Shown in pieces: positions 1-64,000 of a DNA stretch of 64,000 nt. Numbering within the stretch: the stretch's first letter is position 1; the number at the start of each line of letters is the position of its first letter. The notes beneath the pieces were generated by a model. It was not told where the DNA came from. It was given only the letters and a program-made list of their open reading frames with translations, and made no database searches. The stretch comes from Smithellaceae bacterium (lineage in GTDB: Bacteria > Desulfobacterota > Syntrophia > Syntrophales > Smithellaceae). The position numbers were made by a program, and so were the translations under genes. The stretch spans positions 1 through 64,000 of the forward strand of contig JAUYFM010000024.1 in assembly GCA_030690945.1 (NCBI GenBank). Direction: 5' to 3'.

Positions 1-137
1 CAATTTTACAGGTTTTGAGTATCTCGCTATTTGAAAGAGCATCCATGTTTCAGCTACTTACATTTTATGATTACATAAGTGACATGGATAAAAACAGTAA
101 CCAGTTGAACTTATTCACAGATTATTCCGGACAGTAG
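1..137 (+). mobile_element. IS4-family transposase, C-terminal end (cut by window edge)
   Basis: An open frame enters from the left edge (first full codon at base 3) and ends at TAG 135-137. The 44 visible residues include QVLSISLFERASMFQLL and end NQLNLFTDYSGQ. This pattern is typical of the last segment of IS4-type DDE transposases of the DUF4372 kind, which close with a conserved LFE motif and an NQL-LF tail. No terminal inverted repeat can be recognised between the stop codon and the next gene, so the insertion-sequence boundary is unknown. Whether the element is intact cannot be told from this window. The family call rests on the C-terminal motif alone. Confidence 0.65.
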
Positions 138-183
138 TGACCAGGCAATATGAATTCAATATGCCCCGTGGGAGTATGAGGCT

Positions 184-1299
184 ATGAAAAAATTCGAGCT
201 TTACATCCGACTCGCTGTAATTCTTGGCGCTATTATCGGGATCACTCTGCTTCATTACAACACGCCGTTGACTAAACCGATGCTCCATGATGTTTTTCAG
301 CGCCTTTACTATATTCCGATCATTTTAGCTGCTTTCTGGTTTGGTCTTAAGGGCGGAATCGGAACAGCGCTGGTCGTAAGCATTCTGTATGCCCCTCATA
401 TTATCTTTCAATGGGGCGATCGTCCAATGTTGGAGACAGAAAAATATCTGGAAATATTGCTTTACAATCTGGTTGGTGGCGTGACCGGTTTTCTCTCCGA
501 CCAGGAAAAACATCGCCGGGAACAATTGGAGAAAACGGCAGCAGGTCTTGAAGAATCTTATCGAACATTGCAGCAGCAGTCTGCTCTGATCATCAGCATT
601 GAAGAACAACTGCGGCGTGCGGAACGGCTGTCCGTATTGGGAGAGTTGGCGGCGGTATTGGCGCATGAAATTCGTAACCCTCTGGGTTCGATCTGTGGTA
701 CGGCCGAAATCCTCAAGGATGATTATCAACCAGGGGATAAGAAGTTCGAGTTTCTGGAAATCCTCTTGAAGGAATCGGATCGCCTTAACCGTGTGGTTGA
801 GGATTTCCTTCGGCTGAGCCGCCCGCAGCCGTTATCAATGAAGCTTTGCAATATTAGTAAAGAATTGCGCAGTGTCGTTCTGCTCGTCCAGGCGGAAGCG
901 CAAGATAAAGGCCTCCACGTGGAATTGAAAGCAGAGGAAGTCCTGGAGCTCATGGGAGACAGAGATAAACTTCATCAGGCTTTTCTTAATGTCATTCTCA
1001 ACGGGATTCAGTCTATGGCCGGTGGCGATACCCTGACGATTGAGGCGCGATGGGGAGGGAATCTTAATCAGGAGCATTCGGAAATACAGATTGTTTTTCG
1101 GGACACCGGCGCTGGTATTCCAGAAAATCTTCGTCGAAATATTTTCGAACCTTTTTTTACCACCAAGACAGATGGAACGGGTCTGGGGCTTGCTATTACA
1201 AAAAAAATTATCGATGCGCATAGAGGGAGGATAGAAGTGGCCGCTAATTCGCCCAAAGGGTCCATCTTCACGGTTTTTATTCCTGTGGGAGCTTCCTGA
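184..1299 (+). CDS. Membrane-bound sensor histidine kinase, NtrB-like
   Basis: 371 aa. The N-terminal 110 residues hold about three to four membrane helices with short connections and no large periplasmic sensor domain. A coiled linker follows, then a HisKA domain with the phospho-acceptor in AHEIRNPLG (His161). The ATPase domain shows an N box (FLNVILNGIQ), G1 (DTGAGIPENL), F box (FEPFFTTK) and G2 (GTGLGLAI). This is the transmitter type that pairs with NtrC-like regulators, and such a regulator follows 40 bp downstream. With so little extracytoplasmic sequence, the signal is probably sensed in the membrane. The flanking operons suggest a metal or envelope stress signal, but this is inference. 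The start ATG follows a GAGG at 179-182. Confidence 0.9.
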   Translation: MKKFELYIRLAVILGAIIGITLLHYNTPLTKPMLHDVFQRLYYIPIILAAFWFGLKGGIGTALVVSILYAPHIIFQWGDRPMLETEKYLEILLYNLVGGVTGFLSDQEKHRREQLEKTAAGLEESYRTLQQQSALIISIEEQLRRAERLSVLGELAAVLAHEIRNPLGSICGTAEILKDDYQPGDKKFEFLEILLKESDRLNRVVEDFLRLSRPQPLSMKLCNISKELRSVVLLVQAEAQDKGLHVELKAEEVLELMGDRDKLHQAFLNVILNGIQSMAGGDTLTIEARWGGNLNQEHSEIQIVFRDTGAGIPENLRRNIFEPFFTTKTDGTGLGLAITKKIIDAHRGRIEVAANSPKGSIFTVFIPVGAS

Positions 1300-1339
1300 T
1301 TGCAGAGAAAAAAATTAAACGGATACGATAGGACAGGCA

Positions 1340-2704
1340 ATGGCAATGAAAATTTTAATTATTGATGACGATGCATCTTTTCGGCGTATCCTGGAGTATA
1401 ATCTCCAGGAAGAAGGTTATGAGGTTCTGATTGCGTCATCAGGTGAAGAAGGTCTGGTCATCTTTGATAAGCAATCCCCACATCTGGTCATCACGGATAT
1501 GAAGATGAACGGCATCAGCGGCATCGATGTTTTAAGCGCCATTAAAAAACAATCACCGGACACACTGGTTATTATCATCACTGCTTTCGGCGCTGTGGAC
1601 AAAGCCGTAGAAGCCATGAAGCTGGGCGCCTACGACTATATAACAAAACCTGTTAATCGCGATGAGCTGAGACTGATGGTGCGTAAGGCGCTCGATCTGA
1701 CCAGCCTGTCCCAGGAAAATAAAGATCTGAAAAAGCGGATAGAAAACCGGGAAGAATTTAAGCACATGGTTGGTACTTCGGATGCCATGGCCGAGGTTTT
1801 CTCGTTAGTCAGTAAGGTGGCTGATACAGAAGCTACGATCCTCATCACCGGCGAATCAGGAACAGGCAAGGAGTTGGTGGCGCGGGCTATTCACGAGCAG
1901 AGCTCCCGCCGGAATTTACCGTTTATCGCAATCAACTGTGCGGCTATTCCAGGCGAACTTTTGGAAAGTGAATTATTTGGTCATATAAAGGGCTCATTTA
2001 CCGGGGCGATCAAGGATCAACAGGGCAAATTTCAGCAGGCTGACGGCGGGACGATCTTCCTCGATGAGGTATGCGATTTGCCGCTTGTGATGCAGCCGAA
2101 ATTATTACGTGTTTTACAGGAGAAAGAAGTTCTTCCGGTAGGCTCCGGAAAAACTCAAAAGATCGACGTTCGCGTTGTGGCGGCTACAAATCTGGATATC
2201 GAGGAACTGGTTGCCGCCGGCCGTTTTCGTGAGGATCTTTACTACCGGCTTTCGGTTATCCCGATTCATCTGCCGCCGCTCAGGCAGCGTATGGAAGACA
2301 TTCCCCTGCTTTTGCGGCACTTTGCCGTCAGGGTGGGATCGCCCCATGTCATTTTCTCAAAAGAAACATTGGAAGCACTGAGAGCCTATCCGTGGCCTGG
2401 AAATGTGCGGGAGCTGGAAAACATGGTCACACGCCTGATGATTCTGCGAGAAGCCGATATAATCCGGATGGAAGACCTGCCGAAAAAGATCCTGACACCG
2501 CAACAGCATGAAGGACAAATAGGCGTTGTGAATCTGCCGCCGGAAGGCTATCCGCTTGAGCAACTGGAGCGGGAAGTCGTCATCGAAGCACTGGAACGGA
2601 ATAACTGGAATAAATCCGCCGCGGCCGCTTTTCTGAAAGTCCCACGTCATGTTCTTCTTTATCGATTGGAAAAGTACGGCATTGAGAACCCGCCAAAAAA
2701 ATAA
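1340..2704 (+). CDS. Sigma-54-dependent response regulator, NtrC family
   Basis: 454 aa in three domains. The receiver (about 3-120) has acidic pocket DDD, phospho-acceptor Asp53 in LVITDMKMNG and Lys in YITKPVN. The AAA+ domain (about 143-380) has Walker A GESGTGKE, Walker B TIFLDEVCDL and arginine-finger region FREDLYYRL. A Fis-type helix-turn-helix follows (NNWNKSAAAAFLKVPRHVLLYRL). The sigma-54 contact loop reads GSFTGA instead of the usual GAFTGA, a variant also seen in natural activators. Partner of the upstream kinase. Two sigma-54 promoters, each with paired upstream dyads, lie within 3.2 kb downstream and are its likely targets. An alternative ATG two codons in (1346) is possible. 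Confidence 0.93.
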   Translation: MAMKILIIDDDASFRRILEYNLQEEGYEVLIASSGEEGLVIFDKQSPHLVITDMKMNGISGIDVLSAIKKQSPDTLVIIITAFGAVDKAVEAMKLGAYDYITKPVNRDELRLMVRKALDLTSLSQENKDLKKRIENREEFKHMVGTSDAMAEVFSLVSKVADTEATILITGESGTGKELVARAIHEQSSRRNLPFIAINCAAIPGELLESELFGHIKGSFTGAIKDQQGKFQQADGGTIFLDEVCDLPLVMQPKLLRVLQEKEVLPVGSGKTQKIDVRVVAATNLDIEELVAAGRFREDLYYRLSVIPIHLPPLRQRMEDIPLLLRHFAVRVGSPHVIFSKETLEALRAYPWPGNVRELENMVTRLMILREADIIRMEDLPKKILTPQQHEGQIGVVNLPPEGYPLEQLEREVVIEALERNNWNKSAAAAFLKVPRHVLLYRLEKYGIENPPKK

Positions 2705-2726
2705 TCGATCTGTGCGGGATGTCCAA

Positions 2727-2762
2727 CGTAGAATAATCTACAACGCTGCAGACTATTCTGCA
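2727..2762 (+). promoter_or_regulatory. Paired activator-binding dyads (candidate UAS of the NtrC-like regulator)
   Basis: Two 16-bp dyads: CGTAGAATAATCTACA (2727-2742) and TGCAGACTATTCTGCA (2747-2762). Both follow TGYAGA-N4-TCTRCA and their centres are 20 bp apart, about two helical turns. They lie about 145-180 bp upstream of the sigma-54 promoter at 2906, a normal distance for an enhancer. The same dyad recurs with the same 20-bp phasing in front of the second sigma-54 promoter. Binding by the adjacent regulator is inference. Confidence 0.7.
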
Positions 2763-2905
2763 TGTTCTGATCCATTCAACGTGATGAGATCAAGGAGCGC
2801 AAGACTTCTGACGCAAAATTAATATAAATTATTATTAGAGGCTTGCAGAGTGTTTGTCCGGCATCTCATAATTATATTTTAGCTACTGACTGCTCCGACT
2901 TTTTT

Positions 2906-2920
2906 TGGCATGTTTTTTGT
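2906..2920 (+). promoter_or_regulatory. Sigma-54 (-24/-12) promoter
   Basis: TGGCATG-N4-TTGT, with GG at 2907-2908 and the -12 G at 2919, giving the required 10-bp spacing. It matches the sigma-54 consensus TGGCACG-N4-TTGC except at two tolerated positions. The expected start site is about 2932, some 30 bp before the DUF2318 start codon. The upstream dyads and the adjacent NtrC-type regulator support it. Confidence 0.8.
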
Positions 2921-2963
2921 GTAATATCAGAAGAGGATAAATAGATAAAATGGAGGTCGCGGT

Positions 2964-3428
2964 ATGAAGAAAACATTTTTGATCGTTTTAATAGTCTTTG
3001 CCGTGGGATTTCTGCCAGCGGTAAGCTACGCTGCATTCTGGCAGAAGACGAAAACGCTGACTCCAAAACAGGGAGAACTCCGGATACCTGTCGGTGATGT
3101 CAGTGACGGCAAGGCTCATTTTTTTAAAGTCAAGGCAAATGACGGGACGATGGTCACCTTTTTTGTCCTGAAGAGCCGGGACGGGGTCATTCGGGCGGCA
3201 ATCAACGCTTGTGATGAATGCTATGAGGCTGGTAAAGGGTACGTGCAGGACGGTGACTTTATGATTTGCGAACAATGCGGCCGGCGTTTTGCGTCCGACA
3301 AAATAAATGTAATTGCCGGGGGATGCAATCCTGTCGGTGTCGATAGAAAAATTCAGGCCGATCAGTTGGTCATCGGCATGAAGGATATTAATCAAAAAAG
3401 CTGGTACTGCAAGTTGCAGAAAAAATAA
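2964..3428 (+). CDS. DUF2318 exported cysteine-rich metal/Fe-S protein
   Basis: 154 aa with a clear signal peptide (hydrophobic 4-20, cleavage near SYA-AF). The mature part carries the cysteine signatures of the DUF2318 family: CDECYE, CEQCGRRF and GGCNP. Proteins of this family occur in bacterial iron-uptake/export gene sets alongside FtsX-type ABC permeases, as in the Campylobacter P19/Cj1660-1663 cluster, and are thought to bind metal or electron-transfer cofactors outside the membrane. Here it leads a four-gene operon with a small membrane protein, an ABC permease and an ATPase. No Ftr1 permease or P19 protein is nearby. SD GGAGG at 2951-2955. The family call is firm; the biochemical role is not known. 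Confidence 0.8.
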   Translation: MKKTFLIVLIVFAVGFLPAVSYAAFWQKTKTLTPKQGELRIPVGDVSDGKAHFFKVKANDGTMVTFFVLKSRDGVIRAAINACDECYEAGKGYVQDGDFMICEQCGRRFASDKINVIAGGCNPVGVDRKIQADQLVIGMKDINQKSWYCKLQKK

Positions 3429-3447
3429 GGAAAGCCTTGACAATCTT

Positions 3448-3867
3448 ATGCCATACAATCCGGAAACATACAGAGAAAAGCGTGAAAAAGTGCTGGGCGT
3501 CCGAAAGCGGGGGATCAGCGTGGGGGTCCTGGCTGTTGTGGTTTCCAGCCTGATCTTGATCGGCTTCGGCGCGGTCGTCATTCCGAAATCCATTGCCTGG
3601 TGGAATGACCGCAACCTGGAGGATGCCATCTTTAAATTGAAGGATGGCGGTCCCTGGCCTGCCGACGTCGTCGCCGCTTTGGGCCGGCAGACCGGGGTAA
3701 AGAAGACGGTGACCGACAAAGGCGGGACGCGGCTGGTGATTACTTTTGACCGGACCGTTTTTGACGCCCGGAATGTTACCCCCTTATTTGAGAAGAATAG
3801 CCTCAACGCCGTTCTCCTGAACCGGATCGACCACTCACAGCACATGCGGGGCATGCAAAAGGAGTAA
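3448..3867 (+). CDS. Single-pass membrane protein with possible degenerate HMA-like domain
   Basis: 139 aa, not recognised as a named family. A basic N-terminus is followed by one transmembrane helix (about 24-48). The periplasmic part, about 90 residues, reads like a beta-alpha-beta-beta-alpha-beta ferredoxin-type fold (DVVAALGRQTGV...RLVITFD...NVTPLFEK). That resembles heavy-metal-associated domains but lacks the CxxC metal site. The tail DHSQHMRGMQKE is rich in His and Met, which suits copper or another soft metal. It sits 19 bp after DUF2318 and 2 bp before the ABC permease, so it is probably a subunit or metal-delivery partner of that transporter. The fold assignment is my reading of the pattern only. 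Confidence 0.6.
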   Translation: MPYNPETYREKREKVLGVRKRGISVGVLAVVVSSLILIGFGAVVIPKSIAWWNDRNLEDAIFKLKDGGPWPADVVAALGRQTGVKKTVTDKGGTRLVITFDRTVFDARNVTPLFEKNSLNAVLLNRIDHSQHMRGMQKE

Positions 3868-3869
3868 CT

Positions 3870-5027
3870 GTGAAACTGCATCATATTTCTTTCAATAACC
3901 TGCGGCGGCGCAAGGGCAAGATGATTTTTCTCATTCTTGGCCTTTTCGTCGGTGTTGCCACCGTTGTCAGTCTTTTATCCATTACGGAAACGATGACCCG
4001 TGATGTCGAGGACCGTCTCGACCGTTTCGGCGCCAATATCGTTATGGTACCCCGTAGCGACAATCTTTCACTCAGTTATGGCGGTATTACCGTAGGGGAT
4101 GTCAGCTATCAGACCGCGGAGTTTGATGAATCCCGGATGAAGAATATCCGGCAGATTGAAAACGCCAGGAATATTGGGATTATCGCCCCCAAGGTTATCG
4201 GCACCACCACCATAAAGAACAAGAAAGTCCTTCTGGTCGGAATGGACTTCAAGTCCGAGCTGGCTCTGAAAACCTGGTGGCAGCTCGATGGCGAACCCCC
4301 GTCGGCGGCAAATGAACTGATCGTTGGCACAGATGCGGCCGAAGCTCTCCATGTGGCGGTTGGAGATAACCTGATCATCGCCGAGAGGGGATTTACGGTA
4401 GCCGCAATTCTGCAACGGACGGGGGCATCGGAAGATGGCGTCATTATGGGCGACCTGCACGAAATCCAGGAAATTCTGCATAAGCGAGGTAAGGTGTCCC
4501 TGGTGGAAGTAGTCGCTTTCTGCCGGGGGTGCCCGGTCTCGGAAATTGTCCTCCAGATCGCGGAGAAGTTTCCCGATGCCCGTGTAACCGCTCTTGAGCA
4601 GGTGGTTATGTCGAAGATGCAGTCCGTGGAGATGTTTCGGTCCTTCAGTTACGGCATCGCAATTCTGGTTAGCGCAATTGGTGCTCTTCTGGTCTTTGTG
4701 ACCATGATGGGCGCTGTAAATGAAAGGACCCGAGAGATTGGCATCTTCCGCGCCATTGGTTTCCGCCAGGGCCATGTCATGCAGATCGTTCTGATGGAGG
4801 CATTCATCATCGGGCTTATTTCCGGACTTCTGGGCTTTATCGGGGGAAGCCTGATCACGTGGGCCGTGGTTCCGCTGATCCTAAAGGGGGGAAGCGGACC
4901 CGTTTTGAATCTTGGCTTCGGCGGAATTTCCATTCTACTGGGTGTCTCCTTGAGCCTTCTGGCCAGTCTGTATCCGGCCCGCAAGGCCAGCAGGCTGGAT
5001 CCCAGCGAAGCCCTGAGAGCGCTATAG
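3870..5027 (+). CDS. ABC transporter permease, FtsX/MacB type
   Basis: 385 aa with the MacB/FtsX layout: N-terminal helix (about 16-38), a long periplasmic domain (MacB_PCD, about 40-245), then three C-terminal helices (about 255-280, 305-335, 345-370) ending in the family tail ARKASRLDPSEALRAL. The periplasmic part contains a CRGCP motif, a possible metal or disulphide site that fits the cysteine-rich neighbour. GTG start directly after the preceding stop. This architecture usually drives mechanotransmission or export rather than classical uptake. With the ATPase 9 bp downstream it can form a homodimeric transporter. The related Campylobacter cluster has two permeases; only one is present here. 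Confidence 0.88.
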   Translation: MKLHHISFNNLRRRKGKMIFLILGLFVGVATVVSLLSITETMTRDVEDRLDRFGANIVMVPRSDNLSLSYGGITVGDVSYQTAEFDESRMKNIRQIENARNIGIIAPKVIGTTTIKNKKVLLVGMDFKSELALKTWWQLDGEPPSAANELIVGTDAAEALHVAVGDNLIIAERGFTVAAILQRTGASEDGVIMGDLHEIQEILHKRGKVSLVEVVAFCRGCPVSEIVLQIAEKFPDARVTALEQVVMSKMQSVEMFRSFSYGIAILVSAIGALLVFVTMMGAVNERTREIGIFRAIGFRQGHVMQIVLMEAFIIGLISGLLGFIGGSLITWAVVPLILKGGSGPVLNLGFGGISILLGVSLSLLASLYPARKASRLDPSEALRAL

Positions 5028-5036
5028 GAGAGCATA

Positions 5037-5738
5037 ATGGAACAGGATCGGCATTTGATTGAAATTCGGGGCATCGGGAAAACTTACCAGGCGGGAGACA
5101 CTCTCGTCCAGGCAATTCGAGAGATGGATTTTTATGTTGATGAAGGCGAATTTGTAGGCATCATGGGGCAGTCCGGCTCCGGAAAAAGCACATTGCTGTC
5201 CATCATCGGCGGACTCAACCACCCTACGAAAGGCAGCGTCTGCGTGGACACCCTTGATATTTATAGCCTCACCACTGAGCAACGGGCGGACTTCCGCAGT
5301 GAATATCTGGGCATTATTTTTCAATCCTTTCAGCTTATCCCTTACCTTACAGTTTTGGAAAACGTGAAATTGCCTATGGCTGTTACCGGCATCAAAGATA
5401 ACGAGCAGCAAAAAAGAGCGCTGCAAATTCTGGAACGTGTCGGGCTGGCGAATAAAGCCAGGCGCCTTCCGGACCAGCTTTCTGGAGGGGAGCAGGAACG
5501 GGTGGCCATTGCCCGGGCTATTGTCAATCAGCCCCCCATTCTGCTTGCCGACGAACCGACAGGAAACCTGGACAGCGAAACCGCGGAAGGTGTTATGGGT
5601 TTGTTAACCACTTTGAATGGCGAGGGGCAGACAATTATCATGGTGACTCATAACCCCGGCATGACCCGTTTTGCACCGCGGACGATCCATGTCAGGGATG
5701 GGTTGGTAGTTCTCGATGAAACCGGCAGCAGAAATTAA
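5037..5738 (+). CDS. ABC transporter ATP-binding protein, LolD/MacB type
   Basis: 233 aa nucleotide-binding domain. Walker A is GQSGSGKST, the Q loop lies in IIFQSFQLIPYLTVLEN, the signature motif is LSGGEQERVAIARA, Walker B is PILLADEPTGNLD and the switch histidine is in VTHN. The 'NLD' after Walker B and the spacing place it with the LolD/MacB/FtsE ATPases that partner FtsX-type permeases. Last full gene of the sigma-54-controlled operon starting at 2964. SD GGAG at 5028-5031. Energises the permease encoded just upstream; the substrate is unknown. Confidence 0.9.
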   Translation: MEQDRHLIEIRGIGKTYQAGDTLVQAIREMDFYVDEGEFVGIMGQSGSGKSTLLSIIGGLNHPTKGSVCVDTLDIYSLTTEQRADFRSEYLGIIFQSFQLIPYLTVLENVKLPMAVTGIKDNEQQKRALQILERVGLANKARRLPDQLSGGEQERVAIARAIVNQPPILLADEPTGNLDSETAEGVMGLLTTLNGEGQTIIMVTHNPGMTRFAPRTIHVRDGLVVLDETGSRN

Positions 5739-5740
5739 TC

Positions 5741-5803
5741 ATGAAGAAAATCCTTGTTATTGATGTTGACCATTCCTACCGGCGTGTATTGTCTTATCCT
5801 TAA
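5741..5803 (+). pseudogene. Remnant of a response-regulator N-terminus (20 codons)
   Basis: Two bases after the ATPase stop, ATG opens a frame MKKILVIDVDHSYRRVLSYP that meets TAA at 5801. It closely parallels the first 20 residues of the NtrC-like regulator at 1340 (KILIIDDDASFRRILEYN): the beta-1 strand and acidic pocket of a receiver domain. No continuation is seen in any frame before the next promoter. Most likely a truncated duplicate of a receiver gene whose downstream control region, with the activator dyads, was kept. It could also be translated as a short peptide. Confidence 0.6.
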
Positions 5804-5808
5804 CGGAC

Positions 5809-5844
5809 TGGAGAATATTCATCTGTAATGTAGACTATTCTACA
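5809..5844 (+). promoter_or_regulatory. Paired activator-binding dyads upstream of cueP
   Basis: A perfect dyad TGTAGACTATTCTACA (5829-5844) is accompanied by a weaker match TGGAGAATATTCATCT (5809-5824; 11 of 16 positions agree). The centres are 20 bp apart, the same phasing as the pair at 2727-2762. They lie about 50-90 bp upstream of the sigma-54 promoter at 5895. Probably bound by the NtrC-type regulator encoded at 1340. Confidence 0.68.
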
Positions 5845-5894
5845 GTTTAGCGTTCTGCCTAATAAAATAGTTAATAATTACAATATATTAAATT

Positions 5895-5909
5895 TGGCAC
5901 GCCATTTGT
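5895..5909 (+). promoter_or_regulatory. Sigma-54 (-24/-12) promoter of the CueP-like gene
   Basis: TGGCACG-N4-TTGT with GG at 5896-5897 and the -12 G at 5908 (10-bp spacing). The -24 element is a perfect consensus match. The expected start site is about 5921, leaving a leader of roughly 75 nt before the CueP-like gene at 5995. Confidence 0.82.
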
Positions 5910-5994
5910 ATTACAGCTTATATTGTTTGGCAAATGAAACGGATCAAGTTTTGTTCGGACAATTTATACAATAGGATTTAAAAGGGGAAAAACA

Positions 5995-6588
5995 ATGCCT
6001 AATCAAAGAAAAAAAACACAATGGATTATCGTGTTGGCCATTTTTATGACCTTGGTGTCCGGTCTGGCCGTAGCCCAGCACAATCATGATCATGGTGCAA
6101 TGCCGACCGCCAACAGTCAGGATCAGAAGTTATTGAATGAGCTCAAAGGTATAGACGGCAAGCAGGCAATGGAACTTGCCAATAGATGGCGGCAAAAGAA
6201 TCTTGATATTACCAGTTTCGTGACTCCGGATGCGGTCAATTTTAAGTTCAAAGATGGCAAAACTATCGGTGTGCCTCTGCCGGATGATCAAATGGTTGTA
6301 TCCATCGCTCCATACATCAACAAAACGCATGAATGTGCGACGCATTACATGTCCAAATGCGATGCGGAACTGAAAAACGTGCCTGTAAAAGTTCTGGCCA
6401 TCAACGCGGGAGGCAAAACGCTGATTAATAAAACCATTAAAACATCTTCTACCGGTTTTTTTGATCTCTGGTTACCGCGAGATCGGGAAATTACTGTATC
6501 AGTAAGTGCCCAGGGGAAGAAAGCAACGGGCAAGGTATACACTTACCGGAACAGCAAGACATGCGACACGACACTTAAATTGGAATAG
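5995..6588 (+). CDS. cueP: CueP-like periplasmic copper-binding protein
   Basis: 197 aa with a signal peptide (hydrophobic 11-26, cleavage near AVA-QH). A short His-rich stretch HNHDHG opens the mature protein. The rest matches the CueP family: SIAPYINKTHEC-ATHYMSKC, the FFDLWLPRDREITVSV strand segment and the C-terminal KTCDTTLKLE. The three cysteines sit where CueP of Salmonella has its conserved copper/redox cysteines. CueP binds periplasmic copper and supplies or buffers it under anaerobic copper stress. Here it has its own sigma-54 promoter, unlike Salmonella where CueR controls it. A second His-rich exported protein follows 58 bp downstream. SD AAAGGGG at 5980-5986. Confidence 0.85.
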   Translation: MPNQRKKTQWIIVLAIFMTLVSGLAVAQHNHDHGAMPTANSQDQKLLNELKGIDGKQAMELANRWRQKNLDITSFVTPDAVNFKFKDGKTIGVPLPDDQMVVSIAPYINKTHECATHYMSKCDAELKNVPVKVLAINAGGKTLINKTIKTSSTGFFDLWLPRDREITVSVSAQGKKATGKVYTYRNSKTCDTTLKLE

Positions 6589-6646
6589 TTGGACCAAGCT
6601 GAGTTCAAAATTTACGTAAAAATATAACCAATAAAGGAGAAGATCA

Positions 6647-7177
6647 ATGTTGAAATCAAAGAAAATTATGCAAGGGGTTGTGGTATTGGCGGCATCAATA
6701 ATTTTAAGTTATGGTATAGCTCAAGCGCAACACAACCACAATCATGGCGCGGCGCCTGCCGCAAAGATGGAACATCAAGGCATGTCTCATCAAATGTCTA
6801 TGGCCGACAGACCTGTTCAGACCGCCGACATTCAGGGAATGAAAGTTACCCTGGATGTTATGGATATGGGTATGCATGTCCACATGCAGGGCATGAAGGG
6901 TAATCCCGTGCCGGACGCCTACGATGCCAAACAAAGTCAGGCGATCATGGTGATGATCAAGTCCCTGGCATCAAAGGAAACCATTAAGAACGCTGATGTC
7001 ACCATTACGATTATCTCACCGACAGGCAAGGGAAAAATAAGCAAGGCACCCTGGTGCGGTGATCATTACGGCGAATCCTTCAGCCCGTTGGAAAAAGGTG
7101 CCTATCAGATTGTTATAAAAGTAGAAGATCAGGAAAGAAAAGGGGAAACTACATTCAAGTATCAATTTAACGGATAA
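6647..7177 (+). CDS. Exported His/Met-rich putative metal-binding protein
   Basis: 176 aa, no named family recognised. The signal peptide ends near AQA-QH. The mature N-terminus is a His/Met cluster (HNHNHG, MEHQGMSHQMSM), followed by more Met and His (VMDMGMHVHMQGMKGN) and a beta-rich C-terminal domain containing one cysteine in APWCGDHYG. Such residues are typical of periplasmic Cu(I)/Ag(I) handling. Its opening mirrors that of the CueP-like protein upstream. SD AAAGGAG at 6632-6638. Probably co-transcribed with cueP from the sigma-54 promoter. The copper role is inference from composition and neighbours. Confidence 0.7.
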   Translation: MLKSKKIMQGVVVLAASIILSYGIAQAQHNHNHGAAPAAKMEHQGMSHQMSMADRPVQTADIQGMKVTLDVMDMGMHVHMQGMKGNPVPDAYDAKQSQAIMVMIKSLASKETIKNADVTITIISPTGKGKISKAPWCGDHYGESFSPLEKGAYQIVIKVEDQERKGETTFKYQFNG

Positions 7178-7242
7178 ATTAGTCATTCATCCCGTTGATG
7201 CTGGGGCAGAGGAGAAGATTGTGATAACGTGCCATGATTTAT

Positions 7243-7270
7243 TTACTGTAAATAGCAGAAATTACAGTAA
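7243..7270 (+). promoter_or_regulatory. Inverted repeat, candidate operator of the metal-efflux operon
   Basis: Perfect 9-bp arms TTACTGTAA (7243-7251) and TTACAGTAA (7262-7270) with a 10-bp spacer, ending 5 bp before a -35 box. The arm centres are 19 bp apart, about two helical turns, which fits an activator or repressor dimer. No metal-responsive regulator gene is adjacent, so the binding protein is unknown. Confidence 0.55.
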
Positions 7271-7275
7271 TAGAA

Positions 7276-7304
7276 TTGACAATTAAAATAGGAATCGTTA
7301 TAGT
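7276..7304 (+). promoter_or_regulatory. Sigma-70 promoter of the efflux operon
   Basis: TTGACA (7276-7281), 17-bp spacer, TATAGT (7299-7304): a perfect -35 and a five-of-six -10. The start site would be near 7311, about 30 nt before the YtkA-like gene. This separates the cus-like operon from the sigma-54-driven genes upstream. Confidence 0.75.
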
Positions 7305-7340
7305 AAGTCCGTAAAATAAATAGTAAAGGAGGATTTTAAA

Positions 7341-7730
7341 ATGAAGCGATTAGCGTTAATCATTTGTGTTTTATTTTTAGCGGTTGGGTTGGTCTATGCC
7401 AAGGATTATGAGATGACGAAAAAGGCCGGGGATTATACAGTCCAGGTTACGATTGATAAGAATCCGCCGGTAACGGGTAACAATAATGTTGCAGTTGGGA
7501 TTAAGGATGGAGCGGGGAAGGATGTCACGGATGCGGCGGTAGCCATTGATTATGGAATGCCCGCCATGCCGGGGATGCCGGCAATGAACTATAAAACGGA
7601 TACCACCTTGAAGGGCAAGCGTTACGCGGCGACCCTGAATTTTTCCATGTCGGGTCCCTGGTCGGTAGCGGTTAAGATTACGCACGGCGGAAAGACGCAA
7701 TCGGTGAAACTTAATGTGGACGTTAAATAG
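7341..7730 (+). CDS. Exported YtkA-like domain protein
   Basis: 129 aa. The signal peptide (about 1-20) ends VYA-KD. The mature part is a single beta-sandwich of the YtkA/FixH-like type, with GDYTVQVTIDKNPPVTGNN, a Met/Pro-rich loop MPAMPGMPAMNY and a final strand pair around GPWSVAVKITHGG. The Met-rich loop is a plausible soft-metal site. It is first in the operon with the RND efflux genes and overlaps the outer-membrane gene by 17 bp. Such small periplasmic proteins often accompany heavy-metal efflux systems; a metal-chaperone role is inference. SD AAAGGAGG at 7324-7331. Confidence 0.7.
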   Translation: MKRLALIICVLFLAVGLVYAKDYEMTKKAGDYTVQVTIDKNPPVTGNNNVAVGIKDGAGKDVTDAAVAIDYGMPAMPGMPAMNYKTDTTLKGKRYAATLNFSMSGPWSVAVKITHGGKTQSVKLNVDVK

Positions 7731-8994
7731 TCTATTAAAGATGGGTATGGCGTTACTCGGCTCGCTTTTGCTTGCCGGGTCCGCCTTTGCCCAGGATCTG
7801 AAGCTTGCGGACCTTATTGATGAGGCCTTGAGAAACAATTCGGAGATTCAAGCCTATGGGGCCAGGATCGAAGGTGCGAAGCAGCGGATTCCCCAGGCGA
7901 GAAGCCTGCCCGATCCCATGCTCATGGTCGGTTATCAGAATGAGGGCTTTGACCGTTATACCTACGGCGAGGAGCAAGGCGCTCAATGGATGTTCGGTGC
8001 AACGCAGCAATTCCTGTTCCCCGGCAAGCGCGCACTGAAAGGGGAAATGGCTAAGAGGGATGCCGAAAGTCAGGAAGCCATGCTGGAGTTCCTTAAGCTC
8101 AGGACGGTCTCCCGCGTCAGGGAACTGTATCTGGATCTTTTTCTTGCCCATAAAAATATAGATCTCCTGAAAGAGCGGCAGATTCTTTTCGCCCGCGTTG
8201 AAGACCTTGCCCTCATCCGTTACAGAACCGGCAAGGGTATGCAGCAGGAGGTTCTGATGGCTCAGACGGAAAAATACATGCTTCTGGAAAAAGAGGCTAT
8301 GTTCAAACAGAAGATCGAATCCTTGGAAGCCATGCTGAAAGCAACAATCGGTCGAGACGGCGGCACGTCACTGGGAAGACCGGACTATCCATCCGCTCAA
8401 CCGTTTTTTTACAAAGTTGAAGAAGCCGTCGAAATGGCCATTAACCATTCACCTGAAATTAAATCCCGGGGCAAGATGATTGAAGCAGCGGAAACCAAGG
8501 TCAGGATGGCTAAAAAAGAGTTTTTTCCGGACTTCAGCATCAATGCTAATTATTACAAACGCACCGGCGATTTCATGGATATGTGGAGCCTGACATCAAC
8601 CATTAACATTCCTCTCTATTTCCTTACGAAACAGATGCCGGCTCTTTCCGAGGCAAAGGCAGGCCATGTGCAGGCGAAGCAGGAGTTGAAAGCGGCCAAG
8701 CTTATGATTACGGCGGCAATCAGGGACAATATTTCCATGATCAGATCAGCCGATACCCTGATGGATCTTTACAAAAGCGGCCTGATTCCCAAAAATACTC
8801 AGGATGTGGATCTGGCCCTTTCCGGATATGCCACCGGAAGGACGGAGGCCATCGTTGTCCTTTCCAGACTGAAGACCCTGCTGGAATATGAGACACAATA
8901 CTGGACGCAGTTTACAGAAAGACAAAAGGCCATTGCCCGTCTCCATGCCATTACGGCAGGCCTAGATTTGAAGCCGGGAGGTGAAAAGAAATGA
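7714..8994 (+). CDS. Outer-membrane efflux channel, CusC/CzcC (TolC) family
   Basis: 426 aa with a signal peptide ending SAFA-QD and two repeats of the outer-membrane-efflux-protein type. The first runs from LADLIDEALRNNSEIQAYGARIEGA and the second from VEEAVEMAINHSPEIKSRGKMIEAAE, each followed by long helical hairpins. The PQARSLPDPMLMVGYQNEG segment is typical of heavy-metal CzcC/CusC channels. The protein forms the trimeric outer-membrane tunnel of the tripartite pump encoded next. The chosen ATG overlaps the previous gene; an in-frame ATG at 7741 also leaves a functional signal peptide. Confidence 0.85.
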   Translation: MWTLNSLLKMGMALLGSLLLAGSAFAQDLKLADLIDEALRNNSEIQAYGARIEGAKQRIPQARSLPDPMLMVGYQNEGFDRYTYGEEQGAQWMFGATQQFLFPGKRALKGEMAKRDAESQEAMLEFLKLRTVSRVRELYLDLFLAHKNIDLLKERQILFARVEDLALIRYRTGKGMQQEVLMAQTEKYMLLEKEAMFKQKIESLEAMLKATIGRDGGTSLGRPDYPSAQPFFYKVEEAVEMAINHSPEIKSRGKMIEAAETKVRMAKKEFFPDFSINANYYKRTGDFMDMWSLTSTINIPLYFLTKQMPALSEAKAGHVQAKQELKAAKLMITAAIRDNISMIRSADTLMDLYKSGLIPKNTQDVDLALSGYATGRTEAIVVLSRLKTLLEYETQYWTQFTERQKAIARLHAITAGLDLKPGGEKK

Positions 8995-10247
8995 AGTTTA
9001 TTGCAATAATGGTCATCGCTATCCTACCTTTGATTCCCATGACACTCCATGCTCAGGGTCACGCAGGGCACTCTGCGACACCACCGGCAGCATCAGCCGT
9101 CGTGAAGCCCAAAGCCGCAGCTCCTCAAACAAAAGCGCCATCTCAGGGACAACAACCGGAACAAGCCGTGCAGGAGGCGCCCCAGGTCGAAATTCCACAG
9201 GAACTGCAACAGCGTATCGGCGTCAAGACAGTCGCGGTAGTTGTCAAACCCATTCAGAAAACCATTCGGACGGTCGGGCGCATTGAGATAGATGAGCGGC
9301 GTCAAGCTACAGTCAATACAAAAATCGAAGGCTGGATTGAAAAGCTTTACGTGGATTACACGGGACGATACGTGAAAAAGGGAGAGCCGCTGGCAGAAAT
9401 TTACAGCCCGGAACTTCTGGCCACACAGCAGGAATTCATCAATACGAAAAAATGGGCGGGAAAGCAAACGATCACAACGCCGGGCGCAAGCCATAATCAT
9501 GGCGCCCAGGCAGAAGCGCCGGAGCCGGTGTCCGTCATGAAACAGATGCTGGAGAAAGATGCCATGGCCACCCTGGAAGCGGCAAGGCAAAGGCTTCGTC
9601 TCTGGGACATCTCCGAGTCACAGATCAAAAAAATCGAAGAGACAGGACAACCCGTTCGCACCCTCACCCTTTTCAGCCCGGTCAGTGGTTATATCACCCA
9701 GAAAATGGTTGTCCAGGGGATGAAGGTTATGCCGGGAGAGAAACTCTTCGACATTGCCGACTTTTCTCAAGTCTGGATTGTGGCGGATATCTATGAATAT
9801 GAATTATCCGCTGTGCGCATAGGCCAGCCTGTGAAAGTTACTCTCAGCTATTTTCCGGGCCGGGAATGGGCATCGCGAATCGATTATATTTATCCCGTCT
9901 TTTCCGCGGAGACACGGACGGCTAAAGTCCGTCTGACCCTCCCCAATCCGGGAGGCCAGTTGAAGCCCCAGATGTTTACCAATGTGGAAATCCGTATCGA
10001 TCTGGGAAGAAAGCTTATGATTCCTGATTCGGCCGTCATGGATACGGGTAAAGGCCAGGTGGTCTATGTGGACCGGGGAAGTGGTTTTTTTGAACCCCGC
10101 GAGATCCAGTCAGGGCTTAGGGCCGATGGTGCTGTAGAAGTCCTGCGCGGTTTGAAGGCAGGAGAAAAAGTGGCCTCTTCGGCTAATTTCCTGATCGATT
10201 CCGAGGCCCAACTCAAAGGGATCAAACCCCTTTCTAACCCTAAATAA
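8991..10247 (+). CDS. cusB: Periplasmic adaptor of RND metal efflux, CusB-like
   Basis: 418 aa. Signal peptide (LHA-QG), then a His/Ala/Pro/Gln-rich segment (QGHAGHSAT...) and the adaptor domains: barrel-sandwich around GRIEIDERRQATVNTKIEGWIEKLYVDYTG, a helical hairpin (about 140-205) containing SHNHGAQ, then SPVSGYITQKMVVQGMKVMPGEKLFDIAD, beta-barrel and membrane-proximal domains. The segments follow the CusB/CzcB pattern for Cu(I)/Ag(I) or divalent-metal pumps. The ATG overlaps the upstream stop (ATGA), indicating translational coupling. It links the inner-membrane pump to the outer-membrane channel. Confidence 0.88.
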   Translation: MKFIAIMVIAILPLIPMTLHAQGHAGHSATPPAASAVVKPKAAAPQTKAPSQGQQPEQAVQEAPQVEIPQELQQRIGVKTVAVVVKPIQKTIRTVGRIEIDERRQATVNTKIEGWIEKLYVDYTGRYVKKGEPLAEIYSPELLATQQEFINTKKWAGKQTITTPGASHNHGAQAEAPEPVSVMKQMLEKDAMATLEAARQRLRLWDISESQIKKIEETGQPVRTLTLFSPVSGYITQKMVVQGMKVMPGEKLFDIADFSQVWIVADIYEYELSAVRIGQPVKVTLSYFPGREWASRIDYIYPVFSAETRTAKVRLTLPNPGGQLKPQMFTNVEIRIDLGRKLMIPDSAVMDTGKGQVVYVDRGSGFFEPREIQSGLRADGAVEVLRGLKAGEKVASSANFLIDSEAQLKGIKPLSNPK

Positions 10248-10264
10248 AGTAAAAAGGTCTTCCT

Positions 10265-13200
10265 ATGATCGCCAAAATAATCGAATTTTCCGCCCGGAAT
10301 AAATTCGCCGTATTTCTGATGATGGCCCTGGCCATTATCTGGGGTATTTGGGCTTTGAAGAACACCCCACTGGACGCTCTTCCGGACCTGAGTGATACAC
10401 AAGTGATCATTTATACGGAATGGACGGGACGCAGCCCCGATCTGGTGGAAGATCAGATTACTTATCCGATCACCTCCACATTGCTGGCGGCACCGAAAGT
10501 ACAGGCCGTGCGTGGCTATTCATTTTTAGGCAGTTCCTTCATCTACGTTATTTTTGAAGAGGGAACGGATATCTATTGGGCCAGAAGCCGTATTCTGGAA
10601 TACCTTCAGGCTGTGAAAAATAAAATACCGGCCGATGTCAACCCGGTTCTCGGCCCCGACGCCACCAGTCTGGGATGGGGTTTTTCCTATGCTGTTGTCG
10701 ATGAAACCGGCGGGCACGATCTTTCCGAACTGCGGAGCATCCAAGACTACCTCATCAAACTTGGTCTAGAAAGCGTACCCGGCGTTTCCCAGGTGGCCAG
10801 TATCGGCGGCTTTGTAAAGCAGTATCAGATAACCATCGATCCCAACCGCCTGACAGCCTACAATATTCCCATTACGAAGGTTATGGAGGCCGTCAAAAAA
10901 AGTAACCGGGATGTAGAAGGACGCGTTCTGGAATTATCCGGCGTGGAATACATGATCCGGGGGCGGGGATACGTCAAGGGGCTTCAGGACCTGGAGAGCA
11001 TCGCCGTGGGCGCAAGCACAGGCGGAACACCCATCTATTTAAAGGATGTGGCCCGTATTCAACTGGGGCCGGAAATCCGCAGAGGGCTTGCGGAATTGGA
11101 CGGCAAGGGAGAAGTTGCCGGTGGCATCGTGATTGTCCGTTCCGGTGAAAACGTTTTAAATGTGATCGAACGGGTTAAGGAAAAGATCAACAAGGACATT
11201 GCGCCCAGTCTTCCCAAAGGCGTGAAAATAGTCACCACCTATGACCGTTCGGATCTCATTATGCGATCCATGTCCACTCTTAAAGAGGAGATCATCAAGC
11301 TGCTCATAGCGGTGAGTGTGGTCTGTCTGGTTTTTCTTTTTCACTTTCCCAGTGCCCTGGTGATCATCCTCACGCTGCCCATCGCTATCATTATGGCCTT
11401 CATCAGCATGTATTACCTGGGTGTTACCTCTAACGTCATGAGCCTCTCGGGTATTGCTATCGCCATCGGCGCCATGGTGGACGCTGCCATTATCATGGTG
11501 GAAAATGCGCATAAGAAGCTCGAAGAGTGGGAACATCAGGGGAAACCGGGGAACCGGGTAGACGTCATTATCGAAGCAGCCAAGGAAGTGGGCCCGTCGC
11601 TTTTCTTTGCGCTTCTCGTCATTACCGTGGCATTCCTCCCTGTCTTCACCCTTCAGGCCCAGGCAGGGCGTCTCTTCAAGCCCCTGGCTTACACGAAGAC
11701 TTTTGCCATGCTCTTTTCGTCTTTCCTTGCTGTCACGTTAACACCGGTGCTGATGACACTGTTTATCCGCGGCAAAATCCGTTCTGAAGAGAAGAATCCC
11801 ATCAGTCGCGTCCTGCACAAGGTCTATGAACCGGTCGCCCGCTTTGCTATTCGTTTTCGGAAAACAGTAATCGTTGCAGCCCTGATCATCATGGCCATCA
11901 CGGTCTATCCTTTCATGAAACTGGGTTCTGAGTTTATGCCGCCACTTTACGAAGGAACGTTGTTTTATATGCCGGTCACGGTACCCGGAGCGTCCGTGTC
12001 CGAAGTCGGTACACTCCTCCAGCTGCAGGACAGCATTCTGAAAAAAATCCCCGAGGTTGCCCAGGTCTTTGGCAAGGCCGGGCGGGCGGAGACGGCCACA
12101 GACCCGGCGCCCCTGGAGATGTTCGAGACGACTATTAATCTGAAGCCGGAAGATCAGTGGCGTCCCGGTATGACTACGGAAAAACTGAAGGACGAGATGA
12201 ATGATGCCCTCACTATCCCCGGTGTGGCCAACTCCTTTACAATGCCCATCAAGGCCCGCATCGATATGCTGGCTACGGGCATCCGGACTCCCGTCGGAAT
12301 TAAGATTCTTGGTCCGAATATTGAGGAAATTGAAAAAATTGGTTTGGCTCTGGAACATCATTTAAAAGACGTCCCCGGAACAAGGAGTGTTTACGCAGAG
12401 CGGGTAACAACGGGTTACTTCCTTGATATCGCCATCAAGCGCGATGAGGCTGCCCGGTATGGCCTCACGGTGGATGATGTGGGCGAGATCGTCCAGACGG
12501 CCATCGGGGGAATGAATCTGACCACAACCGTTGAAGGACGGGCGCGCTATCCGGTGAATATCCGGTATCCCCGGAATTTGCGCAGCGATGTGGAGCAGAT
12601 GAAACGGATTCTTGTGCCGGTTATGATGCCTAATCGTACTGCGGCGGCGGCTCCGGGCGGCATGGCTGCAATCCAGCAGATTACGCAGATTCCATTGGGT
12701 GAAGTGGCGGATTTCAAAATCGTCAAGGGCCCCACGGCCATCAAAAGTGAAGAAGGACTTCTGACCGCTTATGTCTTCGTTGATATTACCGGGCGTGATC
12801 TGGGCGGCTATGTGGAGGAGGCAAAGAAAAAAGTATCGACGTTGAAGATTCCCGAAGGCTATAGGCTCACCTGGAGCGGGGAATATGAAAATCTGACGAA
12901 GACCCATGAGCGGTTGAAAATGGTCATTCCTCTGACCCTTTTTCTCATCTTTGTTCTCATATACCTGAACACAAGATCAACGGTCAAAACAATGATTGTC
13001 CTTCTTGCCGTGCCTTTTTCGCTGGTCGGTTCTTTCTGGCTGCTGTACATACTCAACTACAACATGAGTATTGCAGTATGGGTCGGGATCATCGCACTCG
13101 CGGGCCTTGATGCGGAGACAGGTGTGGTCATGCTCCTGTATCTTGATCTGGCTTATGAAAAGTGGAAGAAGGACGGCAAGCTTACAACGAAAAGCGATTT

Positions 13201-13435
13201 ACGGGATGCCATCATGTACGGCGCTGTCAAGCGTATTCGTCCGAAGATTATGACGGTGAGTGTTATCCTGGCAGGACTTATCCCCATCATGTTCAGCCAC
13301 GGAACGGGTGCGGATATCATGAAACGTATTGCCGCCCCCATGATCGGCGGCGTCATTACGTCCACAATTTTGGAGTTGCTTATTTATCCGGCGATTTACA
13401 TGATCTGGCGGAGCCGTAGTTTGAAAAAAGCTTAA
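10265..13435 (+). CDS. cusA: Heavy-metal RND transporter, CusA-type (Cu(I)/Ag(I))
   Basis: 1056 aa, the usual length for HME-RND pumps, with 12 membrane helices and two periplasmic loops. The helix-4 segment AIAIGAMVDAAIIMVENAHKKLEEW is the CusA-like version of the proton-relay region. The three methionines that form the Cu(I)/Ag(I) site in E. coli CusA lie in corresponding contexts here: YMPVTVPG, RPGMTTEK and RIDMLATGI. This points to monovalent copper/silver rather than Co/Zn/Cd. Last gene of the operon and 17 bp after the adaptor. Together with the channel and adaptor it forms a complete CusCBA-type pump; no CusF-like chaperone is evident, though the YtkA-like protein may substitute. Confidence 0.93.
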   Translation: MIAKIIEFSARNKFAVFLMMALAIIWGIWALKNTPLDALPDLSDTQVIIYTEWTGRSPDLVEDQITYPITSTLLAAPKVQAVRGYSFLGSSFIYVIFEEGTDIYWARSRILEYLQAVKNKIPADVNPVLGPDATSLGWGFSYAVVDETGGHDLSELRSIQDYLIKLGLESVPGVSQVASIGGFVKQYQITIDPNRLTAYNIPITKVMEAVKKSNRDVEGRVLELSGVEYMIRGRGYVKGLQDLESIAVGASTGGTPIYLKDVARIQLGPEIRRGLAELDGKGEVAGGIVIVRSGENVLNVIERVKEKINKDIAPSLPKGVKIVTTYDRSDLIMRSMSTLKEEIIKLLIAVSVVCLVFLFHFPSALVIILTLPIAIIMAFISMYYLGVTSNVMSLSGIAIAIGAMVDAAIIMVENAHKKLEEWEHQGKPGNRVDVIIEAAKEVGPSLFFALLVITVAFLPVFTLQAQAGRLFKPLAYTKTFAMLFSSFLAVTLTPVLMTLFIRGKIRSEEKNPISRVLHKVYEPVARFAIRFRKTVIVAALIIMAITVYPFMKLGSEFMPPLYEGTLFYMPVTVPGASVSEVGTLLQLQDSILKKIPEVAQVFGKAGRAETATDPAPLEMFETTINLKPEDQWRPGMTTEKLKDEMNDALTIPGVANSFTMPIKARIDMLATGIRTPVGIKILGPNIEEIEKIGLALEHHLKDVPGTRSVYAERVTTGYFLDIAIKRDEAARYGLTVDDVGEIVQTAIGGMNLTTTVEGRARYPVNIRYPRNLRSDVEQMKRILVPVMMPNRTAAAAPGGMAAIQQITQIPLGEVADFKIVKGPTAIKSEEGLLTAYVFVDITGRDLGGYVEEAKKKVSTLKIPEGYRLTWSGEYENLTKTHERLKMVIPLTLFLIFVLIYLNTRSTVKTMIVLLAVPFSLVGSFWLLYILNYNMSIAVWVGIIALAGLDAETGVVMLLYLDLAYEKWKKDGKLTTKSDLRDAIMYGAVKRIRPKIMTVSVILAGLIPIMFSHGTGADIMKRIAAPMIGGVITSTILELLIYPAIYMIWRSRSLKKA

Positions 13436-13615
13436 GCAAAGAACAGTGGGAAAATGGTATTTCAATCGGATGCCTTCCGGATCGGATTCCAAGGCCTTGC
13501 TTTTGAGTGTAACCGGCGACCTCGCTACCGCGGTTTTCGCTTTCTCCGGGTAAACGCAGATTGAGAAATAATTTGTTGCCGTAGTTTCAGCGAGAGGGGC
13601 AATAAAAAAATTTTC

Positions 13616-13644
13616 TTGACAAGCAGGAATCTCTCATTTATATA
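13616..13644 (+). promoter_or_regulatory. Sigma-70 promoter of the aromatic amino acid operon
   Basis: TTGACA (13616-13621), 17-bp spacer, TATATA (13639-13644). Both boxes are near consensus with ideal spacing. The start site would be about 13651, some 20 nt before the leader-peptide ATG. Confidence 0.8.
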
Positions 13645-13673
13645 GCACGACAATTAAAAGGACAGGTTTTTCG

Positions 13674-13769
13674 ATGAACAGACAGATCAACGCAAACAAC
13701 AATATTTTTGGTTTCTGGTTTTATTCCTATTATGCGTCGGTCTGCCTGTCGCTGAGGAGGACTTGGTAA
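13674..13769 (+). CDS. Aromatic-residue-rich leader peptide of the aro operon
   Basis: 31 codons, ATG 13674 to TAA 13767-13769, with SD AAAGGACAGG just upstream. Residues 12-20 read FGFWFYSYY: seven aromatic residues in nine, covering all three end products (Phe, Trp, Tyr), and the last codon is Trp. A run of codons for the pathway products directly ahead of overlapping hairpins is the hallmark of ribosome-mediated attenuation. I know of no described counterpart in this group of bacteria. The pairings that could carry the signal are listed with the hairpins that follow. Confidence 0.8.
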   Translation: MNRQINANNNIFGFWFYSYYASVCLSLRRTW

Positions 13770-13787
13770 AGTAACATAAACCAAAAC

Positions 13788-13834
13788 AGCCATGGGTAGA
13801 TCGAAAGTAAGCTGCCCATGGCTTTTCCGTTTTT
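13788..13834 (+). promoter_or_regulatory. Attenuator hairpin A of the aro leader
   Basis: Arms AGCCATGGGTAG (13788-13799) and CTGCCCATGGCT (13812-13823) form 12 bp with one G-U pair and a 12-nt loop, followed by a broken T-run. It starts 18 nt after the leader stop codon. Just before it, AAACCAAAA (13778-13786) is perfectly complementary to TTTTGGTTT (13706-13714) inside the leader's aromatic codons. Its 3' arm, CCATGGCTTTT (13816-13826), can also pair with AAAAGCCATGG (13850-13860) of hairpin B, so the structures exclude one another. Confidence 0.7.
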
Positions 13835-13873
13835 AAAGGCCGTGGCGGCAAAAGCCATGGCCTTTTCTTATTT
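13835..13873 (+). terminator. Attenuator hairpin B, candidate intrinsic terminator
   Basis: Arms AAAGGCCGTGGC (13835-13846) and GCCATGGCCTTT (13854-13865) form 12 bp with one G-U pair and a 7-nt loop, followed by TCTTATTT. It ends only 14 bp before the aroF start codon, where termination would silence the whole operon. Competing pairing with the 3' arm of hairpin A (11 perfect bp) would prevent it from forming. Confidence 0.7.
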
Positions 13874-13887
13874 AAGGGGAATTTATT

Positions 13888-14898
13888 ATGATTATTGTTA
13901 TGAAAAGACACGCAACGGAGAAACAGATTGAAGATGTCGTCCAATGGATCGAGTCAGTGGGTTACAAGGCTCATCCGTCCAGCGGTGTGGAGCGTACCAT
14001 TATCGGAGCGGTTGGCGATAACCGCGATAAAGCCGTGCTGAAATATGCGGAATCGCTGCCGGGTGTTGAGAAAACCATGCCGATTCTGAAGCCCTACAAA
14101 CTGGCCAGCCGCGAATCTCACGAAGGTGATACCGTGATTAACATCGGTTCCATCCAGATCGGCGGTCCGGAGTTTGTGGTGATAGCCGGCCCCTGCGCCA
14201 TTGAGAGCGAGGAGCAATTGCTGGAGAGCGCCTACATCGTTAAAAAAGGCGGCGGACAAATTTTAAGGGGCGGCGCCTTCAAACCGCGAACGTCGCCTTA
14301 CAGCTTCCAGGGTATGGAAGAGGAAGGCCTGAAAGTTCTGGATTCCGTGAGCAAAAAAACCAATTTGCCGACGGTGACCGAAGTGGTCGATCCGGCGGAT
14401 GTGGACCTGGTGGAATCTTATGCCGACATGCTGCAAATCGGCGCTCGCAATGTGCAGAATTTCGCCCTGCTGAAAAAAGTCGGTCATGCGCGCAAGCCGG
14501 TGCTGCTCAAACGCGGGATGATGACGACCATTGAAGAGTTGCTCATGTCGGCGGAATACATTCTTGCGTCCGGCAATCCCAATGTCATTCTTTGTGAACG
14601 CGGCATCCGCACTTTTGAAACCGCCACCCGCAATACGCTGGATATCAGCGCCGTGCCGGTGCTCAAAAGCCTGACACATCTGCCGGTGGTCGTCGATCCC
14701 AGTCACGCGGCCGGCAACTGGAAGTATGTTATTCCGCTTTCGCGCGCGGCTGTTGCCGTGGGAGCGGACGGTATTATTGTGGAGGTGCATCCCGAACCGG
14801 AAAAGGCGGTTTCCGACGGCGCGCAATCTCTGAAGCCGGAAAAATTCTATCAGCTGATGGATGATGTGCGGGCGCTCTGCAAAGCGATACGCAAATAA
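13888..14898 (+). CDS. aroF: 3-deoxy-7-phosphoheptulonate (DAHP) synthase, type I-beta
   Basis: 336 aa. Condenses phosphoenolpyruvate and erythrose-4-phosphate, the first step of the shikimate pathway. The N-terminal ~75 residues ([23 protein letters not shown]...) form the ferredoxin-like regulatory domain of the Thermotoga-type enzymes, which binds Tyr/Phe for feedback inhibition. The catalytic barrel shows [46 protein letters not shown] and VVDPSHAAG. The chain therefore probably has both allosteric control and, through the leader, transcriptional attenuation. First structural gene of an eight-gene operon. SD AAGGGGA at 13875-13881 supports this ATG. Confidence 0.93.
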
Positions 14899-14913
14899 AA
14901 CGATGGAGCGGAT

Positions 14914-16008
14914 ATGCGATCATTAAAAGTCAATCTCGATAAGAAAACGTTGTCATCTTATGAAATCCGCATCGGCAAGGGTATTCTGGACCGGATGATC
15001 CTGCTGATTGCGAAGAATAACAAGGCGGCGCGCTATGTCATCATCACCGACAGCCACGTCAACAGGCTTTATGGACAGGCATTCCTCACGGCGTTTGCGG
15101 AGGCGGGTTTGAATGCATCCATTCTTGAAGTTCCCGCAGGCGAGTCTTCCAAAAATATTTCGACGGTCATGGATATAGCCGGGAAACTCTTAGCCGCCGG
15201 CGCCGATCGGGGAACGGTGCTTATTGCGCTGGGCGGCGGGGTGGTGGGTGATCTGACGGGCTTTATCGCATCGATTTATATGCGCTCGGTTCCCTATATT
15301 CAGGTACCGACCACGCTTGTCGGTCAGGTGGACAGCAGCATTGGCGGGAAAACCGCCGTGGACCTGCCTCAGGGAAAGAATTTACTGGGGACGTTTTACC
15401 AGCCGCGTGCGGTATTCACGGATTTGAATTTTCTGGATACGCTGCCTGAAAATGAATTTAATAACGGTCTGGCCGAAATCATCAAATATAGCATCATCGA
15501 AGATGAAAAAATGCTCAAGTTCCTTGAAGAGAATATGGATGCCGTCAAAAACAGAGATTCTGGTCACTTGCTGAAGATCATCGAAACCTGTTGCCGCATT
15601 AAAAAATCGATTGTGGAGATCGATGAGCGTGAGCAGGGCCTGCGCAGGATTTTGAATTTCGGTCATACGCTGGGGCACGCCCTGGAAGCCGTTTCGGACT
15701 ACACGCTGTCGCATGGAGAAGGCGTGGCGTTGGGCATGATTGCCGCAGCACGGCTGTCGGTGAAAATGCATTATCTTCCGGAAGATGAAGTGGCCCGTGT
15801 GGAAAAAGTTATCGCTGGGGCGGGTCTGCCGGTAAAGATTCCGGCGTCCTTTATTTCCGACGCGGTGATCGCCCGTTTAAAAATGGACAAGAAAAAAAAG
15901 GACGATGTGATTCATTTTGTTCTGATCAAAAAAATAGGCATGCCTTTTGTCAACAGCAGCGTCAGTGAAAAACTGATCGGCGATGTTCTGGAGGAAATGA
16001 AAGCATGA
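14914..16008 (+). CDS. aroB: 3-dehydroquinate synthase
   Basis: 364 aa, normal length. Converts DAHP to 3-dehydroquinate with NAD+ and a divalent metal. Visible motifs: nucleotide-binding ALGGGVVGDLTGFIASIYMRSVPYIQVPTTLVGQVDSSIGGKTAVD, metal ligands in NNGLAEIIKYSII, FGHTLGHALE and the LSHGEGVALGM segment. Lies 15 bp after aroF and overlaps pheA by 4 bp (ATGA), indicating coupled translation. Nothing unusual is seen in the sequence. Confidence 0.95.
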   Translation: MRSLKVNLDKKTLSSYEIRIGKGILDRMILLIAKNNKAARYVIITDSHVNRLYGQAFLTAFAEAGLNASILEVPAGESSKNISTVMDIAGKLLAAGADRGTVLIALGGGVVGDLTGFIASIYMRSVPYIQVPTTLVGQVDSSIGGKTAVDLPQGKNLLGTFYQPRAVFTDLNFLDTLPENEFNNGLAEIIKYSIIEDEKMLKFLEENMDAVKNRDSGHLLKIIETCCRIKKSIVEIDEREQGLRRILNFGHTLGHALEAVSDYTLSHGEGVALGMIAAARLSVKMHYLPEDEVARVEKVIAGAGLPVKIPASFISDAVIARLKMDKKKKDDVIHFVLIKKIGMPFVNSSVSEKLIGDVLEEMKA

Positions 16009-17084
16009 AGCTATCTCTGGATGTGTTAAGAGAAGACATGAGAAAAAAAGACCGGGAGATTATTCGGCTGCTTAATGAGCGCTCGCAGATTTCCGTTCAG
16101 ATCGGCCAGGTGAAGGGTCAGACCGGCCTTGAGGTTTATAATCCTGCTCAGGAAGCAAGAGTGTTCAATTATTTGCAGGAACTCAATGGCGGGCCATTGT
16201 CGGGCCGCCAGGTAACGGCGATTTTTCGGGAAATCATTTCCGCGTCGCGCGACCTGCAAAAGCCCATGAACATAGCGTACCTGGGGCCGGAGGCCTCTTT
16301 CAGCCATCAGGCTGCGCGCTTGCATTTCGGCACGTCCAGCCGTTTCTGGCCGCAGCAAGGGATCGCGCGCGTTTTCGACGAAGTGGAAAAGGGCGCGATG
16401 GAGTGGGGCGTCGTGCCCGTGGAAAATTCGTTGGAAGGGTCGGTGAATGTGACGCTGGATCGGCTGGTTTTAACGCCCCTGAAAATTCAGGCGGAGATGT
16501 ACCTGCGCATCAGCCAGTGTTTGATCTCGCAGGCTAAAAGCATGAAAGGCATCAAAAATGTTTATTCGCACCAGCAGGGGCTGGCGCAGTGCCAGGCCTG
16601 GCTCAGAGCCCATCTGCCCAATGCCGTGTTGGGTGAGATGGAAAGCACGGCGGCAGCCGCGCAGATGGTGCGGGGGAAAAAGACAGCTGCGGCTATCGGC
16701 AGCGCGCTGGCGGCAGACACTTATGGTTTAAACAGGCTCGCGGAGGGTATTGAGGACAATCCCTCCAACACGACGCGCTTTCTGGTTATCGGCCGGGGCG
16801 AAGGGACACCCACGGGCGATGATAAAACATCGATCATTTTTGCCACGCCGAATTTCCCGGGATCGCTGCATCGCGCGCTGGCGTCTTTCGCAAAACGAAA
16901 GATCAATCTGGCCAAGATCGAGTCGCATCCGGTCAAGGAACGAATGTGGGAATACCTTTTCTTTGTGGATATGATCGGCCATATGAACGACAAAGCCGTT
17001 AAAAACTGCATCAAGGCATTAAAAGATAAAACAGTTTATTTGAAAATTCTGGGCTCGTATCCCCAAGCCAAGGACGGACTATGA
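16005..17084 (+). CDS. pheA: Bifunctional chorismate mutase / prephenate dehydratase
   Basis: 359 aa P-protein, cytoplasmic. An AroQ-type chorismate mutase occupies about 1-85 (REDMRKKDREIIRLLNERSQISVQIG). Prephenate dehydratase follows from about 92 (IAYLGPEASFSHQAA) to 275, with the catalytic-site motif NTTRFLVIG. A C-terminal ACT domain binds Phe (TSIIFATPNFPGSLHRALASFAKRKINLAKIESHP). The ACT signature ESRP is ESHP here; the Arg-to-His change is in the Phe-binding loop and could alter feedback sensitivity. Starts inside the last codons of aroB and overlaps aroDE by 4 bp. Makes phenylpyruvate from chorismate. Confidence 0.94.
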   Translation: MKLSLDVLREDMRKKDREIIRLLNERSQISVQIGQVKGQTGLEVYNPAQEARVFNYLQELNGGPLSGRQVTAIFREIISASRDLQKPMNIAYLGPEASFSHQAARLHFGTSSRFWPQQGIARVFDEVEKGAMEWGVVPVENSLEGSVNVTLDRLVLTPLKIQAEMYLRISQCLISQAKSMKGIKNVYSHQQGLAQCQAWLRAHLPNAVLGEMESTAAAAQMVRGKKTAAAIGSALAADTYGLNRLAEGIEDNPSNTTRFLVIGRGEGTPTGDDKTSIIFATPNFPGSLHRALASFAKRKINLAKIESHPVKERMWEYLFFVDMIGHMNDKAVKNCIKALKDKTVYLKILGSYPQAKDGL

Positions 17085-18649
17085 TTTGCATACCCATCAC
17101 GGATGCGACGCATCAGGAAGCGCTGAAATCGGTTGCAAGAAGCGCCCTGGCGGCTGATTTAATCGAGCTGCGCATGGATTTGATTGTGGACGGCGATTTG
17201 GATCAATTGATTGCCGCGGCCCGTCGCGTATCCGGCCGCATCAAGATTATTGTCACCTGCCGCAGGAAAGAAGAAGCCCTTTTGCCGCCTCCACTCGATC
17301 AAGCGGTCCGGAAAAAAGGGATGACCAAAACGTCGAAAATGCGTTTACTCAAACAGGCGATTGAGCTTGGCGTGGACTTCATTGATATTGAACTGGCGGC
17401 AGGCGACAGGGCCATTAAACAGCTTCAATCTTTTTGCCGCCAACAAAAAAGCGCCACACGGATCATCGTTTCCTGGCATGACATTTCCAAAACACCGTCG
17501 CTTACGACATTAAAAGAAATATTTCAGGCCTGCGCGCAAACCGGCGCTGATATTGTGAAGATAGTTCCTTATGCCCGGAACGCGGCGGACAACTTGAAAA
17601 TGCCGGGCCTGATCGCTTACGCCAAAGCGCAGGATCGTAAAATTATTGCGATGTGTATGGGCGATCTGGGGCAAATCAGCCGGGCCATGGCGCTGGTTTG
17701 GGGAAGTTATCTGGGATTTGCCGTATTGCCGGGCGGCAAAAAATCAGCGCCCGGCCAGTTGACGCTCAACACGATGAGGGAATTCCAGCATCTGTTGCCA
17801 GGTCATCAACGCTCAATTCAACCAGGGCTTTTACCACCGGACGCATTGAACTTTGTCCTCTTGGGGAATCCCGTCCGGCAGAGTCTCTCGCCGCTTATGC
17901 ATAACAAGGCTCTGGAGGCGATGCAGATTGACGGACATTACAGCGCATTTTGTGTGAGTGATTTAGCCCAAGCGATGACCGGAATCCGGGGCATGAATAT
18001 TCGCGGCGCATCCGTCACGACTCCGTTTAAAACGACGGTGATGGACTATCTCGACGAGATTGATGTGGATGCCGTTGCTCTGGGCGCTGTCAATACGATC
18101 GTGAATGAACGGGGACGGCTTGCCGGCTACAACACGGATTGGCTGGGATTGATGCAGGCGTTGGAAGACAAGATATCTGTCGCGGGGGAAACTTTTGTCA
18201 TCATAGGCGCAGGCGGCGCGGCGCATGCGGCGGCTTACGGCATCAAAAAAGAAGGCGGCCGGCCCGTCATTGTCAATCGGACCCGGGACAAGGGACGAGC
18301 GCTTGCGGCATGGCTTGATTGTCCGTTTTATCCGCTTTCGGCCATCGGCAAAATTCAAGCCTATGGTCTGATCAATACCACATCCGTCGGCATGTATCCG
18401 CGGATTCATCAGTCACCGGTTACCGCAGCGACACTGGCCAATTATCAGGTTGTGGTGGATGTGATTTACAATCCCTTGAAGACCAAACTGCTTCGGGATG
18501 CCGAAGCGCAAGGGCTGAAGATTGTTTCCGGACTGGAGATGTTTGTGTGCCAGGGCGCCGGGCAATTAAAATTATGGACGGGAAAGGACGCGCCTTTGGC
18601 GCTGATGAGAAAAACCGTTCGGGAAAGGCTGGAAACGCTTGAAACCTGA
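17081..18649 (+). CDS. aroDE: Fused 3-dehydroquinate dehydratase (type I) / shikimate dehydrogenase
   Basis: 522 aa carrying two consecutive enzymes. AroD spans about 1-230: DLIELRMDLI, catalytic His region IIVSWHDIS, and Schiff-base Lys in DIVKIVPYARNA. AroE spans about 250-520: substrate motif GNPVRQSLSPLMHNKALE, catalytic Lys in VTTPFKTTVMDYLD, NTIVNERGRLAGYNTDW, the Rossmann loop IIGAGGAAHAAAYG, and NTTSVGMYP. Bifunctional AroDE of this order is the rule in plants and occurs in some bacteria. It performs steps three and four of the pathway. Overlaps neighbours on both sides (4 bp and 11 bp). Confidence 0.95.
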   Translation: MICIPITDATHQEALKSVARSALAADLIELRMDLIVDGDLDQLIAAARRVSGRIKIIVTCRRKEEALLPPPLDQAVRKKGMTKTSKMRLLKQAIELGVDFIDIELAAGDRAIKQLQSFCRQQKSATRIIVSWHDISKTPSLTTLKEIFQACAQTGADIVKIVPYARNAADNLKMPGLIAYAKAQDRKIIAMCMGDLGQISRAMALVWGSYLGFAVLPGGKKSAPGQLTLNTMREFQHLLPGHQRSIQPGLLPPDALNFVLLGNPVRQSLSPLMHNKALEAMQIDGHYSAFCVSDLAQAMTGIRGMNIRGASVTTPFKTTVMDYLDEIDVDAVALGAVNTIVNERGRLAGYNTDWLGLMQALEDKISVAGETFVIIGAGGAAHAAAYGIKKEGGRPVIVNRTRDKGRALAAWLDCPFYPLSAIGKIQAYGLINTTSVGMYPRIHQSPVTAATLANYQVVVDVIYNPLKTKLLRDAEAQGLKIVSGLEMFVCQGAGQLKLWTGKDAPLALMRKTVRERLETLET

Positions 18650-19895
18650 AATAGACATGCAAGACAACGTTGCAGCCGTTTACGTTCCCGGTTCGAAAAG
18701 TTTAACGCAAAGGGCGTTAATTGCCGCCGCGCTGGCCCAGGGACCATCGTTGATCCGGCATGCACTCGTGGCCGAAGACACCGGGCATTTGATAGCCGGA
18801 TTGCAAAAACTGGGCGCCCGCATTGAGCCGGTTGCCGAAGGTTTTGCCGTCGTCGGCACCGGCGGAGTCATTGCCAATAAATGCCATAAAATATTTCTGG
18901 GAAATAACGGCACGGCGCTGCGGTTTCTCACGGCGCTGGTCTGTCTGGGACGCGGCCGTTATGTGCTGACCGGTGAGGCGCGCCTGCGCGAACGTCCGGT
19001 AGGCCCTCTGGTTTCCGCGCTTCAGGAGATGGGAGTTGCGATATCCTGCCGCAATAACTGTCCGCCGGTGGGGGTGACGGCCAACGGCCTCAAAGGCGGC
19101 CGAATCACGCTGACCGATATTGAAAGCTCCCAGTATGTATCCGCGCTGCTTTTGTGCGGACCTTATACCGCCAAGGGCATTGAGCTGACTCTGGAAGGAA
19201 ATATCGTTTCCACGCCGTATATTGATTTGACGATCGGCGTGATGCGTGATTTCGGCGCGAATATCATTCGCACAGGTAACCGGCACTATCTCGTTGGGAC
19301 ACAGCATATTTATTCCGGACGCGATTATTATGTGGAAGGGGACGCCTCCAGCGCTTCTTATTTTTTTCTGGCCGCCGCGCTCACGAAAAAACAGATCCGT
19401 GTTCATGGCATTAAAAGAGAAAGCGTACAGGGAGATATTCGTCTGCTCACTATTCTGGAAAAACTTGGCTGCCGGATCACAGGCGGCGAGACCTGGGTGG
19501 AAGTATCCCGGAGTCAGGATCTTGCTTCGGGCGACATGATATTTGATATGGGTGATATGCCGGATATGGTGCCGACACTTGGCGTTCTTGCCGCTTTCCG
19601 CAAAGGGCGGACAATGATCGTAAACGTTGCGCATTTAAGAATCAAGGAAAGCAATCGTCTGGCGGCGATGGCGACCGAGCTCAACCGGATCGGCATTCGG
19701 GCATCCGAACTGCCGGACGGCCTGATCATCGAGGGAGGAAGTACGCGCCCTGCCGCCATCGAAACCTATAACGACCACCGGATTGCGATGAGTTTTGCCG
19801 TTGCGGGACTGATGACGCCGGGTATTGAGATTGCCGACAAAAAGTGTGTGGATAAATCTTTCCCCGGTTTCTGGCAGGAGCTTAAAAAAATATGA
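18639..19895 (+). CDS. aroA: 3-phosphoshikimate 1-carboxyvinyltransferase (EPSP synthase)
   Basis: 418 aa. Transfers enolpyruvate from PEP to shikimate-3-phosphate. Conserved segments: GSKSLTQRALIAAALA (substrate binding), LGNNGTALRFLTAL (PEP-binding loop), LRERPVGPLVSAL, GDASSASYFFLAAALT, LRIKESNRLAAMATEL and YNDHRIAMSFAVAG. The TTG at 18639 overlaps aroDE by 11 bp and has GGAAA upstream. An ATG at 18657 is the alternative, shortening the protein by six residues. The stop overlaps the aroK start by 4 bp. Confidence 0.94.
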   Translation: MKPEIDMQDNVAAVYVPGSKSLTQRALIAAALAQGPSLIRHALVAEDTGHLIAGLQKLGARIEPVAEGFAVVGTGGVIANKCHKIFLGNNGTALRFLTALVCLGRGRYVLTGEARLRERPVGPLVSALQEMGVAISCRNNCPPVGVTANGLKGGRITLTDIESSQYVSALLLCGPYTAKGIELTLEGNIVSTPYIDLTIGVMRDFGANIIRTGNRHYLVGTQHIYSGRDYYVEGDASSASYFFLAAALTKKQIRVHGIKRESVQGDIRLLTILEKLGCRITGGETWVEVSRSQDLASGDMIFDMGDMPDMVPTLGVLAAFRKGRTMIVNVAHLRIKESNRLAAMATELNRIGIRASELPDGLIIEGGSTRPAAIETYNDHRIAMSFAVAGLMTPGIEIADKKCVDKSFPGFWQELKKI

Positions 19896-20446
19896 AAGTC
19901 ATCATCATCGGCTACAGGGCAACCGGAAAGTCAACCGTAGGCTTGCTTCTGTCCGAAAAGCTTCAAATTCCGTTTGTGGATACCGATCAGTTGATCGAGG
20001 ATACGGCGGGCATGCCGATTAAAGCATTGGTGGCCCGCCATGGCTGGGAGACATTCCGGAAAAAAGAAACAGAGGCGATTGCTTCGCTTTGCGACAGAAA
20101 TCTTTGTGTCGTGGCCACCGGTGGCGGCGCGATTTTATCCGGGGTAAACAGGGAGTTGTTGAAAAATATGGGAACCCTGATATATTTGAAAACGCCCTTG
20201 CCTGATATTGTTGAGCGGCTGAAACAAGACGCGCAAGCCGAACAAATCCGGCCGCAATTTACATCCGGGAATCTTATGGAGGAGACGATTGCCGCATTGG
20301 AGGAGCGCATTCCCATCTATGAGTCGACTGCTGATTTTACGGTGGACACAAATGGCAAAAGTATTGCACGGGTCAGCGATGACATTTATCAGCATTTGCT
20401 CGAAGCGGGCATTGTATCCGATATCAACGAAACTAAAAAATATTAA
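19892..20446 (+). CDS. aroK: Shikimate kinase
   Basis: 184 aa, normal size. P-loop GYRATGKSTVG at the N-terminus, DTDQLIE (Mg/shikimate contact), RKKETEAI and the GGGAIL glycine loop (substrate binding) are all present, and the lid region follows around QIRPQFTSG. Phosphorylates shikimate at C3. Translationally coupled to aroA by a 4-bp overlap; 25 bp separate it from aroC. Confidence 0.94.
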   Translation: MKVIIIGYRATGKSTVGLLLSEKLQIPFVDTDQLIEDTAGMPIKALVARHGWETFRKKETEAIASLCDRNLCVVATGGGAILSGVNRELLKNMGTLIYLKTPLPDIVERLKQDAQAEQIRPQFTSGNLMEETIAALEERIPIYESTADFTVDTNGKSIARVSDDIYQHLLEAGIVSDINETKKY

Positions 20447-20471
20447 AAAATAAACTTTAGCGGGAGAGCGT

Positions 20472-21539
20472 ATGGCGGGAAATACTATTGGCTGCGTGTT
20501 TTGCGTGACAACCTGGGGGGAGTCGCATGGCGCCGCGACAGGCGCGGTGATCGACGGCTGCCCGGCCGGGATGGATCTGGCGGAGGCGGATATTCAGCAG
20601 GCGCTGGATCGCCGCAAACCCTCCAAGGGGGCGGCCTCAACATCGCGCGTCGAAATAGACAGGGTGGAAATCCTGTCCGGTGTTTTTGAGGGAAAAACAA
20701 CAGGCACGCCGATTGCGATCCTTATCCGCAACATCGATGCCCGGCCGTCGAATTACGATGACCTGAAAGATGTTTTCCGGCCCGGGCACGGTGATTATAC
20801 TTACTATAAAAAATATGGTGTCCGCGACTGGCGAGGAGGTGGGCGTGCTTCGGGCCGGGAGACCGTTGCCCGCGTTGCCGCTGGAGCCGTCGCCCAAAAA
20901 GTGATTGCTGCCGCCGGCATGGAAGTGATCGCTTACACGAAAAGCATTGGCGGGATTGAGATCAATACCGCGGGTTTGATACCCAGTCAGGATTTAAAGG
21001 CAAAAGTACGTCAGAGCGCGCTGTATTGTCCTGACGACCAGGCTGCGGCGGCCATGGAAGATCGGCTGGCCGCCGTCCGCAAGGAAGGCGATACGCTGGG
21101 CGGTGTGGTGGAGATCATTGTGCGGGGGTGCCCTGAGGGCTTGGGCGAGCCGGTGTTCGATAAGATGGACGCGGATTTGGCGAAGGCCCTGATGAGCATT
21201 GGAACGGTGAAGGCCGTGGAAATCGGTGATGGTTGCGCGGTGGCCGGGCAAAAAGGTTCCCAGGTCAACGACCCGATGGATGTCGCAGGTTTTAACAAGA
21301 ATTCCGCCGGAGGCATCCTGGCCGGCATTACCACCGGCCAGGACATCATTGTTCGGGTTTATTGCAAACCGATTCCATCGATTTCACTTACGCAGCAGAC
21401 GATGGACATCGAAGGAAACCGGCGTTCGATAGAAATACAAGGCCGTCATGATATTTGCGTCATTCCGCGGATTGTGCCGGTTTGTGAGGCAATGGTTAGT
21501 CTTGTGCTGGCCGACCACTGGCTCAGGCTAGGCAGATGA
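20472..21539 (+). CDS. aroC: Chorismate synthase
   Basis: 355 aa. FMN-dependent last step to chorismate. Signatures include TTWGESHGAATGAVIDGCPAGM at the N-terminus, RVEILSGVFEGKTTGTPIAILIRN, FRPGHGDYTYYKKYGVRDWRGGGRASGRETVARVAAGA and QQTMDIEGNRRSIEIQGRHDICVIPR near the end. SD GGGAG at 20461-20465. Its stop overlaps the start of tyrA by 4 bp. Confidence 0.95.
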   Translation: MAGNTIGCVFCVTTWGESHGAATGAVIDGCPAGMDLAEADIQQALDRRKPSKGAASTSRVEIDRVEILSGVFEGKTTGTPIAILIRNIDARPSNYDDLKDVFRPGHGDYTYYKKYGVRDWRGGGRASGRETVARVAAGAVAQKVIAAAGMEVIAYTKSIGGIEINTAGLIPSQDLKAKVRQSALYCPDDQAAAAMEDRLAAVRKEGDTLGGVVEIIVRGCPEGLGEPVFDKMDADLAKALMSIGTVKAVEIGDGCAVAGQKGSQVNDPMDVAGFNKNSAGGILAGITTGQDIIVRVYCKPIPSISLTQQTMDIEGNRRSIEIQGRHDICVIPRIVPVCEAMVSLVLADHWLRLGR

Positions 21540-22309
21540 AAAATATTACCGTAGGCATTATCGGTGGCACAAACGGTATGGGGCGATGGCTGGCTGATCT
21601 GCTGGTTAAAGAAGGCTGTATCGTTCATGTCACCGGGAGAAAGACGGAGATGACCGCTACGGACGTTGCTCGAATCGGTGATGTGGTTGTCGTATCCGTG
21701 CCGATTGCGGCGACGGCCGGCGTGATTACCCGGGTCGGCCCGCTTATGAAAAAAGGCCAGGCGCTGATGGATTTGACCTCGCTGAAAAAAGAACCGGTGG
21801 CGTTGATGCTGGCTCACTCCGAAGCAGAGGTGGTTGGCTGCCATCCACTGTTCGGGCCGTCCGTCACAGAATCGGCGGGTCATAATATTGTTTTATGCCG
21901 GGGACGGGGCGACACCTGGTATGCGTGGATAAAGGCCATCTTTGAAAAAACCGGCTATCATGTTTTGGAAAGAACTCCCGCCGAGCACGACCGGATAATG
22001 ACCATTGTGCAGGCCCTCAATCACCTCAACACCATCGCACTGGGCATGGCGATTGCCGAAACCGGAATCCCGCTTACGGAAGTGAATCTATTTTCCACGC
22101 CCATCTTTAAAGCCAAAATGGACATTGTTAAAAAAGTGTTCACCGAAAGCCCGGAGCTCTACGCCGACATTATCGCCGGAAATCCCGACAGGGACAATGT
22201 GCTTCGGACTTACGAACAGGTCGTCCTGGATATTTGCGACCTGGCTAAGGCGGGTGACGGCGCGAAGTTAAAGAACGCCATGGAAACCGCCGCAAAAAAA
22301 TTATTCTGA
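21536..22309 (+). CDS. tyrA: Prephenate dehydrogenase-type protein
   Basis: 257 aa, shorter than most bacterial TyrA. Rossmann loop IGGTNGMGRWLADLL, followed by DVVVVSVPIAATAGVI, MDLTSLKKEPVALMLAHS, the VVGCHPLFGPSV motif (catalytic His context) and the helical C-terminal dimer domain (LNHLNTIALGMAIAETGI). No ACT domain and no fused chorismate mutase, so feedback by Tyr must come from the catalytic core, from DAHP synthase or from the leader. Last gene of the aro operon; with pheA it supplies the keto acids for Phe and Tyr. No dedicated aminotransferase is encoded here. Confidence 0.88.
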   Translation: MKNITVGIIGGTNGMGRWLADLLVKEGCIVHVTGRKTEMTATDVARIGDVVVVSVPIAATAGVITRVGPLMKKGQALMDLTSLKKEPVALMLAHSEAEVVGCHPLFGPSVTESAGHNIVLCRGRGDTWYAWIKAIFEKTGYHVLERTPAEHDRIMTIVQALNHLNTIALGMAIAETGIPLTEVNLFSTPIFKAKMDIVKKVFTESPELYADIIAGNPDRDNVLRTYEQVVLDICDLAKAGDGAKLKNAMETAAKKLF

Positions 22310-22379
22310 TACGGCCTCATTCCAATTCCAAATCAAAGATGATCTAGCGATGCTGAAAGAGATCTGTAGTGTTATGCTT

Positions 22380-22406
22380 TTGTAGGGCTCGCTCCCCGAG
22401 CGAGCC
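22380..22406. repeat. GTAGGG-type palindromic repeat downstream of tyrA
   Basis: TTGTAGG leads into arms GGCTCGCTC and GAGCGAGCC (9 perfect bp, CCC loop). The TGTAGGG lead-in is shared with the repeats at 22473, 26722 and 37489, so it looks like a member of the same family. It may also act as a bidirectional terminator after the aro operon, although no T-run follows. Confidence 0.55.
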
Positions 22407-22436
22407 GCTTGTCGCGGACTGTTTGGTGATAACCTA

Positions 22437-22537
22437 ATTCCATTTCTAATCCAATAATGATAATGTAAACACGTAGGGAACGGTCGCGACCGTTCCCTAC
22501 AAATACATTGAGGAAACACTTGATTTAGAAATGGAAT
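22437..22537. repeat. MITE-like element with nested palindrome
   Basis: Outer inverted arms ATTCCATTTCTAA (22437-22449) and TTAGAAATGGAAT (22525-22537) enclose a perfect 28-bp palindrome at 22473-22500, half-site GTAGGGAACGGTCG. Beyond the first 13 bp the outer arms stay partly similar. The total of about 100 bp without a reading frame resembles a miniature non-autonomous element. The 338-bp gap between tyrA and the sirtuin gene holds this and the repeat at 22380 and no gene. Confidence 0.55.
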
Positions 22538-22647
22538 AAAAGGTCACGCGACAGCCTCTAGTGAAATATTTCTTTTTGAATTTTGAAGAAGTTGGTGTAT
22601 TTTAATCACCATGTTAAATGTTTAAGCAAAAGGAGCGTTCAGCGTTT

Positions 22648-23406
22648 ATGGATGAAAAAATCAATAAAGTTGCCGACATGGTCGCGAAGGCAAAAAAAGT
22701 TGTTATCTTTACCGGTGCGGGCGTCAGCACAGAATCCGGCATTCCTGATTTCCGCGGTCCCGGCGGACTCTGGACAAAATATGATCCTGATGATTTCACC
22801 ATCGACAAGTTTCTAGGGTCCCATGCGACGCGAAAAAAAATGTGGCAGCGTCTGCGCGAAGGCGGTTTGATGGAAGACGCGAAGCCCAACGCGGCGCATT
22901 ATGCCATCGTTGAACTTGAAAAGATGGGCAAGCTCAGCGCGCTTGTTACGCAGAATGTCGATAACCTTCATCAAAAAGCAGGCAGCAATCCAGTCCTGAT
23001 TCGGGAGTTGCACGGCAATATGCAGATGCTGGTTTGCCTGAACTGCCGCGAACGTTACCCCATTGCCGTTGTTAAGGAGCGGTATGCCGATTCCGACAAT
23101 GTTCCGACCTGCGATCACTGCCGGGGTATCCTCAAGCCCGACGTCATTTTTTTCGGTGAGGCGCTGCCGCAGCAGACGCTGGCGCAGGCTATGCGGGAGG
23201 CTGAGGCATGCGATCTGATGATCGTCATCGGTTCTTCACTGTTTGTTTATCCTGCGGCCTATGTTCCGGTTCAAGCCAAGCAGGCAGGTGCGGATCTGGT
23301 GATCATCAACAGGGGTGCAACCGAACAGGATTCTTTGGCTGACGTGCGCATCGACGCCGCCGCGGGCGAGACGATGACGAAAATTTTAGAAAGACTAAAA
23401 ACGTGA
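22648..23406 (+). CDS. cobB: NAD-dependent protein deacylase, sirtuin (Sir2/CobB)
   Basis: 252 aa from MDEKINKVADMV. NAD+-binding GAGVSTESGIPDFRGPGGLW, catalytic region TQNVDNLHQKAGS with the active His in LHGN, four zinc cysteines in CLNC and CDHC, KPDVIFFGEALP, and GSSLFVYPAA. Removes acyl groups from lysines while consuming NAD+. An in-frame ATG ten codons upstream (22618) lacks an SD, whereas AAAGGAG lies at 22627-22633; the chosen start has a rather long spacing. Its stop TGA is within the first repeat unit of an inverted-repeat region (CGTGAA motifs). A zinc-type deacetylase homologue sits two genes on. Confidence 0.9.
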   Translation: MDEKINKVADMVAKAKKVVIFTGAGVSTESGIPDFRGPGGLWTKYDPDDFTIDKFLGSHATRKKMWQRLREGGLMEDAKPNAAHYAIVELEKMGKLSALVTQNVDNLHQKAGSNPVLIRELHGNMQMLVCLNCRERYPIAVVKERYADSDNVPTCDHCRGILKPDVIFFGEALPQQTLAQAMREAEACDLMIVIGSSLFVYPAAYVPVQAKQAGADLVIINRGATEQDSLADVRIDAAAGETMTKILERLKT

Positions 23407-23415
23407 AACGTGAAG

Positions 23416-23558
23416 CGTATCTCGTGAAGCGTGAAACGCAGACATGAGAGATAGGTGACGAATTGCAAGGTGTAAGGAATGGGCTCGTGACCTTTAGGTT
23501 ATTGAAACCTTTCCCTACGAACGAGATATGAGATACGCTTCACGCTTCACGAGATACG
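23416..23558. repeat. Long inverted repeat between cobB and the NRDE gene
   Basis: Perfect 20-bp arms at 23416-23435 (CGTATCTCGTGAAGCGTGAA) and 23539-23558 (its reverse complement), separated by about 103 bp. Shorter CGTGAA units flank the left arm and overlap the cobB stop. The interior holds a weaker inverted pair (CCTTTAGG...). No gene is seen inside. It could fold as a large hairpin in the transcript or be a mobile-repeat footprint. Confidence 0.6.
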
Positions 23559-23569
23559 AGGTTTTTTTT

Positions 23570-24334
23570 ATGTGCTTAATCCTTTTTGCTTACAATGTGC
23601 ATCCGAGTTACCGGTTGATTCTGGCGGCCAACCGCGATGAGTTTTATGACCGGCCGTCCGCCCCTGCCGATTTCTGGAGCAAACATCCGAAAGTGCTGGC
23701 GGGACTCGATTTGAAGGAGAAGGGTACGTGGCTGGGCGTGACCAAAGAAGGAAACTTTGCGGCCATTACCAATTATCGCGATCCGGCCACTTGGAAAGAG
23801 CAGGCGCCTTCCCGTGGCAAACTGGTCAGCCGGTTTTTGACGGGTCCTTCCGGTGCCGGGCGATATTTGGAAAAAATTTCCGCACAGGCCTCGCAATACA
23901 ACGGCTTCAATTTACTGCTGGGAGATGCAGACGAGCTTTTTGTTTACTCCAACCGGGGCGATGCACAAAGACTTTCAGCCGGGATTTACGGGTTAAGTAA
24001 TCGTCTGCTGGATACGCCCTGGCCAAAAGTAAAAAGAGGGAAAAAACTATTGAAAACGGCCCTTACCAAGAAAGGAAACGAACTGGAAGAGTCGTTATTT
24101 GCTTTGCTTGCGGATCGCCATGTTCCGCCGGACAGCCAGTTGCCGGAAACCGGTATAAATCCCGAATGGGAAAAGATATTGTCGCCGATGTTTATCGTGA
24201 GCCCCGTTTATGGCACGCGCTCTTCAACGATTTTGCTGATCGGGAAAAACAGAAGGATAAAATTTGTGGAAAAAGTATATAACGGCGACCCCCAACCCTG
24301 GGTGACAAGCCGGTTTTCATTTTTGCAGGAATAA
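23570..24334 (+). CDS. NRDE family protein (TANGO2-like)
   Basis: 254 aa starting MCLILFAYNVHPSYRLILAANRDEFYDRP. The N-terminal Cys and the NRDE motif define the family, which has an Ntn-hydrolase-like arrangement; eukaryotic TANGO2 is a relative. Further family segments: KGTWLGVTKEGNFAAITNYRDP, YNGFNLLLGD, YGLSNRLLDTPWPKV and GTRSSTILLI. The bacterial function is unclear. A longer reading from 23528 would only add residues encoded by the inverted repeat, so the MCLI start is preferred, because a free N-terminal Cys after Met removal is the family pattern. Confidence 0.85.
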   Translation: MCLILFAYNVHPSYRLILAANRDEFYDRPSAPADFWSKHPKVLAGLDLKEKGTWLGVTKEGNFAAITNYRDPATWKEQAPSRGKLVSRFLTGPSGAGRYLEKISAQASQYNGFNLLLGDADELFVYSNRGDAQRLSAGIYGLSNRLLDTPWPKVKRGKKLLKTALTKKGNELEESLFALLADRHVPPDSQLPETGINPEWEKILSPMFIVSPVYGTRSSTILLIGKNRRIKFVEKVYNGDPQPWVTSRFSFLQE

Positions 24335-24352
24335 AAGACCAAGGAGGCCGGT

Positions 24353-25096
24353 ATGAAAGTTGTTTATTCCGAGGAATATAAACAGGTTTACTCCTATGAT
24401 CCTGCGTCCAATCCCGGGAGAATTGAATCCGTAGAGTTTGCTCTGGCAGGGAAGGTCGATTATGTCGAGCCGCAGCCGGCTTCGGAAGAAGATATTGCGG
24501 CTGTGCATACCCCAAGGCACATCGCCGAAATCCGGCGCGAAGGCGTCTATGAGATTGCCGCGCTGGCCGCGGGCGGAGCGATTAAAGCTGCCGAGATCGG
24601 GCTTTCCGAACCCTGTTTTGCTGTGATCCGGCCACCCGGCCATCACGCCTCCGCCGATACCGCCTGGGGATTCTGCTACTTCAACAATATGGCCATTGCA
24701 CTGACAAAGCTTAAAAAGACGGATAAAATAAGCAAAGCTTTTATTCTTGATTTCGATCTGCATGTAGGCGATGGCAATATCAATATTCTGGGCCCGAAAG
24801 GTTACGTGACGATTTTGAATCCCGGCGGTCAGGACCGCAATGAATATTTAAGAACCGTCAACAACGCGCTCGAAAAGACGGACGCAGACATGATTGCCGT
24901 ATCCGCCGGTTTTGACAATCATGAAAACGACTGGGGCGGGTTGCTCAAGACCGAGGATTACACCTCTATGGGAAAACTTGTTCGGGATGTCGCCCGCCGC
25001 AATGCGGGCGGCTGTTTCGGCATTCTCGAAGGCGGCTACAATCACGCTGTTCTAGGCAAAAACGTCCTGGCGTTTATTGAGGGATTGGAAGGCTAA
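24353..25096 (+). CDS. Histone-deacetylase superfamily protein (zinc-type deacetylase)
   Basis: 247 aa, shorter than typical AcuC or class II proteins (about 300-350), but with the catalytic parts: VHTPRHIAEI, VIRPPGHHASADTAWGFCYFNNMAIA (His-His dyad), the metal site FILDFDLHVGDG (Asp and His ligands), SAGFDNHENDWGG (second Asp) and ILEGGYN. The usual GNGT segment reads GDGNINI. Probably hydrolyses acyl-lysine or another amide such as acetylpolyamine. SD AAGGAGG at 24341-24347. The 3' end overlaps the convergent polyferredoxin gene by 4 bp. With cobB it gives two unrelated deacylases within 2.5 kb. Confidence 0.85.
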   Translation: MKVVYSEEYKQVYSYDPASNPGRIESVEFALAGKVDYVEPQPASEEDIAAVHTPRHIAEIRREGVYEIAALAAGGAIKAAEIGLSEPCFAVIRPPGHHASADTAWGFCYFNNMAIALTKLKKTDKISKAFILDFDLHVGDGNINILGPKGYVTILNPGGQDRNEYLRTVNNALEKTDADMIAVSAGFDNHENDWGGLLKTEDYTSMGKLVRDVARRNAGGCFGILEGGYNHAVLGKNVLAFIEGLEG

Positions 25097-26682
25097 AAAG
25101 GAAAATCCTTATTGGGCGGCTTCTTTTGCTCGACCGCTTTTTCGGGGGTGATAACCTGACCACCTGATGGCCTGGGGGTCACTCGAGGCGGCGCGAGGTT
25201 ATACGGATATTTTTCCGCTTTTTTATGAACCGCGTTGGTGTGGACGACGATGGATCGGGGCACGGTAGGGCAGGCGAGTTGACACGCGCCGCAGCCGATG
25301 CAGTATTGCTTGTCGATTTCCGGATAGAGAATATTTTCCTTGTCCACAAAACGGATAGCATGCGTCGGGCAGACTTCCCCGCAGGCGCCGCAATTATTAT
25401 GATCGACGAAAACAACGCAAATATCTTTTAAAAGTTCGGCTTCGCCAATCTGCGTGAGTTTTTTTTCATCAAGCGAAAGTGGCATGAGCGCGCCGGTGGG
25501 GCAAACCTTACAGCAGACGTTGCACTCATAATCACAAAAACTTTTTTCATAATTCATTTTCGGTTGCAGTAAACCGGATACGCCGAAGTCCATAAAAGTC
25601 GGCGTCAGCACCTGCGTTGGGCAGACACTGACACATAGAGAGCAGGCTGTGCAGGTCTGTGTAAAGCGTGTTGTATTGAGAGAGCCGGGCGGTGTGACCG
25701 GCGGATTTGCCCTTGCGGAATTGGCGCCCAGAAACGCGCGAATGTTCGCATTAAACGCTAAAAGACCGGCGGCAAAAGCCGCGACGCCTCCGATGATAAA
25801 ACCACGGCGCGCAGGCGACCAGTTATCGATATTGGTTTGACGTTGTCTCCGTTGATAGCTGATGGTGGATTGGGAACAGGCGTTAAGACAGTTAAAGCAG
25901 CCTATGCATCGACTCATGTCAATGGAGGCGTTTTGCGGGTCAATGCACCCCGCCTTGCAGACATTTTCACACCGCACACATTCGGAACAGGCTTTTTGGT
26001 TCAATGTGAATTGAAAAATGGACACGCGCGACAGCAGCCCTAAAAACGTTCCCACCGGACAAACCGTATTGCAATACAGGCGGCCGCGTGTTGCGGCGAG
26101 ATACAAGATCAGCAGGAAAAAACCCGCCGTCACGGCCAAAACCGACAGGGGAACGAAAGCCGTCTGTTTCGGATACCAGTAAAGATCAAAAGGCTTTAAG
26201 GCCATAATTCCCAAGTTGTAAGTCTGGATGATCAGCGGTTGAAGAAAATGCGCAGAAATTCTTCCTGTCAGAGAGTAGGGGTCAATCAGACTGACCAGCG
26301 ACAATGAACCGATCAATATCGCCACGAACGTTAAAGCCAGAAGTGTATAGCGCAGGCTGTTATGGGGTTTGGAAAAAGAATGTTTGGGCTGCAGGCCAAG
26401 CCTTCGCGATCCAGCGATCAGCAAATCCTGAAGCGTCCCCAGCGGGCAAAGGAAGGAACAATAAACCCTGCCGAAGATCAGTGTAATCAATACAATGAAG
26501 ATCAGACCGGCAATGAACAGCGCTTCCGGCTGTGTGATTGTTTGCACCAGAGCAGGGACAAATTGAAAAGGCAGCAGGATGTCCGAAAGGCCGACGGACA
26601 ATTTTTCCGGACCCACAAACAATAGGATAAACAAAATCAAGATGATACCGGACATGATCTTGCGTATTTTTATCAGAGTCAA
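25093..26682 (-). CDS. Membrane polyferredoxin (NapH/RdxA-like 4Fe-4S protein)
   Basis: 529 aa. About five to six membrane helices in the first 310 residues, with two CxxxCP motifs at the membrane face (CSFLCPLG, CNTVCPVG). These are followed by ferredoxin-type clusters: CSECVRCENVCKAGCI and CIGCFNCLNACSQS, then a helix (about 295-315) and a distal ferredoxin block CTACSLCVSVC, CDYECNVCCKVC, CGACGEVC and CIGCGACQLAC. Likely moves electrons across or along the membrane. Lies 83 bp after a DUF362 gene on the same strand, a common partnership. TTG start with GAGGAG eight bases upstream. Electron donor and acceptor are unknown. Confidence 0.85.
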   Translation of the reverse strand: MTLIKIRKIMSGIILILFILLFVGPEKLSVGLSDILLPFQFVPALVQTITQPEALFIAGLIFIVLITLIFGRVYCSFLCPLGTLQDLLIAGSRRLGLQPKHSFSKPHNSLRYTLLALTFVAILIGSLSLVSLIDPYSLTGRISAHFLQPLIIQTYNLGIMALKPFDLYWYPKQTAFVPLSVLAVTAGFFLLILYLAATRGRLYCNTVCPVGTFLGLLSRVSIFQFTLNQKACSECVRCENVCKAGCIDPQNASIDMSRCIGCFNCLNACSQSTISYQRRQRQTNIDNWSPARRGFIIGGVAAFAAGLLAFNANIRAFLGANSARANPPVTPPGSLNTTRFTQTCTACSLCVSVCPTQVLTPTFMDFGVSGLLQPKMNYEKSFCDYECNVCCKVCPTGALMPLSLDEKKLTQIGEAELLKDICVVFVDHNNCGACGEVCPTHAIRFVDKENILYPEIDKQYCIGCGACQLACPTVPRSIVVHTNAVHKKAEKYPYNLAPPRVTPRPSGGQVITPEKAVEQKKPPNKDFPF

Positions 26683-26721
26683 GGATTGCGCTCCTCATTT
26701 CAAAGCCAAATCCGCGCGAGG

Positions 26722-26769
26722 GTAGGGAATGGTTGCGACCACACTAAAGGTGGCAAGACCGTTCCCTAC
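26722..26769. repeat. GTAGGG-type palindromic repeat overlapping a stop codon
   Basis: Imperfect 48-bp version of the family: arms GTAGGGAATGGTTGC and a right arm ending GACCGTTCCCTAC, with an ACCACACTAAAGGTGG-type inner stem. Its outermost GTAGGG, read on the minus strand, supplies the TAG stop codon of the DUF362 gene. It lies between two genes of a reverse-strand operon. Confidence 0.65.
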
Positions 26770-27719
26770 ATGGCGTACGTGACAATTTTCAGCTCTTTTA
26801 AGTTCATATTGCCGGTTTTTTGCGTATGGGCAATTTTAATGTATCCTATGTCTTCGGGTTCCTTCCCGAAGATCCTGGCGGCTGCCGCGTCCACCGCCAC
26901 GATATCCTTCGACATGAGCAGTGTCTTTTTCATCTGGATGTTGGCGGACTGAGGGTTACTCGGGCCTGCGGGCCCTTGGCTCATCAGCACGCGGTAGGCG
27001 TCCACTATATTGAGATCGGGTTTGCGATACAGACAAAAATCCGCAATGCACTGATCCAGACCGGTCAGATGATATTCCATGCGGTTTTTAACGATGCCCA
27101 TCAGATTTTTCATGGCGATGGACAGATGCGCGGAGCTGTGATGCTTGAGCACCGGTGCATTGATGAACACGTCGCAATCCAGAATCAGGCTGTGGACATC
27201 CGCCGTTTTCAGTTTTTTGCCGCCGGGAATCGTGACTTCGCGGTAACTAAAATCATCCACCGGCACAATGATGCCGCGTGCGGCTTTGGCCGCGTCCTCG
27301 ATGCCGCTCAGTTTATAGCAGTTCTTGGCGTTACCGGAGGTGGGTGTCACCACGTTGTCGAAGACATAGACGCGTTTGGCGCCGGCCGTATAACAGGATT
27401 CAATGATGGTTTTGATAAGCAGTGGATTGGTGGTAGCGCCGACTTCCGGAACGCGTGGAAAACCGATGTTGGGCTTGACGACAACAGTCTGCCCTTTTTT
27501 GATAAACTGTTCCATGCCGCCCATCAGTTCGATAGCTTTTTTGAACATGCCGTCCGGCTCGCCGTTTTTGACGGCGACCAGATCGGGAATCCCGACAGGT
27601 TTTTCCTTTGCCAGGAGAAAATCCGGTTTGCCGAGAATAACCGCGCCGCCCGCGATCAGACCGAGCGACAGACCTTTTGAAATCACTTCCCGCCGATTGA
27701 ATTTACGTGTGTCTGCCAT
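26766..27719 (-). CDS. DUF362 protein with Tat-type signal
   Basis: 317 aa. The N-terminus NRREVISKGLSLGLIAGGAVILG has a twin-arginine followed by a hydrophobic stretch, suggesting Tat export of a folded, perhaps cofactor-bearing protein. The body matches DUF362 (VVKPNIGFPRVPEVGATTNPLLIKTIIE, VFDNVVTPTSGNAKNCYKLSGI, DVFINAPVLKHHSSAHLSIAMKNLMGI). Unlike some members it lacks a C-terminal ferredoxin; the polyferredoxin encoded next may serve that purpose. SD AGGAGG at 27727-27732 (minus strand). The stop codon lies within a palindromic repeat. Function of the family is not established. Confidence 0.85.
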   Translation of the reverse strand: MADTRKFNRREVISKGLSLGLIAGGAVILGKPDFLLAKEKPVGIPDLVAVKNGEPDGMFKKAIELMGGMEQFIKKGQTVVVKPNIGFPRVPEVGATTNPLLIKTIIESCYTAGAKRVYVFDNVVTPTSGNAKNCYKLSGIEDAAKAARGIIVPVDDFSYREVTIPGGKKLKTADVHSLILDCDVFINAPVLKHHSSAHLSIAMKNLMGIVKNRMEYHLTGLDQCIADFCLYRKPDLNIVDAYRVLMSQGPAGPSNPQSANIQMKKTLLMSKDIVAVDAAAARIFGKEPEDIGYIKIAHTQKTGNMNLKELKIVTYAM

Positions 27720-27974
27720 ATTTACCTCCTGTTTATTGCGTGTTGACTAAGAAACAAACAAAATATGCCGGTGGTTGAGAATTATAAGGAGAAAGTGATC
27801 AGGTGTCAATCAAAAGAGGATAGGAGGGGTGCAGTATACATTTTCATGACGGTGCGGTATTCCAACCCTTCCGGGGTTGAACTGTACCCTGGGTTGTGGT
27901 ATAGAAAGACCGCTCACTTACTTTATGCATTGCAAGTTGATTCCCCAAATATAAAAAAAGGAGGTCTATGTGCG

Positions 27975-28334
27975 ATGTCGGAAGAAACTCACAAAAAAGA
28001 ACACGACGAAAAACATCTGGACAAGCTGACCATCAAGGAATTGCGGGAAATGGCCGCCGAGTTTCCCCATGAACGGGCGATTCACGACATGAAAAAGGAG
28101 GAAATCATCGCCTTTATCAAGGAAGCCAAAGGTATCAAGGATGAGGCGCCCATCAAGAGGAAGAAACATGTGGCTAAGATCAAAATATCCAAGACCGAAC
28201 TCAAGGCCAAAATCCGCGAACTGAAGGGTCTCCGGCTGCAGGCAATGGAAGTAAGCGAAACCGCAAAAGCCGTCCTGCTGCGACATCAGATCAGACGGCT
28301 GAAAAAGATATCACGCCGCGTTGCAGAAGCGTGA
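27975..28334 (+). CDS. Small lysine-rich protein with Rho-N/SAP-like segment
   Basis: 119 aa. Residues about 14-50 (LDKLTIKELREMAAEFPHERAIHDMKKEEIIAFIKEAKG) resemble the helix-turn-helix-like SAP/Rho N-terminal motif, often nucleic-acid binding. The rest is basic and helical (KTELKAKIRELKGLRLQAMEV...RHQIRRLKKI), probably a helical hairpin. The start follows GGAGG at 27960-27964; a longer in-frame reading from 27765 has no SD and unlikely composition. Followed by a strong terminator. A role in nucleic-acid binding is inference. Confidence 0.7.
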   Translation: MSEETHKKEHDEKHLDKLTIKELREMAAEFPHERAIHDMKKEEIIAFIKEAKGIKDEAPIKRKKHVAKIKISKTELKAKIRELKGLRLQAMEVSETAKAVLLRHQIRRLKKISRRVAEA

Positions 28335-28373
28335 GGCAGTAGGCTGTGAGGCTGAAGACTATAGGCTGAAGGT
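28331..28373. repeat. Degenerate GGCTGAAG-type repeat
   Basis: Runs of GTAGGCTGTGAGGCTGAAG and TATAGGCTGAAGG directly after a stop codon. The reverse-complement theme (CCTTCAGCCTTCAGTC) appears at 31145-31192, so related repeats bound the accessory island in inverted orientation. Confidence 0.45.
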
Positions 28374-28381
28374 TAAAAGGA

Positions 28382-28424
28382 AAGGGCAAGATGTTGCACG
28401 CAATATCTTGCCCTTATTTTTTGT
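28382..28424 (+). terminator. Intrinsic terminator
   Basis: Arms AAGGGCAAGATGTTG (28382-28396) and CAATATCTTGCCCTT (28401-28415), one G-U pair, tight loop, followed by ATTTTTTG. It closes the small lysine-rich gene. The rest of the 303-bp gap up to 28638 is AT-rich with no gene seen. Confidence 0.85.
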
Positions 28425-28638
28425 TTTCCCCTGAAAAATAATGAGCTTTTGTGAGAGGTAATAATTAATATTCATTTGATTTCAACGGGAATTTATGTAT
28501 GAAGCAAATCATCCTCAATTACCATTTTGTACGAAAAATCAGATATTACGTGTGACATAGATTAATGGTTGTGCAGCAATGATAAAAATAATTGCCAATG
28601 CGAATATTTAAGTATAAGTAAAAAGCAGTGAGAAGAAA

Positions 28639-28881
28639 ATGGAAGTAACTTCAAATATATATCATGGTGATAGCAAAGAGGTTTTAAAACAACTTCTGGC
28701 TAATTCTGTTGATCTTATAGTGACATCACCACCTTATGCAGACCAACGAAAAAACACCTATGGTGGCATTCATCCTGATCAATACGTAAAATGGTTTTTG
28801 CCTATTTCAGAACAGCTTTTACGTGTGCTCAAGCCCAAAGAGACCTTTGTTCTCAACTTTAAGGAGAAAGAGTCTATATGA
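28639..28881 (+). pseudogene. Site-specific DNA methyltransferase, N-terminal fragment
   Basis: 80 codons matching the start of an alpha/beta-class DNA methyltransferase of the N4-cytosine/N6-adenine type: NIYHGDSKEVLKQL followed by catalytic motif IV in LIVTSPPYADQR, then LRVLKPKETFVLNFKEK. The remaining ~200 residues, including the C-terminal SAM-binding FxGxG motif I expected for this class, are missing. The frame stops in the overlap with the next gene's ATG, so the loss looks like a deletion rather than a single frameshift. Cannot be an active enzyme alone. The AT-rich base use contrasts with the flanks. Confidence 0.8.
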
Positions 28882-29807
28882 GTTACGAAGCTAAAATGCT
28901 TCAAGATTTGGCTATGCCATCGAGAAAGAAAGTTGAAGAAGCTTTGCTGAAAACTTTGTTTAAACATAATGGTGTAATAAAGGAGTTTGCCACTGGTGAA
29001 GAAATTGTAAATGAAATAGCTGATGAATTTATTTTAAACAAAAATCAGAGAACTGCTGTTTTAGAAAGAATTTATCGTAAAGAAAATCGAATTGTAAAAA
29101 CGCCACTTTGGCATCGTTTACTCTATCGTGCTGCTGATTCGTTAGCAAAAGAAAAATTGGTTTCAAGACCAACATCAACTATTCTTCTGACAAACAAGAA
29201 AGAGTGGATGCTAACTGAAAATGGCATTGATGAGGCCATGAAGATTTTGAATATTCCTAAAACACAAAAAGAATTTCTTCCAACAAAATCCTTTGAAGTT
29301 CAAAGAATTGTAAAGAAGCTTATCGAAGCACCGCGACCCGCAAATTATGATCCATTTGATAAAGAAAAGAAAATTGCAAAGGTTACCAGAGAATTAACAA
29401 TCAGAACAAGAGGTTTTCGTCAAGCGGTTATAGAAGCATATGATTACAAGTGTGCTTTTTGTGGAATGAAAATTCAAACCCCAGATTCTTTATTGTGGGA
29501 AGTTGAAGCTGCACATATTGTTCCTAATAATGAAAAAGGGAAAGATGACATTTTAAATGGATTGTCTTTATGTCATCTGCATCATTGGGCTTTTGATGCT
29601 GGATGGTTCACATTGCAAGATGATTTTAGAATTCAAGTTTCCCCCAAAGTAAATTCTGTACCTTTCGATTTTGGCAGAATGGGAGATTATGATTTCATCA
29701 GAGGATTAGCCAATAAAAATTCGAAAATGCTTCTTCCGAAAAGAAAAGAAATTTATCCTCATCAAAATGCAATTAGTTGGCATCGCGAAAATAAATTTTT
29801 CGCGTAA
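28878..29807 (+). CDS. HNH restriction-type endonuclease with N-terminal winged-helix region
   Basis: 309 aa. Residues about 10-120 resemble the Mrr N-terminal winged-helix domain (VEEALLKTLFKHNGVIKE...LLTNKKEWMLTENGIDEAMK). The C-terminal half is an HNH nuclease of the HNH_2 kind: zinc-knuckle CAFCGMKI, VEAAHIVPNNEKGKDDILNGLSLCHLHHWAFDAGWFTL. Its start overlaps the truncated methyltransferase, so it probably belonged to a type II restriction system whose methyltransferase has since been damaged. A nuclease without its methyltransferase would be harmful unless silent or protected from elsewhere. AT-rich, signs of transfer. Confidence 0.8.
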   Translation: MSYEAKMLQDLAMPSRKKVEEALLKTLFKHNGVIKEFATGEEIVNEIADEFILNKNQRTAVLERIYRKENRIVKTPLWHRLLYRAADSLAKEKLVSRPTSTILLTNKKEWMLTENGIDEAMKILNIPKTQKEFLPTKSFEVQRIVKKLIEAPRPANYDPFDKEKKIAKVTRELTIRTRGFRQAVIEAYDYKCAFCGMKIQTPDSLLWEVEAAHIVPNNEKGKDDILNGLSLCHLHHWAFDAGWFTLQDDFRIQVSPKVNSVPFDFGRMGDYDFIRGLANKNSKMLLPKRKEIYPHQNAISWHRENKFFA

Positions 29808-29819
29808 TGGAGTTTAAAA

Positions 29820-29999
29820 ATGAAAAGTAGCAAAATCATTTACTCACTCAATGTAGAAGATATACAAACGGTGGCTCTTCAAGAGATAGAAAGAAATTTA
29901 ACGCCGGAAGAAATTGAAAAAATAAAATTTTCTATCGCTGACAAGATAAATTGGTTTGATGCAATTGCTAATTCAATAAATGAAAAACTCAAAATATAA
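29820..29999 (+). CDS. Small hypothetical protein (59 aa)
   Basis: MKSSKIIYSLNVEDIQTVAL then an acidic and basic helical stretch (NLTPEEIEKIKFSIADKINWFDAIANSINEKL). No family recognised. GGAG at 29809-29812 gives a reasonable SD, 12 bp after the HNH gene stop, so it is probably co-transcribed. Its AT-rich composition matches the island. Could be a small accessory to the restriction locus. Confidence 0.55.
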   Translation: MKSSKIIYSLNVEDIQTVALQEIERNLTPEEIEKIKFSIADKINWFDAIANSINEKLKI

Positions 30000-30010
30000 T
30001 CATCTCGAAG

Positions 30011-30379
30011 ATGGTCGCAGACTTTAAAACTGCAAAAAAGACACTGAGAACGAGCAATTCAAAATTGAACATTATTGCAGTAAACGGTTGTTGTTACGGT
30101 AGGGACAGCAAACCGGATAAGGGTGATTATTTCAAGTATTGTGGCCAGCGTTTTTGGGAGTTTATTTCCGGCGACAGTGAACTTTTTACAGAAATTATTG
30201 AACCACTTGGGCATAAAGCCAAGGAAAAGAATGATGTTTTCATAGAATCTTATTCGCAAATGATTAATAAATTCACCAAAGAGTTTGCCAACGTATTTTG
30301 CAAAGATAATGGTGAAATCGATTGGGATAAGTTGGTACGTTTCAACTCTGCAACAGAAGAACCCAAAAAAAGAAAATAA
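30011..30379 (+). pseudogene. PmeII-family type II restriction endonuclease, C-terminal fragment
   Basis: 122 codons resembling the C-terminal third of PmeII-type restriction enzymes (LNIIAVNGCCYGRDSKPDKGDYFKYCGQRFWEFISGDSELFTEIIEPLGHKAKEKND...). The expected N-terminal 150-250 residues are absent, and the sequence upstream encodes another small gene, so this is a truncated remnant. No convincing SD precedes its ATG. With the methyltransferase fragment at 28639 it shows a restriction-modification locus that has lost its middle. An attC-like hairpin starts 5 bp after the stop. The family assignment is from memory of the motif. Confidence 0.6.
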
Positions 30380-30383
30380 AAAT

Positions 30384-30444
30384 GCACAACCCTTCGCTGC
30401 ACCGGATCGCAGCCCGCTGGGCTGCTCCGGCTGAGCTGTGCGTT
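30384..30444 (+). other. Integron attC-like recombination site 1
   Basis: Begins 5 bp after a stop codon. Outer AAC (30388-30390) and GTT (30442-30444) enclose GCT/AGC, CCGGA (30402-30406)/TCCGG (30426-30430) and GCAGCCC (30409-30415)/GGGCTGC (30419-30425) with a 3-nt loop. TC (30407-30408) is unpaired on one side only, like the extrahelical bases of attC sites. The motifs GCTGCACCGGA and GGCTGAGCT...CGTT resemble environmental cassette sites. The R-box consensus GTTRRRY is not fully met (GTTCGCT), so it may be degenerate. Confidence 0.5.
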
Positions 30445-30458
30445 CGCTATCAAAATAT

Positions 30459-30501
30459 TTGATGTTGTGACGTTTTAGTGCTATAGTTACACAACGTCAC
30501 A
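30459..30501 (+). promoter_or_regulatory. Promoter and autoregulatory operator of the toxin-antitoxin pair
   Basis: TTGATG (30459-30464), 17-bp spacer, TATAGT (30482-30487). An inverted repeat TGTGACGTT (30466-30474) / AACGTCACA (30493-30501) brackets the -10 box, so antitoxin bound there would block polymerase. A private promoter is normal for toxin-antitoxin cassettes. Confidence 0.7.
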
Positions 30502-30513
30502 GGAGGTGATATT

Positions 30514-30747
30514 ATGGGAACAGCGGCAATGCGCGCAACAGTTTATTTAGATCCGGAATTGCACAAAGCATTACGATTGAAAGCGGTAGAGACCACGCAG
30601 TCAATCTCGAAACTCGTGAATGATGCCATCAAAGAATCCCTTGCCGAGGATGCCGATGATATTGCAGCCTTTGAGACACGAGCTAAAGAGCCGTTGATTA
30701 GCTATGACGCGATGATCAAGAGGCTGAAAAAAGATGGCCGAATATAA
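30514..30747 (+). CDS. Antitoxin, ribbon-helix-helix (CopG-like)
   Basis: 77 aa. The N-terminus MRATVYLDPELHKALRLKAVETTQSISKLVNDAIKESL is a ribbon-helix-helix DNA-binding domain. The acidic C-terminus (AEDADDIAAFETRAKEPLISYDAMIKRLKKDGRI) would wrap the toxin. SD AGGAGG at 30501-30506. Overlaps the toxin gene by 14 bp, the usual coupling for such pairs. It probably represses its own promoter through the TGTGACGTT/AACGTCACA dyad. GC content is higher than in the restriction remnants upstream, suggesting a separate origin. Confidence 0.88.
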   Translation: MGTAAMRATVYLDPELHKALRLKAVETTQSISKLVNDAIKESLAEDADDIAAFETRAKEPLISYDAMIKRLKKDGRI

Positions 30748-30991
30748 AATCTATTTTAAAGAATCTGTTGAAAAGGATTTCCGTACAATACCAAAGAAAG
30801 ACCTACAGAAGATCATCCTTTGCATTCAGGCTCTCGCAAAGGATCCGAGGCCGCCAGGTCACGAAAAACTCACAGGACAAGAAAGATATCGCATCCGCCA
30901 AGGGCATTACAGAATAATCTATTCTATTCAAGATAAAGAATTCACGGTTTGGGTAGTAAAGGTTGGACATCGCAAAGATATCTACAGATGA
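30734..30991 (+). CDS. RelE/ParE-superfamily toxin
   Basis: 85 aa, typical length. Shows the RelE fold pattern: YKIYFKESVEKDFRTIPKKDLQKII, LAKDPRPPGHEKLTGQERYRIRQGHYRIIYSIQDKEFTVWVVKVGHRKDIYR. The Arg/Tyr/His-rich C-terminus (RIRQGHYRIIY, VGHRKDIY) matches RelE-type ribosome-dependent mRNA nucleases better than ParE gyrase poisons. The stop lies 4 bp before the core of the second attC-like hairpin. Paired with the antitoxin at 30514. Confidence 0.88.
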   Translation: MAEYKIYFKESVEKDFRTIPKKDLQKIILCIQALAKDPRPPGHEKLTGQERYRIRQGHYRIIYSIQDKEFTVWVVKVGHRKDIYR

Positions 30992-30992
30992 A

Positions 30993-31051
30993 GCGAACAA
31001 GAACATACAGCCGATCGCGGCCCGCCGGGCTGTTCCGGCTCAGGTTTTCGT
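30993..31051 (+). other. Integron attC-like recombination site 2
   Basis: Starts right after the toxin stop codon. AAC at 30996-30998, then AGCCG/CGGCT and CGGCCC (31018-31023)/GGGCTG (31027-31032) around a GCC loop, again with TC (31015-31016) unpaired on one side. Aligns with site 1 over most of its length (CGATCGC-GCCCGC-GGGCTG-TCCGGCT). The 3' GTT is degraded to CGTC. Together the two sites bracket the toxin-antitoxin pair as a cassette would be bracketed. Confidence 0.45.
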
Positions 31052-31092
31052 CAAGCTGGTTACCGTGACAACCGTCACGGCAACCAGCTTGA
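31051..31092. repeat. Strong 19-bp-arm hairpin after attC-like site 2
   Basis: Arms TCAAGCTGGTTACCGTGAC (31051-31069) and its near-perfect complement (31074-31092), one mismatch and an AACC loop. A second short palindrome ATCCGGCA/TGCCGGAT follows at about 31120-31137. No T-run directly follows the large hairpin. Either a folded recombination site or a transcript-end structure. Confidence 0.6.
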
Positions 31093-31144
31093 TCCGAACT
31101 GTCTTTCAATCTTTTATTTTTCATCCGGCATGTGCCGGATTCCG

Positions 31145-31192
31145 CTTCACCTTCAGCCTTCAGTCTTCAGTCTTCAGTCTTCGGCCTTCAAT
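31145..31192. repeat. Tandem CTTCAGT-type repeat
   Basis: CTTCACCTTCAGCC followed by consecutive TTCAGTC units and CGGCCTTCAAT. The reverse-complement theme is present at 28331-28373, so this marks the right border of the accessory island. It lies just past the 3' end of the thiolase gene. Confidence 0.5.
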
Positions 31193-31200
31193 CTATGCCC

Positions 31201-32454
31201 CTAAAGCATTTCTATCGCGGTCGCCATCGATACCCCGCCGCCTCCGCACAGGGTGGCCAGTCCAAGGGTTTTGCCCTGTTTTTGCATGGCATGGATAAGC
31301 GTAACCATGATTCTGCATCCGGTAGATCCCACCGGATGTCCGAGACCGATACCGCTGCCGTTGATATTGGTAATTTCACGGTTTAAACCAAGCTCCTTTT
31401 CACAACCAAGATACTGACCGGCAAACGCTTCATTGACTTCAATCAGCTCAAAAGCATCCAGGGTAAGACGCGGGTCGTTTTTGAGCAGGTTTTTCACGGC
31501 TGGAACCGGGCTTAAGCCCATCACCGAAGGATGGCAACCACCACGTCCGGAGGAACGTATCCTGGCGATTGGTTTCAATCCTAATTCCTTGGCTTTTTCG
31601 GCCGACATGATAATCATGGCTGAAGCGCCATCGTTAAGCCCGGAGGAGTTGCCGGCCGTAACCTTGCCAACCTTAGGGATAAATCCCGGTGGTAATGCCT
31701 GTAATTGTTCCATGGTTAACCCGGGACGGAAATGTTCATCCTTGTCGAAGATGATGGGCGGTTTGCCTTTTTTCTGCGGGATCTCAATCGGCACGATTTC
31801 GTCTTTGAAGTCGCCATTTTTGGTGGCGCGCTCGACATTGTTATGGCTGCGCAGGGCAACCTCATCCATTTCCTGGCGGCTGATGTTCAAAAGCTGGGCG
31901 ATAAGTTCCGTGGTATGGCCCATGATATAGGGTTTGCCCTTTAAACTTTCGAAAGGCTGGCCTGATTTGACGGGACCATCGTCGAGCAATGGCATGACAT
32001 ATGAGCCGCAATGTAATGCGCGGATCATAGAATCCACAAAAACGCTGTCCTGAAGACGGCAACCCCAACGGGCGTCAAAACTGACATAAGGTGTGCCGGA
32101 CATATGCTCAACGCCGCCTGCTAAAATGATATCAGCCATATCGGCTTTGATCATGGCCGCGCCGCTCAGTACGGCTTCCATGCCTGAAATACAGACACGA
32201 TTCAGCGTAACAGCGGTCACGCTTTCCGGAATACCGGCCAAAAGAGCTCCTACACGAGCAACATTAAGTGTATTACAGGATTCAAGGCAACAGCCGAATC
32301 GGACATCATCAATCATGATCGGGTCTATCCCGGCACGTTTAACGGCTTCCTTCATGACGACGGCCGCAATGCGGGCCCCGATCATTTCCTTCAATGCGCC
32401 ACCGAATGTTCCTATAGCTGTCCTGCACGCTGATACAATAACCACATCTTTCAT
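31201..32454 (-). CDS. Thiolase (acetyl-CoA acetyltransferase family)
   Basis: 417 aa. Starts VVIVSACRTAIGTFGGALKEM. The acylated cysteine lies in LNRVCISGMEAV, the second-site histidine context in VNEAFAGQYL, and the C-terminal GHPVGSTGCR and CGGGGVSMATA carry the remaining catalytic His and Cys. It is longer than a standard biosynthetic thiolase (about 390) because of a 15-20 residue insertion around SFDARWGCRLQDSVFVDSMIRAL. Carries out acyl-CoA plus acetyl-CoA condensation or cleavage, as in fatty or aromatic acid degradation. GGAG SD on the minus strand. 125 bp after an NMO-type gene of the same orientation. Confidence 0.9.
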   Translation of the reverse strand: MKDVVIVSACRTAIGTFGGALKEMIGARIAAVVMKEAVKRAGIDPIMIDDVRFGCCLESCNTLNVARVGALLAGIPESVTAVTLNRVCISGMEAVLSGAAMIKADMADIILAGGVEHMSGTPYVSFDARWGCRLQDSVFVDSMIRALHCGSYVMPLLDDGPVKSGQPFESLKGKPYIMGHTTELIAQLLNISRQEMDEVALRSHNNVERATKNGDFKDEIVPIEIPQKKGKPPIIFDKDEHFRPGLTMEQLQALPPGFIPKVGKVTAGNSSGLNDGASAMIIMSAEKAKELGLKPIARIRSSGRGGCHPSVMGLSPVPAVKNLLKNDPRLTLDAFELIEVNEAFAGQYLGCEKELGLNREITNINGSGIGLGHPVGSTGCRIMVTLIHAMQKQGKTLGLATLCGGGGVSMATAIEML

Positions 32455-32579
32455 CGTATAATCTCCTTTCTAAGTGGAACGACATTCCTCGATTTACCGA
32501 CCTCCCCCCGATCATTGTACCAACATGTTAAGAGTTCGGCCATTTTGAGGATTCCTGCTCTATCCTGGATGAATAAAAG

Positions 32580-33692
32580 TTAGGCCAGTAATTTTGTCTG
32601 AACACTCCTGAGAATATTTTCGGCATCCTTGACGATAGACTGCACCATGTCGTTGACTTTAGGCATATCATTAATACGCTGCGCCGCTTCTCCGGCAGCC
32701 ATCATCGCTTTTGTCTTGTCACCATCGCAAACGGCTTTGATGGACTCAATCTCAAATTGGATGAGAGACATATCAATCGTTGTATAATCGTCGGGGATTC
32801 CGAGAAAAACACCTGGTGATTTTTGCAACGTGTTTTTGGCGTGTTCGTCGCTGCGAGCATTTTTCAGCCAGCGGGCAGGTCCGACAAAACCACGGGCAAC
32901 CAGCGTTCCACGGTCACCGGCAGCAACAACACCTTCCTTCCAGATCTGGTGGAAATCGCTTTCCTGTGTTGCCAGAAAGCGTGTTCCCATTTGCGCGCCG
33001 TCTGCGCCGAGAACCAGGGCTGCGGCCAGCGTCTTGCCGTCGCAGTATCCACCGGCGCCTGCCACCAGGGTTTTATCGTCGGAAACCGCTTCGACTACGG
33101 CGGGCAGCAGAATCATTGAATGCACGGGCTCCCAGGAGGTATGGAATCCGCCTTCATGTCCGGAGGCCACAATGACATCCACGCCTGCCTTTTTACAACG
33201 CAAAGCTCCTTTCACGGAAGGAACAACATGCATCCAGATAAATCCCGCATTTTTAATCTTGTCCTTCCAACCGACCGGGTCACCGGCGGATGTGAAGATT
33301 ACTTTAAAATACTTTTTCATGTCTGGATTCTCTTCACGAACCCGGATGGCCGTGTCTATCATGATATGCGAATACTTGACGAGTTCCGCCGACACCATAA
33401 CGTTTATTCCGAATACGCCTCCTTTATCCTTGACTAAGCGATAGGTGCGTTTTAACAGCTTCTCCAGGACGGTGGCCATGTCATCCTCCCGGGTCGCTTC
33501 CGCAGTTTCCACAAAAGCATTGTAAATCCAAGGTTGATCGTCCTTGTTAAAAAGACCGCTCGTCGAAAGCAATCCCAGAACGCCTGCATTGGCCGAGGCC
33601 ACGCAAAGGTTGTTGTTGCTGAATGGTCCCATGCCCGCCTGGATGATCGGGTATTTTATTCCGGTTAACTCACACAATCTCGATTTAATCAT
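32580..33692 (-). CDS. NAD(P)H-dependent flavin oxidoreductase / nitronate monooxygenase family
   Basis: 370 aa TIM-barrel FMN protein. Begins SRLCELTGIKYPIIQAGMGPFSNNNLCVASANAGVLGLLSTSG, with GVFGINVMV, VDVIVASGHEGGFHTSWEP, AGAGGYCDGKTLAAALVLGADGAQMGTRFLATQE and a C-terminal helical lid. These are the 2-nitropropane dioxygenase/FabK-like signatures. In an anaerobe a monooxygenase role is unlikely; an enoyl-CoA or other reductase role is more plausible, and the thiolase neighbour supports acyl-CoA metabolism. SD GGAGGG on the minus strand. Confidence 0.85.
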   Translation of the reverse strand: MIKSRLCELTGIKYPIIQAGMGPFSNNNLCVASANAGVLGLLSTSGLFNKDDQPWIYNAFVETAEATREDDMATVLEKLLKRTYRLVKDKGGVFGINVMVSAELVKYSHIMIDTAIRVREENPDMKKYFKVIFTSAGDPVGWKDKIKNAGFIWMHVVPSVKGALRCKKAGVDVIVASGHEGGFHTSWEPVHSMILLPAVVEAVSDDKTLVAGAGGYCDGKTLAAALVLGADGAQMGTRFLATQESDFHQIWKEGVVAAGDRGTLVARGFVGPARWLKNARSDEHAKNTLQKSPGVFLGIPDDYTTIDMSLIQFEIESIKAVCDGDKTKAMMAAGEAAQRINDMPKVNDMVQSIVKDAENILRSVQTKLLA

Positions 33693-33855
33693 AATTATCC
33701 CTCCATTTAATTTTTGTTATGAAATTTCTTTTCGGATTTCCTATGCCGTAAGTATGAAAATATATCAATAAATAGTTTCGTCAATGGATAATAATTAATT
33801 ATTTAAATAGCAACTATGATGAAACCGTAAAGGACCCATGCCGCATTCCACATAT

Positions 33856-33888
33856 AAAAAGCCCGTTCCTTGCCGGAGCGGGCTTTTT
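33856..33888 (-). terminator. Bidirectional terminator downstream of tRNA-Asn
   Basis: AAAAAGCCCGTTCC and GGAGCGGGCTTTTT form a 14-bp stem with one G-T pair and a 5-nt loop. The A and T runs on each side make it usable in both directions. It lies 4 bp past the tRNA 3' end on the minus strand. Confidence 0.88.
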
Positions 33889-33892
33889 ATTC

Positions 33893-33968
33893 TGGCTCCC
33901 CAGCGCGGACTCGAACCACGGACATGGTGGTTAACAGCCACCCGCTCTACCGACTGAGCTACTGGGGA
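33893..33968 (-). tRNA. tRNA-Asn (anticodon GTT)
   Basis: 76 nt with encoded CCA. Acceptor stem TCCCCAG/CTGGGGA, D loop GTAGCTCAGTCGGTAGAGC, anticodon loop CTGTTAA, T arm GTGGTTCGAGTCCGC. All four stems pair. Confidence 0.97.
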
Positions 33969-34242
33969 ACATATTTGATTTTCAAAGATTCTTCTTGCCC
34001 TTAGCCCGATAATGATAAACAGACTCAAGCTGCTAAAGAAAATTTTCAGCGGCTACATAATACAAGACGAGGCGGATGTCAACAACTTCAATAAAATAAT
34101 TACTGAAAGTAAGAAAGACCTAAACAAATTGAATTTCATGAAAAAATCAGTCGTCAAAACGACAATTTCAAAGAAATTCATCATTATCTTGCCTCAAAAT
34201 CCGGGATGCGATATAAACGCAAATCAAAAATTGGGATGTCCG

Positions 34243-35394
34243 ATGAGAAAGAAACCCGGCAGTCAGGCAAAACTGAAAAAAGATGTATTGGAACAAAGCC
34301 TTTGCACCGGCTGCGGGGCCTGTGTCGGTCTGTGTCCGTATCAGGTTGTTTACCGTGACCGGACGGTGCAGCTTCATGACTGCGATCTGACTGACGGGAA
34401 ATGCTACGCATTTTGCCCCCGGACGCCTGCCGACTACGGACAAATTCGGGAAAGTCTCTTTGATGTCAGTGATGTAACGCCGGAAATTGGTGCGGTAAAA
34501 GGGTATCATTTATCGAGGGCTGCCGATCCTGCATTGCGTGCGAAAGCCCAGCATGGCGGCACGGTGACGGCCCTTCTGGGAGTTGCTATGGCTGAAAGCC
34601 TGATTGATTCCGCCATTGTTTCTTCACGTAACGAGGAATTGGAGCAAGAGGGCAGGCTGGTTGAAGCTAAAAGTCAGTTGTGCGATTATGCGAAAAGCAA
34701 GTTTACGGTATCTCCTACAGTGGCCGCTTTCAATCGGCTGATGGGCGACACGGCTGGAAAAGTCGGTGTCGTGACGACGCCCTGTCAGGCGCTGGCTCTG
34801 GCAAAAATGAAGACGGCAAGAATAAATGATGACGGTAAAATCAATCCATTAAATCTGGTGATCGGTTTGTTTTGCGGTTGGACTCTATCGGTCGAAAGCT
34901 TTAATCGCTTGTTGCAGCAATATCAGATATCCCCTGAAGCGGTTACCGGCATGGATATTCCAGCGGGAAAGAATGTTCTGGAAATTTACACGAAGGCATC
35001 TGCGACATCCGTCCCGATGGTTGAGGTGGACGCCTGCGTTCGGACGGCCTGCCGGTATTGTATCGACAGTACGGCGGAGTTTGCCGATCTGTCCGTCGGC
35101 GCGGCGCGTTTCGGCGGTGACTGCGATGAGATGTGCGGCTGGAACCAGATCATTGTGCGATCAGAGTTTGGAAAACAGTTGATGGAACTGGCCGTTGCCC
35201 GGGGCGCGCTGGAAATCCGGGAAGCCCCGGCGTCAGCCTTGCAGGATCTGAAAAACGCGGCGGCGGAAAAAAAGAGAAAAGCATTAAAAAACATTGTTGA
35301 GAAAAGCCGTTCGGTGAAGAATTTGTTGTATCTTTCCAGCGATGATCCGGTGGTGCGAAAATATTTGGATGCCGGGACAAAACAACGGTCATAG
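34243..35394 (+). CDS. FrhB/FdhB-family iron-sulfur flavoprotein (F420-hydrogenase beta-like)
   Basis: 383 aa from MRKKPGSQAKLKKDVLEQ. N-terminal cluster CTGCGACVGLC plus a second cysteine group (CYAFCPR). The FrhB C-terminal domain contains HGGTVTALLGVAMAE, VVTTPCQALALAKM, LVIGLFCGWTLS, ACRYCIDSTAEFADLSVG and CDEMCGWNQIIVR. Proteins of this kind pass electrons between ferredoxin, a flavin and a partner enzyme. It directly precedes iorAB, so it may connect to ferredoxin reduced by the indolepyruvate enzyme; this is inference. An upstream extension to 34012 encodes atypical Lys/Asn-rich sequence and is not included. Confidence 0.82.
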   Translation: MRKKPGSQAKLKKDVLEQSLCTGCGACVGLCPYQVVYRDRTVQLHDCDLTDGKCYAFCPRTPADYGQIRESLFDVSDVTPEIGAVKGYHLSRAADPALRAKAQHGGTVTALLGVAMAESLIDSAIVSSRNEELEQEGRLVEAKSQLCDYAKSKFTVSPTVAAFNRLMGDTAGKVGVVTTPCQALALAKMKTARINDDGKINPLNLVIGLFCGWTLSVESFNRLLQQYQISPEAVTGMDIPAGKNVLEIYTKASATSVPMVEVDACVRTACRYCIDSTAEFADLSVGAARFGGDCDEMCGWNQIIVRSEFGKQLMELAVARGALEIREAPASALQDLKNAAAEKKRKALKNIVEKSRSVKNLLYLSSDDPVVRKYLDAGTKQRS

Positions 35395-35416
35395 GTAATG
35401 GTGTCATAACAAAGAA

Positions 35417-35507
35417 TGTCATTCCGAATCCCGCGAAAGCGGGGTGAGGAATCTTAAGGTTCCTAATTTATTGAGAACAAGATTTCTCGCTTCGCTTCGA
35501 AATGACA
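35417..35507. repeat. TGTCATT...AATGACA interspersed repeat
   Basis: TGTCATTCCGAATCC...GAGGAATCTT on the left and AAGATTTCTCGCTTCGCTTCG-AAATGACA on the right: an inverted repeat of the common 'GTCATTNCGA...AATGAC' kind, between the FrhB-like gene and iorA. Related to the copies at 40143-40455. Confidence 0.6.
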
Positions 35508-35563
35508 GAATGGAAGAATTTTTCTGAAGAAGCGGAATTTGAATAAAGAGAGAATTTGATTTC

Positions 35564-37492
35564 ATGACAAAATTATTGTCACCCGCTAAATCAAAGGTAT
35601 TATTTCTGGGCAACGAAGCGATTGCGCGCGGCGCGCTGGAAGCGGGCGTTTCGGTGGCCACGGGCTATCCGGGGACGCCGTCGTCCGAGGTGATCGAATC
35701 CCTGGCGCATGTCGCCTCCGAACGAAACCTGTATGTGGAATGGTCGGTCAACGAAAAAGTGGCCCTCGAAGTGGCCGCCGCCGCGTCCTTTGCAGGCCTT
35801 CGTTCGATGGCTGTCATGAAACAAAACGGTGTGAATGTAGCATCGGATTTCCTTCTGCATTTGACCGCGTCGGGGACGCGTGGAGGGCTGGTGCTGGTTT
35901 CCTGCGAAGATCCGGGCGCGCTCTCCAGCGTCAATGAAGGGGAATCACGCTATTTCGCGCGGATGCTGGAAATGCCGCTTCTGGAACCGTCCGATTTTCA
36001 GGAAGCCAAAGACCTGACAAAGTGGGCGTTTGAATTATCGGAACAAATCGGCAATGTCGTGATGCTGCGATCGGTTACGCGCATGTCGCACGCGAGCGGC
36101 AATGTGATTTGCGGAAAACTGCCGGTAAAAAGCCGGAAAGCTCACTTTGAATATGATGGATCGGTCATGGATTCGAGCCGCGGGCCGATGATCAGCACGC
36201 CGGTTGTGGCTAAACATCTGCTGCATCAGGAAAAACTCAAAGATATCGAGGCGCTGTTTGAGAAAAGTCCTTTTAACCGGTATGTCGGCCCGGGAAAACC
36301 AGAATTACTCATAATCACCAGCAGCGCCTGTTTTCTTTATGCCGAAGAAGCCGTCGAGATGCTGGGACTGCAAAAGCGTGTAGGGATTTTAAAACTGGGG
36401 ACGACCTGGCCTTTGCCGCCTAAGCTGCTTGAAAAACACTTGCGCAAGACGAAGAAGATTTTGATTGTCGAAGAAGTGCTGCCGTTTCTTGAAGAAAACG
36501 TGAAGGTTCTGGCTGCAAGTCTTGTAAGCCGGATCGGCATCAATACATTTTACGGTAAATACGATGAAATGCTGCCGTCCGCAGGCGAACTCAATCCGGA
36601 TATTGTCGCCGCCGCGCTGTGTCATATTTTAAAGGTAAAGCGCAAAACGCTTCCGGCTAACTATCTCAACGACTCTCAGAAGGCCGCCGCGCTGATTCCC
36701 GTGCGCGAACAAACGTTTTGCGCCGGGTGTCCGCACCGCGCGTCGTTCTGGAATATTCACAACGCCATCGCGCTCGACGGCCGTAAAGGTTTTGTTTGCG
36801 GAGATATCGGCTGTTATTCAATGGCAGCCCTGTCGCCCGCGACAGGCTATCACACGATGCCTACGCTCCATTCGATGGGCTCCGGCACAGGACTGGCGAG
36901 CGGTTTTGCCAAACTGGCTCAGTTCGGCCTCGATCAACCGATTCTGACGGTTTGCGGGGATTCCACTTTTTATCATGCGGTGATTCCAGCGCTGATCAAC
37001 GCGCAGCACAACCGCGCGGACATTACGTTTATTGTGCTGGACAATGCCGGTACAGCCATGACGGGATTTCAGCCGCATCCGGGCCTCGCGATCAGTGCGA
37101 TGAAAGAGGTGGTTCCCGCCGTGGACATAGCGGCGATTTGCTCCGCCATCGGCGCTAAAGTGGCGGTAAGCGATCCGTTTGACCTGGAGACGACTGGTAA
37201 AATTCTGACCTCGTTTCTGGCCGATAAAGGATTGCTCAAGGTGTTGATCCTGCGTCAGGCCTGCGCGCTCAGCCCCGAGAAAAAGGGAAAGAAAATATTT
37301 GACGTGAAGGTGAACGAATCTTTGTGTCTGGGCGATGCGTGCGGCTGTAACCGCCTGTGTACGAGGGTTTTCCGCTGTCCGGCGCTTACCTGGGACCGGA
37401 CGACGAAGAAGGCGGTGGTCGATGAGGTTATCTGTGCCGGTTGTGGCGTGTGTGTCTCGATCTGTCCGCAAAAGGCGATCATAAAATTGTAG
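35564..37492 (+). CDS. iorA: Indolepyruvate:ferredoxin oxidoreductase, alpha subunit
   Basis: 642 aa, typical length. N-terminal pyrimidine-binding domain (FLGNEAIARGALEAGVSVATGYPGTPSSEV), central transketolase-like segment, TPP-binding part with FCAGCPHRASFWNI, GDIGCYSMAALSP and VCGDSTFYHAVIPALINAQ, and a C-terminal ferredoxin domain (CLGDACGCNRLCTRVFRC and CAGCGVCVSICPQ). Oxidatively decarboxylates aryl-pyruvates from aromatic amino acids to aryl-acyl-CoA, reducing ferredoxin. In anaerobes the reverse direction can also supply aryl-pyruvates. Its TAG stop is contributed by a palindromic repeat. Confidence 0.93.
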   Translation: MTKLLSPAKSKVLFLGNEAIARGALEAGVSVATGYPGTPSSEVIESLAHVASERNLYVEWSVNEKVALEVAAAASFAGLRSMAVMKQNGVNVASDFLLHLTASGTRGGLVLVSCEDPGALSSVNEGESRYFARMLEMPLLEPSDFQEAKDLTKWAFELSEQIGNVVMLRSVTRMSHASGNVICGKLPVKSRKAHFEYDGSVMDSSRGPMISTPVVAKHLLHQEKLKDIEALFEKSPFNRYVGPGKPELLIITSSACFLYAEEAVEMLGLQKRVGILKLGTTWPLPPKLLEKHLRKTKKILIVEEVLPFLEENVKVLAASLVSRIGINTFYGKYDEMLPSAGELNPDIVAAALCHILKVKRKTLPANYLNDSQKAAALIPVREQTFCAGCPHRASFWNIHNAIALDGRKGFVCGDIGCYSMAALSPATGYHTMPTLHSMGSGTGLASGFAKLAQFGLDQPILTVCGDSTFYHAVIPALINAQHNRADITFIVLDNAGTAMTGFQPHPGLAISAMKEVVPAVDIAAICSAIGAKVAVSDPFDLETTGKILTSFLADKGLLKVLILRQACALSPEKKGKKIFDVKVNESLCLGDACGCNRLCTRVFRCPALTWDRTTKKAVVDEVICAGCGVCVSICPQKAIIKL

Positions 37493-37516
37493 GGAACGGT
37501 CGCGACCGTTCCCTAC
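37489..37516. repeat. Perfect 28-bp GTAGGG palindrome at the iorA stop
   Basis: Half-site GTAGGGAACGGTCG followed by its exact reverse complement, identical to the core at 22473-22500. Bases 37490-37492 (TAG) are the iorA stop codon. The following GGAG serves as SD of iorB, so the repeat sits inside the operon without disrupting it. Confidence 0.85.
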
Positions 37517-37528
37517 GGAGAAGTGGAA

Positions 37529-38143
37529 ATGAAAAGAACACGGCAGAAGGAAACAAAAAACCTGATCCTTACCGGTGTGGGAGGTCAGGGCAACGTCATG
37601 GCCTCAAGGACGCTGGCGGGCATGCTGGTGGATGCGGGCTATATCGTCACCATCGGCGAGACGTTCGGCATGTCGCAGCGCGGCGGCTCAGTCATGAGCC
37701 ATCTGCGTATTTCACCCGATTCGGTTAAAAGCCCGCAGATTCCCCGTGGTGAGGCGGATGTGATCGTGGCGCTTGAGCCACTTGAAGCGCTACGTGTTCT
37801 CACGGTTTACGGCAATCCGCAGGTCTGCGTGTTGTCCAATGCACGACCCGCTTATCCCATCGGTGTAATCACAGGCGAGCTTTCCTATCCATCGGGAGAA
37901 AATATCCAGGTGGCGTTTCAGCGATTATCGAAAGCCTTCTGGATCATTGATGCGACATCGGCGGCGCTTGCGCTTGGTAATCCCGTTTTGAGCAACATTG
38001 TGATGATCGGGGCGCTGGCCAAAACCGGCCTTTTACCCATCGACCGCCGGATGTTTGAAAAAGAGATCAAAAAAACGCTTGCTGCGGATAAATGCGCCGT
38101 GAATTTAAAGGCATATGATGCCGGTGGCGGAATGATCAAATAA
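37529..38143 (+). CDS. iorB: Indolepyruvate:ferredoxin oxidoreductase, beta subunit
   Basis: 204 aa. Gamma-domain pattern of 2-oxoacid oxidoreductases: NLILTGVGGQGNVMASRTLAGMLVDAGY, ETFGMSQRGGSVMSHLRIS, ADVIVALEPLEALRVL and MIGALAKTGLLPID. Forms a heterodimer with IorA. ATG 37529 has GGAG eight bases upstream. A GTG two codons earlier is less likely. The intergenic space is only the palindromic repeat and the SD. Confidence 0.93.
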   Translation: MKRTRQKETKNLILTGVGGQGNVMASRTLAGMLVDAGYIVTIGETFGMSQRGGSVMSHLRISPDSVKSPQIPRGEADVIVALEPLEALRVLTVYGNPQVCVLSNARPAYPIGVITGELSYPSGENIQVAFQRLSKAFWIIDATSAALALGNPVLSNIVMIGALAKTGLLPIDRRMFEKEIKKTLAADKCAVNLKAYDAGGGMIK

Positions 38144-38207
38144 TGGTTGACGATCCGCCATTGAAACTTATATTACAAATCCTACGTCATTGCCGAGGTG
38201 AAATTTC

Positions 38208-39416
38208 ATGGCGAATATTTATTCAGCGATTAAAGTGAGCGAACATGTTTACTGGGTGGGAGCCATTGACTGGTCGATCCGCGATTTCCACGGTTACACC
38301 ACGCCTCACGGCAGCACCTACAACGCCTACCTGGTGATGGCGGGCAAGATAACACTTATTGATACGGTCAAAGCGCCGTTTATGGATGAAATGCTGGCGA
38401 GGGTCGCGTCTGTGGTTGATCCGTCGAAAATTGATTATATCGTCTCCAATCATTCCGAGCAGGATCATTCCGGCTGTCTTTTGGAGGTTGTCGACCGGGT
38501 GAAGCCGGAAAAAGTTTTTGCTTCCGTCATGGGCGTGAAAAATCTGAAAGACATTTTCCACTCCGATTACAACATTCAGCCCGTAAAAGACGGTGAAACA
38601 CTCAGCCTGGGCAATATGGATTTGAAATTTATGGAAACCCGGATGATTCACTGGCCGGATTCCATGTTTTCGTATTTGCAAAAAGACGGTGTGCTGTTTT
38701 CGCAGGATGCTTTCGGTATGCACCTGGCGACACTGGAGCGTTTTGCCGATGAGCTGCCAGCAGATATGCTGGAATACGAAGCTGCGACTTACTACGCCAA
38801 TATCGTGCTGCCTTATTCGCCGGTCGTGCTTAAAGCGCTGGAAAAGGTAGCGGCAACCGGTTGGGCGATCAAAATCTTCGCGCCGGATCACGGGCCGGTC
38901 TGGAGAAAAGACCTCGGATTTATTATCGATCTTTATAAAAAGTGGGCCGAGCAGAAACCGGCCAACAAGGCGGTTGTCGTTTACGCGACGATGTGGCATT
39001 CGACGGAAATGATGGCCAAGGCGATTGCCGAATCGCTGGCGCGGGAAGGTGTTCGGGTGAAACTTTTGTCCATAAATGATGTGCATCGCAGCGAAGTGGT
39101 TTATGAAGTGCTGGGTGCGGGCGCGCTGATTGTTGGATCGTCCACACTGAACAACAACATGCTGCCGCAGATGGCGGACGTCATGACCTATCTGAAAGGA
39201 TTGAAGCCCGCTAATCTGATTGGCGCGGCTTTCGGTTCCTTCGGTTGGAGCGGCGAGTCGGTCAAGGGACTGGAGGCGATTCTCAAAGAGATGAAAGTGG
39301 ATATCGTTGCCGAGACGATTTCCGTCAAGCATGTTCCGGCAAAGGACGTTCTCGAAAAATGTTCCGAGTTGGGTAAAGTGATTGCAGCCGAATTGAAAAA
39401 AAGAATTTCCAGGTGA
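38208..39416 (+). CDS. Flavodiiron protein (A-type flavoprotein, FprA/ROO-like)
   Basis: 402 aa. N-terminal metallo-beta-lactamase-like domain with the diiron ligands of the HxExDH type ([10 protein letters not shown]), the later ligand segments [17 protein letters not shown] and [10 protein letters not shown]-terminal flavodoxin domain ([20 protein letters not shown] and [14 protein letters not shown] binding). Reduces oxygen to water, or nitric oxide to nitrous oxide, in anaerobes. A rubredoxin gene 28 bp downstream supplies the expected electron donor and a rubrerythrin gene follows, giving a compact oxidative-stress operon. Confidence 0.93.
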
Positions 39417-39444
39417 AATTTATAATTTTGCAAGGAGGATACAA

Positions 39445-39603
39445 ATGAAGAAATATGTTTGCAGTGTGTGCGGTTATGAATATGATCCGGCCAAGGGAGA
39501 TCCGGAAAGCGGCGTAGCGAAAGGCACGGAGTTCAAGGATTTGCCGGAGGACTGGACTTGTCCTGTTTGCGGCGCAGATAAAAGTGAGTTTGCTCCAGCC
39601 TAA
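39445..39603 (+). CDS. Rubredoxin
   Basis: 52 aa, standard size. [21 protein letters not shown]...[17 protein letters not shown]: the two CxxC(G) knuckles bind one iron, and the WxCPxCG segment is diagnostic. SD AAGGAGG at 39431-39437. Carries electrons to the flavodiiron protein upstream and to rubrerythrin downstream. Confidence 0.96.
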
Positions 39604-39629
39604 ACCAACTATCCACAGGAGTTTGACGC

Positions 39630-40130
39630 ATGGACGAAAAAATCCGGGATGCCTTGCAGCAGGCCTATGTCGGCGAAGCCAAAGCCGTCCTGAAACTTAA
39701 AATGTATGCCGACAAGGCGGACGAGGAAGGCTACAAACAGATTGCGCGCCTGTTCCGCGTGATCGCGTTTTCCGAAGAGATCCACGGTATGCGAGCGCTC
39801 AGAGTGCTCAAAGAAATTAAGACAACGGAAGAAAATCTGGCCGTCAGTTTTGAATCGGAAAAGGCTGTGGCGGAAATCGCCTACGATAGTTTTGTGAAAA
39901 TGGCTGAGCAGGCAGGGGATAAACCGGCCCTTCTGCATTTCAGCCAGAGCCGCGATGTGGAAGAAACGCACGCCAAGCTCTATAAGCAGGCGATGAATCA
40001 TTTCATGGAGGAGCGCGAAACAGTATATCACGTTTGTAAAGTGTGCGGCTATGTAGCCGACGGCGAGCTGCCGGATGAATGTCCCGTCTGCGGCGCGAAA
40101 AAAGACCAGTTTACAACTTTCGACCAGTGA
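39630..40130 (+). CDS. rbr: Rubrerythrin
   Basis: 166 aa. Ferritin-like four-helix domain with repeated diiron ligands (YVGEAKAVLKL, FSEEIHGMRA, SEKAVAEIAYDSF, RDVEETHAKLYKQA) and a C-terminal rubredoxin-like domain VCKVCGYVADGELPDECPVCGAKKDQF. The first helix carries VGEAKA where many rubrerythrins have GESMA/R. A peroxidase in anaerobes, working with the rubredoxin encoded 26 bp upstream. Last gene of the operon. Confidence 0.93.
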   Translation: MDEKIRDALQQAYVGEAKAVLKLKMYADKADEEGYKQIARLFRVIAFSEEIHGMRALRVLKEIKTTEENLAVSFESEKAVAEIAYDSFVKMAEQAGDKPALLHFSQSRDVEETHAKLYKQAMNHFMEERETVYHVCKVCGYVADGELPDECPVCGAKKDQFTTFDQ

Positions 40131-40142
40131 AGAAACAAATAC

Positions 40143-40455
40143 CGTCATTGCCGGCAACAAAAACTAATGCTGCTCATCGGAGTTGTGAATGGAAGAAACG
40201 ATACTGTCATTGCGAGCAATTTACCCGGAGCTACGCACCGGGTTATTAATGGAAGAAACAAAGCCCGTCATTGCGAGGCGACCCTCGGGAGCCGCCGCGC
40301 CCCCTGACTAGGGGGTGGCAATCTAAAATCATGAGATTGCTTCGCTTTGCTACCCTAAAGGGCACGCGTCGCAATGACCAACTGGAGTATTGTTAGGAGA
40401 CGAATTCTGAAGATTGGAGATTGCTTCGTTCAGGGCTTCGGCTCACCGCAATGAC
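40143..40455. repeat. Cluster of GTCATTGCGAG / CGCAATGAC repeats
   Basis: GTCATTGCGAG occurs at about 40205 and 40266, and CGCAATGAC at 40370 and 40447, together with inverted GAGATTGCTTCG/AATCT segments and direct repeats AATGGAAGAAAC (40188, 40248). This is a widespread bacterial interspersed repeat motif. The 360-bp gap between rubrerythrin and MipA is filled by it, and the last unit runs into the upstream end of the mipA frame. Confidence 0.75.
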
Positions 40456-40491
40456 CCGTTCAGGTATTTTGAAAGGATTAGGAGTACGATG

Positions 40492-41340
40492 ATGGTTGTG
40501 CGTCGCATAGTTCTTTTCATGCTGATGTTTGTCTTTCTGGTGTTGCCGCAACAATCCTTCGGCGCGGAAAAGCCGTTGTGGGAATTGGGGATCGGTGGCG
40601 GATTTCTCATGATGCCGGATTACCGCGGCTCCGATAAAACCCGGGCCTATCTCCTGCCGTTTCCTTACGCGGTGTATCGCGGGGGAGTATTCCGGTTGGA
40701 AGATAAGAGAATTGCGGCAAGGATTTTCGCAACCGACCGGGTGACGCTCGATGCGAGCGGATACGGCGCGGTGCCGGTGAAGAGCGGCGACAACGACACG
40801 CGCGCGGGCATGCCGGATCTTGATCCAACGTTCGAGTTTGGCCCGGCACTGCGCATCAAACTTTTGGATTCTAAAGAAAATAGATACCGGTTAAGTATGG
40901 CGTTGCCACTACGCGCCGTATTTTCTACGGATTTTCGTTCTGTACGGTATGAGGGTTGGGTGTTTGCCCCCAGATTAAATTTTGAAAAAGGCGATGTGAT
41001 TCCCGGGACGGGTTTACATCTGGGCGTCTCGGCCGGTCCTATGTTTGCTGATCGGGGCTACCATAAGTACTTCTATGAAGTCGAGCCGGTGTATGCCACG
41101 GACAGGCGTCAGGCTTATGCGTCGGGTGGAGGGTACAGCGGTTCGACACTGACGGTCGGCCTGGGAAAAAACTACAAACAGCTTATTTTTAACACGTTTG
41201 TCAGCGCTGATTTTTTAAAGGGCGCCGTGTTTGAGGATAGCCCCCTTACAAAGACACAAACATCCTGGATGGGCGGTTTCAGCATCACCTGGGTCTTTTT
41301 GAAATCGGCAAAGACTGTAGCGGACGAAAGCCCGCATTAA
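40492..41340 (+). CDS. MipA/OmpV family outer-membrane protein
   Basis: 282 aa. Signal peptide (MVVRRIVLFMLMFVFLVLPQQSFG-AE) and a beta-barrel pattern of alternating strands with the family's opening ELGIGGGFLMMPDYRGSDKTRAYLLPFPYAVYRGGVF and closing SWMGGFSITWVF. MipA was described as a scaffold in murein synthesis; most members act as porin-like barrels of unknown cargo. GGAG at 40481-40484 fits ATG 40492 or, with short spacing, 40489. A longer frame from 40414 is repeat-derived. Confidence 0.85.
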   Translation: MVVRRIVLFMLMFVFLVLPQQSFGAEKPLWELGIGGGFLMMPDYRGSDKTRAYLLPFPYAVYRGGVFRLEDKRIAARIFATDRVTLDASGYGAVPVKSGDNDTRAGMPDLDPTFEFGPALRIKLLDSKENRYRLSMALPLRAVFSTDFRSVRYEGWVFAPRLNFEKGDVIPGTGLHLGVSAGPMFADRGYHKYFYEVEPVYATDRRQAYASGGGYSGSTLTVGLGKNYKQLIFNTFVSADFLKGAVFEDSPLTKTQTSWMGGFSITWVFLKSAKTVADESPH

Positions 41341-41372
41341 GTGTTATGCAATTTACTGATAAAGGAAAATTC

Positions 41373-41786
41373 ATGCTGGTTCTCCTGATACGCTGGCTCG
41401 TCATTACCGTGGCCATACTGCTTGCCTCCACGATTGTTCCCGGTATTTGGGTTGCGTCCCTGACAACAGCGATTATCGCCGCAGCCATTCTGGGGATCGT
41501 TAATACTTTTTTGCGTCCTGTTTTGCTGATTCTTACACTGCCGTTGACCATTTTGACGCTCGGAGTTTTCGCTTTTGTCCTCAACGCTCTCATGTTGCTT
41601 TTGGTGGCCTATTTTGTTCCGGGATTTGAAGTCAATGGTTTCTTTTCGGCGTTTCTGGGCGCTTTGATCATCAGCATCGTCAGCTGGATTGCCAACCGCT
41701 TTATCCAAACACCCAAGGGGAAACACAATCGCCAAAAGCCGGATTACATTGATCTGGAGCGGGGGGATGACGGGAAATGGCGCTAG
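41373..41786 (+). CDS. Phage-holin-family IV / YvlD-like membrane protein
   Basis: 137 aa with four hydrophobic helices (about 3-20, 28-45, 53-80, 88-108) and a basic tail. The segment [37 protein letters not shown] is the signature of the PF04020-type small membrane proteins. AAAGGA nine bases upstream supports ATG 41373 over the frame opening at 41346. Its 3' end overlaps mutS by 10 bp. Function unknown; the holin name comes from the fold only. Confidence 0.8.
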
Positions 41787-44401
41787 ATGCAACGCTCAAT
41801 CTCACCCCCGCGATGAAGCAGTATGTCGAAATCAAGGAGAAATATCCCGACTGTATTTTGTTTTACCGTATGGGCGACTTCTATGAGATGTTTTTTGAAG
41901 ACGCGCTCACGGCTGCGCCCATCCTGGAAATCACACTCACATCCCGCAACAAGTCTAAAGATGATGCCGTGCCGCTTTGCGGTTTTCCGTATCATGCCGC
42001 CTCCGCTTACATTACCAAGCTTGTGGAGAAGGGGTTCAAGGTGGCCATCTGCGAGCAGGTGGAAGACCCTAAAAACGCCAAGGGAATTGTCAAGCGTGAG
42101 GTCATCCGCGTGATCACACCCGGTCTGGTGCTGGATGAGGAAAATCTGAAAGCCTCGGAAAATAACTATCTGGCCTGTATTGCTTCCGGCCGGGATACGC
42201 TGGGGTTGTCTTTTCTCGATATATCCACCGGCGAATTTCAAATCGGCGAGTTTTCCAACCGTGACGCACTCTTGGCTGCTGTGAGTGGTCTGGATTTCAA
42301 GGAATTGCTGATCAGCCGTGCCTTTCCTGATCCGGTATTGACGAAAATGTTGGAGGCGCAAATGCCTTCCGGTTGCGTCAATTATATCGACGAGACCTGC
42401 TTTGAACCGGGGCAGGTCGATGAAGTTCTGGACCGAGAGCTGACAGCCGGGGTTCTGGAAAAATCAAAAATCAAAGATCGATCAGCGGCCAAAGTTGCCG
42501 CCGGTGTCATTTTACGTTATGTCAATTCAACGCAGATGGTTCGTGCCTCTCATATTTCTGAAATCAAATGGTACTCACCGGAAAACTATTTAATCCTTGA
42601 TGAGACAGCACGCCGGAATCTGGAAATATTTTCGACCATTCAGGATAATGCCCGCGCAGGCTCTCTTTTTTCTCTGATCAATGAAACGCTCACGCCGATG
42701 GGCGCCAGACGACTGCGCTGGTGGATGGGCTATCCGCTGGTGCTGCCCGAAAAAATCCGCGGCCGGCTCGCAGCTGTTCATGAAGTCAAGGATAACCACA
42801 CGGTACGGTCCAATTTGCGCAAAACGCTTTCACGCATCTATGATCTGGAAAGATTAGCCGGACGCGTTGCGCTCAGAGTGGCGATGCCGCGCGACCTGAT
42901 TGCGCTCAAATCCTCATTGTCCGTTTTGCCCCAACTCCAATCCCTGTTGACGGATTTTACCGCGCCCACTTTGGTTGCGATCCGCAAAGAGATGACTGAC
43001 ATGTCCGCTCTTGTGGATTTGCTTCACCGTGCGATTGTCGCTGATCCGCCGCCGCGCACCCAGGACGGGGGTTTTATCGCTTCCGGTTTCGATGGCGGAC
43101 TCGATCAACTGCGCTCGATCAGCCGTGACGGGAAGCATTGGATTGCCCAGCTGGAGGCCAAGGAAAGGCAGGCCACGGGCATCAACTCGCTCAAAGTCGG
43201 ATTTAATAACGTCTTCGGCTACTACATTGAAGTGACCAGGGCCAATGCCGGGTTGGTGCCGGACTCCTATGTGCGCAAACAGACGCTGGTCAATGCCGAG
43301 CGCTATATCAATCAGGAGTTGAAGGAGTTTGAACAGACGGTGCTCAATGCCGAAGAAAAAATCCGCGAACGTGAAAATGAACTATTTAATCAACTGCGCG
43401 ACGATCTGATGCAGTACGTTCCCGACATTCAGTATAATGCTTTTCGTGTGGCCGAGCTCGACGCATTTTGCGCTCTGGCGGAAGTGGCCGAAAAATACGC
43501 CTATGCCTGTCCGGAAATCGATGAAGAAGACGTCATCAACATCAAAGATGGACGCCATCCGGTGGTTGAAGCGGCTTTAAAAAAAGAAGGTTTTGTGCCC
43601 AACGATACTCTGCTGGATTTGCAGGGCAACCGCCTGCTGGTGATTACCGGACCCAACATGGCCGGCAAATCCACTTACATCCGGCAGGTTGCCTTGATCG
43701 TGCTTTTGGCGCAGATGGGCAGTTTTGTGCCGGCGGTCCACGCCCGAATCGGTGTGGTGGATAAAATTTTTACGCGCATCGGCGCGTCGGATAACCTGAT
43801 GAAAGGCCAGAGCACTTTTATGGTGGAGATGATGGAGACGGCCCGAATTCTGACGGACGCGACGCCTCGCAGCCTGGTCATTCTTGATGAAGTGGGCAGA
43901 GGCACGTCGACGTTTGACGGGTTGAGCATTGCCTGGGCGGTGGCCGAATACATCCACGATTTTTGCGGGCGGGGTATTCGCACCTTGTTTGCCACGCATT
44001 ATCACCAGTTGACGGATCTGGCCGTGTCCAAAGAAGGAGTGAAAAATTACAATATCGCCGTGAAGGAGTGGGGCGAAAAAATTATTTTCCTGCGCAAGAT
44101 CGTGGAAGGCGGAACGAGCCGTAGTTACGGCATCGAAGTGGCGCGCATCGCCGGTGTGCCGGCCGATGTGATTACCCGGGCCAAAGAAATTCTGTGTAAT
44201 TTGGAAAAAGGGGAGTTCGACGAGATCGGCATGCCTCGCATCGCTCGTGGTAAGAGCGCCTTGACACAGGGAAATCCGCAGTTGAATCTGTTTATGGAAA
44301 GCGAGGACATCATTCTTGATGAACTGCGTCAGATCGATGTTTCCTCCATGACGCCGCTTGCGGCGCTCAATAAACTAAGCGAGCTTAAAAGCAAATTATA
44401 A
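41777..44401 (+). CDS. mutS: DNA mismatch repair protein MutS
   Basis: 874 aa, full length. Mismatch-binding [15 protein letters not shown] (the Phe-x-Glu wedge region), connector, lever and clamp domains. The ATPase domain shows Walker [14 protein letters not shown], Walker [17 protein letters not shown] and the FATHYHQL switch segment. C-terminal helix-turn-helix dimer region and a tail ending [14 protein letters not shown]. Recognises mismatches and recruits MutL, which is not in the window. Overlaps the preceding membrane-protein gene. Confidence 0.96.
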
Positions 44402-44436
44402 CAAAATAATGACTTGTATTGTCAGGGATATTTTTC

Positions 44437-45048
44437 GTGCAGACCTTTAAAATAATCATGTTGATTCTGGTGATGCTCTTGTTCGTCCTTGCGGCGGCGA
44501 TATTTTACGCGCCGGGATTCTTGGTTTATTCGACAAACTACGCTAAAGCGGATGCCATCATTCTTTTGTTGGGACCAGATTTTAACGCTCGTCAGAGGCA
44601 TGCCCTGGATTTGGTTAAAAGAGGGATGGCTGATTATCTCATTATCCCGGCATACAACAAAACGTATACCGTCGATCAGGGAATGATAAAGCCTTTACCC
44701 GGTAAAACGGACAAAAACAATATGAATGGAAAAAGTATCCCAGCCGCACCTCGGTACTATGAAGATACACACCTGGAGCTAATTGCAGCAAAAAAGACAA
44801 TGAAAATGTATGGACAAAAGTCGGCAACATTCGTCAGTTCGCCCTATCATATGCGCCGTATTCAACTCATGGTGGATAAAGAATTTGATCGTCATTTTGA
44901 AACTTATTTTTCACCGACCCCCTACGAGCCGGCTCCTCTCAACATCTGGGAATTAAAGGCGTCCGACTGGAAAAAAATATGGAGAGAATACGTCAAGATT
45001 GTATGGTTTATGATCTATTCCCTATGGACAAAATCAGAAGAGGGTTGA
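44437..45048 (+). CDS. Membrane-anchored DUF218/YdcF-like protein
   Basis: 203 aa from a GTG with AGGGA eight bases upstream. One N-terminal helix (about 5-28), then a DUF218-like alpha/beta domain: KADAIILLLGPDFNARQRHALDLVKRGMADYLIIPAYN, a loop, TMKMYGQKSATFVSSPYHMRRIQLMVDKEF and a C-terminal amphipathic stretch. SanA/ElyC-type relatives affect envelope integrity, but the acidic motif of the best-known members is not clear here. Possible start sites: TTG 44419, GTG 44437, ATG 44458. Convergent with rpoH. Confidence 0.65.
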   Translation: MQTFKIIMLILVMLLFVLAAAIFYAPGFLVYSTNYAKADAIILLLGPDFNARQRHALDLVKRGMADYLIIPAYNKTYTVDQGMIKPLPGKTDKNNMNGKSIPAAPRYYEDTHLELIAAKKTMKMYGQKSATFVSSPYHMRRIQLMVDKEFDRHFETYFSPTPYEPAPLNIWELKASDWKKIWREYVKIVWFMIYSLWTKSEEG

Positions 45049-45088
45049 GTCACGTCGTTGCATCAGCTGCTTTTCCCGGAATCCGGGC

Positions 45089-45934
45089 TTAGTTGTCCGG
45101 CTTTAAATACGGCAGCGCCAGTTGCACTTTTTTGAGCGCCTGCTTTTCAATCTGACGGGCGCGTTCGCGAGTGATGTTGTATTTGTCGCCGATTTCTTGG
45201 AGTGTCAGCGGGTCATCCGCCATAACGCGGTGCTGAATGATGTAGCTTTCCCGCTCATTGAGTTTGGCCAGGGCGCCGGCAATATCGCGCTTGACCAGGC
45301 TTCGTTCTTCGTGCTTGATCAAGGATACTTCCTGATTGTCGCCGTCATGCGTGAGAAAATCAAGATGGGACGTGTCGCCGTCGTCGTTGATGAATTCATT
45401 GAGCGACAGATCGCGCGTGCCCATGCGCAAATCCATTTCCGCGACCTCTGAACCTTTCACACCAAGAGATTCAGCGATTTCACTGAATTCGGGATTCTTC
45501 TTCGATATCGTCTCCAGTTGCTTTTTGGCTTGGCTTAATTTAAAAAACAGTTTTCTTTGCGCCTGCGTTGTGCCGATTTTGACGATACTCCACGACTTGA
45601 TCAGATAATTCTGAATATAGGCGCGAATCCACCAGACTGCATAAGAGATCAGACGGTAGCCTTTATAAGGATCGAATTTTTTCACGGCGTGAATCAGGCC
45701 GATATTGCCTTCCTGGATCAAGTCGGCCAGCTTGAAGCCATAATTGCGGTATTCGTGGGCGATCTTGACGACAAAGCGCAGATTGGAAACAATCAGCTTT
45801 TCCGCTGCTTCCATGTCATTATACTTCTTGAGACGCACGGCCAGCTTGAATTCTTCCTCTGGCGTTAAAAGCGGGAAACGGTTAATTTCTGTGATGTATA
45901 AGTCAAGCGTGCCGGTGACGACGGGTAACTTCAA
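45089..45934 (-). CDS. rpoH: RNA polymerase sigma factor RpoH (heat-shock sigma-32)
   Basis: 281 aa. Region 2 (LRFVVKIAHEYRNYGFKLADLIQEGNIGLIHAVKKFDPYKGYRLISYAVWWIRAYIQNYLI) and region 4 (LTLQEIGDKYNITRERARQIEKQALKKV) are typical. The RpoH box QRKLFFKLSQAKKQL identifies it as the heat-shock factor rather than the primary sigma. TTG start with GGAG upstream; an in-frame stop precedes it, so no ATG alternative exists. Divergent from the DacZ-like gene and clpB, the latter a classical RpoH target. Confidence 0.92.
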   Translation of the reverse strand: MKLPVVTGTLDLYITEINRFPLLTPEEEFKLAVRLKKYNDMEAAEKLIVSNLRFVVKIAHEYRNYGFKLADLIQEGNIGLIHAVKKFDPYKGYRLISYAVWWIRAYIQNYLIKSWSIVKIGTTQAQRKLFFKLSQAKKQLETISKKNPEFSEIAESLGVKGSEVAEMDLRMGTRDLSLNEFINDDGDTSHLDFLTHDGDNQEVSLIKHEERSLVKRDIAGALAKLNERESYIIQHRVMADDPLTLQEIGDKYNITRERARQIEKQALKKVQLALPYLKPDN

Positions 45935-45969
45935 CGTTCGGGTCTCCTCAATAAATTAGGCATAATCGC

Positions 45970-45998
45970 TTTGTATCGAAGAGTGAATTTGTGGTCAA
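45970..45998 (-). promoter_or_regulatory. Candidate sigma-70 promoter of rpoH
   Basis: On the minus strand TTGACC (45998-45993), 17-bp spacer, TACAAA (45975-45970). Back-to-back with the promoter at 46017, with only 18 bp between the -35 boxes. Confidence 0.55.
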
Positions 45999-46016
45999 GC
46001 AAATAATTTCCACTTC

Positions 46017-46045
46017 TTGACAGGCACACCATTAATGTTTATTCT
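46017..46045 (+). promoter_or_regulatory. Candidate promoter of the diadenylate cyclase-clpB operon
   Basis: TTGACA (46017-46022), 17-bp spacer, TATTCT (46040-46045). The preceding C gives CTTGACA, which partly resembles a heat-shock -35 box, but the CCCCAT-type -10 is absent. About 20 nt leader to ATG 46073. Confidence 0.55.
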
Positions 46046-46072
46046 ATTGCCAAAACAGTCTAAGGAATTGAA

Positions 46073-46945
46073 ATGAAATCCGTTAATAAGACGATGATTG
46101 AATCAGCCATCAAACTGGCCAAAGAGGTCAAAGCAGGTTGTGTTCTGGTGTGCGTGGATGTAAAAAGTGAACTGGCCGAGTTGCCGGAAGACATCAAGAC
46201 CGCTGTTAACTTTGTTCTTGTCATGCGAGAGGATGAAGATTTGCCGGAGAAACTCGCAAATTACGTAAAAAAATTGGATATTCCTAGTGTGAATTTAACC
46301 CGGGTGGGTAAGATCAAAATTGCGATTGCCAAGGGCATCGTTTCCGGACTGTTTAAAAAAGGGGACAAAATCGTTTGCCTGTCCGGCGTGCCGAAGTTCG
46401 GTTATGCCGACAGTATTTTCTTTATCGATGTCGGTCGCGAATTCGAAATCCTAACATCCGATTTCATTAATGATGTCGTAGAGGCTATACAGCCGGAGGT
46501 TTTCAACGCGGCATTGAACATCGCCTGTGAATTGGCCGCGCAGGGACGTGAAAACCGGAAGGTCGGAACGATCTTTGTGCTCGGGGATGATGAAAAAGTT
46601 TTGCAGCTTTCCCGGCAGATGATTATGAATCCGTTTTCCGGCTATCCAGAAGACGAGCGTAATATTTTGAATCCGGATCTGGAAGAAACAATCAAGGAAT
46701 TTTCCGCTATTGACGGCGCGTTTATCATCAAGGGAAGCGGCGTAATTGTTACGGCCGGAAGGCATTTGAGCGCTGCGCTGGAAAGCAAGGATTTTCCGCC
46801 GGGACTGGGCAGCCGCCATATTGCCGCGGCAGGCATTACCAATGTGACCAAGGCTGTTGCCATGGTTATTTCCGAATCTTCGGGAAATGTCAGCGTCTTC
46901 AAAAACGGCAAGCTGTTTGTGACGATTGAAAAACCAGTAGAGTAG
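46073..46945 (+). CDS. Diadenylate cyclase, DacZ-like (PK_C plus DAC domains)
   Basis: 290 aa. The N-terminal ~130 residues form an alpha/beta domain like the pyruvate-kinase C-terminal fold (MIESAIKLAKEVKAGCVLVCVDV...GIVSGLFKKGDKIVCLSG). The C-terminal part is a DAC domain: DGAFIIKGSGVIVTAGRHLSAAL (DGA 214-216) and GSRHIAAAGITNVTKAVAMVISESSGNVSVFKNGKL. The arrangement is that of archaeal DacZ rather than CdaA or DisA. The catalytic RHR motif reads RHI (248-250). Would make cyclic di-AMP from two ATP. Co-directional with clpB, 13 bp upstream of it, so perhaps tied to stress. Activity must be tested because of the altered motif. Confidence 0.78.
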   Translation: MKSVNKTMIESAIKLAKEVKAGCVLVCVDVKSELAELPEDIKTAVNFVLVMREDEDLPEKLANYVKKLDIPSVNLTRVGKIKIAIAKGIVSGLFKKGDKIVCLSGVPKFGYADSIFFIDVGREFEILTSDFINDVVEAIQPEVFNAALNIACELAAQGRENRKVGTIFVLGDDEKVLQLSRQMIMNPFSGYPEDERNILNPDLEETIKEFSAIDGAFIIKGSGVIVTAGRHLSAALESKDFPPGLGSRHIAAAGITNVTKAVAMVISESSGNVSVFKNGKLFVTIEKPVE

Positions 46946-46958
46946 AACGAGGTAAACG

Positions 46959-49559
46959 ATGAGATTTGATAAATTCACATTAAAAGTACAGGAAGCGCTT
47001 CAGGATGCGCAGTCGCTGGCGGGCTCTCTGGGCCACCAGACTGTTGAGCCGGAACATCTTCTTGTTTGTTTTTTGCGGCAGGAAGACGGCATTGCCGGCG
47101 CTATTCTGAATAAACTGAACGCTTCACCCCAGAAGGCGGAGCAGGAACTTAATGGTTATCTGAAAAAGCAGCCGAGCATTCAGGGCGCTGGCGCGGGACA
47201 GGTTTTTTTAGGTGGCAGGCTCAATAAAATTTTCGATAAAGCTCTGACCGAAGCGGCGCAGCTCAAGGACGAATACGTCAGCGCCGAACATGTGCTGATT
47301 GCCATTGCCGAAGAAAAGGAAGGCCATGCTGGTAAAATCCTGCGTCAGGAGGGTGTGACCAAAGAGAATATCTTTAAAGTGCTGGTGGATATCCGCGGCA
47401 ACCAACGTGTGACCGATCCGAATCCCGAGGGCAAGTACCAGGCCCTCGAACGCTATGCCAGGGATTTTAATGAACTGGCGCGTAAAGGGACATTCGATCC
47501 GGTTATCGGCCGGGACGAGGAAATCCGACGCATTATGCAGGTGCTCTCGCGGCGCACGAAAAATAACCCGGTGCTCATCGGCGAGCCGGGTGTCGGCAAG
47601 ACGGCCATTGTGGAAGGTCTCGCCCAACGCATCGTCAATGGCGACGTGCCGGAAAATCTCAAAAACAAGCGCGTGATTGGTCTGGACATCGGTGCTTTGA
47701 TCGCGGGCGCGAAATACCGTGGTGAATTTGAAGAGCGCCTGAAGGCGGTGTTAAAGGAAGTTGTCAGTTCCGAAGGCGAGATTATTCTCTTTATTGATGA
47801 AATTCATACCGTTGTCGGTGCGGGCGCGGCCGAAGGTTCCATGGACGCCTCCAACATGCTCAAGCCGGCGCTGGCACGCGGTGAGCTGCGCTGTGTCGGA
47901 GCGACCACGCTTAACGAATACCGCAAATACATCGAAAAGGATGCGGCGCTGGAAAGGCGTTTCCAGCCGGTTTTAGTCAAGGAACCGACGGTGGAAGATA
48001 CGATTGCCATTCTGCGCGGGCTCAAGGAGCGCTACGAAGTGCATCACGGCGTGCGGATAAAGGATTCGGCCATTATTGCCGCGGCAACTCTTTCCCATCG
48101 TTATATCGCCGACAGGTTTTTGCCGGACAAGGCGGTGGATCTGATTGACGAGGCCGCGTCGCGCCTGAGGATCGAGCTTGACAGCATGCCTTTGGAGATC
48201 GACACGATTGACAGGAAAATCATTCAACTGGAAATTGAAAAACAGTCGTTGAAAAAGGAAACAGACAAAACCGCCAAGGAAAGGCGCGACAAAATTGAAA
48301 AGGAACTGGCCGAGTTGAAGTCCAGTATGGATCAGATGAAGATACACTGGTCGGCTGAAAAGGACATTATCAAAAAGATTCAACAAATCAAGAGCCAGAT
48401 GGAATCGCTGAAAACGGAGGAGGCGAACGCCCAACGCCAGGGTGATCTGGCGAAGGCCGCGGAAATCCGCTATGGCAAACTGGTGGCGCTGGATCACGAA
48501 CTGCAGGAAGATCAGAAAAAGCTGGAGGATGTTCAGAAAAATAATCAGATGCTCAAAGAAGAGGTGGATGCCGAAGATGTGGCGGAAGTCGTCGCGAACT
48601 GGACGGGCATTCCTTTGGCGCGTATGATGGAAAGTGACGTGCAGAAACTCATTCACATGGATGAGCGGCTCCGGATGCGCGTGATCGGTCAGGACGAAGG
48701 CATTGGGGCTGTGTCCGCTGCGCTCAGGCGCGCGCGTTCCGGCCTGCAGGACCCCAATCGTCCCATCGGATCGTTTATTTTTTTGGGGCCGACCGGTATC
48801 GGTAAAACGGAACTGGCCCGTGCTCTGGCCGAATTCATGTTTGATAATGAGCAGGCCATGATCCGCATTGATATGTCGGAGTATATGGAAAAGCATTCGG
48901 TCGCGCGTTTGATCGGCGCTCCGCCCGGCTATGTCGGTTATGATGAGGGCGGTTATCTCACGGAAGCCGTCCGGCGCAAACCCTATTGTGTCCTGCTTTT
49001 TGATGAAATTGAAAAAGCGCATCCGGATGTGTTCAATATTTTACTCCAGATTCTGGATGATGGACGGCTCACCGACGGTCACGGCCGCACCGTGGATTTC
49101 AAAAACACCGTGGTAATCATGACCTCTAACGTTGGCAGCCAGTGGATTCAGGATCCGGCTCTTGATGAAGAAGACAAGAAGGCCCGTTCGATGGACGCGT
49201 TGCGGGCGACGTTCAAACCGGAATTTTTAAACCGCATAGACGACATGATCATGTTCTCCACCTTGAAATTGGAAGATATTTATAAAATCGTCGATATTCA
49301 ATTGGGGTTGATTGGTAAGAGACTCAAAGATCGCAAATTGAGCGTCGAATTGACAGATGCGGCTAAGAAATATATAGCCGAGCAGGGCTACAGTCCGGTT
49401 TACGGAGCACGGCCGCTTAAACGGGCACTGCAGAAAATCATTTTGGATCCGCTGGCGCTCGATATTCTGGCCGGAAAATTCACAGAAGGAGAGCATATCG
49501 TCATTGGCGCATCCAAAGGCGAGATTACTTTTAGTAAAAAAGGTGGAGCCACACTGTAG
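46959..49559 (+). CDS. clpB: ATP-dependent chaperone ClpB
   Basis: 866 aa disaggregase. N-domain double repeat ([30 protein letters not shown]...), first AAA+ module ([28 protein letters not shown]), the ClpB-specific coiled-coil middle domain (about 410-530, rich in Lys/Glu/Gln), and second AAA+ module ([44 protein letters not shown]). A C-terminal ClpB_D2-small domain follows. Works with DnaK to rescue aggregates. Probably co-transcribed with the diadenylate cyclase. Confidence 0.96.
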
Positions 49560-49602
49560 TAGGGCGAAATCCAGCGAAGGACGGACTGAATGTTAAGGGT
49601 GT

Positions 49603-49625
49603 AGGGGCGGGGTAATCCCGCCCCT
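49603..49625. repeat. GC-rich palindrome after clpB
   Basis: Preceded by TGT, AGGGGCGGG (49603-49611) and CCCGCCCCT (49617-49625) form a 9-bp stem with loop GTAAT. The TGTAGGGG lead-in recalls the GTAGGG palindrome family. A short T-run follows, so it could also end clpB transcription. Confidence 0.6.
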
Positions 49626-49652
49626 TTAAACAGTAAACGAGGGGGACATTGT

Positions 49653-50042
49653 ATGGCAGAAGAGAAGAAAGGCGAAGGATTTGTTGTTAAGGATAAACGT
49701 TTTTCAGAATCGTCGGAAACCAAAGAAGAGCAGGCAGCCCAGACCGGACCGAGTGTAAAAGAAAAAGTGGAAGAACCCGCCACTGAACCGTTAGACTATC
49801 CACCGGTCAATTTTACAAATTTTGTCATATCGCTCAGCACGTCCGCTTTATTCCAATTCGGTGATTTTCCTGAATATGAGGGGGGCAAAGCCGCAAAGAA
49901 TCTTCCGGCCGCCAAGCAGACCATTGATATTCTGGATATGCTTAATGAGAAAACCAAAGGAAATCTTGATCAAAATGAAGCCAACTTAATTCAAGGTGTT
50001 CTTTATGAACTGAAAATGCGCTATGTCAAAGAAAAAGGCTGA
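49653..50042 (+). CDS. DUF1844 protein
   Basis: 129 aa. A charged, disordered N-terminal half (EEKKGEGFVVKDKRFSESSETKEEQAA) and a conserved C-terminal half, VNFTNFVISLSTSALFQFGDFPEYEGGKAAKNLPAAKQTIDILDMLNEKTKGNLDQNEANLIQGVLYELKMRYV, which is the DUF1844 pattern. Found next to ispE in related genomes. Function unknown. Its last codons may overlap the ispE start. Confidence 0.88.
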   Translation: MAEEKKGEGFVVKDKRFSESSETKEEQAAQTGPSVKEKVEEPATEPLDYPPVNFTNFVISLSTSALFQFGDFPEYEGGKAAKNLPAAKQTIDILDMLNEKTKGNLDQNEANLIQGVLYELKMRYVKEKG

Positions 50043-50043
50043 C

Positions 50044-50883
50044 ATGCGAAGGGCAGCGCCCGCGAAAATCAACCTTTTTCTGCGTGTTTTGCGGAAGCGT
50101 CCAGACGGTTATCACGACCTGGCTTCAGTGATGCAGCAGATATCAATCTATGATGAATTAACCTATTCCCTCCGTCCGGAGGGAATAACGCTTCATTGTC
50201 CCGGAACCAGCCTGCCAACTGACGAAAAAAATCTGATTTACCGCGCCGCCCAGGCCATTTTTACTTCTACCGGTTATCAGGGTGGTGTTGAAATTATCCT
50301 GAACAAGCACATCCCTTCAGCCGCCGGTTTGGGCGGCGGAAGCTCGGATGCCGCAACAACCTTAATGGCCTTAAATGACCAGTGTTCACTGGGCCTGAAA
50401 AAAACTGAACTCATGAAATTAGGAACAAAGCTGGGTGCGGATGTCCCTTTCTTTATTTTTGGGAGTTCGGCTTTTGCGACAGGCATCGGTGAAAAACTTC
50501 AAACCCTGCCCAAATTGCCTCAACTTCACATCGTTTTAATCAATCCCGCCTTTTCGCTTTCCACAAAAACGGTTTACGAAAACCTTAATTTAACATTGAC
50601 AAAGAAAAAAAATAATTATAGCATTCCGCGATTTTACGCACTAGGCGACGTCATTCGGGAATTGCATAATGATTTAGAAGCGGTATCGCTGAAAATGCAT
50701 CCCGAGTTAAATGATTTCAAGCAATTGCTGATGAAAGGAGGCGCCCTGGGTGCATTGATGTCGGGCAGTGGACCCACGCTTTTTGGCATTTTTGCAGATG
50801 AAAAGTCGGCCAAAAAAGCGCGGAACTCTATTTTGAAAAAAGTTTCCGGAGAATGTCTGGTTTTCTTTGCCCAATCACTTTAA
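50044..50883 (+). CDS. ispE: 4-diphosphocytidyl-2-C-methyl-D-erythritol kinase
   Basis: 279 aa GHMP kinase of the non-mevalonate isoprenoid pathway. RRAAPAKINLFLRVLRKRPDGYHDLASVMQQISIYD at the N-terminus, ATP loop PSAAGLGGGSSDAATTL, LGADVPFFIFGSSAFATGIGEKL and the C-terminal GALGALMSGSGPTLFGIF. A start at 50023, seven codons earlier and overlapping DUF1844, is equally readable; ATG 50044 sits two bases after that gene's stop with AAAGG upstream. Confidence 0.93.
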   Translation: MRRAAPAKINLFLRVLRKRPDGYHDLASVMQQISIYDELTYSLRPEGITLHCPGTSLPTDEKNLIYRAAQAIFTSTGYQGGVEIILNKHIPSAAGLGGGSSDAATTLMALNDQCSLGLKKTELMKLGTKLGADVPFFIFGSSAFATGIGEKLQTLPKLPQLHIVLINPAFSLSTKTVYENLNLTLTKKKNNYSIPRFYALGDVIRELHNDLEAVSLKMHPELNDFKQLLMKGGALGALMSGSGPTLFGIFADEKSAKKARNSILKKVSGECLVFFAQSL

Positions 50884-50923
50884 TAGATGCATTTATGATG
50901 TATTTAATTTAATAGAGGGACGA

Positions 50924-50998
50924 TGGGGCGTCGTCAAGCGGTAAGACACAGGACTTTGATTCCTGCATTCGGAGGTTCGATCCCTCCCGCCCCAGCCA
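50924..50998 (+). tRNA. tRNA-Gln (anticodon TTG)
   Basis: 75 nt with encoded CCA. Acceptor TGGGGCG/CGCCCCA, anticodon loop CTTTGAT, T arm GGAGGTTCGATCCCTCC. Located between ispE and prs, a conserved position in this group. Confidence 0.97.
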
Positions 50999-51023
50999 TA
51001 AAAGATTGTGGAGAAGTATTTGA

Positions 51024-51974
51024 ATGTTAGAAAAAATTAGGGTTTTTTCCGGTAACGCCAATATACCGCTTGCGCAAAAAATATGTGAGAAATTGGGTGT
51101 GCCACTGGGGAAAGCCAATGTTACCACCTTCAGTGATGGAGAAACACGCGTTGAGATTAATGAAAATGTCCGGGGAATGGATGTTTTCATCATCCAATCC
51201 ACCTGTACACCGGTGAATATTACATTGATGGAACTGCTCATTATGATCGATGCCATGAAGAGGGCCTCGGCCGACCGGATTACTGCCGTCGTGCCTTATT
51301 ATGGATACGCCAGGCAAGATCGAAAAGTTGCTCCACGCGCGCCAATTTCGGCAAAATTAGTGGCTGATCTGATTACAACAGCGGGTGCCCAACGCCTTTT
51401 ATCCATGGATCTACATGCCGGTCAGATTCAGGGTTTCTTCAATATTCCCGTGGATAATATTTTTGCCACGCCGGTTTTGATTGATTACATGAAAAGAAGT
51501 TATCAGCATAATCAGGATAATACGGTAGTTGTATCGCCGGATACCGGCGGCGTGGAAAGAGCCCGGGCTTTTGGCAAGAGGCTGGGGGCATCTCTGGCCA
51601 TTATCGATAAAAGAAGAGAAGGACCTAATGAAGCCCAGGTCATGAATATTATTGGTAATATTAAAGGGAAACGGGTTCTCATCCTGGATGACATGATCGA
51701 CACGGCGGGAACCGTTGTTCAGGCCGCCAATGCTCTGGCGGAAGCAGGCGCGCTGGAAGTATCGGTCTGCTGTACGCATCCGGTTTTATCGGGTCCGGCT
51801 ATTGATCGTATTGAAAAATCCAATATTAAAGAAATTATCGTCACAGACACAATTCCGCTTTCCGATCGGGCGGCTAGTTGTAATAGAATAAAAATATTAT
51901 CGGTTTCCGGCCTTTTATCCGAGGCTGTACGCCGCATATATTATAACGATTCAGTAAGCTCATTATTTATTTAG
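51024..51974 (+). CDS. prs: Ribose-phosphate pyrophosphokinase (PRPP synthase)
   Basis: 316 aa, class I length. [57 protein letters not shown], the flexible loop [27 protein letters not shown], metal-binding [15 protein letters not shown] and the PRPP loop [13 protein letters not shown]. Makes PRPP for purines, pyrimidines, His and Trp. Followed 14 bp later by rplY. Confidence 0.96.
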
Positions 51975-51988
51975 GAGGAGAGGGGTAA

Positions 51989-52639
51989 ATGGAAATAACT
52001 GATTTAGCGGCCCAAGTCCGTAAAGAACAGAAGAAAGGTCCAGCCCGAAGGCTTAGGCAGCAGGGATTTGTGCCGGCTATTTTTTACGGCGGCTCCACGG
52101 AAAACATCCAGCTGGCCGTGAAGAGCAGTGACCTGTTAAAACTGCGTAAGGAAAAAAAAGATCACGCCTTTATCAAACTGATCATTGACGACGGTGGAAA
52201 GAAGCAGGAGAAACTCTCCCTGATCAAGGAATTGCAGATTCAGCCTTTGACCGGAAAGTTTTTTCACGCAGATTTCTATGAAGTGGACATGAATAAGAAA
52301 CTCGCGTTTGACGTCACCCTGAAATTTACGGGCAAAGCCATTGGCGTCGAAAACGGTGGAGAACTCCAGCATATCAAACGCGAAGTGAAAGTTTTATGTT
52401 TGCCGGCAGATTTGCCCGATCACCTTGATGTGGATATTACAGCCATCGAAATCGGTCATTCCATTAAAGTCAAAGATATCAAGATTCCTGAAGGCCTGAC
52501 GCATTTGGATCCACCGGATGCCGCTGTTGTGTCGGTCGCCGCTGTCAAGGTTGTGAAGGTTGAAGCCGCTGAAGCAGCGCCGGCAGAAGGACAAGCAGTT
52601 GCCGCGGAACCGGCAAAAGAAGAGAAGAAAGAAAAATAA
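51989..52639 (+). CDS. rplY: 50S ribosomal protein L25, CTC-type
   Basis: 216 aa, so the long general-stress (Ctc) form with an extra C-terminal beta domain. N-terminal L25 part (AAQVRKEQKKGPARRLRQQGFVPAIFYGG...FFHADFYEVDMNKKLAFDVTLKFTGKAIGVENGGELQHIKREVKVLCLPADLPDHLDVDI), then an Ala/Glu/Lys-rich tail. Binds 5S rRNA. SD AGGAGGAG at 51973-51980. The prs-rplY-pth order is widely conserved. Confidence 0.95.
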   Translation: MEITDLAAQVRKEQKKGPARRLRQQGFVPAIFYGGSTENIQLAVKSSDLLKLRKEKKDHAFIKLIIDDGGKKQEKLSLIKELQIQPLTGKFFHADFYEVDMNKKLAFDVTLKFTGKAIGVENGGELQHIKREVKVLCLPADLPDHLDVDITAIEIGHSIKVKDIKIPEGLTHLDPPDAAVVSVAAVKVVKVEAAEAAPAEGQAVAAEPAKEEKKEK

Positions 52640-52780
52640 GGTTTAGTCCCGCTTTCCGCGGGATGAGCATCAATTCGCCTTAGTTTGCAGCGAGTTGGTT
52701 GATCAAGATTTGGGCGGGAGATCATGCTTCCCTCTGCTTTGGCAAAAATATTTTTTCGGTTTCGAAAAGAGAGGGAGCAT

Positions 52781-53374
52781 ATGGCGCATCTGATTATCGG
52801 TTTAGGTAATTCGGGCAAACGCTATGAGTCAACCCGGCACAATATTGGGTTTATGGCTCTGGATGCGCTTGCTGCTCAGTTGGAAATAGCATTGAAACAG
52901 AAGAGTTTCAATGCGTTGTGGGGCAAAGGAACCATCGCCGGGAACAATGTTCTTCTGGCAGAGCCTCAAACATTTATGAATTTGAGTGGTACTGCGGTAA
53001 GGCAGTTGCAGTCGTTCTTTAAGACGGATATCAGCAATCTCATCGTTATTCACGATGATCTCGACTTGCCTTTCGGTGCCGTTCGGCTGAAGGCGGGGGG
53101 AGGGACTGCCGGTCATAAAGGGCTGGCATCTATCGAGTCTAACTTGGGAACTTCTGGATTTACACGGGTGAGACTGGGTATTGGCAAACCAGTTGACAAA
53201 TCCCGAATTGAGGGTTATGTGTTGGAACCTTTTCAGAAGGAAGAGCAAATCGTGTTGCCGGAATTGCTTAAGTGGGCAGCCGATGCAAGCGCTGAAATTA
53301 TTTTAAACGGTCTGCAGAAAGCAATAAGCAAGTACCAGACAAAAAATATAAATTTTCTAAAGAAGGAGGACTAG
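52781..53374 (+). CDS. pth: Peptidyl-tRNA hydrolase
   Basis: 197 aa from MAHLIIGLGNSGKRYESTRHNIGFMALDALA. Catalytic His in TRHNIG, Asn in NLSGTAV and Asp in HDDLDLPFGAVRLKAGGGTAGHKGLASI. Releases stalled peptidyl-tRNAs. Part of a longer frame from 52724; the family N-terminus and the GAGGGAG before 52781 favour this start. Only 3 bp before the hppA start. Confidence 0.95.
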   Translation: MAHLIIGLGNSGKRYESTRHNIGFMALDALAAQLEIALKQKSFNALWGKGTIAGNNVLLAEPQTFMNLSGTAVRQLQSFFKTDISNLIVIHDDLDLPFGAVRLKAGGGTAGHKGLASIESNLGTSGFTRVRLGIGKPVDKSRIEGYVLEPFQKEEQIVLPELLKWAADASAEIILNGLQKAISKYQTKNINFLKKED

Positions 53375-53377
53375 TTA

Positions 53378-55816
53378 ATGTTTAGAGAAAAAAGAAGTAT
53401 TTGGACATTTTTACTGAGCAGTTTGATGTTCCTGCTCATGGCCGGCACGGCTTTTGCCGGTGAAGCAAATATCAAGTTGCCCGATTTATCTCAAATTACC
53501 TTTTTGGGCGGATCCCTTTCAGGGATGACGATTCTTAATATCGGGTTGATTATCTGCTTGATCGGAATGGTGTTCGGCATCCTGCAATACGTTCAGACGA
53601 AAAATCTGCCCGCGCACAAGGCCATGCTGGATGTGTCTCAGACTATTTGGGAAACCTGCAAGACCTATCTTTTCCAGCAGGGAAAATTTCTCATCGCTTT
53701 GTGGGTTTTAATCGCCGTTTGTATGATTTACTATTTCGGCTTTCTGGAGCAGATGCCTGCGTCGAGCGTCTTCATCATCATGATCGCCTCGATTGTCGGT
53801 ATTCTGGGCTCTTATGCGGTTGCGTGGTTCGGCATTCGCATCAACACAGTGGCCAACTCCCGCGCAGCCTTTTCATCACTGAGCGGTGATCCCCTCAATA
53901 TCGTGAACATCTGTCTGCGTTCCGGTATGAGCGTAGGCCTTCTGCTGGTCAGCATCGAACTATTCTTCATGATCATCATTCTGGCCTACATTCCTACAAA
54001 CTTGGCCGGTGCCTGCTTCGTTGGGTTCGCTATTGGTGAATCCCTGGGCGCTTCCGTGCTGCGTATCTGCGGCGGTATCTTCACCAAGATCGCCGACATC
54101 GGTTCCGACTTGATGAAAATCGTCTTCCATCTTCCTGAAGATGATCCGAAAAACCCTGGTGTTATCGCCGACTGTACAGGTGACAACGCGGGTGACAGTG
54201 TCGGCCCTACGGCAGACGGTTTTGAAACTTACGGCGTGACCGGCGTTGCCCTGATCGTTTTCCTGGCCTTGGCGCTGGCTTCCACCCCGGAAATGGGTGG
54301 CAGATTGATCATCTGGATCTTCGCCATGAGAATTCTCATGATTATCACATCGCTTGCTTCTTACTTCATCAACGACGGTATCAGCAAGGCTGCTTTTGCC
54401 GGTAAAAAAGAATTCAATTTTGAACATCCGTTGACCAACCTGGTTTGGATCACTTCGATCGTTTCCATTATCGTTACCTTTGTCGCCAGTTACGTTCTGC
54501 TGGGCGAGCTGCCCGTGCAGTATGCAGGTCTGTGGTGGGCGCTGTCCATCATCATCAGCTGCGGAACCATCGCTGGCGCGTTGATTCCGGAATTTACCAA
54601 AATATTCACCAGCACCTCGTCACGTCACTGCGAAGAAGTTGTTAACGCCTCCAAGCAGGGCGGTGCTTCCTTGAACATTCTTTCCGGGCTGGTTGCCGGT
54701 AACTTCTCCGGTTTCTGGCTGGGCATGGTGATCATCGCTTTGATGTTCGTCGCCTATATGGTGTCCACGCACGCAGCTGTTATGGCGATTATGCCCGCAG
54801 CCTTTGCCTTTGCCGCGCCCGTGTTTGCTTTCGGTCTGGTGGCTTTCGGCTTCCTGGGCATGGGCCCTGTGACCATCGCTGTGGACAGTTTTGGACCTGT
54901 TTCCGACAACGCGCAGTCGATTTACGAACTGTCGATGATTGAATCGCGTTCCGATGCGAAAGATATTGTAAAAAAAGAATATGGCATTTTGCCTGATTTT
55001 GAACTGGCCAAGCACTTCCTGGAATCTGCTGACGGTGCAGGCAATACCTTCAAAGCGACAGCCAAGCCCGTGCTGATCGGCACCGCCGTTGTCGGCGCCA
55101 CCACCATGGTTTTCGGCATCATCATTATGCTCGAAGGTCTCTTCGGAAATGTTGTCGCGAGACTTTCCTTGGTTCAGCCGGAAATCATACTGGGTCTGCT
55201 TGCCGGCGGTTGCGTCATTTACTGGTTCACCGGCGCTTCTATTCAGGCGGTTGTTACCGGCTCTTATCAGGCCGTTGTGTTCATTAAGAAGAACATTAAA
55301 CTGGACAAAAAAGAAGCCTCGATTGAAGATTCGAAAGAAGTCGTCAAGATTTGTACCCAGTATGCTCAAAAGGGTATGATCAACATCTTCATCGTGATCT
55401 TCTTCATGACCTTGGCCCTGTCGTTCTTCAACCCCTACTTCTTCATCGGTTACCTGGTCGGCATCGCGTTCTTCGGTCTATTCCAGGCGATCTTCATGGC
55501 CAACGCCGGCGGTTGCTGGGATAACGGCAAGAAGATTGTGGAAGTCGACCTCAAGATGAAAAACACCCCGCTGCACGAAGCAGCTGTCGTGGGTGACACC
55601 GTCGGCGATCCCTTCAAAGATACGTCCTCTGTTTCTTTGAACCCGATCATCAAATTCACGACCCTGTTTGGTCTGTTGGCTGTCGAAATCGCCGTCAACA
55701 TGCCGAACAAGAATTTGAAACTTGGTCTGGCCTGTTTATTCCTGCTAATCGCTCTGATTTTCGTGTATCGTTCTTTCTACAGCATGAGAATTTCCAGCGA
55801 AAAACTGAGTGAATAA
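53378..55816 (+). CDS. hppA: Membrane-bound proton-translocating pyrophosphatase, K+-independent type
   Basis: 812 aa with about 16-17 helices. Pyrophosphate-site loops: DIGSDLMKIVFHLPEDDPKNPGVIADCTGDNAGDSVGPTADGFETYG, GFLGMGPVTIAVDSFGPVSDNAQSI and the late AAVVGDTVGDPFKDTSSVSLNPIIK. The diagnostic position in GNTFKAT is Lys559, the K+-independent state. Cleaves pyrophosphate and pumps protons, conserving energy from acyl-CoA ligase reactions, which is valuable for syntrophs living near the thermodynamic limit. Ends in a strong terminator. An extra hydrophobic segment at 10-28 precedes the usual first helix. Confidence 0.95.
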   Translation: MFREKRSIWTFLLSSLMFLLMAGTAFAGEANIKLPDLSQITFLGGSLSGMTILNIGLIICLIGMVFGILQYVQTKNLPAHKAMLDVSQTIWETCKTYLFQQGKFLIALWVLIAVCMIYYFGFLEQMPASSVFIIMIASIVGILGSYAVAWFGIRINTVANSRAAFSSLSGDPLNIVNICLRSGMSVGLLLVSIELFFMIIILAYIPTNLAGACFVGFAIGESLGASVLRICGGIFTKIADIGSDLMKIVFHLPEDDPKNPGVIADCTGDNAGDSVGPTADGFETYGVTGVALIVFLALALASTPEMGGRLIIWIFAMRILMIITSLASYFINDGISKAAFAGKKEFNFEHPLTNLVWITSIVSIIVTFVASYVLLGELPVQYAGLWWALSIIISCGTIAGALIPEFTKIFTSTSSRHCEEVVNASKQGGASLNILSGLVAGNFSGFWLGMVIIALMFVAYMVSTHAAVMAIMPAAFAFAAPVFAFGLVAFGFLGMGPVTIAVDSFGPVSDNAQSIYELSMIESRSDAKDIVKKEYGILPDFELAKHFLESADGAGNTFKATAKPVLIGTAVVGATTMVFGIIIMLEGLFGNVVARLSLVQPEIILGLLAGGCVIYWFTGASIQAVVTGSYQAVVFIKKNIKLDKKEASIEDSKEVVKICTQYAQKGMINIFIVIFFMTLALSFFNPYFFIGYLVGIAFFGLFQAIFMANAGGCWDNGKKIVEVDLKMKNTPLHEAAVVGDTVGDPFKDTSSVSLNPIIKFTTLFGLLAVEIAVNMPNKNLKLGLACLFLLIALIFVYRSFYSMRISSEKLSE

Positions 55817-55836
55817 GCAGTCTAACCTTTAACGTC

Positions 55837-55869
55837 AAAAGGCGCTCCCGAAACGGAGCGCCTTTTTTT
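55837..55869 (+). terminator. Intrinsic terminator of hppA
   Basis: Arms AAAAGGCGCTCC and GGAGCGCCTTTT, 12 bp with a 6-nt loop, followed by TTT. A separate GC palindrome (GGTGCGCCC/GGGCGCACC, about 55872-55893) follows and may serve the convergent purD. Confidence 0.9.
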
Positions 55870-55928
55870 ATGGTGCGCCCGGCAGGGCGCACCAACCTGG
55901 TAGTGCAAGTCCAGTGTTGTTTATAAAA

Positions 55929-57257
55929 TTAATATTTCCGTATCTTCTTCATATGATCAATACGTTTTTGAATGAGCGCAGCCGTGCCGATGTCTTCGCG
56001 GTAGGCCACGGGGCCTTTAACGGCTTTGACGCCTGCCTCGGCGATCTTGCGAGCCTCTTCCAGATTGTCGGCAATGCCGACAATGCCGATGGCGCGTGAG
56101 GAACTCAAATACAGACCATCTTCTTTCTTATCGACGGAGGAATAGTAAAGTCTGGCCTTTCCCACGTTGCCCACTTCAATCTTGTCGCGTGACGAGGCAG
56201 CGTCGGGATGATCGGCGGGGAGACCGTAGCCTTTGGGTACAACGTATTTGCAGACGGTAGCCTTTGGTTCAAATTCGATTTTTAACTGATCCAATGTGCC
56301 GGCGATGATGTGCCGGCATATTTCGACAAAATCCGTTTTCAAAAGCGGCAGGATATTCATGGCCTCGGGGTCGCCGAAGCGCGCGTTATATTCCAGAAGC
56401 TTTGCGCCGTTTTTGGTGGCGATGAATCCGCCGTACATGACGCCCTTGTAGGGGTTGCCTGTTTCTTTCCAAAGCGCCGCTGCGACTTGCCTTGTGATTT
56501 CCAGACCCTCCTCAACATCCTGAGGTTTTAAAAAAGGCATGCTGTGATCAGGCAGGGAATAAGAGCCCATACCGCCGGTATTGGGGCCGCGGTCGCCATC
56601 AAATCGGCGTTTATGATCCTGCACAAGCGGTGTGGCCACAACCGTTTTTCCGTCACACAGACATTGCAGTGAAAATTCCTCGCCGTCGAATTTTTCCTCA
56701 ACAATCAAGGATGAGCTTTCCTTTAAAATCTGCTGGCACAATTTCAGTGCTTCATCCTCTGTGACGAAATGATCGCCCTGAACCAGCACGCCTTTGCCGC
56801 CGGTCAGTCCATCCGGCTTGAGAACGATGCCTTCTAGTTTGTTCAGGAAAGCTTCTACACCATCCATGCTGGTAAATACATTGAATTGCGGATTGCCGGG
56901 AATATGATACTTGTTTACCAGATTTCGGGTGAACGATTTGGAGGTTTCCAGGCGAGCCAGACTTTTATTCGGACCGACGGCCGGAATGCCGCAGGCGGTC
57001 AGCGCATCGACGACGCCGTTGTTTAGCGGATCTTCCGGGCCGATCACGGCGAACTCTATTTTGTTCTCCGTTGCAAAGCCGGTAATCGCCGCCAGGTCTG
57101 AATAACCGCCGAGTTTGATTTTCTCTGAGAGGGATGCGATCCCCGGGTTATTGGCTTTCATAAACGAAAACAGGCGCGGATTGTGCTGGGATCGTGAAAT
57201 GGCTTCGGCCATCGCGTGTTCTCGTGCGCCGTTTCCGACAAGTAATATGTTGGGCAT
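55929..57257 (-). CDS. purD: Phosphoribosylamine-glycine ligase (GAR synthetase)
   Basis: 442 aa from MPNILLVGNGAREHAMAEAI. ATP-grasp enzyme: GPEDPLNNGVVDALTACGIPAVGPNKSLARLETSKSF, GIVLKPDGLTGGKGVLV, EEFSLQCLCDG, RFDGDRGPNTGGMGSYSLPD and EYNARFGDPEAMNILPLL. Second step of purine synthesis, using the phosphoribosylamine made from PRPP. GGAG seven bases upstream (minus strand) favours this ATG over a TTG two codons earlier. Confidence 0.95.
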   Translation of the reverse strand: MPNILLVGNGAREHAMAEAISRSQHNPRLFSFMKANNPGIASLSEKIKLGGYSDLAAITGFATENKIEFAVIGPEDPLNNGVVDALTACGIPAVGPNKSLARLETSKSFTRNLVNKYHIPGNPQFNVFTSMDGVEAFLNKLEGIVLKPDGLTGGKGVLVQGDHFVTEDEALKLCQQILKESSSLIVEEKFDGEEFSLQCLCDGKTVVATPLVQDHKRRFDGDRGPNTGGMGSYSLPDHSMPFLKPQDVEEGLEITRQVAAALWKETGNPYKGVMYGGFIATKNGAKLLEYNARFGDPEAMNILPLLKTDFVEICRHIIAGTLDQLKIEFEPKATVCKYVVPKGYGLPADHPDAASSRDKIEVGNVGKARLYYSSVDKKEDGLYLSSSRAIGIVGIADNLEEARKIAEAGVKAVKGPVAYREDIGTAALIQKRIDHMKKIRKY

Positions 57258-57417
57258 GGTCAATCTCCTGCATTAGTTTTATGTCATCACGGCTGTCTCA
57301 ATAACGGAAAATAATGTTTTAGTCAAATGGAAGGAGCGGCATGCCGCATTGCTGTCCCGGAAACACTGTATCTTTTTTTCATGTAATCTGATAAATTGAT
57401 TGGTATCAAGAATAACA

Positions 57418-58698
57418 ATGAGGTTTAACAGATTGGTTCCGAGTTTTGATATTATCATTCTACTGATCCTTTTTTTGTTTTCCGGTTTTTTTTCAGCGGC
57501 GGAGGCGGCGCTGCTTTCGCTTTCGGATTTGCATCTGCATAAGATGAAGTCGGACAACTATCCCTTTTTGAATTCCGTGGTGAAATTGCTGGAAAATCCA
57601 AGGCGCCTGCTCATTACGGTGGTTACCAGCAATGAGGCCGTCAATATTAGTATCTCCATTCTGGCGGCTTCTCTGTTTATCAGTTTGTTCGGCGTCAATG
57701 GTCAGTGGATTTCCATCATCGTGACATCGATTGTGCTATTTCTGGCCGGTGAGGCCATCCCAAAAACGTTTGGCATTACTTATCCCATGCAGGTTTCGTC
57801 GGCTGTATCGCCGCTGTTGCTGATTATTTCCCGGCTGGAATTCCCGATCGTCGCCGCGCTGGAAAAAACGCCCGGTTTGATTTTAAAACGGCTGGATAAG
57901 CGAAAGACAAGGGATACGGATGTTTTAATGGAGGACGAATTCAAACACCTGATTGATGCCGGAAGCCGGGAAGGCGTTGTGGATGAATCGCAGAAAGAAC
58001 TCATCAAAACAATCTTTGAATCGGGCGACCGGCCGGTAACGGATATCATGATCCCCCGCGTGGAAATGTTTTGTCTCTCTTCCGATATGAAGGCTTCGGA
58101 CATTGTCCGGGAGGTTGTTCGCGGCCGGTACGAGCGAGTGCCCATTTATCGAGATGACCGCGACAACATCATCGGTATCCTCTTTGCCCGCGATTTACTC
58201 AATGACGCCTTGCGCGCGCAGGCTGCGGTCTCTGTCGAGAAACTACTGGCCAAACCCTATTTTGTTCCGGAAGGCAAAACCATTAACGGTCTGCTTCATG
58301 ATTTTCAGGAAAAATCGATCCAGATCGCTATCGTGGTGGATGAATACGGAGGCGTATCCGGTCTGGTGACGCTGGAAGATATTCTGGAGCATTTGTTTGA
58401 AGAGGCCTATGGCGATGATGAACCGGCAAGTTGCGGGTGCGATATTCTGGATGAGCACACCATGATTGTGCCCGGCAATATGGAGATGGAGCAGCTAAGC
58501 GACTTGCTGCAAACCTCTCTGCCGCAGGATGAATTCGATACGATCGGCGGCTTTGTTCTGCATTTATTCGGAAAGATGCCAGAGCGTGGTGAAATCATCC
58601 ATTTTGAAAACTATTCTTTCCGCATTGAGAGCATCGGTAAAACAAGAATACTCAAAATCCGGATTGAAAAAGAAAAAGAGACGGTGACTGAAGCATGA
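57418..58698 (+). CDS. CNNM/CorC-HlyC transporter-associated CBS protein 1
   Basis: 426 aa. An N-terminal CNNM transmembrane domain with four hydrophobic segments (about 9-200) contains SGFFSAAEAALLSLSDLHLHKM and GEAIPKTFGITYP. Two CBS domains follow (about 210-330; IMIPRVEMFCLSSDM, RVPIYRDDRDNIIGILFARDLL, VDEYGGVSGLVTLEDILEHLFEE), then a C-terminal CorC_HlyC domain. The family is linked to Mg2+ and other divalent cation balance. The stop overlaps a paralogue by 4 bp. No strong SD; the reading could also start at TTG 57400. Confidence 0.9.
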   Translation: MRFNRLVPSFDIIILLILFLFSGFFSAAEAALLSLSDLHLHKMKSDNYPFLNSVVKLLENPRRLLITVVTSNEAVNISISILAASLFISLFGVNGQWISIIVTSIVLFLAGEAIPKTFGITYPMQVSSAVSPLLLIISRLEFPIVAALEKTPGLILKRLDKRKTRDTDVLMEDEFKHLIDAGSREGVVDESQKELIKTIFESGDRPVTDIMIPRVEMFCLSSDMKASDIVREVVRGRYERVPIYRDDRDNIIGILFARDLLNDALRAQAAVSVEKLLAKPYFVPEGKTINGLLHDFQEKSIQIAIVVDEYGGVSGLVTLEDILEHLFEEAYGDDEPASCGCDILDEHTMIVPGNMEMEQLSDLLQTSLPQDEFDTIGGFVLHLFGKMPERGEIIHFENYSFRIESIGKTRILKIRIEKEKETVTEA

Positions 58699-59993
58699 GC
58701 CTTTATCTGATTATTGCCGTCATATTGATTTGCCTGATTCTGGAGGCCCTATATTCCGGAGGAGAGGTTGCTTTATTTTCCGCCGACATCAATAAAATAA
58801 AATATTACGCACGGCGGGGATCGCGAGCGGCCATGCAGGCCGTCAAATTAAAGGAACATCCCGAATGGTTTATTTCCACCGCGCTCATCGGCACGAATCT
58901 GGCGATTATTGTCGCCTCCACACTGGCCACGGGTCTTTTGATTCAATATTTCGGCGCGAAACACGGCGAGCAAATCGCTTTTTTGATTATGCTACCGACC
59001 TTGTTTGTCATCATTATCATCCGCAGCATCTTCCAGCACTATCCGGAGTTGATGGCGATTAAGGTAGCCCATTTTATCCGTTTTTCATCGCTTGTCTTTT
59101 ATCCGTTGACTTATTTTATTGCGGCGATATCAAGAGGTGCGGTCAATATTTCCTTTGACCAAAAAGTGAAGCAGCCCTCCTACATCACCAAAGAAGGTTT
59201 AAAATATATTTTAGGCGAAAAGACACAGGGCAGCGACATTTTGACAACAGAAAAGGAGATGGTCAGTCGTGTTTTTGGTTTTTCCGCACTCACGGCGGAA
59301 AAGATCATGGTGCCTATCTCCGCTTTGACGGCCTTGCCGCAAACGATGAAGATCGAAGAAGCGGCCCGCGTTGTCGCGGCCAAAAAATATATGCGCATTC
59401 CCGTCTATTCGGATACGGTTTACAATATTGTCGGTATTTTGCATTATTTTGATCTTCTGGATATGTTATTGAAGCAACAGCAAACGCCGGCGGAGGCTTC
59501 CAGCGCGGCTACGGTGGCCGGCTGCATGCGGACGGATGTTTTTTATGTTCCGGAAACGAAAAAGGCCGGGCCGCTTTTGATGGATATGCAAAGAAAACGC
59601 GAGCACATGGGGGTGGTTGTTGATGAATACGGTGGCGCGGTCGGTATTGTCACCATGGAGGATATCGGAGAGGAAATTGTCGGAAGCATCGATGAGGAAT
59701 ATAACAAGGGCGAGAAACTTTATAAAAAGATGGCGCCTGGCCGGTATTTGATCAATGGCCGGATGAAAATTGATGATATGAATCAAATCTTATTGACAAA
59801 GCTGCCTGAAGGAAACTATGAAACTCTTGGAGGTTTTCTGATACAGCAGGCGGGAAGGATTCCCCTCAGTCGGGAAAAGCTTGAATTCGACGGCATAATC
59901 TTTATTATAGAAAATGCCGATCAGAAATCCATCAAGGAAGTTCTGGTCCTTTTCCCACCGCAGGTTGAGAGACCGCCAACACAAATGGTGTGA
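58695..59993 (+). CDS. CNNM/CorC-HlyC transporter-associated CBS protein 2
   Basis: 432 aa paralogue of the preceding gene with the same domain order: membrane part (EALYSGGEVALFSADINKIKYYARRGSRAAMQAVKLKEHPEWFISTALIGTNLAIIVASTLATG), CBS pair (IMVPISALTALPQTMK, RIPVYSDTVYNIVGILHYFDLL, VDEYGGAVGIVTMEDIGEEIVG) and CorC_HlyC domain. The usual PK in the central membrane segment is replaced by PELMA. The 4-bp overlap implies coupled translation, perhaps a heterodimeric ion transporter. Confidence 0.9.
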   Translation: MSLYLIIAVILICLILEALYSGGEVALFSADINKIKYYARRGSRAAMQAVKLKEHPEWFISTALIGTNLAIIVASTLATGLLIQYFGAKHGEQIAFLIMLPTLFVIIIIRSIFQHYPELMAIKVAHFIRFSSLVFYPLTYFIAAISRGAVNISFDQKVKQPSYITKEGLKYILGEKTQGSDILTTEKEMVSRVFGFSALTAEKIMVPISALTALPQTMKIEEAARVVAAKKYMRIPVYSDTVYNIVGILHYFDLLDMLLKQQQTPAEASSAATVAGCMRTDVFYVPETKKAGPLLMDMQRKREHMGVVVDEYGGAVGIVTMEDIGEEIVGSIDEEYNKGEKLYKKMAPGRYLINGRMKIDDMNQILLTKLPEGNYETLGGFLIQQAGRIPLSREKLEFDGIIFIIENADQKSIKEVLVLFPPQVERPPTQMV

Positions 59994-60004
59994 GGTGAAA
60001 GTAA

Positions 60005-60763
60005 TTGGTAAAAAATATAGAATTCTGTGCGCTCATTTTAGCGGCGGGGAAGGGCACCCGCATGAAATCGGACATGGCCAAAGTGCTTCATGTCCTCAAC
60101 GGCAAGCCGCTCTTATATTATTCATTAGAAGCGGCGCGCAAGTCGGGAGTGCAAAAAATTGTTGTCATTATCGGCCATCAATCGGACAAGGTACGGGAAG
60201 CATTTCCCGATTTGGATTTGGTCTTTGTGGAACAAATGCCGCAACTGGGAACAGGCCACGCTGTCATGCAGGCCAAGGATGCTCTTTGCGACTACAAAGG
60301 TTTGACGGTTATTCTCTGTGGTGATGTGCCGCTTCTGAAGCCGGAAACGATTCAGTCGCTGATCAGACATCATGAAGACGCACAGGCCTTGGTGACCGTA
60401 CTGACCACCGAGCCGCCCGGACCCCATGCCTACGGCCGCATTGTGAAAAATAATCAAGGCGACATCCTGAAAATTGTTGAGCACAAAGACGCAACCGAAA
60501 CTGAAAGAGAAATCCTGGAAATCAATACGGGTATTTATTGCGTTGATACGCCGTTTTTATTTGCCGCGCTGGCTCAGGTTAAAAACGATAATCAGCAAAA
60601 AGAATATTATCTGACCGATATCGTGGAAATCGCCCGACGGGAGCACAGGAAGGTTCATGCTTTTTTGACAACGGATTATGTTGAAGTGATGGGGATCAAT
60701 ACTCTGGAGGAATTGCGAAAAGCGGGTGAGTATCTTCGGAAGTCAACACCCAGTCAGGTTTGA
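60005..60763 (+). CDS. GlmU-like nucleotidyltransferase lacking the acetyltransferase domain
   Basis: 252 aa. Matches only the N-terminal uridylyltransferase half of GlmU: ALILAAGKGTRMKSDMAKVLHVLNGKPLLYY, QLGTGHAVMQAK, LCGDVPLL, GRIVKNNQGDILKIVEHKDAT, INTGIYC and YYLTDIVEIA. GlmU is normally about 450-460 aa with a left-handed beta-helix acetyltransferase domain, which is absent here. The frame ends cleanly and the next gene begins 3 bp later, so this is not a frameshift. TTG start with GAGGTG seven bases upstream. It makes a UDP- or other NDP-sugar; acetylation would need a separate enzyme. Confidence 0.88.
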   Translation: MVKNIEFCALILAAGKGTRMKSDMAKVLHVLNGKPLLYYSLEAARKSGVQKIVVIIGHQSDKVREAFPDLDLVFVEQMPQLGTGHAVMQAKDALCDYKGLTVILCGDVPLLKPETIQSLIRHHEDAQALVTVLTTEPPGPHAYGRIVKNNQGDILKIVEHKDATETEREILEINTGIYCVDTPFLFAALAQVKNDNQQKEYYLTDIVEIARREHRKVHAFLTTDYVEVMGINTLEELRKAGEYLRKSTPSQV

Positions 60764-60766
60764 TTT

Positions 60767-61756
60767 GTGTCTGATGTGATCCATTTCCTTCAGGATAAAG
60801 CGCTGCTCGCGCCGCTGGCGGGTATTACCAATTTGCCGTTTCGGCTGATTGCCCGTGAGTTAGGCTGTGAACTGTGCTTCACCGAGATGATCAGCGCGAA
60901 CGGCCTGATTCGCGAATCAGTAAAAACAAACGAATATTTAAGAACGTGTCCAGAGGATCAACCGCTGGGTGTTCAGTTATTTGGGGCTGATCCCCATATT
61001 ATGGCGCAGGCGGCGGCTATTGTTGCAGGATGCCATCCGGACTTCATCGACATTAATATGGGCTGCCCGGTCAGAAAAGTCGTCAAAACTGGTTCCGGCG
61101 CCATGCTGATGAAAGACCCCATCCTTGCCGGTCGTATCATTGCAGCTGTGGTCAAATCGGTAAATGTGCCCGTTACGGTCAAGATCCGTTCCGGGTGGAG
61201 CCGTAGTTCCATCAATGCCGGGGAAATGGCCAGGATTGCTGAGGATGCAGGCGCTGCGGCGATTATTGTTCATGGCCGGACGGCCGATCAGGGGTTTTCC
61301 GGTCATGCCGATTGGGGTGTCATTGCGCAGGTCAAAAGCGCAGTTAAAATTCCGGTCATCGGCAACGGTGACATCTGGCAACCCGAGGATGCTTTCAAAA
61401 TGCGCACCCAAACCGGTTGCGACGCGGTGATGGTGGGCCGGGGTGCCCTCGGTAATCCATGGATATTCCGGGGAATTAATCAATTATCTTCGGGTTTTCC
61501 GGCCAATTGCCATCCTTCCCTGCCCGAGCGGCATACTATCATTAAAAAACACTGGGAAATGGAAACGCATTATTGCGGCAGGCGAATTGCCAACCGGTCT
61601 TTCCGCAAACATTTACTCTGGTATACCAAGGGATTGGCAGGTTCAGGCCGGTTCAGGGAAATCGTGGGAAAGATGACGGACAGCGATGCGATGTTGTCGG
61701 AATTGGACAGGTATTTTCAATCGCTTGCAGAATCGCAAACCAAAATAATGACTTGA
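60767..61756 (+). CDS. dusB: tRNA-dihydrouridine synthase (Dus)
   Basis: 329 aa. FMN barrel with LLAPLAGITNLPFRLIARELGCELCFTEMISANGLI, DINMGCPVRKVVKTGSGAMLMKDP (catalytic Cys in GCPVRK), VTVKIRSGW, IIVHGRTADQGFSG, VIGNGDI and VMVGRGALGNPWIF. Reduces uridine to dihydrouridine in tRNA. GTG start 3 bp after the nucleotidyltransferase stop. The subfamily (DusB) is inferred from the motif style. Confidence 0.92.
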   Translation: MSDVIHFLQDKALLAPLAGITNLPFRLIARELGCELCFTEMISANGLIRESVKTNEYLRTCPEDQPLGVQLFGADPHIMAQAAAIVAGCHPDFIDINMGCPVRKVVKTGSGAMLMKDPILAGRIIAAVVKSVNVPVTVKIRSGWSRSSINAGEMARIAEDAGAAAIIVHGRTADQGFSGHADWGVIAQVKSAVKIPVIGNGDIWQPEDAFKMRTQTGCDAVMVGRGALGNPWIFRGINQLSSGFPANCHPSLPERHTIIKKHWEMETHYCGRRIANRSFRKHLLWYTKGLAGSGRFREIVGKMTDSDAMLSELDRYFQSLAESQTKIMT

Positions 61757-61781
61757 CATTCCAGGAATGAATTGGCATAAA
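61753..61781 (+). promoter_or_regulatory. Sigma-70 promoter of the zapB-like/zapA genes
   Basis: TTGACA (61753-61758), 17-bp spacer, CATAAA (61776-61781). Starts within the last codons of dusB. Leader of about 55 nt before ATG 61843. Confidence 0.65.
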
Positions 61782-61842
61782 TAAAGACGAATTTAAAGCA
61801 GTGTCATTGGCGGTACATTCTGCAAAAAGGGTTGAATCAAAC

Positions 61843-62073
61843 ATGGAAATCGTTAAATTTACAGAGCTTGAAGATAAAATTAAGCATATTGTCAGTGAAC
61901 AGGTTTTTTTAAAAAAACAGATTTTAATATCGGAGGAAGCGCTAAAAAATAAAGAATTGGAGATAGAACAGTTACAAAGCAAAGTTAGGGTATTAGATGA
62001 GGAAAGGAACAGCGTACGCGCGAGGGTGGATTCACTGCTTGATTTACTTGCAGATATAGAAGTGGTAAAATAA
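61843..62073 (+). CDS. Small coiled-coil protein, ZapB-like
   Basis: 76 aa, almost entirely one predicted coiled coil: FTELEDKIKHIVSEQVFLKKQILISEEALKNKELEIEQLQSKVRVLDEERNSVRARVDSLLDLL. Size, composition and position directly before zapA fit the ZapB-type cell-division proteins. The sequence is too simple for a firm call. A GTG at 61801 would add 14 residues; the ATG is taken because of the typical MEIVKFTELE opening. Confidence 0.65.
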   Translation: MEIVKFTELEDKIKHIVSEQVFLKKQILISEEALKNKELEIEQLQSKVRVLDEERNSVRARVDSLLDLLADIEVVK

Positions 62074-62091
62074 TCTTCCAGGGCGTTGAAT

Positions 62092-62370
62092 TTGAAAAAG
62101 CGTTATGACATTAAAGTTTTAGGACAGGAACTTGCGGTTTTGAGTGATGCGGAAGATGAACAGGTGGCTAAGGTTGTCCGGTTTGTCAATGAAAAAATGG
62201 AAGATATTGTCCGATCCAGTGATGAACTCCGTATATTGGATGTGGCTATCCTGGCAGCTTTGAACATTACAGAAGATTTTTTGAAATTAAAGGGAGTTAA
62301 TCAGGATCTGTGCGAACAGCTTACGCATCGGTCTGAAAAATTAATTCAACTTATTGAAAACGCAAGTTAA
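62092..62370 (+). CDS. zapA: Cell division protein ZapA
   Basis: 92 aa. KKRYDIKVLGQELAVLSDAEDEQVAKVVRFVNEKMEDIVRSSDELRILDVAILAALNITEDFLKLKG is the ZapA globular head, and the C-terminal helix continues the coiled coil. Bundles FtsZ filaments. TTG start with AGGG eight bases upstream; another TTG lies two codons earlier. The 6S RNA gene follows, as in many proteobacteria. Confidence 0.88.
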   Translation: MKKRYDIKVLGQELAVLSDAEDEQVAKVVRFVNEKMEDIVRSSDELRILDVAILAALNITEDFLKLKGVNQDLCEQLTHRSEKLIQLIENAS

Positions 62371-62382
62371 TTTAAATATTTT
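62354..62382 (+). promoter_or_regulatory. Sigma-70 promoter of 6S RNA
   Basis: TTGAAA (62354-62359), 17-bp spacer, TATTTT (62377-62382), overlapping the end of zapA. Places the RNA start at about 62389. Confidence 0.7.
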
Positions 62383-62388
62383 ACCCCT

Positions 62389-62575
62389 GCGATGTGCGTG
62401 ATTGTCATTTGTTTTTGAGCCAACACTTTGAACCTGGGGCCTATACTTGTTTGCGGTGAGCATGTCCGCCTTTCCCGCTGGTCGGGTGGCAGAAAGCCTG
62501 AAACAAACAACACCGGGCGCCCACTTTTTAAAAGGTTCAAAATCGTGATTAACACGGCATAGGCGGGGATTTTTA
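62389..62575 (+). ncRNA. ssrS: 6S RNA
   Basis: About 185 nt between zapA and rny, the classical ssrS position. It carries the conserved segments GGTGAGCATG and GCAGAAAGCCTGAAAC, matching the corresponding part of E. coli 6S RNA. The halves pair: TTTGAACCT (about 62428) with AGGTTCAAA (about 62533), and the closing stem TGTGCGTG with CACGGCATA. This gives a long hairpin with a central open bubble that mimics an open promoter and traps sigma-70 polymerase. It ends near GGCGGGGATTTTT. The exact ends are estimates. Confidence 0.85.
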
Positions 62576-62771
62576 TTGATCCTGCCCTCCTTTTCTCTAT
62601 CGATATACATTTAACAATTATAATGAGCCATGAATCCTTCGGCAAAGTTGCCGATCAGTGCTTGCCGGAAGGTTTAAATATAATCCTGTTGAAGCTTTCT
62701 GTCTGATTATTCTGGCAAAAGCAGTTCATTAAGGCAGTTTATTCAATGGGATAAAAGAGGAGGAGATCATC

Positions 62772-64000
62772 ATGTTAAACGGCGGTTTGTTTGTCCTGTT
62801 TATAATAGTGGCAGTTTTGGCGGGTGCGGTTGTCGGTTATGTTCTGAAACAAATATTCACGGCAAAAAAAATCAAGGCCTCGGAAAGTCTGGCGGCGCGT
62901 ATTGTTGAGGAGTCCAAGAAGGAAGCCGAAACGATCAAAAAAGAAGCTATTTTGCAGGCTAAGGAAAATCTGCTGAAAATGAAGGCGGATTTTGACCGGG
63001 AAACTAAAGACGTAAAAAGTGATCTGGAAGGACTGGAAAAGCGTATTCGGACTAAAGAAGAAAATCTGGATAAGCGCATCGACACATTGTCGCAAAAAGA
63101 ATCAAATATCGAAGGGCGTGACAAAACTTTAAGCCAAAAAGAGAATGCCCTGGAGGAAAAACATCGACGTTTGGATGCGTTGGTGGAAGAGCAAAAAGAA
63201 AAATTAGAGAAAATTGCCGGCATAACGCCCGAAGAAGCGAAAAACATCCTCATCCAGTCGATGGAGACAGAAGCCAAGCGTGATGCGGCGGCGATTGTCC
63301 GTAAAATTGAAGAGGAAGCCAAGCTCACGGGGGATCGGAAAGCCCGGGAAATTATCGCTTATTCCATTCAAAGATACGCGGGAGATTATGTCGCGGAACA
63401 TACGGTCTCCGTCGTTAATCTGCCCAGCGAAGAAATGAAAGGACGCATCATCGGGCGCGAAGGCCGCAACATACGGGCGATTGAAGCAGCCACCGGCATC
63501 GACCTGATTGTTGATGATACGCCCGAAGCAGTGGTCCTTTCCAGCTTTGATCCGATTCGCCGAGAAGTGGCCAGGATTTCACTGGAACGGCTCATTCAGG
63601 ATGGACGCATTCATCCCGGCCGGATTGAGGAGATTGTCAAAAAAGTTCGGACGGAAGTGGAGCAGATTATCCGTGAAACCGGCGAGAAAGCGTCTTTCGA
63701 CTGTGGTGTTCACGACATCCATCCCGAAATCATCAACATGCTGGGCGCGCTGAAATACCGCACCAGTTATTCACAAAATGTTCTGCAACATTCCATTGAC
63801 GTGGCTTATCTGACAGGATTAATGGCCGCTGAGCTGAAAATGAACATCAAGGAAGCCAAGCGCGCGGGACTGCTGCACGACATCGGCAAAGCAGTTGATC
63901 ATAAGATTGAAGGAACGCACGCCGCTATCGGCGCCGACTTCGCCAAGCGCTTCGGCGAGAATCCACGCATTGTTCAGGCGATCGCCACGCACCACGACGA
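62772..64000 (+). CDS. rny: Ribonuclease Y (partial, runs off right edge)
   Basis: First 409 codons of about 520. N-terminal membrane helix ([17 protein letters not shown]), long charged coiled coil (about 35-190), a KH RNA-binding domain with [33 protein letters not shown], and the HD domain beginning [11 protein letters not shown]...[13 protein letters not shown], with further metal ligands in [16 protein letters not shown] and IATHHD at the edge. Endoribonuclease that initiates mRNA decay at the membrane. SD GAGGAG at 62758-62763. The C-terminal part lies outside the window. Confidence 0.96.

Follow-up and report, generated by a model that had tools for sequence, protein, structure and literature searches.

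The locus we investigated raises two questions: why a gene for a diadenylate cyclase of the DacZ type should stand between rpoH and clpB in a bacterium, and whether its product is likely to make cyclic di-AMP (c-di-AMP), a messenger whose established roles lie mostly in the control of potassium, osmotic balance and the cell wall of Gram-positive bacteria. The gene lies in a stretch of 64,000 nucleotides from a Smithellaceae bacterium, here called the window. The original prediction held that it encodes a PK_C-like domain joined to a DAC domain, that it is divergent from rpoH and immediately upstream of clpB, and that this arrangement links c-di-AMP to protein stress. The genes and domains concerned are as follows.

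46073..46945, + strand: dacZ, DacZ-type diadenylate cyclase, 290 aa, ATG start
46073..46435, + strand: PK_C-like fold (DacZ_P), the proposed sensor, residues 1-121, by Pfam and predicted structure
46535..46915, + strand: DAC catalytic domain, residues 155-281, by Pfam and predicted structure
45089..45934, - strand: rpoH (sigma-32), TIGR02392 at 336 bits against a cut-off of 323, divergent, 138 bp from dacZ
46959..49559, + strand: clpB, TIGR03346 at 1363 bits against a cut-off of 1232, 13 bp after dacZ

These coordinates confirm the predicted placement. Elsewhere in the window we observed a gene with an HNH_2 endonuclease domain (28878-29807, +) and an AcrB-type RND efflux pump (10265-13435, +), which follows ORFs resembling outer-membrane and periplasmic partners and, judged by reading alone, looks like a heavy-metal (Cus-type) efflux system.

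The dacZ reading frame is intact, with zero internal stops, and Pfam recognizes both domains in its product: DAC (PF02457) with E 3.5e-23 and 81.9 bits against a cut-off of 27, and DacZ_P (PF21755) at residues 5-128 with E 2.1e-14 and 53.7 bits against a cut-off of 27.4, which places the protein among the bacterial members of that family. The PK_C family itself (PF02887) stays below its own cut-off (E 0.012). The full-length AlphaFold model, built from 38 sequences, reached pLDDT 85.9 and pTM 0.85 for the best of five models, the other four having pLDDT values of 66.6-71.8. Its residues 1-126 superpose on residues 347-472 of 5ws9_A, the C-terminal domain of Mycobacterium tuberculosis pyruvate kinase (Z 14.7, rmsd 2.3 over 119), and residues ~139-288 superpose on CdaA and DisA. 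The N-terminal domain modelled alone had pLDDT 88.1, and among the Foldseek matches listed for it 49 of 50 were titled pyruvate kinase, PKM2 or LPYK; the other was PFF1300w, which we take to be a pyruvate kinase too. A sequence profile of the DacZ family likewise reaches a pyruvate kinase C domain (E 0.023). An N-terminus unlike PK_C had been named beforehand as a finding that would count against the prediction; the superposition on 5ws9_A, the Foldseek matches and the profile match all speak for a PK_C-like domain, and the predicted two-domain architecture is borne out. Full-length open relatives exist at 97-44% identity, and dN/dS was 0.05-0.19 in 13/16 full-length comparisons where dS was finite; the reading frame is thus more than a chance one. 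For the DAC half alone dN/dS was 0.04-0.11 in 15 of the 16 comparisons, the remaining one not being computable.

Whether this protein can act as a cyclase depends on two catalytic motifs, which we compared across 77 distinct DacZ proteins, the window's own included.

46712..46720, + strand: DGA motif, residues 214-216, invariant in 77/77 proteins
46814..46822, + strand: RHI at the RHR position, residues R248-H249-I250, R and H invariant in all 77, third residue variable

It had been suggested that the replacement of RHR by RHI alters or abolishes activity, and, carried further, that the protein is a degenerate cyclase, a regulator that merely binds nucleotides or a metabolite. Two reports describe RHR as conserved and needed, and the replacement of all three residues by alanine as abolishing activity (PMC3328451; PMC13022847). 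However, these mutants altered the whole motif, and the third position varies within the family: it is Ile in 56 of the 77 proteins, Arg in 7, Met in 6, Ala in 3, Val in 2 and His, Leu or Thr in one each, and two haloarchaeal DacZ proteins from Haladaptatus read RHH. Because the position varies and the published mutants replaced all three residues, an Ile as the third residue does not point to an inactive enzyme, and with DGA and RH never varying and Ile the commonest third residue we rejected RHI as a mark of lost function. Nor does Arg in third place, which the window's protein lacks, define the DacZ_P branch, since so few members have it and the two haloarchaeal proteins carry His. The low dN/dS of the DAC half also argues against a degenerate enzyme, and we consider that explanation very improbable. 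The suspicion of altered activity was therefore not borne out, and the protein is predicted to be a competent cyclase.

Among known cyclases, the DacZ proteins of archaea offer a close comparison. The Haloferax volcanii DacZ is reported to have the same combination of an N-terminal PK_C-like fold and a DAC domain, to be active with Mn only, and to be encoded in an operon with mscS2, whereas the window's dacZ precedes clpB (PMC6741144). CdaZ/DacY of Methanocaldococcus jannaschii is likewise described there as PK_C plus DAC, a likeness that we draw by description only. The two Haladaptatus proteins are ~37-38% identical to the window's DacZ over 60-66% of the query and have DGA and RH in common with it; against the haloarchaeal DacZ model NF041371 it scores 135.7 bits, far under the equivalog cut-off of 430. 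The prediction that a DacZ occurs in a bacterium was correct as to its presence but overstated as to its novelty: Pfam already has the family, and Braun 2019 (PMC6741144) reports bacterial members of the branch, which makes a bacterial DacZ a known kind of protein.

The bacterial cyclases CdaA and DisA were compared as well. DAC, DGA and RH are shared with CdaA, both that of the same genome and that of Staphylococcus aureus, whereas the CdaA model TIGR00159 gives the window's DacZ 39.7 bits against a cut-off of 188.8, and its highest 19-residue hydropathy is 1.39 as against 3.09 in its own genome's CdaA, so that it has no strongly hydrophobic stretch. With DisA it shares the DAC fold (Z 13.5-14.6), whereas PRK13482 gives 18.5 bits against a cut-off of 201. 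DisA carries a DNA-binding part; the window's DacZ has the PK_C-like domain in its place.

The genome (3.15 Mb, completeness 100, contamination 2.98) contains two DAC matches, this DacZ and a CdaA of 483 aa, together with a PgpH-like 7TM-HD protein and three DHH matches, two of them proteins of ~350 aa and one with DHHA1. No ydaO riboswitch was found. The CdaA is a single protein encoded at L001 1138-2589 (+), reads RHT at the RHR position, and has a long C-terminal part that presumably is YbbR-like. The best reading of these sequences is that the window's DacZ would be a functional second diadenylate cyclase beside CdaA.

Of 394 genomes of the phylum, 56 carry PF21755, against 0 of 14 control genomes. 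Among 59 relatives, a set to which the window's own genome belongs, 48 gave a DacZ-type match with E no greater than 1e-95. By their record titles, the 47 named loci come under Smithella, Smithellaceae, Syntrophaceae, Syntrophales and Deltaproteobacteria, with one from Kiritimatiellae (L054); two more distant ones are from Phycisphaerae. No DacZ relative was found in viral contigs. The DacZ proteins of Syntrophales form one clade (support 97/94, bootstrap not settled), in a tree that, with just two archaeal rows and many unresolved forks, gives no information on which way transfer went. Two further relatives occur within the order. Genome G012 has a second, divergent DacZ (L153 384-1250, -) that is 43-44% identical, has both domains and has no adjoining clpB. 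Genome G057, which is without a clpB-linked dacZ, encodes a DAC protein of 220 aa that is related to the catalytic half of DacZ, with no DacZ_P detected (L133 4808-5470, +); its gene directly precedes an hsp20 (5621-6064, +) that bears the promoter motif M described below.

Is the position of dacZ in front of clpB peculiar to this genome? We collected 57 distinct dacZ loci from Syntrophales, collapsing identical dacZ DNA, keeping only loci of at least 59% identity and taking membership of the order from record titles. In all 57 clpB comes next after dacZ on the same strand, with a gap of at most 41 bp in 45 and of 84-351 bp in 12. A divergent rpoH was seen in 49, 130 bp to 3.4 kb away where its start was whole; among the eight loci in which it was not seen, two (L051, L072) had more than 5 kb upstream. 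A second fetch, partly from the same genomes, gave clpB next to dacZ in 17 of 20 loci of the order; the exceptions are a locus in which htpX occupies the place of clpB (L142), the paralogue of G012 (L153) and a partial relative (L154). For those genomes of the order that showed us no clpB-linked dacZ we compared 20 loci (19 fetched, plus L218); in 17 of them rpoH and clpB are direct divergent neighbours. In the 12 loci whose gap between dacZ and clpB measures 84-351 bp, the last 120 bp ahead of clpB were scanned for a promoter of its own and gave no hit, a weak result because the consensus was an E. coli-like one; one of the gaps holds Ns. In the window, where it begins 13 bp after dacZ, clpB is probably co-transcribed with it. 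In one member of the genus we also noticed that RpoH (L037 4617-5834, -; also in L013) is interrupted ahead of its last region by a long in-frame insertion, with an apparent partial repeat of region 4.

The sequence in front of dacZ contains a promoter-like element.

46016..46045, + strand: motif M, CTTGACA-N13-TG-N-TTA-NNN-T, its first base 57 bp before the dacZ ATG

A core of this element,.TTGAC.-N16/17-TANNNT, is present within 250 bp before dacZ in 57/57 loci and within 330 bp before clpB in 17/17 loci without dacZ, and the two kinds of promoter are alike in having CTTGACA followed by RTG and TTA at nearly fixed places. In these loci dacZ thus lies between clpB and its promoter. We also fetched groES and grpE from 18 genomes and found the core before most groES genes. 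The stricter motif M, CTTGACA-N12/13-TG-N-W-TA-NNN-T, was loosened and fixed after these groES matches had been seen; the hsp20 cases were not foreseen then. It is found in 22 of 26 groES loci and in 18/18 genomes, two of the 22 sites lying ~720-770 bp upstream, before an hsp20 that precedes groES, and one genome (G021) being counted only through such an hsp20-groES pair. Across 284 records (2,089,533 bases, overlapping and partly duplicate) all 127 matches, counted within 400 bp upstream, precede one of four genes: dacZ (95), groES (20), clpB (9) and hsp20 (3). All 52 matches in the 669,762 bases of 64 Syntrophales loci lie within 260 bp upstream of dacZ, and the match before dacZ is the only one in the window. 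There was none in 39 control windows (429,039 bases, taken for the most part from other families within the phylum) and none in eight Markov simulations. The exact motif is missing from 11 of 63 dacZ loci (duplicates included), from 4 of 26 groES loci and from 10 of 19 rpoH loci of genomes without a clpB-linked dacZ, and a first, narrower version matched only the dacZ site, and not groES, in the genome of the window. In the locus with htpX in place of clpB the motif still stands in front of dacZ. The genes groES, hsp20 and clpB thus have in common with dacZ the promoter element expected of a chaperone regulon; 0 of 19 grpE loci contain it. The E. coli sigma-32 consensus had no site in the window and one in the genome, equal to the control count, and so does not discriminate as a test. 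RpoH may be the sigma factor that reads motif M.

The reading that we prefer, with a probability of roughly 0.62, is that the window encodes a soluble, competent DacZ-type cyclase, the second c-di-AMP synthase of the cell, which is driven together with clpB by a chaperone-type promoter under stress. A predicted soluble and oligomeric enzyme would form c-di-AMP from two ATP; its PK_C-like domain would probably sense a small metabolite, so that the cyclase works in the right ligand state. If dacZ and clpB are read from a single chaperone-type promoter, probably an RpoH-type one, in the DacZ-bearing Syntrophales, then heat or other protein stress would raise c-di-AMP synthesis together with the ClpB disaggregase, the signal would act on a putative target, and the PgpH-like protein would remove it. 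With the conserved synteny of dacZ and clpB and the common chaperone-type promoter, the predicted link between c-di-AMP and protein stress has a firmer basis than was originally claimed for it. Among the open-licence publications that our literature searches listed, considered by title and the opening of the abstract, we noticed none on DacZ with ClpB or heat shock.

The same promoter can also be interpreted without any stress signalling. CTTGACA-N16/17-TANNNT also passes as a sigma-70 promoter (TTGACA-17-TANNNT), and dacZ might serve osmotic or potassium control from a strong promoter of this kind that is common to clpB and groES. The absence of the motif from the grpE loci, the different neighbours of dacZ outside Syntrophales, and the tie between the H. 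volcanii DacZ and osmoregulation reported in PMC6741144 fit this explanation. Nevertheless, we consider it rather unlikely, given that every motif match precedes dacZ or one of three chaperone genes, that clpB follows dacZ at every one of the 57 loci, and that 6/17 other groups have stress sigma or protein-quality genes in the neighbourhood of dacZ, by a panel chosen after the fact. A different possibility is that dacZ was inserted once by chance before clpB and has been kept since its removal would harm clpB expression. The single, if not settled, Syntrophales clade and the rpoH-clpB arrangement without dacZ in several families of the order are compatible with such inherited linkage. However, clpB manages without dacZ in those families, yet dacZ is under purifying selection, and in the htpX-bearing locus the cyclase gene has kept the motif with a different gene behind it. 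We therefore regard this inherited linkage as unlikely. Cyclase and chaperone being driven together under stress remains our preferred reading.

The loci outside Syntrophales offer a partial comparison. Among 41 such dacZ loci none had a ClpB match and motif M was not found at dacZ in the loci examined; of the bacterial DacZ_P genes we examined, only those of Syntrophales precede clpB under motif M. Stress sigma or protein-quality genes were near dacZ in 14/41 loci, against 1/40 control windows, an excess that is suggestive only because the panel of neighbour families was picked after the loci had been seen (two loci, L167 and L169, were judged by tblastn matches only). The one positive control window, L218, comes from G057, a genome of the same order; it has no motif M and was left out of the 39-window motif count. 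The neighbours differ between groups: rpoH in f31; a sigma gene whose best matches are RpoS models, though under their cut-offs, in f40 and at two f75 loci, with a partial sigma gene at the third f75 locus; degP and ppiC in f82 and f46; and degP alone in f107. The largest group, f25 with 12 loci, has no such neighbour, its named neighbours matching ychF and H+-pyrophosphatase clusters, which counts against a general rule of stress-related neighbours.

Some of these clusters have particular arrangements. In f82 and f46 (L119, L123, L128, L132, L160, L161) dacZ is clustered with a PPIC-type rotamase and a DegP/HtrA protease; in L119 an RNase-H-like protein is encoded between the rotamase and dacZ, and a sigma-70 region 4 protein between dacZ and degP. 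In f40 (L125, L169) dacZ has an RpoS-like sigma gene in front of it, as well as a phosphoribosyltransferase gene that was scanned in L125 only; the sigma frame of L169 is listed as two ORFs.

A wider interpretation would take c-di-AMP in Syntrophales to be a PK_C-gated heat-shock messenger coupled to ClpB, and bacterial DacZ in general to be a stress cyclase that repeatedly came to lie beside stress genes, meaning the sigma factors rpoH and rpoS-like and the protein-quality genes clpB, htpX, degP and ppiC. We hold this view, including that list of genes, tentatively and at somewhat less than even odds. If it is true that a c-di-AMP synthase is wired into the chaperone regulon of syntrophic Gram-negative bacteria, then protein stress would be a new input for this messenger, and the role of the bacterial DacZ proteins would become directly testable.
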